Part shown: piece after piece, positions 1 through 45,148 of the stretch | How positions within the stretch are numbered: the stretch's first letter is position 1 | How the letters are laid out: the number at the start of each line of letters is the position of its first letter | The notes under the pieces: generated by a model | Told to the model about the DNA's origin: nothing | Databases searched by the model: none | The model's input: the letters and a program-made list of their open reading frames with translations, nothing else | Source of the DNA: Candidatus Thiodiazotropha sp. (ex Epidulcina cf. delphinae) | GTDB lineage: Bacteria; Pseudomonadota; Gammaproteobacteria; Chromatiales; Chromatiaceae | Length of the DNA: 45,148 bases | Reading direction: 5' to 3' | Assembly: GCA_025656505.1 (NCBI GenBank) | Contig: JAHXHR010000002.1 | Span: 1-45,148, forward strand | Position numbers and translations under genes: made by a program

Positions 1-154
1 GATAACCAATCTACCAGGAGTTTTCACTGATCCAGATCTAGTAATAGTGAAAATAATCAGTGGGTTAGGGTTTATGGACGGACACTATCTAATTTACAGT
101 CTCGCTTTACTCGCCGGCCTGCTCCACTCAAGCTGGTAACGAAAATTCCACTAA

Positions 155-937
155 TTATTTATCCGTCAATTTCGCATAGAGACCGGTCACCTCGTTCATT
201 GTACTCATGATCTTATCCGTAGTGACAAATACGGTCACTGGAAGACCCCCTTGCTTTACGTCCAAGAAGAATCCCTTAACTACGTTCCACAGTCTCTGGA
301 TACGGTTTAGTTGATAGTTGATGCGCTTGGTATTCCGCTTCTCTGCACGCAGTTGTTTGAGGGCTTCATCGAACTCAGCAACCGCTTTTTCCAATTGATA
401 GACAGAGTTGTCGTCACGAAAACCCGTCTGGAAGAGCGCGTAGTATTTGGCGATACGCTGCGACAACATCCGTTGTCTGCCGGAAATGTTGACGATCTGA
501 TCTTTTTTTGTTTTCGACATACTCTCCAGCTTCAATACCACGCTGTGGCTGGTTTCCAGCAAGGTTTCACTGAGATCGAGCATCTGGACCCCATTGTCCA
601 TGCTGAAGGGCCGAATCGCGATCGTGGCATATTCATCGAACACCACATCGATGAACTCCAGTAGCTCTTGAACCCCTTTATCCGGGACTGCCTGTTTCAG
701 TTCGTTATGGCTCTTGCGAAAAAGCAACAGGCTCTCTTCCAACTGTTGTTTGGCTTTGTCGCTACGAACCCGAAGATTGAGAAAAAAGTAGGCCTTGGCG
801 ATCCTTTGCGACAACATCCGTTGCCTGCCTGACTTATCCACCAACTCCGAGAAATTGTCGACAGCATGAGCTTGAGTGAAGGAGAATACGAGAAAGATCG
901 CGGCAATAAAAAGCGAGGTTTTGTTCAGATTTGTCAT
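155..937 (-). CDS. Secreted protein with two PilJ-type (type IV pili methyl-accepting chemotaxis transducer N-terminal) repeats
   Basis: Signal peptide MTNLNKTSLFIAAIFLVFSFTQAHA; SGRQRMLSQRIAK motif occurs twice; no HAMP or signalling domain. Confidence 0.8.
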   Translation of the reverse strand: MTNLNKTSLFIAAIFLVFSFTQAHAVDNFSELVDKSGRQRMLSQRIAKAYFFLNLRVRSDKAKQQLEESLLLFRKSHNELKQAVPDKGVQELLEFIDVVFDEYATIAIRPFSMDNGVQMLDLSETLLETSHSVVLKLESMSKTKKDQIVNISGRQRMLSQRIAKYYALFQTGFRDDNSVYQLEKAVAEFDEALKQLRAEKRNTKRINYQLNRIQRLWNVVKGFFLDVKQGGLPVTVFVTTDKIMSTMNEVTGLYAKLTDK

Positions 938-1242
938 TTCAAGCTACTCTTGAGGAGCGATGTTAACTGGAATCACTTACACATCCACTCGAAATTTGGA
1001 TGGCGCATTTCCCTTTGAGTTCAGGGGGGGAGAGTTATTTCCAATGACCCTTCTGCGGGACAACCCTACTTTAACAGGGTAGCGGTAGGCGGGCGAAAAT
1101 CTTTAGCCCTAAAGGCATGTCATAGCTGACGATTGGTTGGGAATCCCTCCTGGGGATCACTGGAAACAACCTAGCAGGGTTATCCGGAAATTACCAATAC
1201 TGTCCAGACGGTTTTCCCCTGAGGGGGAATCCTCTTGAGGCA

Positions 1243-1911
1243 TCACCCTCGTTCCCTGGCAATACTGCCCAATACATAGGAACAGAGCATCAGTTGCTGA
1301 AAACGGTTCAGGCCACGGAACTCCAGGCCGTGAATGTAGCGTTTCTCTCCCTCCCGATCCGAAATCTCGCGGATATTGCGAATCACTCCCATAACTTTCA
1401 GAATGTCCTCGCCACCACACACCACCAAGGTATGGCGCACCTGGATAACGCTACCCACTTCTCCCAGCTTCCGCCGGTCCATGACCCGCGCCCCAGTGCT
1501 ACTGATGTCGGAAATAATGACCGGCCGCTGCTCTTCTTCCCCGGATGCCCCAGGAGACTTGATGACAATGGCTTGTATCTCCGTGGGTACACGCGGCGCA
1601 TTCCGTACTACGGCACTCTCAACATCCTCGGGGTAAGCGAGATGAAGATGAGGATAGGGCCTAGATGAGACATGCAACACTTGAGAAACGAAACCGAAGA
1701 TGTTGCTCCCCTGCAGCATGCGCACAGTAAAGGCCTGCCCGTCCCGAACGATAATGGGTTTTCCATTCTTGCGGGGGGTGGTAATCACCAGGCTCCGGCC
1801 TGGCAGAAAGCCCACCAGTGTAGCAGCATAGCGGTCCGGATTCTCACTGGGCGACGCAAACTGTAGCTGTAGCACGTCACCTATCTGTAAATGTTTGACG
1901 GTGTCAGGCAA
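1243..1911 (-). CDS. PilZ-domain protein, YcgR-like flagellar brake/c-di-GMP effector
   Basis: N-terminal YcgR-like half (GDVLQLQF...VTTPRKNGKPI) followed by a PilZ-like C-terminal region (RPVIISDISSTGARVM); likely TTG start with GGAG upstream. Confidence 0.75.
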   Translation of the reverse strand: MPDTVKHLQIGDVLQLQFASPSENPDRYAATLVGFLPGRSLVITTPRKNGKPIIVRDGQAFTVRMLQGSNIFGFVSQVLHVSSRPYPHLHLAYPEDVESAVVRNAPRVPTEIQAIVIKSPGASGEEEQRPVIISDISSTGARVMDRRKLGEVGSVIQVRHTLVVCGGEDILKVMGVIRNIREISDREGEKRYIHGLEFRGLNRFQQLMLCSYVLGSIARERG

Positions 1912-1927
1912 AACCCCACTCCATAAT

Positions 1928-2167
1928 CCTAAAAACCGCAGTTGGACAGGGTGAAGTGTGCGCTTGCGGCGGTGCAGGGCAAGGCGCCACGACGCGGAAT
2001 AGTCATGCTATTCCAAGGCGTTGCAACGCAGCCGCCATGCGCCGCCGCAAGCGTGCAATTCACCCCGTAGCATGGTTCACCCGGCAGGTGGATAGGCAAA
2101 TCGAAGTCGATAGTTTGCATATCAGTAGTTTAGTATCAGGATGGAGCGGTCAACTGCGGTTTTTAGG
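1928..2167 (-). mobile_element. MITE-like element, family A copy 1 (240 bp, inverted relative to copies 2 and 3)
   Basis: Terminal inverted repeats CCTAAAAACCGCAGTTG / CAACTGCGGTTTTTAGG; flanking 5-bp duplication ATAAT (1923-1927 and 2168-2172); strong similarity to 3869-4157 and 17589-17877. Confidence 0.88.
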
Positions 2168-2271
2168 ATAATCGGATAGCGTTGTCATATGATGATGCGA
2201 ATTTTCTTTTGTTAACACAAGGCACTGTTATGATTAACCTATCACCTGAGCAAATCATTATCACCTAAACA

Positions 2272-2991
2272 ATGATTTTCCTGCTTGACGACGACCCCAG
2301 TACCCCGTTTCCGGATGTCTCCCTGGCCGAGAGAGAACCGGACGGATTGCTTGCAGTGGGAGGAGACCTCACTCCACAACGGCTGATTCATGCCTATCGA
2401 CAGGGTATCTTCCCCTGGTTCACTGACGGTGAACCGATCCTCTGGTGGTCACCGGATCCACGTACCGTCCTCTACCCGAAATACATCAGGATCAGTCGCA
2501 GTTTACGCAAAACCCTGCGAAAAACGGTCTATCGGGTATCATTCGATCACGATTTCGAGGGTGTTATTCAGGGTTGCGCCGCTCCCAGAGATAAATCCCC
2601 GGGCACTTGGCTCGTACCAGAGATGATCGAAGCCTATCGTCAACAGCACCTGATGGGGATGGCCCATTCGGTCGAGGTCTGGCAGGATAACGATCTGATT
2701 GGCGGACTCTACGGTATGGCCGTCGGCGGCGTCTTCTTCGGCGAATCGATGTTCAGCCGGGAGTCGGACAGCTCCAAAATTGCACTAGTGCATCTCAGCA
2801 GAAAGCTGGCAGACTGGGGATTCAGCATGATCGACTGTCAAGTCTATACAAAACACCTGGCGAGCCTGGGGGCGGAAGAGATTCCACGGACGACCTTTTG
2901 CAGCAATCTCGAGCAGTGGACCCGGTTGCCGGGACGGCCGGGCAGTTGGTCGAGCGAAGGCAAGGTCTACCCCGAAACTGAACGATGTTGA
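2272..2991 (+). CDS. aat: Leucyl/phenylalanyl-tRNA--protein transferase
   Basis: FPDVSLAEREPDGLLAVGGDL, RQGIFPWFTDGEPILWWSPDPR, GGLYGMAVGGVFFGESMFSRESDSSKIAL. Confidence 0.97.
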   Translation: MIFLLDDDPSTPFPDVSLAEREPDGLLAVGGDLTPQRLIHAYRQGIFPWFTDGEPILWWSPDPRTVLYPKYIRISRSLRKTLRKTVYRVSFDHDFEGVIQGCAAPRDKSPGTWLVPEMIEAYRQQHLMGMAHSVEVWQDNDLIGGLYGMAVGGVFFGESMFSRESDSSKIALVHLSRKLADWGFSMIDCQVYTKHLASLGAEEIPRTTFCSNLEQWTRLPGRPGSWSSEGKVYPETERC

Positions 2992-3749
2992 ACGATCCCG
3001 GCTTCGAACAAGAAGGGAGCTATGCGCTCTATATGAGCCCGGTTTACGACTGCTCCTATCTACCTGGGCAAGAGGCCCGCAATCTGTTTCTCGACCCCGC
3101 AGCCAAAGTCACCCCGGAACTCTATCAGCAACTGATCAGTCGGGGGTTCCGCCGCAGTGGTTGCTATCTTTACCAACCCGCTTGCCCACACTGCAATAGC
3201 TGCATTTCATTGCGTATTCCGACAAAGGATTTCAAAGCATCCCGCAGCCAGCGACGCAATTGGAAACGCAACCTAGACCTCTATCAGGTAGAGCCGGGGC
3301 CTGCCGGATTCAATGACGAACATTATCATCTCTACAAGCTCTATCTGTTGCAGCGTCACCCGAACGGTGCTATGGCTTGTAACAGCCCGGGACAATATTC
3401 CCAATTCCTCACCTGTGACTGGGCAAAGACTCAGTTCATCGAATTCCGCAAAGGGGGAAAACTGGCTGCGGTGGCGGTCAGCGATCTACTGCCGAACGGC
3501 ACATCCTCGGTATATACATTCTACGATCCGTCGATGGGACATGAAGGCCTGGGTGTCTTTGCCTTGTTGTGGCAGATCCACCACACCCACGAACTGGGGA
3601 TGGAGTGGATCTATCCCGGATTCTGGATCGAGGCCTGCGAGAAGATGAACTATAAGTCCCGTTTCCGTCCCTTCGAGGCATGGACGGGACAGCAATGGAT
3701 CAGCCATACCAGGCTGAAAGATCCGAACAGTCGCATCCAAATCACATAA
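2985..3749 (+). CDS. bpt: Arginyl-tRNA--protein transferase (bacterial Bpt/Ate type)
   Basis: CSYLPGQEARNLFLDP, CPHCNSCISLRIP, YDPSMGHEGLGVFALLWQI; overlaps aat stop. Confidence 0.95.
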   Translation: MLNDPGFEQEGSYALYMSPVYDCSYLPGQEARNLFLDPAAKVTPELYQQLISRGFRRSGCYLYQPACPHCNSCISLRIPTKDFKASRSQRRNWKRNLDLYQVEPGPAGFNDEHYHLYKLYLLQRHPNGAMACNSPGQYSQFLTCDWAKTQFIEFRKGGKLAAVAVSDLLPNGTSSVYTFYDPSMGHEGLGVFALLWQIHHTHELGMEWIYPGFWIEACEKMNYKSRFRPFEAWTGQQWISHTRLKDPNSRIQIT

Positions 3750-3868
3750 ATGCCTCGTGAGCTTAAACTGGATTCAAGCAGCGATCACCGCCGGTTTCAA
3801 AGCGGACTCATATTCCGCCGGCAACATAGGCCGTCCCGTACGGATATAACAAACCAAACCGGCTTTAA

Positions 3869-4157
3869 CCTAAAAACCGCAGTTAACCGCTCCATTCTGA
3901 TACTAGCCTACTGATAGGCAAACGATTAACTTCGATTTGCCTATTCACCGGTCGGGTGAACCACGCTACGGGGCGAATGGCACGCTTGCGGTGGCGCATG
4001 GCTGCGTTGCAACGCCTTGGAATAGCATGACGATTCCGCGTTGTTGCGCGCCGTGCAGGGATGCACAAGTGTCGCAAGCACAGGGATGTGCAGGAGCGAC
4101 CCTTGCCCTGCACCCCCGCAAGCGCACACTTCACCCCGTCCAACTGCGGTTTTTAGG
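3869..4157 (+). mobile_element. MITE-like element, family A copy 2 (289 bp)
   Basis: Same terminal inverted repeats as copy 1; 5-bp duplication TTTAA (3864-3868 and 4158-4162). Confidence 0.88.
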
Positions 4158-4222
4158 TTTAAGAAAACGAGGGAAGGAAATGCCCCTTAACTGACATCTC
4201 ATGGCGATCGACTGTATGCAAG

Positions 4223-4522
4223 CATAGGCCTACCCTGATTTTCGATCCTGCCACTGGTTACAGCACCTCCCATAACGATGCAGCTTTTAGGTTGAAGGCA
4301 TTGGAGCAAAGGCCGGATACGTTACTGAAATGGAAGAACCTCAATGATACGCTGAAGGAAGTGATCAAAAAGGTCCGAAGGCAAAAGGAACATATACTGA
4401 CCTTCGTCAAACATGAAGGCGCCCCCCACCACCACAACTACGGCGAATACATCATAAAGAAGGGTGTTGTGAAGCGGAAGATGTCCGGTGGCAGCATGGG
4501 TTGCTCACCAGCCTACAAATGA
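4223..4522 (+). pseudogene. C-terminal remnant of a transposase-like DDE protein
   Basis: Open frame HRPTLIFDPATGYSTSHNDAAFRLKALEQRP...HILTFVKHEGAPHHHNYGEYIIKKGVVKRKMSGGS; resembles transposase C-terminal 'TFL.....P.HNN.AE..I' region; no 5' part present. Confidence 0.55.
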
Positions 4523-4910
4523 ACCATGTGTCGGTTATCTTTACACACGATTCCCTGTTGTTGTGGGAATAAATCTATTTTTTCTCCCGCGCTTCCACGA
4601 TGGCCAATCTTCTCTTCCCGCAGGCATGGAAAAAGTAGTGGTTCGGGATGAATGAATTTCCCTGCGAACCGATAGATGTGACGCCTTTCCCAAACGCCCT
4701 GTATAGGGGGGTGTCGATAAGTCTTATACAAGGGTGAACGGGAAGCTCATTCGGCCTGCGCGCATAGCCTGCGAACGGCTATTAAACGCTATGAAACAGT
4801 CCGTTAATCAGCGCCGGATGAAAATACCGAAATGGTGGCATGTGGATTGCCTCTTATCTTTTACGCCAATAACCATTATCGGAGCCGTTAAAGATAAAGC
4901 ATCTTAGTAA

Positions 4911-5158
4911 CTCAAGTTTCGGAGTTCATATTTACATACGAATTCCCTCTAACAGTATGAGATAAATATGAATAATTATGATCTCTACTCTAAAAACACT
5001 GTGTTTTTATGTCAACAATGAATTTGCAGATATTTTGCTTGTGTGTTGGTTTCCCGGCACATTTACGAACACTTGCATATGGCTCCAAATAACGGGTTAC
5101 CGTGCGAAATGCTTAGAAAGCAGTACTTTTTTGCAAATTTTGAACTCCGAAACTTGAG
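4911..5158. mobile_element. AT-rich MITE-like element, family D (about 248 bp)
   Basis: Perfect terminal inverted repeats CTCAAGTTTCGGAGTTC (4911-4927) / GAACTCCGAAACTTGAG (5142-5158); TTAGTAA on both sides (4904-4910 and 5159-5165); no coding content. Confidence 0.8.
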
Positions 5159-5175
5159 TTAGTAAATATAGTCCG

Positions 5176-5604
5176 ATGTTACTTCTTCTCAGTTTAGCGT
5201 CGCCTGGATGTCTCGCCGTTGCCATCAATGAGGTGGCATGAGTGAATTCGGTGCTTGGCTCACCGGTCGTTTCCTATGCCGTCAAGACCGAGAATGTGGA
5301 TTATTTCTCGACGGATGCAGCAAATGTCTTCGCCTTTCTGCTGCAGTCGACTGAGCCCGATTATTATCTGATAAAAAATGCGCGAAGAATTGCGCTGTTT
5401 CAGAACGTCGCCTCTTTGGATTGGGGAGTGTTCGATGCGACGCTTCTGTCCGGTGCTATGAACCCGCCATCCGGTGGCTTTCAGATCAGCCATGTTACGG
5501 AATTGTCGGTGAGTGCTTCAATTCCTGAACCTTCGACCCTGGCGATGATGGGGATAAGTCTGATTGGACTGGGGTTTCGCGGGCGGAAGAAAGTGTTTAG
5601 CTGA
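5176..5604 (+). pseudogene. Decayed PEP-CTERM sorting-domain protein
   Basis: C-terminal IPEPSTLAMMGISLIGLGFRGRKK; in-frame upstream MLLLLSLASPGCLAVAINEVA followed by TGA at 5239-5241, then continuation from GTG 5242. Confidence 0.7.
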
Positions 5605-5640
5605 TTATCATCTGTGGCGTTGAAGGGTGACGAGTTGAAC

Positions 5641-5664
5641 AACCGGCGCTTGCGCCGGTTTTTT
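5641..5664 (+). terminator. Rho-independent terminator
   Basis: AACCGGCGCTTGCGCCGGTT followed by TTTT. Confidence 0.8.
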
Positions 5665-5693
5665 CTGGTGACGCCCTTGTCAGCGCCTATGAA

Positions 5694-5809
5694 CCTAGAA
5701 TCCTCAGTTGACCACTATGCACACGACTCATCATTTTGAAAACACGGGTTTTCTCCGTATTGGGAATACTCACCTGGCGGGTGAGCAGCATTCAACTGAG
5801 GATTCTAGG
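5694..5809. mobile_element. MITE-like element, family B (116 bp)
   Basis: 20-bp perfect inverted repeat AACCTAGAATCCTCAGTTGA (5692-5711) / TCAACTGAGGATTCTAGGTT (5792-5811); termini resemble family A. Confidence 0.75.
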
Positions 5810-5888
5810 TTGAATGTGCAAGGTGCGTCAGCGCAAGAAAAATCGTCTTGTTTCAAGACGGCTGCCGGAACAGTCTATTCCATGGCTT

Positions 5889-7106
5889 TTAATGCCTCGC
5901 CTCGATAGCGATCCCTTCGGCTATCTTGTCGCTGGGATGGACCAGGATGTGCTCTCCGGCGGTGACGCCGCTGAGGATCTCCGCCTCCAGGCCGGTGCGC
6001 CTGCCGATCTTTACCTGGCGTTGCCGGGCCTTGTCCTGCTGCTCCACGAACACCGCCCAATCCTCCCCATCCCGGAACAGGGCGGTGAGGGGCAGCTTGA
6101 GCACCTCATCGCCCTGCCAGAGGACGATCCGCACATCGACCTGATAGCCGTGGGCGATGCGCGACCACTGGGCCTTGGGGCTGGTGAAGTCGATAATCAC
6201 ATTCACCCGCTGCTCTTCGATGCCCAGGGCCGAGACCTTAGTGAAACCAAAGGGCTCCACCCGGCGCACGCTGCCTGACAGGGCTGCCCGGCCGCCCCAG
6301 TTTTCGATGATCACGCTTTGGCCCGGCTCCACCTTGACCGCATCGGAGGAGAGCAGGTCGGCGACGATCTCCAGTTCGCCGGGGTCGCCGATCTCTACCA
6401 GTGGCTCGCCGGCGCTCACCACCCCTTCGCTCTTGTGCAGGATCTTAAGGATGCGTCCGTTCACCGGTGAGTGGATGGCCACGCACTGGCAGTCATCCGA
6501 CGGTTGCCGCGATGCGGCGGGCGAGATCAGTTCGGCCCGCGCCCGTTCCAGCTCGGCCTGGCGCGCTTGACGGGTGGCGAGGGCGGTCTCCAGCGCCGCC
6601 TGGCGGGTCTGCTGGGTGCGTTCGGCCGACTCCAGCTCCCGGGCGGAGATCACCGCCTCCTTACGCAGGCTTTGGGCGCGCTTCAGTTCGCTGAGGGCGA
6701 ACGCCAGCTCCACGTTGGCCTCTTTGACGGTGGCCTCGGCCAGTATCCGGTTGGCCTCGGCGGCGCGGATGTCGGCCCGGGCCTGGGCCTCGCTGCGGGG
6801 GTCGAGCAGGGTCGGGGCGATGGGTTCGATCTCTGCCAGCAGGGTCTCGTTGGCTATCACCGCATCCCCCACCTCGGCATCGATGCGCATCGCCCGGCCG
6901 CTGATCGGCGCTGACAGGACGAATACATCCCGCACCCGGGTCTCTCCCTCCTCATCGACGGTCACCACCAGCTCGCCCGGCGTCAGCGTCAACAGATCCA
7001 CCGCGATCGGCTTGGGGATGAAGGCCCAGATCAGGGCGCCCAGCAGGATCAGGCTCAACAGGCTCCAGAGCAGGATGCGTTTCCAATGTGCATTCATGGC
7101 GTTCAC
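5889..7106 (-). CDS. HlyD-family periplasmic adaptor (membrane fusion) subunit of ABC exporter
   Basis: Single N-terminal TM, coiled coil, barrel-sandwich hybrid 'CVAIHSPVNGRILKILHKSEGVVSAGEPLVEIGDP'. Confidence 0.9.
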   Translation of the reverse strand: MNAMNAHWKRILLWSLLSLILLGALIWAFIPKPIAVDLLTLTPGELVVTVDEEGETRVRDVFVLSAPISGRAMRIDAEVGDAVIANETLLAEIEPIAPTLLDPRSEAQARADIRAAEANRILAEATVKEANVELAFALSELKRAQSLRKEAVISARELESAERTQQTRQAALETALATRQARQAELERARAELISPAASRQPSDDCQCVAIHSPVNGRILKILHKSEGVVSAGEPLVEIGDPGELEIVADLLSSDAVKVEPGQSVIIENWGGRAALSGSVRRVEPFGFTKVSALGIEEQRVNVIIDFTSPKAQWSRIAHGYQVDVRIVLWQGDEVLKLPLTALFRDGEDWAVFVEQQDKARQRQVKIGRRTGLEAEILSGVTAGEHILVHPSDKIAEGIAIEARH

Positions 7107-9466
7107 TCGCGTGTCTTCAGTACGGCAATCAGGTCGAGACGGTCCAGCCGTCGCCTGACGACAGCGGCCGAGAAGGCGGTGGCCCCGAGGGTGACCAGCA
7201 CCGCGGTGGCGTCGGTGGCGGCCTTTATCACCAGCGGGATGCGGTAGAGTTCCGAGTCCATGGCGCTGGTCATCAGCCAGCCCAGGCCGTGGCCGACGAA
7301 ACAGCCCAACGGCAGGCCGAACAGGATCAGCAGGGCTGCCTCGCCCAACAGGATGTAGGATATCTCACCGCGATAGAAGCCCAGCACTCTTAAGGTGGCA
7401 AGTTCTCGCCCACGCTCCGAGAGGGCGATGCGGGTACTGTTGTAGACCACGCCGAAACCCAGGGCGCAGGCAAAGGCTGCAAAGAAGCTGACATAGATCA
7501 TCAGCGTCTCGCCCATGGTGTCGTTGAACTCCCGCACGGCGGCGTCCTTGAGCATCACCGAGGAGACCTTGGGCGCCGATTTCAGGCGCTGATAGAGGGC
7601 CGGGAGCCGGCTCTCGTCGACCAGCAGGCTGACCGCTTCCAGGCTGCCGCCCTGTCCCATCATGCGGTTGAAGGCGTTGATGTTTAGATACGCCGGCATC
7701 CCCATATAGGTCTCGAACAGCGCCACCACCGGAATCTCGCGCACCGGCCGCCGATGCTCCAATACCTCGACCCGCACGATGTCGCCCACCTCCACCCCCA
7801 GCTTGTCCGCCAGCTTAATGGCGAGCAGCAGACCGTCCGGCGGGACATCGACCACCCCCCCGCCGGCATCGTAGACCCGTTGCAGTTCGGAGTTGGGGCG
7901 GATGCCCTCTATCGAACCCCGGTGGCTGCGGTTGCCGGCGCGCAAGTCAGCGCTGACGAAACGCATCGGCTCCGCAGCGAGCACCCCCGGCAGGCGGCGG
8001 AACGCCTGCAGGACGGTGTCGGATTGGGTCTCCACCAACCCCACCATCATGTCCTGGCGCTGGGCGTCGTGAAAGTAGACCTGCACGATCTCTTCGATGG
8101 AGTCGATCCATTGCAGGGCCATGATCATCACCGCCACCGACAGGGCGATGCCGATGCTGGTGAACAGGGCGCGCAGGGGGGAACGGAATATCTGCCGCAG
8201 GATGATGCGGGTCGGCTGGTCGAGCCAGTGGGCGGTACGGCCCCGGGAGAGTCCGGTCCTGCGGAACAGCGGCGGGGCAGGGGGCATCATCGCCTCGGCC
8301 GGGGGCAGGGTGGCGGCGTGGCGCACCGCCCCAAGGCTGCCGGCCAGGGCAGCGATCAGGCTGACGATGGCGCCGACGGCGAAGACCCCGGCATCGGGAC
8401 GGAAGATCAACAGGGGAAAGCGAAAGAACTCGGCATAGAGTTCGGTATTGACCCGCCCCAGCCAGGCTCCTAACGCCCAACCCAGGAGGATGCCCACCCC
8501 GGCCATCGCCATCGCTAGCTTGGTGTAGTGCCAGCCCACCTGCAGGTTGCTGTAACCAAAGGCCTTCATCAGCCCGATCTCGCTGCGGTCGGTGGCGATC
8601 AGCCGGCTCAGCACCATGTTGCTGAGAAAGGCGGCCACCGAGAGGAAGATGATCGGCAGGATGGTCGACATGGTTTTTAACTGCTCGATCTCGTTCATCA
8701 GAAACCAGTTGGAGATCTGGTCCTTGCGCGGAATCGCGCCACGGCTGCCGTAGCGCTCCAGCAGGCGGTCGAGACGTTCGATCACCGGTTCAGGTTCGAC
8801 GCCGTGCAGCAGGCCGAGACTCAGGTCGTTGAAGGCGCCGTCTAGGTCGTAGGCCGCCGCCAGCGCCTCGCGGCCCATCCACATCACCCCGTAGCGCAGG
8901 TTGTCCGGCATCAGCGCCCCCGGCCCGATGGTGTAGATGAACTCGGGGGAGAGGGCGATACCGACCACCGTCAGGGTGCGCTGATTGCCGTTCATCAGCG
9001 CCTTCAGGCGATCGCCCGGTTGCAGCCCGTGGGCCTCGGCAAAGGGTTCGCTCAAGACCACTTCGTCGGGATGGCCGAGCGCCACCCGGCGTCCGCTGCG
9101 CAGCACCAGCCGATTGAGGCGGGGCTCGCCCTGTTCGGGTATCGACACCAGTTCGCCGATCACCGGTTCCACAAAGCCGTCAATGGAAAGGGTGGCCACT
9201 TGTTTGATGCGCGCCTCCACCGAGCGCACCCCTGGGATGGCGCTGATGCGTTCGATGAGTCGGTGGGGGGCGCGTTTCACATTGGTGAAGACATCGGCGA
9301 AGCGTTGCCGTTCGTAGTAGGCGGCGGCGGTGTCTTGCAGCGCCTGGAGCGCCGACAGGGACATCACCAGCACCGCGACGCCCGAGGCGATCACCACCGC
9401 GATCGCCAATACCTGACCCCTCAATTTCCACAGGTTGCGCAGCAGTTTCAGGTTCAGGGCGCGCAT
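7103..9466 (-). CDS. FtsX/MacB-like ABC transporter permease (duplicated FtsX domain)
   Basis: 787 aa with two FtsX-like TM blocks; overlaps the adaptor gene. Confidence 0.9.
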   Translation of the reverse strand: MRALNLKLLRNLWKLRGQVLAIAVVIASGVAVLVMSLSALQALQDTAAAYYERQRFADVFTNVKRAPHRLIERISAIPGVRSVEARIKQVATLSIDGFVEPVIGELVSIPEQGEPRLNRLVLRSGRRVALGHPDEVVLSEPFAEAHGLQPGDRLKALMNGNQRTLTVVGIALSPEFIYTIGPGALMPDNLRYGVMWMGREALAAAYDLDGAFNDLSLGLLHGVEPEPVIERLDRLLERYGSRGAIPRKDQISNWFLMNEIEQLKTMSTILPIIFLSVAAFLSNMVLSRLIATDRSEIGLMKAFGYSNLQVGWHYTKLAMAMAGVGILLGWALGAWLGRVNTELYAEFFRFPLLIFRPDAGVFAVGAIVSLIAALAGSLGAVRHAATLPPAEAMMPPAPPLFRRTGLSRGRTAHWLDQPTRIILRQIFRSPLRALFTSIGIALSVAVMIMALQWIDSIEEIVQVYFHDAQRQDMMVGLVETQSDTVLQAFRRLPGVLAAEPMRFVSADLRAGNRSHRGSIEGIRPNSELQRVYDAGGGVVDVPPDGLLLAIKLADKLGVEVGDIVRVEVLEHRRPVREIPVVALFETYMGMPAYLNINAFNRMMGQGGSLEAVSLLVDESRLPALYQRLKSAPKVSSVMLKDAAVREFNDTMGETLMIYVSFFAAFACALGFGVVYNSTRIALSERGRELATLRVLGFYRGEISYILLGEAALLILFGLPLGCFVGHGLGWLMTSAMDSELYRIPLVIKAATDATAVLVTLGATAFSAAVVRRRLDRLDLIAVLKTRE

Positions 9467-9472
9467 CGTCGC

Positions 9473-10204
9473 TTACCAGCTCAGTTCCCGCGCCGGTTGG
9501 CGGCTCGCGTTGTGCTCGCTGTCGATCACCTGACCGTCGCCGAAGTGAAGTACCCGGTCGGCCATGTTGCCGATCACCGTGTTGTGGGTGATCACCGCCG
9601 TGGTGGTGCCCAGCTCAAGATTGACCCGTTCGATGGCTTCCAGCACCAGGATGCCGGTATGGCTGTCCAGGGCGCCGGTGGGTTCGTCGCAAAGCAGTAC
9701 GTCCGGGCGTTTGGCGATGGCGCGGGCGATGGCGACCCGTTGCTGCTCGCCGCCGGAGAGTTGGGCGGGGAAGTGGTCGATGCGCTCAGCCAGTCCGACC
9801 AGCGACAGCGCTTCCGCCGGATCCATCGGATCCTGGGCGATCTCGGTCACCAGGGCGACATTCTCCCGCGCGGTCAGGCTGGGGATCAGGTTGTAGAACT
9901 GGAACACGAAACCCACATGGTCGCGCCGATAGCGAGTCAGGGTCGATTCGTCCCCGGCGGTGATCTCCATGTCCCGAAAGCGCACCCGACCGTCGGTCGG
10001 CGTGTCGAGACCGCCGAGGATATTCAACAGGGTCGATTTACCGCTGCCGGAGGGGCCGAGCAGGACCACCAATTCAGCTTCGAAGAGTTGCAGATCCACT
10101 CCGCGCAGGGCCTTTACCTCGACCGCGCCGGTGTGGTAGATCTTGGTCAGCGCCCGCCCCTCCAGGGTGATATCGCGCTGTGCTGTCGGCGGTGATTCGG
10201 ACAC
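9473..10204 (-). CDS. ABC transporter ATP-binding protein (LolD/MacB type)
   Basis: Walker [10 protein letters not shown], signature [14 protein letters not shown], Walker [13 protein letters not shown]. Confidence 0.95.
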
Positions 10205-10459
10205 GGTTTACTCCAGTCCTTGCATGATGAATGCAGTCTGTTTGCATGCATGGACGATGATACGACATTTTTGACTTATCCAAAGCTCCCCAAATGCGCC
10301 GGAACAAGGCGCGGCTCGCAGGGAAACGTTCAGGGGCGGATTGACGATTGTGCCGATAGTCCAAGCTATTGATATCGTAGCGGGCACGCAGGATTTTTTG
10401 TTGAATTTTCATCAAATCTATACTATATGTTGAATATCCTACCTTTATCTGCAGGCAAT

Positions 10460-10819
10460 ATGAGTAGTTTAACGGCCTACAAGACAGATTCATCACAGAC
10501 CTTGGCAAAGGCGCTGTTGAATGCCGGTAAGACCCTGGGTCTCACCCAAAGCGAGATCGGCTTGGTGATCGGCCGCGATCGGAGCGCGCTCCATCGAAAG
10601 GGCCTCGACCCCCGGAGTAAATCGGGGGAGTTGGCATTGTTGCTGATCCGCCTTTACCGCAGTCTCTATGCCTTGTTGGGCGGTGGCGCCGAGGATCTCC
10701 GGCACTGGATGAAAACCATGAACCGGCATACGGGCGGTGTGCCGGCCGATCAAGTGAAAACCGTTCAGGGTTTATTGCGAGTGGTTGAATATCTGGATGC
10801 AATCCGCGGCAAGCATTGA
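10460..10819 (+). CDS. Antitoxin, Xre/MbcA/ParS (DUF2384) family
   Basis: LTQSEIGLVIGRDRSALHRKG...LALLLIRLYRSLYALLGGGAEDLRHWM; 4-nt overlap with RES gene; ORF track start is 10427. Confidence 0.88.
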   Translation: MSSLTAYKTDSSQTLAKALLNAGKTLGLTQSEIGLVIGRDRSALHRKGLDPRSKSGELALLLIRLYRSLYALLGGGAEDLRHWMKTMNRHTGGVPADQVKTVQGLLRVVEYLDAIRGKH

Positions 10820-11568
10820 TGGATATCTGGACTGCCTGCAAGGATGCGGCAAAACCCGGACCGCTTTCGGGGCAGGTTATACGGGTTGTTGAGAGTCTTG
10901 AGCAAATCGCCACCTATACCTTGGTAGACGACTTGCAGGAGCAGGCCTTGCTGGAGGAGATGCTGGAGACCGGTAAACCGCCGACACCACCGGAGGCCGC
11001 CGGTTTGCACTACCTGCTTTCGACCCCATTCCGTTACCCGCCGCTCAGGTATGGATCAAGGTTCGGCAGCTATCCGGAACCGAGTCTTTTTTACGGTTCG
11101 ACCATCCTGAGTAGTGCGCTGGCCGAGACGGCCTACTACCGTTTTATCTTCTGGTCAGGCATGCAGGAGTCACCTCCATCCGGTCGTCTGACAACCGAAC
11201 TGACGGTATTTTCCGCGGCTTATGGCATCAGTCGGGGGGTCTGCTTGCAGGCGTTGCCTTTTTCACGTTTCGAGGTCCGGCTAACCAACCCTAAAAGCTA
11301 CACAGACACCCAGCAATTGGGGGCTGGTCTGCGCAAGGCTGGGATAGAGGGTTTTGAATATCGCTCGGTCCGTGATCCGGACGGGGGGATCAATCTGGGC
11401 TTTTTCACAGCGAAGGCGTTCAGCCGTCCCATGCCCCTTTGGCAGCAGACCTGGATTTGTGAAACGCGAAACGAGACCGTCTCTTTTTACAGCAAAGAGC
11501 AAGGGACGAGGCTTTTCCCACGCAAGGACTTTCTCGTTGATGGCGAGATGCCGCTTCCGGCTGATTAG
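10816..11568 (+). CDS. RES-domain toxin
   Basis: RYGSRFGSYPEPSLFYGSTILSSALAETAYYR with RES-type conserved Arg/Tyr/Glu residues; paired with antitoxin. Confidence 0.88.
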   Translation: MMDIWTACKDAAKPGPLSGQVIRVVESLEQIATYTLVDDLQEQALLEEMLETGKPPTPPEAAGLHYLLSTPFRYPPLRYGSRFGSYPEPSLFYGSTILSSALAETAYYRFIFWSGMQESPPSGRLTTELTVFSAAYGISRGVCLQALPFSRFEVRLTNPKSYTDTQQLGAGLRKAGIEGFEYRSVRDPDGGINLGFFTAKAFSRPMPLWQQTWICETRNETVSFYSKEQGTRLFPRKDFLVDGEMPLPAD

Positions 11569-11673
11569 GTCGGCTGATCCGGGGGTTGGCTTTGGTGCGG
11601 CATGGCGGCGCCCTGCATTTGTCTCTCCCATGTAGGATACAGCCATGCCGTACCTTTTGCCCGGTTAGGTAGG

Positions 11674-12507
11674 TCAGTCGCGAATGACGATCTCCACCCG
11701 CCGGTTCTTCAGACGTCCGGCATCGGTACTGTTATTCGTGATGGGTTGGGTTTCACCCAGTCCGGTAGTGTCAATCCGCGAGCCATCGACACCGGCCTGG
11801 AGTAGCGCCTCTTTGACGGATAAGGCGCGTCTTTCTGAAAGATCCTGGTTATAGACGTCATTGCCGATATTGTCGGTATGGCCCTCGATCAGAACGGTCT
11901 TCTCAGGATATTCGGCCAGGAAGTCCTCCAGCTTGCCGATGGTGCTCATGGCGCCGGGCAGAAGTTTGGTCCTGCCTGTGGAGAACAGCACATCCCTCAG
12001 CGTCATGACCATGCCCCGTTCAGTCTTGGTGGCTTGGAGCGCTTCGAGTTCCCGCTGCAGCGCCTCAGCCCTTGCCAGGGCGTTTTCCCATTCCATGAGG
12101 GCAACCTCTTTCTCACGAAGGGCCTCATCCTTGGCTTGTTGTTCGAGCTGTATCTCAATCTCCCTCGCTTTGAGGCGCTCCTTGTTTTTTATCTTGCCCA
12201 ACGCCTCGATTTTTGCCACAGCGGCTTTACGCGCCGCTACTGATTGAGCGATTGAGGTGCGAGTCTTGCCGATATAGGCACGCGAGGTCATATCCTTATG
12301 GTTTTCTGCGACAGCGGCGCGGGTAAGGGCCTGATTGGCCCGTTCCAGTTCAGTCGGCGCATAGCGGAGTATCTGTTGGTTTTGTTTGGCTTGCGCATAG
12401 GCCCGCTCTGCGTCGGTCAGGGCCTGGTTTTTTTGTATACTGCTACAACCGGTGACCAATAGCGCCAGTGAGGTTGTAGCGATCAAGCTGTAAATAGTCC
12501 GAGACAT
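11674..12507 (-). CDS. OmpA-family lipoprotein with N-terminal DUF4398-like helical domain
   Basis: Lipobox LLVTGCSS; OmpA-like FSTGRTKLLPGAM...IEGHTDNIGNDVYNQDLSERRALSVKEAL...NRRVEIVI. Confidence 0.92.
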   Translation of the reverse strand: MSRTIYSLIATTSLALLVTGCSSIQKNQALTDAERAYAQAKQNQQILRYAPTELERANQALTRAAVAENHKDMTSRAYIGKTRTSIAQSVAARKAAVAKIEALGKIKNKERLKAREIEIQLEQQAKDEALREKEVALMEWENALARAEALQRELEALQATKTERGMVMTLRDVLFSTGRTKLLPGAMSTIGKLEDFLAEYPEKTVLIEGHTDNIGNDVYNQDLSERRALSVKEALLQAGVDGSRIDTTGLGETQPITNNSTDAGRLKNRRVEIVIRD

Positions 12508-12546
12508 GGTGGATCCCCCCTTAATTTTAGTTGGATGCGGTTATAG

Positions 12547-12942
12547 TTACCTACTCCTGGCGCGCAGGATCTCTTCACGCAACACCTGAATGCTGTTTTC
12601 CAATTCCTTGGCGGCCTTTTCCGCCTGCGTCTTGGCGGTGACGGCCTGGGCCAGTTCAGCATCTGCCCGGGCTTCTTCCGCCAGTCTTCTCGCTGCATCG
12701 TAGTCTTCTTTAGCGATGGCGTTTTTAGCTCGTTTCAGCTTCTGTTGGGCGCGATCCATGGCAACCGGCGCATAGCGGGCCGTCTCCTCGCCTTCAGCCG
12801 CGATAAGGGAGGTTTTGGCGGCCGCTATTTCCGCAACCGGTTCCGGGGTCGAACCGCAGCCGAACATCGATAAAAAAATAATGGGAATGACAAGGGGAAG
12901 TAGGTGATTTCGCCAGGGAGGGGGTGGGTTGCAGATTATCAT
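12547..12942 (-). CDS. DUF4398-like lipoprotein
   Basis: Lipobox FLSMFGCGS; helical repeat similar to upstream half of the OmpA protein. Confidence 0.75.
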   Translation of the reverse strand: MIICNPPPPWRNHLLPLVIPIIFLSMFGCGSTPEPVAEIAAAKTSLIAAEGEETARYAPVAMDRAQQKLKRAKNAIAKEDYDAARRLAEEARADAELAQAVTAKTQAEKAAKELENSIQVLREEILRARSR

Positions 12943-13157
12943 AACAGTGTTCCTTTATTGATAGATTTGACGCTCCGGAGTGCATGCGTGAAGACTGGAT
13001 GTTCCTGATTATTAGAGCGAAAGGTTTGTTCGTCAACCAATCACTGTTTGCAGTATTCAGTTTGTCGCCGGGGTCATGCAGGGATAGGATACAAATAACG
13101 GGTTCTCGGTACTACCGGCATAAATCACGAAGATGTTCCGGCGGGCGTTTCGCCGCT

Positions 13158-13745
13158 TCAGTGTAAATCCTTTAACAGCGAATCTCTGACAGGCGATCCG
13201 AGTACTTCGACCGCGTGGGTATATGAGGGGTGATCGATACCCACAGACAGATTCGCGCCACTCTTCAGGGCGTCGATCATCGCCTGACTCAGTTCGAAGC
13301 GGAGAAAGTGTACGGCTGAAGTCTTTTCATCCGTGGTGCGTTGTAGATCTTCATTGGCAATGGGCCGCACCTTTTCAAACCCTTCGACATCCATCCAGAT
13401 GGCATTTTCGATACCGATCAGTTCGCTCAGGGCCTGCCTGCGCTCCTCCGCGTCGTGGTACTCCATCATGAAAGTGGCCTTCCAATTCATGCCATCGGGG
13501 ATCAAGGGATTATAGACATCCAGCTCATCCTGGATGCCCTGCTGTTCAAAGATACGCTCGACACGCAGCATTTCCTGTATCTGATACTGCATGGTGAGCT
13601 CATCCTCGAAATAGAGTGCTGCGTGTGGACCGATGGCCAGGCGGCGGCTCTTTTTGTGATCTATCACCCTGGCCCTGAACTCGGCACGGATACGCGCATA
13701 CTCTTCGAGGCTGTAGAGGTCGTCCTGTGAAAGGTGGGTCATCAA
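13158..13745 (-). CDS. DUF3501 family protein
   Basis: Context with rubrerythrin and Fe-S oxidoreductase; motifs EDELTMQYQIQEMLRVERIF, PLIPDGMNWKATFMMEY. Confidence 0.8.
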   Translation of the reverse strand: MMTHLSQDDLYSLEEYARIRAEFRARVIDHKKSRRLAIGPHAALYFEDELTMQYQIQEMLRVERIFEQQGIQDELDVYNPLIPDGMNWKATFMMEYHDAEERRQALSELIGIENAIWMDVEGFEKVRPIANEDLQRTTDEKTSAVHFLRFELSQAMIDALKSGANLSVGIDHPSYTHAVEVLGSPVRDSLLKDLH

Positions 13746-13757
13746 TCTCTCCTGTAA

Positions 13758-13838
13758 TCAATTATGGGCAATGGTTTTATCGGTAAAAAGGTAATCTTTC
13801 AGCGCTTTGTCGAATTCGTGACAGCCTTCGTTAGACAT
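13758..13838 (-). CDS. Candidate small protein, 26 aa (MSNEGCHEFDKALKDYLFTDKTIAHN)
   Basis: ATG preceded by AAGGAG Shine-Dalgarno at correct spacing; lies in operon gap between Fe-S oxidoreductase and DUF3501 genes. Confidence 0.5.
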   Translation of the reverse strand: MSNEGCHEFDKALKDYLFTDKTIAHN

Positions 13839-13854
13839 ATTTTTCTCCTTGACG

Positions 13855-15198
13855 CTAAATGCCGTAAGCCTTGCGTATCAGGCTGATAGGATGTTCCGGG
13901 CTCCTGCCGTCGCGTAGGCCGTTTTCGATGTGGCGGCCGGCCATTGGGCAGTCGCTTCCATAGTGGTCCGCCTCGGCCTGCTTGACTCGAGTGACCACCG
14001 GTTTGCCGATTTTCATGGCATGTTGGTGGAACTCACGCTTTACCGCATAGGTGCCGTCATGCCCCGAGCAGCGTTCGATGACGGTGACCTGTGTGTCCGG
14101 GAGCAGGGAGAGCAGCTCCTTGGTCTTGGCGCCGACATTCTGTACTCGCTGGTGACAGGCCGCATGATAGGCGACCTTGCCCAGGCCCTGTTTAAAATCC
14201 GTCTTCAGCAGTCCCGCCTTGTGGCGAATCATCAGGTATTCGAAAATATCGAAAATCGCATCGGCAACCTTCTTCACCGTCGGATCGTCGGGGAACAGCA
14301 GCGGCAGTTCCAACTTGAACATCAGCGCACAGGAGGGGACAGGGGCTACGATGTCCCAGCCCTCATCGACCAGTTTGGCAAGCGCGGGGATATTGGCCTC
14401 TTTTGCAGCCTCTACCGCATCCAGGTTGCCCACTTCCAGTTTCGGCATGCCGCAGCACTGCTCCTTTTCGGCAATGGTGACCGGGATGTCGTTGTGCTCG
14501 AAGACGGCAACCAGATCTTCGCCCAGGTGGGGTTCGTTGTAGTTGCCGTAGCAGGTACTGAAGAGCGCGACCTTGCCTCTGCCGGCGCCGGCCGGCACAC
14601 CCTCTGCGGTGCGGTTTTTTCTGTCAGCCAGACGCTTTCGCAAAGGCTTGCCGGTGAATGCGGGGAGTTTCGCCTCAGGATGCACCCCCAGGGAATGATC
14701 GAGAATTTCGCGGAAATTCTTAGCCTTGTTGAAGGTGTTCACCACCCCGGCGACAATGGGGATACCCGCCAATTTACCGAGGTTGTCGGTGCTGGTGAGA
14801 ATTCGGTCGCGCAGTTTTACATCGCCCTTTCGATACTTGACCGCCTTACCTCGCAGCATGAGGTGGGGAAAGTCAATATTCCACTCATGTGGCGGCACAT
14901 AGGGGCATTTGGTCATGAAACAGAGGTCACACAAATAACAGTGGTCGACCACTTGCCGGAAATCCGCTTTGTCGACACCATCGACTTCCATGGTGTCAGA
15001 TTCATCCACCAGGTCGAAGAGTGTCGGAAAGCTGTGACAAAGGCTGACACAACGCCTGCAACCATGGCACAGATCAAAGACCCGCTCCATTTCCGCCATC
15101 AGCTTCTCTTCGTCGTAATAATCGGGACTTTTCCAGTCAATGGGGCGCCGGGTGGGGGCTTCCAGGTTGCCTTCTCTCAGGCCTGTCGGTGCTGCCAT
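13855..15198 (-). CDS. Fe-S oxidoreductase, heterodisulfide reductase/GlpC-like (4Fe-4S plus CCG domains)
   Basis: CHGCRRCVSLCHSFP, CYLCDLCFMTKCPYVPP, EKEQCCGMP, CSGHDG. Confidence 0.92.
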   Translation of the reverse strand: MAAPTGLREGNLEAPTRRPIDWKSPDYYDEEKLMAEMERVFDLCHGCRRCVSLCHSFPTLFDLVDESDTMEVDGVDKADFRQVVDHCYLCDLCFMTKCPYVPPHEWNIDFPHLMLRGKAVKYRKGDVKLRDRILTSTDNLGKLAGIPIVAGVVNTFNKAKNFREILDHSLGVHPEAKLPAFTGKPLRKRLADRKNRTAEGVPAGAGRGKVALFSTCYGNYNEPHLGEDLVAVFEHNDIPVTIAEKEQCCGMPKLEVGNLDAVEAAKEANIPALAKLVDEGWDIVAPVPSCALMFKLELPLLFPDDPTVKKVADAIFDIFEYLMIRHKAGLLKTDFKQGLGKVAYHAACHQRVQNVGAKTKELLSLLPDTQVTVIERCSGHDGTYAVKREFHQHAMKIGKPVVTRVKQAEADHYGSDCPMAGRHIENGLRDGRSPEHPISLIRKAYGI

Positions 15199-15260
15199 GG
15201 GTCTCTACTCCTTCATGAACAGGGCGGCCGAGAGGCCGCCCCAAACTGCGGACTGACGGA

Positions 15261-15677
15261 TCAGTCCATTTCGTCTAGTGCTTTCTGGTAGCGGTTGGCG
15301 TGAGAACGCTCGGCTTTCGCCAGCGTTTCAAACCAGTCGGCGACCTCGTCGAAACCTTCGTCGCGGGCGGCCTTGGCCATACCGGGATACATATCCGTGT
15401 ACTCGTGGGTCTCGCCGGCGACGGCGGTCTTCAGGTTGTCGCCGGTGGCGCCGAAAGACATCCCAGTGGCAGGATCGCCACACTGTTCCAGGTATTCCAA
15501 ATGGCCGTGAGCATGTCCGGTCTCCCCCTCAGCAGTGGAGCGGAATAGGGCGGCGACATCATTGTAGCCCTCAATGTCGGCCTTGGATGCGAAGTAGAGA
15601 TAACGGCGATTGGCTTGTGATTCCCCGGCGAAAGCGTCTTTTAGGTTTTGCTCGGTCTTACTGCCTTTGAGTTCCAT
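15261..15677 (-). CDS. Rubrerythrin-like ferritin-fold protein lacking a rubredoxin domain
   Basis: [30 protein letters not shown]; ExxH-type iron ligand motifs; ends before any CxxC domain. Confidence 0.93.
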
Positions 15678-15747
15678 ATCCGGTTCTCCGAAATGATGGT
15701 TTATTGTGAAAAGAAACATCGAGCCGCAGCGGCCCTTCTCTGCTATT

Positions 15748-15762
15748 TTAGAATAGTTATAA
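15748..15762. promoter_or_regulatory. Candidate PerR/Irr-type operator upstream of rubrerythrin
   Basis: TTAGAATAGTTATAA, 7-1-7 imperfect palindrome. Confidence 0.45.
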
Positions 15763-15950
15763 AACTCATTGGAAGCGAATGGTCTTTTCAATGAGGTTGC
15801 CTAAGCGTTGCAGGGGCCTGTCAAAGAGGCACAAAGCTTGCCGTTTCGGCAGGACACCGTGCGGGTGTAAATCACCTCCCAAAAACCACCTGATATATCA
15901 GGTTAATAGCCCGGTATCTGGCAAGATGCTAAAAGAATACTTATACTTTG

Positions 15951-16388
15951 ATGATGAAATCGGACTGGAGCAGCTCAAAAGCAGGGTGTCAGAGCATCGA
16001 CGCGGTACTCAATGAGCATGGGGTTAATCTGACGCGGCAGAGGCGCATCATTGCCGGCACCCTCTTCGCGCGCAATCAGCATGTCACCGCCAATCAACTG
16101 TTCGAGGCAGTGAACAGCACAGGCACCAGGGTTTCCAAGGCGACGGTCTACAATACCCTCGGCCTGTTTGTCAGAAAGGGCTTGGTGCGTGAAATCTTCA
16201 TCAATGCAAGCCGCACCTTCTACGATTCAAATACCAGCCGCCACCACCATTTCTACAATGTCAATACCGGCGATCTGATCGATATGAAAGAGCGGCTGGC
16301 GCCGCACTTCATCGACCAGTACCTGCCTGAGGGGACTGCCATGGATGCGGTCGACCTGGTCATCCGGGTGAGAAACAAGACTTCCTGA
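15951..16388 (+). CDS. Fur-family transcriptional regulator (PerR/Irr-like)
   Basis: LTRQRRIIAGTLF, VSKATVYNTLGLFVRKGLV, RHHHFYNVNTGDLIDM; no CxxC structural zinc pairs. Confidence 0.88.
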   Translation: MMKSDWSSSKAGCQSIDAVLNEHGVNLTRQRRIIAGTLFARNQHVTANQLFEAVNSTGTRVSKATVYNTLGLFVRKGLVREIFINASRTFYDSNTSRHHHFYNVNTGDLIDMKERLAPHFIDQYLPEGTAMDAVDLVIRVRNKTS

Positions 16389-16450
16389 CCCTTCCTCGAA
16401 GCAATCTTTATCGCGTTGGTAAAAGTTTGATCTGCGTCATGGTTCTTATT

Positions 16451-16465
16451 TTAGACTAATTCTAA
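16451..16465. promoter_or_regulatory. Candidate PerR/Irr-type operator upstream of the peroxidase
   Basis: TTAGACTAATTCTAA, 7-1-7 near-perfect palindrome. Confidence 0.5.
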
Positions 16466-16597
16466 TATCCCCCCTGCCACAGGTAAGGTTTTATGTATGG
16501 CGGCGGGATGCTTTTGCTTAGCGAATACCGAGCCTGTATGACTGAACCATACGTGGGGATGGATTTTTACAAAGCTTGCAACTATAGGAAAGTGGAT

Positions 16598-17587
16598 ATG
16601 AAATCTTATTTAACCGCCTTTTCATTTGTTTTGTTGGGCGCTTCTTGCGCCGCTGCCGCAGTGGATGAGCCGATTCAGCCGATCAAGCCGGTGCAGAATA
16701 TCAATCTTGGACAGGTCGAACTGGGTAAAAAACTCTATTTCGACCCTCGGCTCTCCAAGTCAGGCTTTATCTCTTGCAACTCCTGTCACAACTTGAGCAT
16801 GGGGGGCACGGATAATCTGAAGACCTCGATCGGTCACAATTGGCAGCAGGGCCCCATCAATGCGCCGACCGTCCTCAACGCCGGCCTGAATCTGGCTCAG
16901 TTTTGGGATGGACGCGCCGCTGATCTAAAGGCCCAGGCCGGTGGACCGATCGCCAATCCGGGTGAGATGGCCTTCTCCCATACCCTGGCGATCGATGTGT
17001 TGACCTCGATCCCTGCCTATGTCATGGCGTTCAAGCAGGTCTTTGGTACGGACAAAATCACCATCGAACAGGTGACCCAGGCTATCGCTGAGTTCGAGAA
17101 GACCCTGGTGACACCGAACGCCCGCTTTGACCAATGGCTGCTGGGCGACAAAAACGCCCTCACCGAAGAGGAGCTGGCAGGCTATAAGCTCTTCAAGGAG
17201 AGTGGTTGTTCAGCCTGTCACAATGGAGAGGCCGTGGGGGGTAACTCTTTCCAGAAAATGGGTGTTGTTGCATCGTACCAGACCACGAATGCCGCCGAAG
17301 GGCTGAGCGGCGTCACCGGTAAGGATGCCGATCGGTTTAAGTTCAAGGTGCCTACCCTGCGCAATGTGGAGATGACCTATCCCTATTTCCACGATGGTGA
17401 GGCCGCCACCCTGACCGAGGCTGTCGATATCATGGGACGGCTGCAATTAGGCAGGAAATTCAACGACAAAGAGAATGATCAGATTGTGGCGTTCCTGAAG
17501 GCCTTGACCGGCGATCAACCCTCCTTCTTAATGCCGATTCTGCCGCCGTCAACTGAAAAGACACCCTTGCCCAAGCCGTTTGAATAA
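16598..17587 (+). CDS. Di-heme cytochrome c peroxidase
   Basis: Two heme motifs CNSCH and CSACH; KKLYFDPRLSKSGFISCNSCHNLSMGG; signal peptide at the proposed start. Confidence 0.95.
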   Translation: MKSYLTAFSFVLLGASCAAAAVDEPIQPIKPVQNINLGQVELGKKLYFDPRLSKSGFISCNSCHNLSMGGTDNLKTSIGHNWQQGPINAPTVLNAGLNLAQFWDGRAADLKAQAGGPIANPGEMAFSHTLAIDVLTSIPAYVMAFKQVFGTDKITIEQVTQAIAEFEKTLVTPNARFDQWLLGDKNALTEEELAGYKLFKESGCSACHNGEAVGGNSFQKMGVVASYQTTNAAEGLSGVTGKDADRFKFKVPTLRNVEMTYPYFHDGEAATLTEAVDIMGRLQLGRKFNDKENDQIVAFLKALTGDQPSFLMPILPPSTEKTPLPKPFE

Positions 17588-17588
17588 T

Positions 17589-17877
17589 CCTAAAAACCGC
17601 AGTTGACCGCTCCATTCTGATACTAAACTACTGATATGCAAATCATTGACTTCGATTTGCCTATTTACCGGTTGGGTGAACCACGCTACGGGGTGAATTG
17701 CACGCTTGCGGGGGCGCATGGCTGCGTTGCAACGCCTTGGAATAGCATGACTATTCCGCGTTGTTGCGCGCCGTGCAGGGATGCACAAGTGCCGCAAGTA
17801 CAGGGATGCGCAGGAGCGACCCTTGCCCTGCACCCCCGCAAGCGCACACTTCACCCCGTCCAACTGCGGTTTTTAGG
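17589..17877 (+). mobile_element. MITE-like element, family A copy 3 (289 bp)
   Basis: Near-identical to copy 2; sits between convergent stop codons of the peroxidase and glk; no clear target duplication. Confidence 0.87.
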
Positions 17878-17894
17878 TTTACAGTTTCAACGGT

Positions 17895-18878
17895 TTACTG
17901 TAAGCGTGCATAGTGCGCGGCCCCGATCAATGCAGCCTTGTCGTTGAGGATTACGCTGACGGGCATGGCCTGCATGATGTGTCGCATACGGCCTTTGGCG
18001 AGGAAGGTCGGCATGAAGCCGTCATCCCGCAGGAGGGGCAGGATACGCGGCGCGATCCCTCCCCCCAGGTAGACACCGCCTGTGGCCATGATGTTGAGTG
18101 CATGGTTGCCCGCTTCCCGGGCGTAGAGACGGACAAACCGTTCCACAGATTCCCTGCACAGTGGATCGCTCTTTTCCATCCCGGCATTGGCTATGGCCGG
18201 TGCGGCGCCGATTCGGTTCATCTCTTGTCGCAACCATTCCGGTGTGTCTATACCACGATAGCTGCGAAGAAAAGCATGCAGGGTCTCCAGGCCGGGACCT
18301 GAGACCAGGCGCTCCCAGCTGACATGCCCATAGCGATTCGACAGTTTTTCGAAGAGCGCGAATTCCAGTGCATCGGTCGGGCTGAAGTCAGTATGACCTC
18401 CTTCGGAGGGAAAAGGGCAATGAGATTGCCCGTTCCAGTAGAGCCCGGCTTCTCCCAGGCCGGTACCGGCAGAGATAATCGAGCGATTGCCGACAGCGGT
18501 GGCGGAGCCGGGATTGAGGGTGAACAGGTCCGCTTCAGAGAGCATCTCTATGCCCCATGCATTGGCCTCCAGGTCGTTGAGCAACCAGCTATCCTTGAAT
18601 CCGAATCGGCGCCTGATCTCTGCCGCCGAGACCCGCCAGGGCAGGTTTGTGGTGTCACAGGTTTGATCAATGACCGGACCTGCCAGGCCGAGACAGGCGC
18701 GCTCGATGGGTTGTGTGATCGGCTGGTCGAGAAAACGCTGTAGAATCGTCTCGATGGATTCGTGCGCCTGGCTGGAGTAGGTCTGCTCCGTGACAAGCTC
18801 GAGCCGGGTTGCGGAAGAAGCGCGATAAAGGGCGAGCCGGGTATGGGTGCCGCCGATATCGCCAGCCAGTATCTGCAT
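17895..18878 (-). CDS. glk: Glucokinase
   Basis: MQILAGDIGGTHTRLALYR, LGLAGPV, SAGTGLGEAGL, GGVYLGGGIAPRI. Confidence 0.95.
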   Translation of the reverse strand: MQILAGDIGGTHTRLALYRASSATRLELVTEQTYSSQAHESIETILQRFLDQPITQPIERACLGLAGPVIDQTCDTTNLPWRVSAAEIRRRFGFKDSWLLNDLEANAWGIEMLSEADLFTLNPGSATAVGNRSIISAGTGLGEAGLYWNGQSHCPFPSEGGHTDFSPTDALEFALFEKLSNRYGHVSWERLVSGPGLETLHAFLRSYRGIDTPEWLRQEMNRIGAAPAIANAGMEKSDPLCRESVERFVRLYAREAGNHALNIMATGGVYLGGGIAPRILPLLRDDGFMPTFLAKGRMRHIMQAMPVSVILNDKAALIGAAHYARLQ

Positions 18879-18986
18879 GGGAAATCCCTGTGGGTCGATG
18901 GTGAATGGCCGCAATTCTAACGGAAACGGCAGTTGTTGATGTGTGCAATGTGGCTTTTCCGGGGTCAAGGTGAGTAATATACACCC

Positions 18987-21149
18987 ATGGATATCTCTCC
19001 CATACTTGATCCCCTGAACGATGCTCAGCGCGAGGCGGTGACCGCTCCGGTGGGCAATCTGTTGGTCCTTGCGGGCGCCGGTAGCGGCAAGACCCGCGTG
19101 CTGGTGCACAGAATCGCCTGGTTGCTGGCGGTGGAAAACGCTTCCCCTTGGTCTGTATTGGCGGTCACCTTCACCAACAAGGCGGCCAAGGAGATGCGTC
19201 ATCGCATCGAAGCGTTGTTGGGTCAGCCTTTAGGGAGGATGTGGGTCGGCACTTTTCATGGGTTGGCGCACCGGTTGCTACGCGCCCACTGGAAAGAGGC
19301 GGGCTTGCCGCAGAGTTTTCAGATCCTCGATTCCGATGACCAGTTTCGCCTTATCAAGCGGCTGCTGAAGATTCTCGGCCTTGACGATGCGCGCTGGCCG
19401 CCGCGGCAGATTCAATGGTTCATCAATGGTCGAAAGGACGAGGGATTGCGGGCCCAACATCTGGATGACGGCGGCGATCCTTACCAGCAACAGATGATTC
19501 GACTCTACAGCGAGTATCAGGACGCCTGCGAGCGCGGCGGCCTGGTGGATTTTGCCGAACTGTTGCTGCGCGCCCATGAGTTGTTGCGCGAGCGGCCTGA
19601 TGTGTTGCAACACTACCAGGAGCAATTCCGACACGTGCTGGTGGACGAGTTCCAGGATACCAACTCGATCCAGTATGCTTGGCTGAGACTGCTCGCTGAT
19701 CGACGCAACAATCTCTTTGTGGTGGGGGACGACGATCAGTCGATCTACGGCTGGCGCGGCGCGCAAGTGGAGAACATCCAGCGTTTCCAAAGCCACTATC
19801 AGGAGAGCAAATTGGTGCGCCTGGAGCAGAACTACCGCTCCACCGGTAACATCCTCAATGCCGCCAACGCCTTGATCAACAATAATCCGTCGCGTTTGGG
19901 CAAGCAGCTCTGGACCGAGGACGGCGAAGGGGAGCCGATCAATCTCTACGCCGCCTTCAACGAGGTCGATGAAGCGCGTTTCGTTGTCGAGCGGCTCCGC
20001 CAGTTCGTCGACCAGGGGCGCACCCGAGCGGAAACGGCGATCCTCTACCGCACCACGGCCCAGTCACGCCTGTTCGAGGAGGCTCTGGTCCAGGCCGCCG
20101 TTCCCTATCGGGTGTATGGCGGGTTGCGTTTCTTCGAGCGCGCCGAGATCAAGGATGCCTTGGCCTATCTGCGGCTGCTCAGCAATCCGCAGGATGACAG
20201 TGGCTTCGAACGGGCGGTCAATATGCCGCCCAGGGGGATAGGGCCTAAGACCATGGATGCGGTACGCGCCCATGCCAGAGATTTCACCTGTCCGTTGTGG
20301 CGGGCCGCCGGCGCATTGCTTGACGGCGGTGCGTTACCCAAGCGTGCGGCAAGCGCGTTGCAGGGCTTTGTTGACCTGATCGAAACGCTGCGGGCGGACA
20401 CGGTGGATCTCATGCTGCCGGAGAAGGTGGAGCAGGTGCTCAGCAGCAGCGGATTGCCGGCGCACTTCGATAAGAGCAGCGACGGTAAAGGGATCGACCG
20501 CAGAGAGAACCTGGAGGAGTTGGTTAATGCGACGCGCCGGTTCAGCCACGGGGCGGAAGAGGATGACGGGCTGGACGAGCTTTCCGCCTTTCTGTCCCAT
20601 GCCGCGCTGGAAGCTGGCGATGCTCAAGGCGGTCCATACGAGGATTGTGTCCAACTGATGACCCTGCATTCGGCCAAGGGACTGGAGTTTCCACTGGTGT
20701 TTCTGGTCGGCATGGAGGAAGGGCTGTTTCCCCACAGCATGTCGGCGAACGATCCGGCGCGCCTGGAGGAGGAGCGTCGACTCTGTTATGTGGGCGTGAC
20801 CCGCGCCATGCGGGTGCTCTATCTCTGCCATGCGGAGAGCCGGCGGTTGCATGGCAGCGACAGCTATCCCCTGCCCTCCCGTTTCATCCGCGAGATACCG
20901 TCGGAATTGATGCGGGAGGTGCGCGCAGGTCCCACCATCAGCCACCCCGTTTACGGTGGCGCACCCTATCTCGATGCTGCGGAGCTAAGCGGATTCGATC
21001 TGGGGCAACGGGTGCGGCATGCGAAATTCGGCGAGGGCGTGGTGTTGAATGCCGAAGGTCAGGGGCGAAGCGCCCGGGTACAGGTCAACTTCGAGGAGGT
21101 CGGCAGCAAGTGGTTGGTGGTGGCCTATGCCAATTTGTCGTCTTGCTGA
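18987..21149 (+). CDS. uvrD: DNA helicase II, UvrD family
   Basis: LNDAQREAVTAPVGNLLVLAGAGSGKTRVLVHRIAWLL, VDEFQDTN, GDDDQSIYGWRGA, LMTLHSAKGLEFPLVFLVGMEEGLFPH. Confidence 0.97.
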   Translation: MDISPILDPLNDAQREAVTAPVGNLLVLAGAGSGKTRVLVHRIAWLLAVENASPWSVLAVTFTNKAAKEMRHRIEALLGQPLGRMWVGTFHGLAHRLLRAHWKEAGLPQSFQILDSDDQFRLIKRLLKILGLDDARWPPRQIQWFINGRKDEGLRAQHLDDGGDPYQQQMIRLYSEYQDACERGGLVDFAELLLRAHELLRERPDVLQHYQEQFRHVLVDEFQDTNSIQYAWLRLLADRRNNLFVVGDDDQSIYGWRGAQVENIQRFQSHYQESKLVRLEQNYRSTGNILNAANALINNNPSRLGKQLWTEDGEGEPINLYAAFNEVDEARFVVERLRQFVDQGRTRAETAILYRTTAQSRLFEEALVQAAVPYRVYGGLRFFERAEIKDALAYLRLLSNPQDDSGFERAVNMPPRGIGPKTMDAVRAHARDFTCPLWRAAGALLDGGALPKRAASALQGFVDLIETLRADTVDLMLPEKVEQVLSSSGLPAHFDKSSDGKGIDRRENLEELVNATRRFSHGAEEDDGLDELSAFLSHAALEAGDAQGGPYEDCVQLMTLHSAKGLEFPLVFLVGMEEGLFPHSMSANDPARLEEERRLCYVGVTRAMRVLYLCHAESRRLHGSDSYPLPSRFIREIPSELMREVRAGPTISHPVYGGAPYLDAAELSGFDLGQRVRHAKFGEGVVLNAEGQGRSARVQVNFEEVGSKWLVVAYANLSSC

Positions 21150-21209
21150 ATATGCCATGCCGGCAAAGAGGCAAAGTAATCCATACGTCATGAGGAATAG
21201 GAGCGTTGT

Positions 21210-22295
21210 ATGAAACGTCGTGAATTTATCAGGAAGGCGGGCGCCGGCTCCCTGGTTGTGGGCGCTGGTCTGGCAGGTGTTCGGACGGCTGAAGCGAAGG
21301 CCGAGATCAAGTGGAAGATGGTCACTACCTGGCCGAGGAACTTTCCCGGTCTCGGCACCGGCGCCAACAAGTTGGCCAAGGTGATCAATGAGATGAGTGG
21401 TGGCCGGATGCATGTCAAGGTGTATGGCGCCAAAGAGTTGGTGCCCGCCTTTGAGGTATTCGATGCCGTTGCACGGGGCACGGCCGAGATCGGCCATGGC
21501 GCCGCCTATTACTGGAAAGGTAAAAGCGAGACCGCGCAATTCTTCTCCACCGTTCCTTTCGGCATGACTGCGCAGGAGATGAACGGCTGGCTCTACTTTG
21601 GCGGAGGTCTCGAATTATGGCGCGAACTCTACAAGCCTTTCGGCCTGATTCCCGCCCCTGGGGGGAATACCGGGATGCAGATGGGGGGGTGGTTCAATAA
21701 GGAGATCAAGAGTGTCCGCGACCTCAAGGGGTTGAAGATGCGCATCCCGGGTCTTGGCGGGGAGGTGCTGAAACGGGCAGGGGGCACACCGGTCAATCTG
21801 CCGGGTGGCGAACTCTTCACCTCGCTGCAATCCGGCGCCATCGACGCCACAGAGTGGGTCAATCCCTATAACGACTTGGCGTTCGGTCTCTTCAAAGCGG
21901 CCAAATACTACTACTATCCTGGGTTTCACGAGCCGGGCACCACCATGGAGGCGATTATCAATCAGAAGGCCTTCATCGCCCTGCCCAAGGATCTGCAGGC
22001 CATTGCGCTCAATGCCTGTAAGATCGCCAACCAGGAGATGCTGGCGGAGTACACCGCACGCAACCCGGCAGCGTTGAAGACATTGGTGGAAAAGCACAAA
22101 GTCGATATCCGCACCTATCCCGGCGATGTGCTGGAGACCTTGCGAAAATATTCCCGGGAAGTGGTTGAGGAATTGGCCCGTAAAGATGCTTTCGCCAAGA
22201 AGGTTCATGACTCGTACATGGATTTTCTCGAGGGATCCAGGGAGTGGGGCTCCATTTCGGATTTTGCCTACCTGCAGGCCCGTGACAAGGCTTGA
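21210..22295 (+). CDS. TRAP transporter solute-binding protein, DctP/TakP type, Tat-like signal
   Basis: MKRREFIRKAGAGSLVVGAGLAG; KLAKVINEMSGGRMHVKVYGAKEL; GLKMRIPGLGGEVLKRAGGTPV. Confidence 0.93.
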   Translation: MKRREFIRKAGAGSLVVGAGLAGVRTAEAKAEIKWKMVTTWPRNFPGLGTGANKLAKVINEMSGGRMHVKVYGAKELVPAFEVFDAVARGTAEIGHGAAYYWKGKSETAQFFSTVPFGMTAQEMNGWLYFGGGLELWRELYKPFGLIPAPGGNTGMQMGGWFNKEIKSVRDLKGLKMRIPGLGGEVLKRAGGTPVNLPGGELFTSLQSGAIDATEWVNPYNDLAFGLFKAAKYYYYPGFHEPGTTMEAIINQKAFIALPKDLQAIALNACKIANQEMLAEYTARNPAALKTLVEKHKVDIRTYPGDVLETLRKYSREVVEELARKDAFAKKVHDSYMDFLEGSREWGSISDFAYLQARDKA

Positions 22296-22365
22296 CCTAT
22301 CGCTGTCGCAGGGTGTGGCGGACGGCGGGCGCAGGAAAGATGAGGATTGTCGGTGCAGGATCACC

Positions 22366-22417
22366 CCCCTGCACCCCGCCAGCGCACACTTCACCCCGTC
22401 CAACTGCGGTTTTTAGG
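22366..22417 (+). repeat. Truncated family A element (right end only, about 50 bp)
   Basis: CCCTGCACCCCGCCAGCGCACACTTCACCCCGTCCAACTGCGGTTTTTAGG, near-identical to right ends of copies 2 and 3. Confidence 0.85.
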
Positions 22418-23575
22418 TTGAACCTACCTCCTCTCTCACTCTACATCCATATACCCTGGTGCAGGCGTAAGTGCCCCTATTGCGATTTCAACTCCCATGC
22501 AGTGGAAGGGAGGGTCGATGAAGAGGTCTATATCGATGCGATGTTACGGGATCTGGAGGCAGACCTGCCGTTGCTGTGCGGACGGTCTTTCGAGACCATC
22601 TTCATCGGGGGCGGCACCCCGAGTCTTTTCTCCGCAGATGCGATTGGATGTCTGCTGGAGGGGGTTGGCGGGCTCATCGATTGTACGCAAGCGTCGGAGA
22701 TCACCCTCGAGGCCAACCCCGGAGCCCTGGAAACCGAGCGGTTTTCCGGCTACCGGGAAGCGGGCGTCACCCGGCTCTCCCTGGGCGTGCAGAGTCTGAA
22801 TGCCCCGGCCCTGCAGGCATTGGGACGCATCCATGGTCCGCAACAAGCGATCGATGCGGTCACCAGGGCAAAACAGGCGGGGTTCAAACACATCAACCTG
22901 GATATGATGTTCGGTTTGCCGCAACAGACACCAGCCATGGCGATGGAGGATTTAGCATCGGTCATCGAACTGGGGGTGGGTCATCTCTCCTATTATCAGT
23001 TGACCCTGGAGCCCAATACCCCGTTTCATCACACACCGCCGCCACTGCCTGATGAGGAGACGCTTTGGCGTATCCAGCAGCAAGGGCATGCTATGCTGGC
23101 GCAGGCCGGTTTCGAGCACTACGAAATCTCAGCCTTTGCCAGGCAGGGGGAGAAGTGCCGCCATAATCTCAACTATTGGCGCTTTGGGGACTACCTGGGT
23201 ATCGGGGCCGGGGCGCATGCCAAGGTGACAGCGCCGGACGGCGTCATCAAGCGCTTTTGGAAATATCGCCACCCCAGCGATTATCTGGCGGCCGGCTCGG
23301 GTTCTACCGGATATATCCAGGGCGAGCGAACCCTACTGTCCCCGGATCTGCTATTGGAGTTCATGATGAATGCACTGCGGCTGTCTGCGGGGGTCGAGAC
23401 CACGCTGTTGCAAGCGACCACCGGCCTGCCCGTCACAGCTATCCGGGATCTGCTGAATCGCGCCGTGGCCAGGGGTTTAATCCTGCCGGTGAATGAGCGG
23501 TTGCGCCCCACCCCGCTCGGCCGACGGTTTCTCAATGATTTACTCGCAATTTTTCAAGTTAAGAGCATTGCTTAA
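22418..23575 (+). CDS. hemW: Heme chaperone/coproporphyrinogen III oxidase-like radical SAM protein HemW
   Basis: LPPLSLYIHIPWCRRKCPYCDFNSH; TTG start proposed by family alignment; ORF track start 22292 reads through the repeat. Confidence 0.9.
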   Translation: MNLPPLSLYIHIPWCRRKCPYCDFNSHAVEGRVDEEVYIDAMLRDLEADLPLLCGRSFETIFIGGGTPSLFSADAIGCLLEGVGGLIDCTQASEITLEANPGALETERFSGYREAGVTRLSLGVQSLNAPALQALGRIHGPQQAIDAVTRAKQAGFKHINLDMMFGLPQQTPAMAMEDLASVIELGVGHLSYYQLTLEPNTPFHHTPPPLPDEETLWRIQQQGHAMLAQAGFEHYEISAFARQGEKCRHNLNYWRFGDYLGIGAGAHAKVTAPDGVIKRFWKYRHPSDYLAAGSGSTGYIQGERTLLSPDLLLEFMMNALRLSAGVETTLLQATTGLPVTAIRDLLNRAVARGLILPVNERLRPTPLGRRFLNDLLAIFQVKSIA

Positions 23576-23767
23576 TTTGGCTATGCGAGCAGATCCTAAG
23601 GCTCATGCTAACGATGTTCCTGTGGGGCGTGGGGAAAAGGCGCTGTGGATGCGAGATGCAGCTCGAAAGCAAAGTTGTTGCGGCCGTAGCGGTGCTATTT
23701 TCTGCCTCTTTCCCGTCGAGGGTTTTTCGGATTACCGGCGGAAAAGATCTCCTTCGGGATCACGGAT

Positions 23768-24223
23768 TCAACTTTCAAGCCGACACTGGGTGAGGAAGGC
23801 TTCCAGGCCGACCTCTTCCGCATAGGCCTTCAATGCCTTGGGGCGCGGACCCTTCTCCTTGACCGCGAAGACCTGTTTCGGATTGCTTGGCAGATTACCG
23901 TATTCACCGGCCGGTATCTTGATGGTTGCCTTTGCATTGACGGGTTTTCGGCCCTTGCGCGCAGTCCTTTTTTTAGCCACTCTTTTAGCCGTTGCGGCGC
24001 CTTCGTTCGCTTCCCCCTCAATTCTATGGATGACGCGGCTCGCCCTTGTATAGTGAAAACGGACAAATGCCTCAAAGCTTACACCGTTGTCTTTGAGGAT
24101 TTTTGTGATCTGGCCGTTTGCGGTATCGAGGGCCTTATTCTCCTGCTCGGCCTTTTCCTGCTCCTTTTCCAGTCGTGCAATCTTCGCCTTTAGGCTTTCG
24201 ATCTCTTTTTTGATGTTTGCCAT
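23768..24223 (-). CDS. H-NS/MvaT-like nucleoid-associated protein (tentative)
   Basis: N-terminal coiled coil plus C-terminal basic region YGNLPSNPKQVFAVKEKGPRPKALKAYAEEVG resembling H-NS-type DNA-binding segments. Confidence 0.5.
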   Translation of the reverse strand: MANIKKEIESLKAKIARLEKEQEKAEQENKALDTANGQITKILKDNGVSFEAFVRFHYTRASRVIHRIEGEANEGAATAKRVAKKRTARKGRKPVNAKATIKIPAGEYGNLPSNPKQVFAVKEKGPRPKALKAYAEEVGLEAFLTQCRLES

Positions 24224-24378
24224 AACTCCCCATACCTTTTGATATACCTTACGTGAATTCTAAGATGGTTTTATATTCGATGGCAAATGCTGTGCGAGCC
24301 ATCGCCGGAAACCCTGAAAAAATATAATGCAAAGATCGCTATGAAACGCAAAAGACGCAAACAGCATAGGACAGTACA

Positions 24379-24545
24379 CTAGGGGGCGTTCTCAATCATC
24401 GTTCGTGGCGTGATTCCGGCCCTTTTCCGCGCCGGCGGCGTTGCGATTCGTTGCAATAGAATGACTATTACGCCTCATCGCGCCTTGCCGGCACGAAAAA
24501 TGACTCAGAATCACGCTCACTCAGCTAATTGAGAACGCCCCCTAG
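24379..24545. mobile_element. MITE-like element, family C (167 bp)
   Basis: 18-bp perfect inverted repeats CTAGGGGGCGTTCTCAAT / ATTGAGAACGCCCCCTAG; internal AATAG-AATGA-CTATT hairpin. Confidence 0.82.
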
Positions 24546-24726
24546 GTTGAACGGTATGGGTCAAAATCTTGTCAGTATAGTAACATAGTTGCTAACAAGT
24601 TGTTTTTAATGGACTTAGCGCTGTGCTGACTGGCTCCATGAGAGGAATTTCAGGAATTTCCATCGGGGACAGGGTTGGTCGGCTGTGTTAGCGTTGTAAT
24701 ATAGAAGGTCTTACGAGGATTGCCCG

Positions 24727-25077
24727 ATGAGCCAGATAGTAGATCACCATAAACTCGATTTCGACCATCTTCTCAGCTTGGCGGAGAAAGATCCGGTGCG
24801 ATTCGAAGATATGCGGCAGGAGGCGATAGATGCCTATATCGCCACCCTACCCGCCGATAGACAGGTGCGAATGCGCCGATTGCAGTGGCGCATCGATCAG
24901 GAGCGAAGAAACCGCTCTCCCCTGAGCGCATGCATGCGGATCTCGGGCATGATGTGGGAACACATAGTGGGACCACGGGGATTGCTAGGATGCCTTCAGG
25001 GGGATTGGACGATTACCGCCGGCTCCCAGCGCGTAAAGTGTAGCGTCGTCGAGTTCCCGGCAGAACCCCCCATGTGA
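24727..25077 (+). CDS. DUF3135-like small protein
   Basis: DFDHLLSLAEKDPVRFEDMRQEAIDAYIATLPADRQVRMRRLQWRIDQERR. Confidence 0.7.
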   Translation: MSQIVDHHKLDFDHLLSLAEKDPVRFEDMRQEAIDAYIATLPADRQVRMRRLQWRIDQERRNRSPLSACMRISGMMWEHIVGPRGLLGCLQGDWTITAGSQRVKCSVVEFPAEPPM

Positions 25078-25177
25078 CCCATGCTTGCCACGGAAGGCGG
25101 CTTGGCTTATCATCCCGTTCTTCCCCTGCCCGAGTCGGTAGGTTGTCAACGATATCCCTATCACAAGTGAGTCAGTC

Positions 25178-25381
25178 ATGAAACCGGATATTCATCCTCG
25201 ATACGAGGAGATCAAGGTCGTCTGCAGTTGCGGCAACGAAATCGTCACCCGCTCTACGTTGGGCCGGGAAGAGATCCATGTCGAGGTCTGTTCCTCCTGC
25301 CATCCTTTCTACACCGGTAAGCAGAAAATCCTCGATACGGCCGGCCGGGTGGACAAGTTTCGCAAGAAGTACAACCGTTAG
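25178..25381 (+). CDS. rpmE: 50S ribosomal protein L31
   Basis: [27 protein letters not shown]...[28 protein letters not shown]. Confidence 0.97.
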
Positions 25382-25578
25382 GCCGGCAGCTTCTCCGTTG
25401 CGTCTATCCTCGATGCTGACGGTGGTGTCGTCCGGCCCCAGATGGGCTCCGCACTGCGGGGCCTTTTTGTTGGTGCGGTCCGGTAGGGCGCAAGAGGACA
25501 AAGCCTGGCTGACGCCAGTCAGGAGCGCAACCCGGTGCGGCGAGGCTGGGCGGGCCGGTGGAATATCGGGAAGGAGAG

Positions 25579-25674
25579 ACCCTGATGAAGGGGTATCCGG
25601 CCTATGACGGCGCAATCCAGGGCAAACGACCGGGTATTCTGGTGGTGCATGAGTGGTGAGGGCTCAATGATTGA
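25579..25674 (+). pseudogene. Remnant of a dienelactone hydrolase-family gene
   Basis: Frame reads LMKGYPAYDGAIQGKRPGILVVHEW*GLND*, a DLH N-terminal segment broken by stops. Confidence 0.65.
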
Positions 25675-25730
25675 GGGAATACCGCCCCTGAGCAACGAAC
25701 TCGATGCGAGGGCGCGCTCACAGGCTAGTC

Positions 25731-26612
25731 CTAATGTCGGTCTGAACCAAGCAACTCAGCCATCCGGTTACCCATTTCAGCAGGGGATCTCACCACCTGG
25801 GCGCCGGCGGCTTCCAATGCCTCGAATTTGGCCTCAGCCATGCCTTTGCCGCCGCTGATGATGGCGCCGGCATGGCCCATGCGCTTGCCTGATGGAGCGG
25901 TGACCCCGGCAATGTAGGCCACTACGGGCTTTTTCACATGGGCCTTGATGTAGTCGGCGGCCTCTTCCTCGGCGGAGCCGCCGATCTCACCCACCATGAT
26001 AACCCCCTCGGTCTGCTCATCCTCTCCGAACATCCTCAGGCAGTCGATGAAACTGGTGCCGTTGATAGGGTCGCCGCCCAGACCGACACAAGTGCTTTGG
26101 CCGAGGCCGGCCAGGGTGGTCTGATGTACTGCCTCATAGGTCAGCGTGCCGGACCGGGACATCACCCCGACCCGGCCGGGTTGATGGATCGCACCGGGCA
26201 TAATGCCGATCTTGCATTCGCCGGGGGTGATGATACCGGGACAATTCGGTCCGACAAGCCGGGCTTGGTAAGATTTCAAGGCCTCCTTTACTTTCAGCAT
26301 ATCGAGTATCGGTATGCCTTCGGTGATGCAGGCGATGACCTTGATGCCGGCATCCGCCGCCTCGATGACGGCGTCGGCAGCGAAAGGCGGCGGCACATAG
26401 ATCATGCTGGCATCGGCGCCGGTTGCAGCCACCGCATCGTGAACGGTATCGAAGACCGGCCGGTCGAGATGTGACTGCCCCCCCTTGCCGGGCGTGACGC
26501 CCCCCACCAGGGCGGTGCCGTAAGCGATGGCCTGTTGTGAATGAAAGGTGCCCTGCTTACCGGTGAAGCCCTGACAGATAACGCGCGTGTTTTTGTTGAC
26601 GAGAATGCTCAT
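25731..26612 (-). CDS. sucD: Succinate--CoA ligase subunit alpha
   Basis: [50 protein letters not shown]. Confidence 0.97.
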
Positions 26613-26654
26613 TGTTGTAGGTATCCTGTAATTTTTTGCGTGATTTGCCTGGGT

Positions 26655-27815
26655 TCAAGCCGCCGCGGCCACGGCTTTCTTGGCGGCTGCGGTAAAGTCA
26701 TGGGCGGTAATGAAATCGATACCGCTGGTTTCAAGCATCGCTAACCCTTGCTCTGCATTCGTGCCCTCCAGTCTGACCACCACGGGCAGCGTCACGCCGA
26801 TGCTTCCAGCGGCGCTGATGATGCCTTCTGCGATCAGGTTGCAGCGTACGATACCGCCGAAGATATTGATCAGCACGCTCTTCACTTTATCGTCGGAAAG
26901 GATCAGCTTGAAGGCTTCGGTGACCCGCTCGGCAGTGGCTCCGCCACCGACATCAAGGAAGTTTGCCGGCTCGCCGCCGTGTAGTTTGACCATATCCATG
27001 GTGGCCATGGCGAGACCGGCGCCGTTGACCATACAGCCGATGTTTCCGTTCAGGGTGATGTAGTTGAGGTCGTGTTGGGCCGCAGCAGCCTCCTTTTCGT
27101 CTTCCTGGGTGATGTCGCGCAGGGCCGAGAGGGACTGGTGCCGATAGAGGGCGTTGTTGTCCAGGTTGATTTTTGCGTCGAGGGCCATCAACGTCTTTGA
27201 GCGGGTAATGATCAACGGATTGATTTCAATGAGGCTGATGTCCTTTTCCATATAGAGTCGGTAGAGAGCCATCATGATGTTCGAAAATTGTTTGATTTGA
27301 TCCCCTGACAATCCTAATCCGAAGGCCAGTTTACGGCATTGAAAGGGAAGCATGCCGGTGGCTGGGTTGACTACCGTGGTGAGAATTTTCTCGGGCGCTT
27401 CAGCGGCTACCTCCTCGATGTTCATGCCGCCGGCCGCTGAGGCCATGAAAGCGATGCGTGAGCGAGCCCGGTCAAGAGAGGCGCCTAGATAGAGCTCCTG
27501 AGCAATATCGCTTCCCTGCTCCACCAGGACACTGTTGACCGGCAGTCCCTGGGGTCCGGTCTGGTTGGTGACCAAGGTCGCACCGAGGATTTCACCCGCC
27601 GCATTTTCGACTTCGTCGAGACTGTACACCAACTTCACGCCACCCGCCTTGCCTCGGCCACCGGTATGCGCCTGGGCCTTGACCACCCAGGTTTTGCCGG
27701 CAAGCCCTTGAGCCGCCGCCCTGGCCTCTTTAGGGCTCAGCGCCGCTTGTCCCAGGGGAACCGGTATGCCATAGTCGGCGAGCAGTGATTTTGCTTGATA
27801 TTCGTGTAGATTCAT
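26655..27815 (-). CDS. sucC: Succinate--CoA ligase subunit beta
   Basis: [55 protein letters not shown]. Confidence 0.97.
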
Positions 27816-28450
27816 GGTGCAGCCTTTGGTGGTATGGATTAAGGTCCGCTATTGTGGGTATGGGTGGCTCCCTTCTGGCGAGCCGGAAAGGGGCCATCCA
27901 CGGCGTTATGCCTCTTAGCAAGGGCTGGGCCATTCCCGGCGAGGCATGCCTTGCACCCCAAGGGCGCTTCCTGCGGAACGTGACTAACCCCTGCCCGGCA
28001 CGCTGAATGTTACAGTATCTATGACGAGGTACACTAGGGGGCGTATTTGAGTAGAGATTTGCACAATACGCTTGCCGGGCTGTCGCCCTTGTGGCGTATG
28101 GGATTCGGCCTTTGGTCTTCAACTTGCAGTCCGGAAAGACTAGGCTAATATTTTTGCTGCCAAGCATTGGTTTTTCAATGCAATGAAAAATGCATTAAAT
28201 GTCCCTTAATGTTGTCTTTGTGCGATAAATGATGGCAATATACTTGAAATTGATTCGGTGTTGATTTGCGTTTTTTTGATGCCTCGGCAATTGTTTGTTA
28301 GGGTACGTCTCCTTCTGCCCGATACTCTGGATGTTTCGTGAGCCGAGGTACGCAATTGAGTCACTCTCGGCTACCGGGGCGATGGGCCGCATTTTCCAAC
28401 CATGAGAGATGCCTCCGCACCGATATCCAGGATGCCTTTAGGAGCCGACT

Positions 28451-29815
28451 ATGCCGCATAATTCCCAATCGACCAGGTCATTGCTTCACGCTGTGGATTT
28501 TGATTACGCGCCACAGCGATTCACCGTCTATACATCCCGTGACCTGGATCGTATAAGTCAGATAAGGCAGTTGCCCGAGTCGTTGCGTTTCGAGATGAAG
28601 GTGGTTTCATCCGTAATGCCCTTTCGCGTCAATGAGTATGTATTGCAAGAACTCATCGATTGGGACCGGGCGCCCGATGATGCGATTTTTCAACTCGTCT
28701 TTCCGCAACGGGGCATGCTGTCTGAACGGCACTTCAATCGTATGGCCACGGCGATACGATCGGGGATAGGCAAACAGGAACTGTTGGCCGTAGCGAAGGA
28801 GATCCGCGCCGATCTCAATCCTCATCCGGCCGGACAGTTGCAACATAACCTGCCCTATGACGAGTGCGGTGAGCCGCTGCATGGGTTGCAGCACAAATAC
28901 CGGGAGACGGTGCTCTTCTTCCCCAGCCAGGGTCAGACCTGCCACAGTTACTGCACATTCTGTTTTCGTTGGGCGCAGTTCATCGGTGACAAGGAATTAC
29001 GGATGGCTACCACCGAGTCGGAAAGGCTATACGGATATCTGCACACTCACCCTGAAGTGACCGATCTCCTGGTAACGGGCGGTGATCCGATGGTGATGAA
29101 GAGCAAACAGCTCAAGGACTATCTTGAACCCCTGTTACATCCGCAATTCAGCCATATCCAGACCATCCGCATCGGCACCAAGGCGCTGACCTTCTGGCCT
29201 CAGCGCTTCATTACCGATGAGGATGCGGATGAACTGATCGAATTGCTTCACCATTTGGCATTGGCGGGTAAGCATGTCGCCATCATGGCCCACTACAACC
29301 ATTGGCGGGAGCTAAGCACCGATATCGCTCGCGCCGCAATCCGAAGATTGCGCGACGCGGGTGTGGAGATCCGTAGTCAGGGGCCGCTGCTGGCGCATAT
29401 CAATGACCATGCCGATGATTGGGCGAGGTTGTGGAATGAACAGGTTAAACTTGGAATCGTGCCGTACTATATGTTCGTGGAGCGGGATACCGGCGCTCGC
29501 CGATATTTCGAGGTGCCGTTGCATAAAGCCTGGCAAATCTATCGTGACGCCATGAAACAGGTGTCCGGATTGGGGCGCACGGCCCGTGGGCCGAGTATGA
29601 GCGCGGATCCTGGTAAGGTGGAAATCCAGGGGATTACGGAGATCAATGGCGAAAAGGTTTTTGTGTTGCGTTTTATTCAGGCGCGAGATCCCGATTGGGT
29701 CCAGCAACCCTTCTTCGCCCAGTACGATGAAAGGGCTACCTGGTTTGACCAGCTGAAGCCGGTGTCAGGTCTGGCCAGTCCCTTTTTTAAAGCTGCCAAA
29801 GCGCACCCCGGCTGA
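28451..29815 (+). CDS. Lysine 2,3-aminomutase-family radical SAM protein
   Basis: CHSYCTFCFRW radical SAM CxxxCxxC motif; DLLVTGGDPMVMKSKQL; PYYMFVERDTGARRYFEVPL. Confidence 0.88.
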   Translation: MPHNSQSTRSLLHAVDFDYAPQRFTVYTSRDLDRISQIRQLPESLRFEMKVVSSVMPFRVNEYVLQELIDWDRAPDDAIFQLVFPQRGMLSERHFNRMATAIRSGIGKQELLAVAKEIRADLNPHPAGQLQHNLPYDECGEPLHGLQHKYRETVLFFPSQGQTCHSYCTFCFRWAQFIGDKELRMATTESERLYGYLHTHPEVTDLLVTGGDPMVMKSKQLKDYLEPLLHPQFSHIQTIRIGTKALTFWPQRFITDEDADELIELLHHLALAGKHVAIMAHYNHWRELSTDIARAAIRRLRDAGVEIRSQGPLLAHINDHADDWARLWNEQVKLGIVPYYMFVERDTGARRYFEVPLHKAWQIYRDAMKQVSGLGRTARGPSMSADPGKVEIQGITEINGEKVFVLRFIQARDPDWVQQPFFAQYDERATWFDQLKPVSGLASPFFKAAKAHPG

Positions 29816-30093
29816 AGAATCCGGTCTTAGCGGTGGGTCTTGGTGTGGACGGAGAGGCAGTGCGGTTTTATTGTTCAATTCTAAGTGTGCGGCTGACCCG
29901 CCCATAAAATACAATAGTTATCATTTACATGGGCAGGTTGATCTGTCACGCCTGCTTCAGGCTATAATCCGGCTGCTATAAAAAATATATATGACTAAAC
30001 GAGAACGTATACCACCCTCGGAAGGGTGTTGATCCACATCAAAACCATGCGCCTATCAAGCGCAAGCCTGAAGTAACTCACGGGGAACTCATC

Positions 30094-31395
<1,302 letters not shown>

Positions 31396-31444
31396 TGTTA
31401 ACTCAAGTTTCGGAGTTCGTCTTGTTCCCATATTCTACGAGCTT

Positions 31445-31580
31445 CGTAGGGTGCGGCCCTGCCGCACCGTAACTTGAAGCCCTGGAACCCAAGGTATGGG
31501 TCAGGGGGGCGCAAAGTGAAAACCCCCTCATAGCAAACACGAGCACAACCCGGCATGGTGCGGCAGGGCCGCACCCTACG
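31445..31580. repeat. REP doublet (BIME-like): two inverted GTAG-type palindromic repeats
   Basis: CGTAGGGTGCGGCCCTGCCGCACC (31445-31468) and its exact reverse complement (31557-31580); each arm forms GGTGCGGC/GCCGCACC hairpin with GTAG foot. Confidence 0.78.
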
Positions 31581-31604
31581 CCCTATCCACACGAACTCAC
31601 GGAT

Positions 31605-32207
31605 TCAGGTATCGAGCAGTGCCGACCCTTTTAACCGCTTCAGGTTGGCGCCTCGAATAGGTTGATTGTCCAGCGGATCCAGGGGTCGCCGGTGATGGTT
31701 TCCGGCAGGCAGGACCGTCAATTCGAAGCCCACCCCGTCGGCATTGAAGTGAAAGCCCGGCATTTGTTGTCGGCTGCCGTCGCTGAACAGTATGGCGTGC
31801 TGTTTTTCCTGCCAGGGTATTTGCAGATCGCTCAGGGCGAACAGAACCTCTTCCGGTGTCTCGGCGAACAGGTGCAGTTGTACGTGGCTGTTGCTGTCGG
31901 CTGTACCATGAAATACCGAACCGACAAGCAGCGGTTGAAATTGACGTAGGGCCTGCATGGCGCTCAAGGCGCTCCGGCGCAGCCGCTGCAGGGCATCGAA
32001 TTGCTGTTCGCCCCTTACCAGCCGCTGCTGTTCCCTCAGCGCCAGTTCTATTTCCTCTCTGCTGGGCATCATCCGGCGTTTGCTGACGCCGTACTTGGCG
32101 GCCGCCTTTTGGCAGGCGTGGCCGATGTTGTCGGAGCGGAGTTCCGTCAGAATGCGGGCGGCTTCGTAGGCAATGCGCCGCTGCAGTTCACGTTTGTTGG
32201 TCGACAT
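31605..32207 (-). CDS. Conserved hypothetical protein with nucleotidyltransferase-like segment
   Basis: LVGSVFHGTADSNSHVQLHLF resembles a nucleotidyltransferase GS...D.D motif in degenerate form. Confidence 0.5.
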   Translation of the reverse strand: MSTNKRELQRRIAYEAARILTELRSDNIGHACQKAAAKYGVSKRRMMPSREEIELALREQQRLVRGEQQFDALQRLRRSALSAMQALRQFQPLLVGSVFHGTADSNSHVQLHLFAETPEEVLFALSDLQIPWQEKQHAILFSDGSRQQMPGFHFNADGVGFELTVLPAGNHHRRPLDPLDNQPIRGANLKRLKGSALLDT

Positions 32208-32210
32208 GAG

Positions 32211-34685
32211 TTAAAACGGGTCTTCTATGGGGTTGGCATTGGTTGTGGCAGCACTCTCCTTTGTCCTGTCTGAGTCCCGGTCATGCGGCAGCTTGGGCGC
32301 GTTGATGACTTCAAATACCTCGAAGATCGCATTCGGGCTGCCTACGCCGACCGGTTCACCGGTATCCACGTCGATACGCATGGTCACCATGCCCGGTGGC
32401 ATTTCAGGCAGCACCTCTTCGATGCCGTTGAGCGCCACGCGCATATAGTCTATCCATGCCGGCAAGGCGGCCCGTCCCCCGACCTCGCCCCGTCCCAGTG
32501 GTTTGAAGCCGTCAAATCCGATCCAGGCGGTGGTGACCAGGTGGTGGTTGAAGCCATTGAACCAGGCATCACGCTGATCATTGGTGGTGCCGGTCTTTCC
32601 AGCGATATCCAGCCTGCCCAGAGATCGAGCCTTGCGGGCGGTGCCATGCTGGATGACATCACGCAGCATGGAGTGCATCAGATAGTGGTTTTGTTCGGTA
32701 ATGGCCCGCTTGGCGCAACGCAGTGGTGGTGGCATGTTTTTCTCTCCGGCGCTTTTTTGTTGTGCGGCCGTGCCGCCGTCGGTCTGGTCAACGGCCTGTT
32801 TGGCATGCAGTTCCATGGCGTCGTCGCAAACCTGGATGGAGTTTGCCTCATAGAGTGTTTCGCCCCGGTCATTTCGAATGGCAGTGATGATATGGGGTGA
32901 AACATAATAACCGCCGTTTGCCAATACGCTATATCCTCGACCCATGGCTAATGGGGTAACAACGCCGCTGCCGAGCGCCAGGGACAGGTCACGGGGCAGT
33001 TCCCGTTTATCGAAACCGAAACGGCTGGCGTAGTTCACGGCATGATTGATCCCTATTTTGCGCAACAGGCGTATCGAGACCAGGTTGCGTGAGTGGGTCA
33101 ATGCATAGCGAAGTCGTGTGGGTCCGAAGAATCTGCCGCTATAGTTCTCGGGGCGCCAGACCGCCTCAAGGGTATCGTCATCGAACACCACCGGAGCGTC
33201 GTTGATCATGCTGGCCGGGGTAAAACCCGCCTCGAGGGCAGCGGCGTAGATGAAGGGCTTGAATCCGGAGCCTGGCTGACGTTTAGCCTGGGTGACCCGG
33301 TTGAATTTACTCAGATAGAAGTCGTACCCCCCGACCAGCGCCTTGATCGCTCCATTCCGGGGTGATAATGATAGCAACGCGCCGCTAACCCCCGGGGCCT
33401 GCGCCAAACGCCACAAGGGCTCGCCCTCCTCCGGCGTCTCCCGGTAGAGATAGACCAGATCCCCGACAGCGAGTATCTCGCTGGTCTGTTTGGGTTCCGC
33501 CTGCTTGAGATCGTGATTGATGTAGACGCCGGCCCAGGAGAGGGCCTGCCAATCGAGGGTCATGCTTTCACCCTGGGCGGTAAGAACTTCTGCATCCTGT
33601 TCACTGATTGCGGTGACAATGGCCTTTTTCATGTCCGCCACATCGGGCTGGTCTGCCATTAGGGCAATCAGCGCGCTCTGATCCACCGCTTCACTGATAT
33701 CATGGTGACCGGCAACGCCTCGATAGCCGTGTCGTTTGTCATAGGCCTGAATGGCTTGGCGCAAGGCACGATTGGCCGCTGTCTGGAGCCGGCTTTCAAT
33801 GGTGGTCGTGACGGCATACCCGCCAGTGTAAGCAGCATCCCGGCCAAAGCGCGCCACGGCCTCGGCTCTGGCCATTTCAGCAACATAAGGGGCCTCGACC
33901 TCGCTGGGTGTGGTGTGCAGTCCGGCGGTAATCCGTGCTGCCTTGGTTGTGTCGTATTCGAGCCGGCTGATATAGTTGAGGTGGCGCATACGGCCCAGGA
34001 CATAGTTGCGGCGAATCAATGCGCGTGCGGGGTCGGATATGGGATTATGGCGTGAAGGCGCCTTCGGCAGTCCCGCGATCATGGCTATTTCGGAAAGCTC
34101 AAGTTTTTCCACCGGCCTGCCGTAATAGACCAGAGCGGCGGCGGCGATGCCATAAGCGCGGTGGCCGAAGTAGATCTTATTGAGGTAGAGTTCGAGTATC
34201 TCTTCTTTGGAGAGCATCCTTTCGATCTTCAACGCGAGAAAGATCTCGTTGAGTTTTCGGCTGTAGGTCTTTTTTCGGCTGAGAAAGAAGTTCCTCGCCA
34301 CCTGCATGGTGATGGTGCTTCCGCCCTGTCGCCGCTCACCGGTGAGCAGAAGCTGTAGGGCGGCGCGTAGGATACCCTGGTAGTCTACCCCGGGGTGTTG
34401 GAAGAACCGGTCATCTTCAGCGGCCAGGATGGCCTGGATCATGACCGGCGGGATTTCTTCGTAATCGAGAGGTTCACGGCGTTTTTCGCCGAATTCCGCG
34501 ATCAAAAGGTGATCGTTGCTAAAGATACGCAGGGGGACCTGTAGCCGCACATCCTTGAGCGTTTCGATGGATGGCAGCTTGGGTTCAAGATAGAGATAGG
34601 CGCCATACAGGCCGCAGGCCCCTATCAATGACAGGCCGAATAAGAAGTAAACGAGGTATCTTAAGAGCCTGTAAAACGACTTCAT
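32211..34685 (-). CDS. mrcA: Penicillin-binding protein 1A (transglycosylase/transpeptidase)
   Basis: AAEDDRFFQHPGVDYQGILRAALQLL; TQAKRQPGSGFKPFIYAAAL; AGKTGTTNDQRDAWFNGF; start adjusted to MKSFYRLLRYLVYFLF. Confidence 0.95.
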   Translation of the reverse strand: MKSFYRLLRYLVYFLFGLSLIGACGLYGAYLYLEPKLPSIETLKDVRLQVPLRIFSNDHLLIAEFGEKRREPLDYEEIPPVMIQAILAAEDDRFFQHPGVDYQGILRAALQLLLTGERRQGGSTITMQVARNFFLSRKKTYSRKLNEIFLALKIERMLSKEEILELYLNKIYFGHRAYGIAAAALVYYGRPVEKLELSEIAMIAGLPKAPSRHNPISDPARALIRRNYVLGRMRHLNYISRLEYDTTKAARITAGLHTTPSEVEAPYVAEMARAEAVARFGRDAAYTGGYAVTTTIESRLQTAANRALRQAIQAYDKRHGYRGVAGHHDISEAVDQSALIALMADQPDVADMKKAIVTAISEQDAEVLTAQGESMTLDWQALSWAGVYINHDLKQAEPKQTSEILAVGDLVYLYRETPEEGEPLWRLAQAPGVSGALLSLSPRNGAIKALVGGYDFYLSKFNRVTQAKRQPGSGFKPFIYAAALEAGFTPASMINDAPVVFDDDTLEAVWRPENYSGRFFGPTRLRYALTHSRNLVSIRLLRKIGINHAVNYASRFGFDKRELPRDLSLALGSGVVTPLAMGRGYSVLANGGYYVSPHIITAIRNDRGETLYEANSIQVCDDAMELHAKQAVDQTDGGTAAQQKSAGEKNMPPPLRCAKRAITEQNHYLMHSMLRDVIQHGTARKARSLGRLDIAGKTGTTNDQRDAWFNGFNHHLVTTAWIGFDGFKPLGRGEVGGRAALPAWIDYMRVALNGIEEVLPEMPPGMVTMRIDVDTGEPVGVGSPNAIFEVFEVINAPKLPHDRDSDRTKESAATTNANPIEDPF

Positions 34686-34777
34686 GCGCTGGTTCACAGA
34701 ATTGGTTGATCCGGGCAGACCAGAATGGTCCATATGAAAGGTTGATAGTCTAGCAAATAAAATATGAGCATTATTAG

Positions 34778-35967
<1,190 letters not shown>

Positions 35968-35968
<1 letters not shown>

Positions 35969-36528
35969 TGGCGCGCATTAACCTACTCCCGTGGCGAGAA
36001 GCGGAACGCAAACAGCGCCAGAAAGAGTTTGGCTTGACGGTATTGGCGGGCGCACTGTTCTCGGTATTTGTCGTTTTCGCCATCCATATGGTCATAGAGG
36101 GTTGGATCACGGCGCAAAATCAGCGCAATACCTTTTTGCAGCGGGAAATCGATGCGGTGGAGAAACAGATCCGTGAGATACGCGATCTGGATAAAACCAA
36201 GCAGAATCTGCTCGCCCGAATGAATATCATCCAGGAATTGCAGAGCAGCAGGCCCCAGATCGTCCACCTGTTCGATGAAATCGTCACTACGCTTCCCGAT
36301 GGCGTCTATCTTGACCAGGTGGCGCAAACAGGCAATCGTGTGGCCTTTGAAGGACAGGCGCAATCCAATGCAAGGGTCTCGTCAATGATGCGCAATATCG
36401 ATGACTCGGAATGGCTTGCGAGTCCGACGCTGGATTTTATCGAGAGCAAAGAGAAGACCGGCACCGGATACAGCCACTTCAAACTCACGGTTAAACAGTC
36501 CTCCCAAGCTACGGAGGTCAAGGAATGA
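35968..36528 (+). CDS. pilN: Type IV pilus assembly protein PilN
   Basis: MARINLLPWREAERKQRQKEF. Confidence 0.96.
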
Positions 36529-37124
36529 ACTTACAGGATCTCAATGAACTCGATCTGAGCAATATCGGCATATGGCCCGCTCCGGTAAAAGCCGTGGTGG
36601 TCGTACTGGTATCGCTGATCGTCATTGCCGCCGGCTACTATCTCGATATCGAGGACCGGCTCGCCGGTCTCGAAAGCGTGCAGAAAAAGGAGTCGGAGTT
36701 GCGTTCGACTTTTGAGACAAAACAAGCCAAGGCCTCCAATCTCGAGGCCTACCGCAAGCAGCTCGAAGAGATGAAACAGTCTTTCGGAACCATGCTCAGG
36801 CAGTTGCCTGACAAGACGGAGGTGGCTGAGTTGTTGGTGGATGTCTCGCAGACCGGTTTGGCCTCCGGGCTGGAGTTTGAACTGTTCAAACCGCAAGATG
36901 AGGTTCCCAGAGAGTTTTATGCCGAGCTGCCGATTCGGATTGTTGTGACCGGCCAGTATCATGAGTTCGGGAGCTTTATCAGCGGCCTGGCCGCGCTGCC
37001 GCGTATCGTGACCATCCATGACGTCAAGATTAACCGAGGTAATGCAAAAGAGGAGAGTTCCAATCTGCTGTTGGAAGCTACGGCTAAAACCTATCGCTAT
37101 CTTGACGAAGAGGAAGGGGAATGA
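36525..37124 (+). CDS. pilO: Type IV pilus assembly protein PilO
   Basis: LNELDLSNIGIWPAPVKAVVVVLV; YHEFGSFISGLAALPRIVTIHDV. Confidence 0.96.
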   Translation: MNLQDLNELDLSNIGIWPAPVKAVVVVLVSLIVIAAGYYLDIEDRLAGLESVQKKESELRSTFETKQAKASNLEAYRKQLEEMKQSFGTMLRQLPDKTEVAELLVDVSQTGLASGLEFELFKPQDEVPREFYAELPIRIVVTGQYHEFGSFISGLAALPRIVTIHDVKINRGNAKEESSNLLLEATAKTYRYLDEEEGE

Positions 37125-37660
37125 GCATGCGTAGTGTCTCCACAAGATACCGGTTACTCCTCTCTTGTCTAGCCATTGCTTTTGTCTCGGGCTGCGCAAA
37201 CCCGAATTTGGAGGAGTTGCGCAATTTCGTCGCGGAGAAGAAATCAGCGCCGCCGGGGCGCATCGAACCGCTACCCGAAATCAAGCAGATAGAGACCTAC
37301 CTCTACACGGAAGCCGGCCGTCGGAATCCGTTCGTGGACATGTCCGGCGAGCGGGCAGAGGCAGCAGGTGTGGTCGGGAACGGCCTCACGCCTGATTTCA
37401 ATCGCCGCAAGGAGGAGCTTGAGGGCTTCCCTCTCGATTCCATGCGCATGGTGGGGACCCTGGAACAGACCGGGGATGCCTGGGGCTTGGTGAAGACCAA
37501 GGAAGGTACTGTGCATAAGGTGAAGAGCGGCAATTATATGGGCCAAAACCATGGCCGTATCATGCTGATTTCCGAAGACAGAATCGAGTTGGCTGAAATC
37601 GTACAGGATGGTTCCGGTGGTTACATTGAGCGTCAGGCTTCGCTAGCGTTGGCGGAATAG
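37121..37660 (+). CDS. pilP: Type IV pilus lipoprotein PilP
   Basis: FVSGCANPNLEELRNFV; RMVGTLEQTGDAWGLVKTKEGTVHKVKSGNYMGQNHG. Confidence 0.96.
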   Translation: MSMRSVSTRYRLLLSCLAIAFVSGCANPNLEELRNFVAEKKSAPPGRIEPLPEIKQIETYLYTEAGRRNPFVDMSGERAEAAGVVGNGLTPDFNRRKEELEGFPLDSMRMVGTLEQTGDAWGLVKTKEGTVHKVKSGNYMGQNHGRIMLISEDRIELAEIVQDGSGGYIERQASLALAE

Positions 37661-37676
37661 TCAAGGGGAATTCGAG

Positions 37677-39851
37677 ATGAGAGGTTTGCCAATGGCACTC
37701 AGACACGGTAGGAAGGGGCAATCTGAAATGGGTGGAGCTGGAAACTTCAGGTACATTGCAGCGATACTGCTGTTGGTTGTTTGGGGTCTGCCGCTGGCGG
37801 CAATGGCGGAAACCGCCCTCAAATCAATCGATTTTTCCGCGCTGCCGGGTGACAGGGTGCAGATAACCTTGGGTATGACGGGGCAGGTGGAAGAGCCGGC
37901 GAGCTTCATTACGGAAAATCCTGCCAGGATATCGCTCGATTTCGTCGGTGTGGCGAGCGACCTCGGTTTTAAGACCAAGCTGATCGGCGTGGGACCGGCG
38001 CATAGCATCACGGCCCTGCAGGCGGGCAACAGGACCCGGGTCGTGATCAATCTCACTTCAATGGTGGGATATAAGACGGAAGTCAGCGGCGCCGACGTCC
38101 TCGTTACCCTTGATGTGAGTGGCCAGGGCGCCGGCGCAAGCGCCGGCATATCTGCGGCCACGATTCCCACGTTAGCGAGACAAAGCGCCGTTACGGAAAT
38201 CGCAGCAGAGGGGTATGGCGTCTCCAATGTGGATTTTCGTCGCGGTGAGGCGGGCGAAGGGCGGGTTCTGGTCACCTTGAGCGATCCCTCCACCCCCATC
38301 GACGTGCGGGAGCAAGGCGGTAAAATCATCATCGAGGTATTCAAGGCGATGATCGACGCTTCACTGGTGCAATCGCTGGACGTGATGGACTTTGCAACAC
38401 CGGTGACCAGGATTGAGACCAAGCCCGTCGGGGAGAACGTGGTGATTGAGATCTCTCCCACCGGTGAGTACGACTACCTGGCCTATCAGGCCAACGAGGT
38501 CTTCGCGGTCGAGGTGCGTTCTCTGACCAAGCAGGAGAAAGAGGATTTGCTCAAGGAGCGTCTTATATTCACCGGCGAGAGACTCTCGCTCAACTTTCAA
38601 GACATCGAAGTGCGGGCGGTATTGCAATTGCTGGCGGACTTTACCGACCTGAACCTGGTTACCAGCGATACCGTTGATGGGCGGATCACCTTGCGGCTGA
38701 AAAACGTCCCCTGGGACCAGGCCCTGGATATCATTCTCAAGTCCAAGGGGCTGACCAAACGTCAGATCGACAATGTCATCATGGTGGCGCCCACGGAAGA
38801 GGTGGCGGCGCGGGAGCAGCTCGAGCTTGAATCGCAACAGAAGATTGAGGAGCTGGCGCCGCTGCGCTCGGACTTCGTTCAAATCAACTATGCCAAGGCC
38901 GAAGATCTGGCCGGGCTGCTGAAATCGGAAGGGAATCGGCTGCTGTCCGAGCGCGGCAACGTCACCGTGGACGTTAGAACGAACACCCTCCTGATTCAGG
39001 ATACGACGGCCAAGCTGGAGGATATTCGCCGCTTGCTGCAGCGATTGGACATACCCGTCAGACAGGTGCTGATCGAGTCGCGCATCGTGATTGCGAATAA
39101 CGATTTCGCCAAAGACCTGGGAGTCAGGTTCGGCGCTAATTTTGACGGGTCATTCGATGATAATTTCACCCTTATCGCTGGTGCACGGCCTGGCTACCTT
39201 GACAATACCTTCGGTATCGCCCCGGGCATCGAGATTAATGATGGTGGCCAGGACCAAGAAGGATTGATGGTGAATCTTCCGGTAACCGCCCCATCCGGCG
39301 GGTTGAACTTCCTGGTAGGCAAGGTGGGTTCCTACCTGCTGCAATTGGAGTTGACCGCCATGCAGACAGAAGGCCGGGGTGAGTTGATTTCGAGTCCGCG
39401 TGTGATCACATCCGACCAGACCCAGGCATCCATCAAGCAGGGGGTCGAGATCCCCTATCAGGAGGCGACTTCCAGCGGCGCCACCAAGATCGCCTTCAAA
39501 GAAGCCCTCCTGAAGCTCGACGTGACGCCGCATATCACCCCGGATGACCGGGTGCGGATGGATCTGATCATCAACAAGGATAATCCGGACTTTTCCCGTT
39601 CGATACAGGGTGTCCCCCCGATCGATACAAGAAAAATTGAGACGACAGTGCTGGTGGATAACGGTGAGACTGTGGTGTTGGGCGGTGTATTTGAGCGTAA
39701 TAAGACAAAGAATACAGAGAAAGTGCCTTTTTTCGGCGACATACCCTACGCAGGTGTTCTGTTCAGGCGAAATGAGCACCTGGATCAGAACAACGAACTG
39801 CTGATATTCGTCACACCGAAAATCCTCAAAGAGACCTTGACCATCAGATAA
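37677..39851 (+). CDS. pilQ: Type IV pilus secretin PilQ
   Basis: AMIN-like N-terminus, STN NFQDIEVRAVLQLLADFTDLNLV, secretin VPFFGDIPYAGVLFRRNEHLDQNNELLIFVTPKIL. Confidence 0.97.
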   Translation: MRGLPMALRHGRKGQSEMGGAGNFRYIAAILLLVVWGLPLAAMAETALKSIDFSALPGDRVQITLGMTGQVEEPASFITENPARISLDFVGVASDLGFKTKLIGVGPAHSITALQAGNRTRVVINLTSMVGYKTEVSGADVLVTLDVSGQGAGASAGISAATIPTLARQSAVTEIAAEGYGVSNVDFRRGEAGEGRVLVTLSDPSTPIDVREQGGKIIIEVFKAMIDASLVQSLDVMDFATPVTRIETKPVGENVVIEISPTGEYDYLAYQANEVFAVEVRSLTKQEKEDLLKERLIFTGERLSLNFQDIEVRAVLQLLADFTDLNLVTSDTVDGRITLRLKNVPWDQALDIILKSKGLTKRQIDNVIMVAPTEEVAAREQLELESQQKIEELAPLRSDFVQINYAKAEDLAGLLKSEGNRLLSERGNVTVDVRTNTLLIQDTTAKLEDIRRLLQRLDIPVRQVLIESRIVIANNDFAKDLGVRFGANFDGSFDDNFTLIAGARPGYLDNTFGIAPGIEINDGGQDQEGLMVNLPVTAPSGGLNFLVGKVGSYLLQLELTAMQTEGRGELISSPRVITSDQTQASIKQGVEIPYQEATSSGATKIAFKEALLKLDVTPHITPDDRVRMDLIINKDNPDFSRSIQGVPPIDTRKIETTVLVDNGETVVLGGVFERNKTKNTEKVPFFGDIPYAGVLFRRNEHLDQNNELLIFVTPKILKETLTIR

Positions 39852-39872
39852 TCCGTTCTTCAAGATTAATAC

Positions 39873-39905
39873 AAGGCGCACCGGACGGTGCGCCTTTTTA
39901 TTTTG
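39873..39905 (+). terminator. Rho-independent terminator after pilQ
   Basis: AAGGCGCACCGGACGGTGCGCCTTTTTATTTTG. Confidence 0.85.
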
Positions 39906-39942
39906 TCAATATTGTTATTTTCACTGTGGCAGCGATGTAAAA

Positions 39943-40464
39943 ATGCATTTGCAAAACCTTTTTCTGATTGGACCGATGGGCGCCGGCAAGACCACTGTGG
40001 GCCGGCAGGTTGCCGAGCACTATCGTAAGGAATTCATCGATTCCGATCAGGAGATACAACGCCGAACCGGCGTCGATATCCCGACAATCTTTGAGTTCGA
40101 GGGAGAAGCCGGCTTTCGTCTGCGGGAACATGCCGTCATCGATGAATTAACCGAACGTGAGAATATCGTGCTTGCCACGGGGGGGGGCGCCGTTCTCAGC
40201 GAGGAGAACCGCAGGCTGTTATCCGCAAGGGGACTGGTGATCTATCTGCACTGCTCCGCCGAACAGCAGTTTGAGCGAACCCACCGGGATAAGAACAGAC
40301 CGTTACTGGAAACCCCCGATCCGTTCGATAGACTCAAGGCATTGATGGCGGAGCGCGAACCGCTCTATCGACAGACAGCCGATCTACTTGTCAGCACAGA
40401 AGGTCGTAATACGCAATCGGTGCTGCAGGATATCCGCCGGCAGATAGAAATACTGAGTCGATAA
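39943..40464 (+). CDS. aroK: Shikimate kinase
   Basis: LFLIGPMGAGKTTVGRQVAEHYRKEFIDSDQEIQRRTGVDI; ATGGGAV. Confidence 0.96.
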   Translation: MHLQNLFLIGPMGAGKTTVGRQVAEHYRKEFIDSDQEIQRRTGVDIPTIFEFEGEAGFRLREHAVIDELTERENIVLATGGGAVLSEENRRLLSARGLVIYLHCSAEQQFERTHRDKNRPLLETPDPFDRLKALMAEREPLYRQTADLLVSTEGRNTQSVLQDIRRQIEILSR

Positions 40465-40486
40465 ATGTTAAGAAGGGATCAATTCG

Positions 40487-41578
40487 TTGAGTAAATACGA
40501 ATCCAGCCTGGACGTCGATCTGGGTGATAGGAGCTATCCGATTTTCATCGGTGAGGGCTTGCACGCCGATGCCGTTTACTACCGGAAGTATGTCCCGGGG
40601 ACTCAGGTCATGGTGGTAACGAACGAAACAGTCGCCCCGCTCTATCTGGATAAGACCCTGCAAGCCTTGGCCGACTATGAGTTGAAGACCTGCATTCTGC
40701 CGGATGGCGAGGCGTTTAAGACCCTTGATGTCTTGAACCGGATCTATACGGCCTTGCTTGAAGGCCGTTTTACCCGCACATGTACCTTGATTGCGCTCGG
40801 GGGAGGGGTGATCGGCGATATGACCGGCTTTGCTGCGGCCACCTATCAGCGAGGCGTGCACTTTATCCAGGTCCCTACGACCCTGCTATCGCAGGTTGAC
40901 TCTTCGGTTGGCGGCAAGACCGGCGTCAACCATCGCCTGGGAAAGAACATGATCGGGGCCTTCTATCAGCCTCGCCTGGTGCTGGCGGACACTTCTACCC
41001 TCAACACCCTGGATGATAGGCAGTTCTCTTCAGGGTTGGCCGAGGTGATAAAGTACGGGCTGATCGTCGATGCGGATTTTTTCAACTGGCTCGAAGAGAA
41101 GATGGATGCCCTGCTGGCGCGGGATCCACGATGTCTGGCGTATGCGATCCAGCGATCCTGCCGATGCAAGGCCGATGTGGTTGAGGCGGATGAGAAGGAG
41201 GCGGGGCAGCGGGCGCTGCTTAATCTGGGCCATACCTTCGGTCATGCGATCGAGACAGGGATGGGGTATGGTGAATGGCTGCACGGAGAGGCCGTTGCAA
41301 CGGGTATGTGCATGGCGGCCGACCTCTCTCGGCGCCTGGGCCGGCTGCCGAGTGAGGCGTTTGAGCGTACACGGGCGCTGATCGAGCGGGCGAACCTTCC
41401 TGTCATTCCCCCTGCCGAACTCTCGAGTGATCGTTTCCTGGCGCTGATGGCTGTCGATAAGAAGGTGTTGGATGGTCGATTACGGCTTGTACTGCTCAAC
41501 GGGATCGGCCAATCTTTGGTAACGGAAGCGTTCGAACTTGGAAAACTCAAAGAAACCCTGACGCGATATAGTCGCTGA
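40487..41578 (+). CDS. aroB: 3-dehydroquinate synthase
   Basis: [50 protein letters not shown] start. Confidence 0.97.
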
Positions 41579-41601
41579 TTTCGTATGGCTGGAGTACAGG
41601 T

Positions 41602-43269
41602 ATGTCTGACGCATATGAATACTTTTCCACCGTGGAGTTGGGTGCGCGCCTTGATCTGATTCGCCATTTGATCGAGAACAGCGAACTTGTACCGCTTGTC
41701 AGGGGGCCGTCCGGCATAGGCAAGACGTTGTTTGCTTCCCGATTGCAGCAACTGGCGCCCGAAAACTGGTCGCTCTGCCATTTTTCCGCCGATCCCACCA
41801 TGCAGCCTGAACGCCTGCTGGCCTATCTGGCCCGCTGTTGCGGATTACCGGATATTGCCGGAGACCTGCTGCAACGACTGGTCGATCGTTTTGAAGCGCT
41901 TCGCAGAAGAGGCCGAACGCCGGTGCTGTTGGTGGACGATGCCCAGATGTTGCCGCCGACCAGTCTGATAACCCTGTTGCGGCTTTTTGAAAGGCAGATG
42001 GATGGAGTGCGTCTGATCAGTATTGTGCTTTTTGCGGATGAGCAGATCGATCTGCTGCTCGCCACTCCCCAGTTACAGGTGATGTCTCCACAGGCCGTTC
42101 AAGTGATAGACCTGCCTGCCATGACCAGGCAGGAGGCATCCCTCTTCATGGCCTATCTACTGAAGAGTGAGGGACTGGCTGAAAAATGGGCGCTGAATGG
42201 GACAAGGCTGAGTCGTATCTACAAGGAGACAAACGGCAATCCCGGATTGTTGGCGACGGCGATTCTGAATGCAGTGGGTCAGGATGAGCCCCGGCAGCGT
42301 TCGTTCTTCAGCGGTGATAGGAAGCCGTGGCTGGCGGGTGGGATACCCCTCCTTTTGCTGATTCTTTTACTGCTGGTGTTTCAGGATCCGATCAATAGCC
42401 TGTTTGAAACAGAGGGGGATGCCGTCACGGATCAAAATGGCGAAAAGTTGGTGGAATCCTCTTCTGAAGTGATAGCGCTCGATCCTTCCGCTGACAGTCA
42501 AACCGACGCGGGTAGTGAACCGGCCCCCAGGCTGAGCATGGACGAACAGGAGATAGCGCCGCATGAGGCGGCGGCGGTCCCTTCGATCGAGTTATCCCTG
42601 GTGGATTCGCCACCGGCGGAGAAAGATGCCGCCACCGGCATTCAGCCGGCTCAGGCGCCTGAGCCGGATGCAGAGCCCACCCTGGAAGCGGGGGATGTGA
42701 TGCTCCCGGCAGCGATCGCCGGGCGGGTTGATGAGTCTATTCAGATCGAGAGCTTACCCCTTGCGGGGGATGAATCGACGGTCATGGCGGATGGGGAAGG
42801 GCAGGATTCTTCCCCACCCGTCTCTCAGGCCGGGGCCGGTCTGGAACAAGGATCAACGCCCGACATGTTCTCGGCTGGTGGAGGCGAAATGACGGAACAG
42901 GCCCCTGCGCTGTCGGCCGCAGTTTCGGAAGAGGTTGTGGCGGCATCAGCTACGGTGAAAACAGGCAGCAGGGAGAGGGCGTCCGATTGGGTTCTCTCCC
43001 AGCCTCAGGGCCGCTATACGCTACAGTTGATTGCGGTAGAGAATATCGATTCACTTCAATCGTTTATCGAAGAAAGCGGCTTGAAAGGCGAGGTACATAC
43101 CTTTAAAACGGAACGTAAAGGCGCTCCTTGGTACGCCCTGTTGTGGGGTGATTTCCCTGATCAGGCCAGTGCTCAGCAGGCGATTGGGAGCTTGCCGCCG
43201 GCAGTGCGCAAAGAGGGGGTCTGGGCCAGGTCTTTTGCCTCCCTGCAGCAGGCCGTTACACCACACTAG
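41602..43269 (+). CDS. DamX-like protein: AAA ATPase domain, TM, C-terminal SPOR domain
   Basis: Walker A GPSGIGKT, LLVDDAQMLPP, TM PWLAGGIPLLLLILLLLV, SPOR segment YTLQLIAVENIDSLQSFIEESG...WYALLWGDFPDQASAQQAI. Confidence 0.88.
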   Translation: MSDAYEYFSTVELGARLDLIRHLIENSELVPLVRGPSGIGKTLFASRLQQLAPENWSLCHFSADPTMQPERLLAYLARCCGLPDIAGDLLQRLVDRFEALRRRGRTPVLLVDDAQMLPPTSLITLLRLFERQMDGVRLISIVLFADEQIDLLLATPQLQVMSPQAVQVIDLPAMTRQEASLFMAYLLKSEGLAEKWALNGTRLSRIYKETNGNPGLLATAILNAVGQDEPRQRSFFSGDRKPWLAGGIPLLLLILLLLVFQDPINSLFETEGDAVTDQNGEKLVESSSEVIALDPSADSQTDAGSEPAPRLSMDEQEIAPHEAAAVPSIELSLVDSPPAEKDAATGIQPAQAPEPDAEPTLEAGDVMLPAAIAGRVDESIQIESLPLAGDESTVMADGEGQDSSPPVSQAGAGLEQGSTPDMFSAGGGEMTEQAPALSAAVSEEVVAASATVKTGSRERASDWVLSQPQGRYTLQLIAVENIDSLQSFIEESGLKGEVHTFKTERKGAPWYALLWGDFPDQASAQQAIGSLPPAVRKEGVWARSFASLQQAVTPH

Positions 43270-43495
43270 CATTGCGCTATAGTCGTTTCATACTGGCCTG
43301 AGAAGCCAATCTCAAGTATTCTGCGTCTTCGCGTGTCACTTTTGCAGAACGATTGCGTCTCAATGTTGACGTATCTGCATAGCTGTAAACCGGCGGCCTG
43401 ACGACGCGTCGCCGGAAATTCCTTATATCAGGTTATGTGCATGACCTTCGACACGGCTTCGGCCTGACGGGGGCGGGCAAAATGAGGTTTGCGTA

Positions 43496-45148
43496 ATGAG
43501 CCAAGGTGCTTTACCACCGAAACAGGGTCTTTATGATCCCGCCAATGAACACGACGCCTGCGGTGTTGGTTTTATAGCCAATATCAAGGGAGTGAAAAGC
43601 CACGAGACCATCCGGCAGGGCTTGAAGTTACTTGACCGTCTCACCCACAGAGGCGCCGTCGGTGCAGATCCGAAGGCCGGGGACGGTGCTGGTATCCTGT
43701 TGCAGATCCCGGATCTGTTTTTTCGGGAGGTTGTCGATTTTGAGCTGCCTGCGGAGGGTGAATATGCCATCGGTATGGTGTTTCTGCCACAAAATGCCGC
43801 AAGTCGCGCCGAGTGCGAAGAGACAATCAAGGCACTGATAGCGGCAGAAGGGCAGCAACTGATCGGTTGGCGCGACGTGCCTGTCGAAAACAGAGGGCTT
43901 GGCCATAGCGTCATCCCGACCGAGCCGGTGACCAGACAGGTCTTCGTCACTCGCGGCGCGAACTGCACCGATCAAGGTACCTTCGAACGCAAGCTGTTTG
44001 TGATTCGCAAGCAAATCGAAAACAGGATACGACAAGCCGAGATGGAGGGGGGGGGCGCCTTCTACTTCACTTCGTTCTCTTCGAGGACCATCGTCTACAA
44101 AGGGATGCTGCTGGCCGACCAGGTGGGCGACTACTATCTCGACCTGCGGGATGAGCGCATGGAGACCGCCTTGGCTCTGGTGCATCAGCGCTTCTCCACC
44201 AATACCTTCCCGACCTGGGATCTCGCGCACCCCTTCCGCATGATTGCCCACAATGGCGAGATCAACACCCTCCGCGGCAATGTCAACTGGATGCGCGCCC
44301 GCAAGAACTCCATGGCTTCCGCTGTCCTTGGCGACGATCTGGAAAAGATCTGGCCGCTGATCCCGGAAGGGCAATCCGATTCTGCCTGTTTTGACAATGC
44401 CCTGGAACTGCTGGTCGCCGGCGGCTACTCGCTGGCCCATGCCATGATGATGCTGATCCCTGAGGCATGGGGCGGGAATAAGCAGATGGACAAGCAGCGG
44501 CGCGCCTTCTACGAATACCATGCGGCATTGATGGAGCCCTGGGACGGCCCGGCAGCGGTGGCCTTCACCGACGGCCGCCAGATCGGCGCCACCTTGGACC
44601 GTAACGGCCTGCGCCCGGCGCGCTATCTGATTACCGACGATGACCTGGTGGTGATGGCCTCGGAAATGGGCGTGTTGGATATCCCCGAGGATAAGATCGT
44701 CAAAAAGTGGCGTCTGCAGCCTGGAAAGATGTTCCTGATCGATCTGGAGCAGGGCCGCATTATCGATGATGCCGAGGTCAAGGCCGAATTGGCGGCCGCC
44801 AAGCCCTATCAGGATTGGCTGGACCAGACCCAGATTCCTCTCGATGCCCTGCCCGCCGATGTGGCGCCGATGGCGCCGGATGACGATGACCTGCTCGATG
44901 CCCAACAGGCCTTCGGTTACAGTCAGGAGGATATCAAGTTCCTGTTGACGCCGATGGTACTCACCGGGCAGGAGGCCACGGGCTCCATGGGGGCGGACAA
45001 TCCCCCCTCGGTGCTATCCCTGAGGGCCAAGCACCCTTCGACCTATTTCAAGCAGAATTTCGCCCAGGTGACCAATCCGCCCATCGACCCGATTCGGGAG
45101 GAGCTGGTGATGTCGCTGGTCAGCCTGATCGGGCCGAGGCCCAATCTG
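43496..45148 (+). CDS. gltB: Glutamate synthase large subunit, 5' portion (truncated by window edge)
   Basis: MSQGALPPKQGLYDPANEHDACGVGFIANIKG; RAPS-type class II glutamine amidotransferase; open for 551 codons to the window end; absent from ORF track. Confidence 0.95.
   Translation, partial: MSQGALPPKQGLYDPANEHDACGVGFIANIKGVKSHETIRQGLKLLDRLTHRGAVGADPKAGDGAGILLQIPDLFFREVVDFELPAEGEYAIGMVFLPQNAASRAECEETIKALIAAEGQQLIGWRDVPVENRGLGHSVIPTEPVTRQVFVTRGANCTDQGTFERKLFVIRKQIENRIRQAEMEGGGAFYFTSFSSRTIVYKGMLLADQVGDYYLDLRDERMETALALVHQRFSTNTFPTWDLAHPFRMIAHNGEINTLRGNVNWMRARKNSMASAVLGDDLEKIWPLIPEGQSDSACFDNALELLVAGGYSLAHAMMMLIPEAWGGNKQMDKQRRAFYEYHAALMEPWDGPAAVAFTDGRQIGATLDRNGLRPARYLITDDDLVVMASEMGVLDIPEDKIVKKWRLQPGKMFLIDLEQGRIIDDAEVKAELAAAKPYQDWLDQTQIPLDALPADVAPMAPDDDDLLDAQQAFGYSQEDIKFLLTPMVLTGQEATGSMGADNPPSVLSLRAKHPSTYFKQNFAQVTNPPIDPIREELVMSLVSLIGPRPNL

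Follow-up and report, generated by a model that had tools for sequence, protein, structure and literature searches.

Introduction

Rhodobacter sphaeroides Irr has two verified direct targets, mbfA (encoding a rubrerythrin-like ferritin) and ccpA, and the irr mutant is peroxide-resistant (PMC3413700). The Cys4 structural zinc site of canonical PerR is absent from Leptospira PerRA and from Irr, and PerR and Irr are separated from Fur by the Asp position and by a residue in the recognition helix (PMC8638967). Expression of Escherichia coli yhjA/ccp is controlled by FNR together with OxyR and follows an AND logic of low oxygen and peroxide (PMC10301912). Irr-type regulators were predicted in Acidithiobacillus in 2008 (PMC2631029). 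Aerobic-type rubrerythrin, RFO and DUF3501 genes form a known three-gene arrangement (PMC5114695).

Here we describe a related locus in a 45,148-nucleotide stretch of the genome of Candidatus Thiodiazotropha sp. (ex Epidulcina cf. delphinae), referred to as the window. The Fur-family regulator encoded there belongs to the Irr clade, as does R. sphaeroides Irr, whose rubrerythrin-like protein and cytochrome c peroxidase are the counterparts of the two candidate targets in the window. Unlike R. sphaeroides Irr, it lies on a gammaproteobacterial branch outside the alphaproteobacterial Irr clade, scores below the NCBIfam Irr cut-offs, and is encoded beside its candidate targets, and the predicted regulon elsewhere includes peroxiredoxins. 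Leptospira PerRA (5nl9; PMC8638967) is its best PDB match in sequence and fold and its sister in the tree, and likewise combines PerR ligands with the lack of a structural zinc site, but identity in the fold alignment is only ~32% and the phylum is different. The five regulatory ligands and the Asp104 equivalent are shared with Bacillus subtilis PerR, which has a Cys4 zinc site and falls in a separate clade. As in E. coli yhjA/ccp (PMC10301912), an anaerobic activator and a peroxide regulator appear to be combined in AND logic on a cytochrome c peroxidase gene, with an Irr-clade repressor predicted here in place of the OxyR activator. Acidithiobacillus also has Irr-like Fur-family proteins outside the Alphaproteobacteria, and the available passages of that study give no Irr operator or regulon (PMC2631029). 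The rubrerythrin cluster consists of the same three genes as the described one, whose regulation is not treated in that paper (the string 'regulat' occurs nowhere in its text; PMC5114695). Systems of this kind are known, but the literature searched contains no description of the gammaproteobacterial variant or of its apparent exchange with OxyR. New here are the gammaproteobacterial operator with its core regulon, the link to OxyR and the pairing with FNR.

Results

Organization of the locus

The rubrerythrin gene (start 15677), the RFO gene and the DUF3501 gene follow one another on the minus strand, and the Fur-family gene and then the di-heme peroxidase gene are transcribed divergently from them (Table 1). 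The regulator may start at ATG 15951 or 15954, and TTG 15948 is likewise in frame. The start of the di-heme cytochrome c peroxidase (CCP) gene was set by conservation and the signal peptide; the open reading frame from 16493 extends beyond the conserved part.

Table 1 Features of the regulator locus in the window
Feature	Position	Strand	Basis
Irr-clade Fur-family regulator gene	15951..16388	+	Pfam FUR 64 bits; best NCBIfam IrrA 112 bits; tree
Candidate operator at CCP promoter, TTAGACTAATTCTAA	16451..16465	.	Kept by every congener and by other genera
Candidate operator at rubrerythrin promoter, TTAGAATAGTTATAA	15748..15762	.	Kept in most congeners
FNR/DNR-type box TTGATCTGCGTCAT, upstream of CCP operator	16427..16440	+	TTGAYnnnnRTCAA, 0-1 mismatch
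Predicted -10 TAATAT of CCP promoter	16463..16468	+	Overlapped by operator 3' end
Di-heme cytochrome c peroxidase/MauG family (CCP)	16598..17587	+	PF03150 205 bits
Aerobic-type rubrerythrin without rubredoxin domain	15261..15677	-	PF02915; cluster in PMC5114695
RFO gene of rubrerythrin cluster	13855..15198	-	PF02754; PMC5114695
DUF3501, partner of aerobic-type rubrerythrin	13158..13745	-	PF12007 251 bits; PMC5114695
-10-like element of regulator gene, TTATACT	15938..15947	+	Kept across congeners, dyad not

The regulator and its relatives

The earlier note had left the choice between PerR and Irr to a phylogeny, and the regulator falls in the Irr clade, not in PerR proper. In the tree, the regulator and 38 homologues from Gammaproteobacteria group with alphaproteobacterial Irr (98/87), and Leptospira PerRA joins next as their sister (100/99), apart from canonical PerR and Fur. 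Alphaproteobacterial Irr itself is an exclusive clade (100/100) that leaves the window protein outside. The NCBIfam profiles IrrA and Irr score 111.9 bits (cut-off 150) and 108.5 bits (cut-off 170), both below their thresholds. The closest relatives of the regulator are found in Ca. T. endolucinida, Ca. T. taylori and other genomes of lucinid symbionts, and the one other Fur-family protein of the genome is a canonical Fur.

The PerR-type ligands H44, D92, H98, H100 and D111, which correspond to H37, D85, H91, H93 and D104 of the PerR reference, are all present and are invariant in the homologue alignment (A3). The Cys4 structural zinc site is absent: the positions equivalent to C96 and C99 are occupied by Asn and Thr, respectively, and there is no C-terminal CxxC, which agrees with the earlier reading of a regulator devoid of CxxC zinc pairs. 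Fur criteria are unmet as well, with Asn instead of Arg in the recognition helix and Asp instead of Glu at the Asp104 position. The HHH motif that had been likened to Irr is present in the window protein, but its middle residue varies among homologues (HHH, HYH, HFH), and what is conserved is HxH. An N-terminal heme regulatory CP motif was found in none of 100 gammaproteobacterial homologues; it occurs in only 7 of 29 alphaproteobacterial Irr proteins and is thus not universal in Irr. An AlphaFold model (mean pLDDT 79) has Leptospira PerRA (5nl9) as its best structural match. Since it scores under the curated Irr cut-offs and has no PerR-type zinc site, we filed the protein as an Irr-clade, PerRA-like regulator, which by its sequence is neither a canonical Irr nor a canonical PerR.

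A second conserved genomic context, seen in many other gammaproteobacteria and accounting for 49 of the 100 irr-like loci (L056 and L051 among them), places the irr-like gene downstream of a DAO-family FAD oxidoreductase gene, with pilin-like genes adjoining on the other strand.

Operator sites in the window and in congeners

Two 15-mers had been put forward as 7-1-7 palindromes of the PerR/Irr type and a third as a weaker match, and direct reading of the window confirms the coordinates of all three. The palindromic description fits the CCP site TTAGACTAATTCTAA (6 of 7 dyad pairs), which is the sole exact match to TTAGAnnnnnTCTAA in the 45-kb window, and the rubrerythrin site TTAGAATAGTTATAA (5 of 7), its sole one-mismatch match. 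It does not fit the third site at 15932-15946, AAAGAATACTTATAC, which has 3 of 7 dyad pairs and 5 mismatches and of which congeners keep TTATACT alone. We therefore rejected this site as an operator; its sequence looks like a -10 element immediately ahead of the regulator start. Only a few bases separate the -10-like TATACT from the start codon (15938-15956), and the layout suggests that the regulator mRNA is leaderless or has a very short leader.

Within the window, matches to TTAGAATnATTCTAA with at most 3 mismatches number 3 against 0.72 expected, and 6 of 100 shuffles reach 3 or more. These statistics alone are weak, and the comparative evidence is decisive. The TTAGAnnnnnTCTAA operator is found upstream of CCP in every irr-CCP locus examined. 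In all congeners the CCP site reads TTAGAATTATTCTAA or TTAGACTAATTCTAA, with TTAGAATTGGTCTAA in L066, and in 3 of the first 6 congeners it is the perfect palindrome TTAGAATTATTCTAA. The rubrerythrin site is kept in G063, G136, L066-L068 and L119 (as TTAGAATAGTTCTAA in G063 and G136) and is degenerate (CTAGAATAGAGTTAA) in three congeners, G007, G096 and G118. This operator is lineage-specific and has decayed in some congeners, which we count against the repressor model described below. The operator probably resembles the alphaproteobacterial ICE.

A stretch of ~28 bp at about 15766-15796, upstream of the rubrerythrin operator, is near-invariant in six congeners and reads TTGAAAAGACC..TCG.TTCCAAT on the minus strand.

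Architecture of the CCP promoter

An FNR/DNR-type box is present in most CCP promoters of genomes with an irr-like gene; in several genera, that of the window included, it lies 16-25 bp upstream of the operator. The FNR box begins 36 bp from the predicted -10 TAATAT, a spacing that fits a class II site centred at -41.5, and in G029 a TATAAT is found at a near-equal offset (37 bp). The window -10 lies at the 3' end of the operator, and operator occupancy would block polymerase.

Co-occurrence of operator and regulator

A weight matrix was trained on Thiodiazotropha sites only and then applied to other genera. There, all 7 CCP promoters (7 of 7) yielded the operator at p<=0.0007 against background windows, and so did the rubrerythrin gene of L098, an unrelated locus (p=0.0004). 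For 19 of 94 other homologues a site was also recovered ahead of the irr-like gene itself (p<=0.01; ~1 expected); the background windows include coding sequence, which makes these p values somewhat generous, a fault that per-promoter shuffles do not share.

From 146 genomes of the same family we took the 30 best CCP orthologues. The CCP-promoter site is present in 19 of 19 genomes with an irr-like gene and in 0 of 11 without one, a correlation that is not phylogenetically independent, which we count against the model, and that includes some incomplete assemblies, so that irr absence is not certain in each of the 11. All sites of the former group score at least 5.1, 18 of the 19 at shuffle p<=0.04, and the best score of the latter group is 3.1. 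CCP and the irr-like gene are not adjacent in 9 of the 19 genomes, which excludes simple hitch-hiking of a neighbouring promoter. The contrast is also seen within one genus, where G097 has both irr and the site and G011 has neither. Mapped onto the CCP tree, irr presence switches about 5 times and the site follows each switch; only one pair lies on well supported branches, and a phylogenetically corrected pair test therefore has no power.

The two main 15-mers are conserved in orthologous promoters, one of the points on which the earlier note had beforehand let its proposal stand or fall, and across genera the presence of the operator also tracks the regulator. Apart from the one false site, the earlier finding is in essence correct. 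Conservation and co-occurrence support the putative PerR/Irr-type regulator with operators common to the rubrerythrin cluster and the di-heme peroxidase.

Candidate regulon and OxyR

We scanned 12 irr-bearing genomes outside the genus for exact TTAGAnYnnnTCTAA. This sequence is rare (13 places), and about 9 of the places are just upstream of oxidant-defence or iron-sulfur genes, namely peroxiredoxin genes, sodB, iscR, the CCP gene and the gene for a second peroxidase of MauG type. Two Aquisalimonas genomes have a one-mismatch site in the interval from irr to a canonical fur. The peroxiredoxin site is present in 14 of 25 genomes with irr and in 0 of 5 without, and a site precedes msrAB in three congeners. 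As peroxiredoxin and MsrAB are not iron enzymes, these sites speak for peroxide as the signal more than for iron economy. A search of the window genome and genus for a peroxiredoxin operator found none, which we count against the model. One-mismatch scans of genomes of the window genus gave no more matches than a backwards-pattern control, and extra targets from a single genome are therefore not trusted.

An OxyR homologue lies within 1.1 kb of rubrerythrin in 31 of 79 close orthologues from the same family, and irr is found at rubrerythrin in all six Thiodiazotropha genomes. CCP adjoins OxyR in at least four irr-less genomes, and a fifth (G085) has OxyR in the CCP locus. In the OxyR neighbours that were inspected, both redox cysteines are intact. 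These observations suggest a natural swap, at the same genes, between two unrelated peroxide regulators, the Irr-clade protein and OxyR. The window genome also encodes an OxyR homologue elsewhere, which we count against the repressor model.

Proposed mechanism and alternatives

We propose, with a probability of roughly 0.6, that the regulator is an Irr-clade PerR-like repressor which acts on the rubrerythrin-RFO-DUF3501 cluster and on CCP through TTAGAnnnnnTCTAA and is relieved by peroxide, CCP being gated by FNR/DNR as well. Without peroxide, a metal-loaded dimer, with Fe or Mn on H44, D92, H98, H100 and D111, would bind the operators, and at the CCP promoter it would sit between the FNR box and the -10 and block transcription. 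Peroxide would inactivate the iron form, either by PerR-type histidine oxidation or by Irr-type degradation, and both targets would be freed. CCP would also need an FNR/DNR-type activator and may therefore be active only at low oxygen plus peroxide. Sequence gives the operator and its conservation, its tie to the regulator, the set of ligands and the way the promoter is laid out; from these we infer that the protein binds the sites directly, represses the targets and responds to peroxide. The model draws on the operator that tracks the regulator, also where the two genes are unlinked, and on the held-out weight matrix. It is further supported by the PerR-type ligands together with the Asp that marks PerR/Irr and the Asn of the recognition helix, by the Leptospira peroxide regulator PerRA as closest solved structure and tree sister, by the candidate oxidant-defence targets elsewhere (peroxiredoxins, sodB, iscR, a second MauG/CCP and msrAB), and by the OxyR homologues beside the same genes in relatives.

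Sensing of iron or heme is the main rival to sensing of peroxide. A classic Irr, active at low iron or heme, would repress the iron-demanding CCP and rubrerythrin until iron or heme suffices, and the position of the regulator in the Irr clade and its HHH motif would fit such a role. Iron economy would explain the window pair too, given that CCP and rubrerythrin each contain iron as enzymes, in line with iscR and sodB among the candidate targets and with the equivalent pair of verified Rhodobacter Irr targets, mbfA and ccpA (PMC3413700). We nevertheless consider this explanation unlikely, since the heme CP motif is missing from all 100 homologues, non-iron peroxiredoxins and msrAB are among the candidate targets, and OxyR takes the place of the regulator beside the same genes.

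It is very improbable that the sites are Fur boxes bound by the canonical Fur of the genome. Their 7-1-7 dyad is laid out as in Fur boxes, and the genome has Fur-box-like TGAGAATnATTCTCA sequences at other places, yet the sites do not begin with TGA as Fur boxes do, and Fur is expected in genomes with and without irr alike, which does not agree with the absence of the CCP site from the 11 irr-less genomes. The idea that the sites are chance AT-rich promoter sequence of no regulatory meaning could appeal to the modest excess within the window; set against the held-out conservation and the perfect co-occurrence with the regulator, it deserves still less credence.

More broadly, the gammaproteobacterial Irr branch may be a true peroxide sensor without the structural zinc site, exchanged with OxyR at CCP and the rubrerythrin cluster, so that the Irr lineage would include, and perhaps began as, a peroxide sensor. 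We hold this broader view tentatively, at somewhat under even odds. Whether Irr arose from a peroxide sensor becomes a directly testable question that takes one protein and two short DNA fragments. Sulfur-oxidising and related Gammaproteobacteria have a large Irr-like group, most of it uncharacterised, for which the analysis also provides an operator and a core target, CCP.

Other operator-like sequences

Several matches were rejected as operators. Those at C49:5386, C54:13040 and window position 17579 probably belong to the ends of a dispersed repeat, with a TAGGAT-type end beside CCGCAGTTG. Such repeat ends (TAGGATAATCCTAAAAACCGCAGTTG), which give false operator matches, lie at 17579-17604 and 17858-17880 of the window, between CCP and a glucokinase-like gene, and copies like TAGGATAATCCTAAAAACCGCAGTTG are found in other contigs (L011 and L012 near 1501). 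Four further matches on contig C37 belong to a 366-bp tandem repeat (G000 contig C37 29435-30547; L007 1475-2916), which has about 4 copies at 98%, runs to the contig end and holds a Fur-box-like TGAGAATCATTCTCA in each copy.

A conserved protein of 88-94 amino acids without a Pfam match is encoded near an HDOD gene (L150 1847-2131, L176 1430-1696, L178 1875-2141). In congeners its gene is preceded by one or two TTAGAn5TCTAA sites; the gene is absent from the window genome. An operator-like ATAGAATGAATCTAA is located ~35 nt upstream of pcm (protein isoaspartate methyltransferase) in L174 and L156 (G063 and G136).
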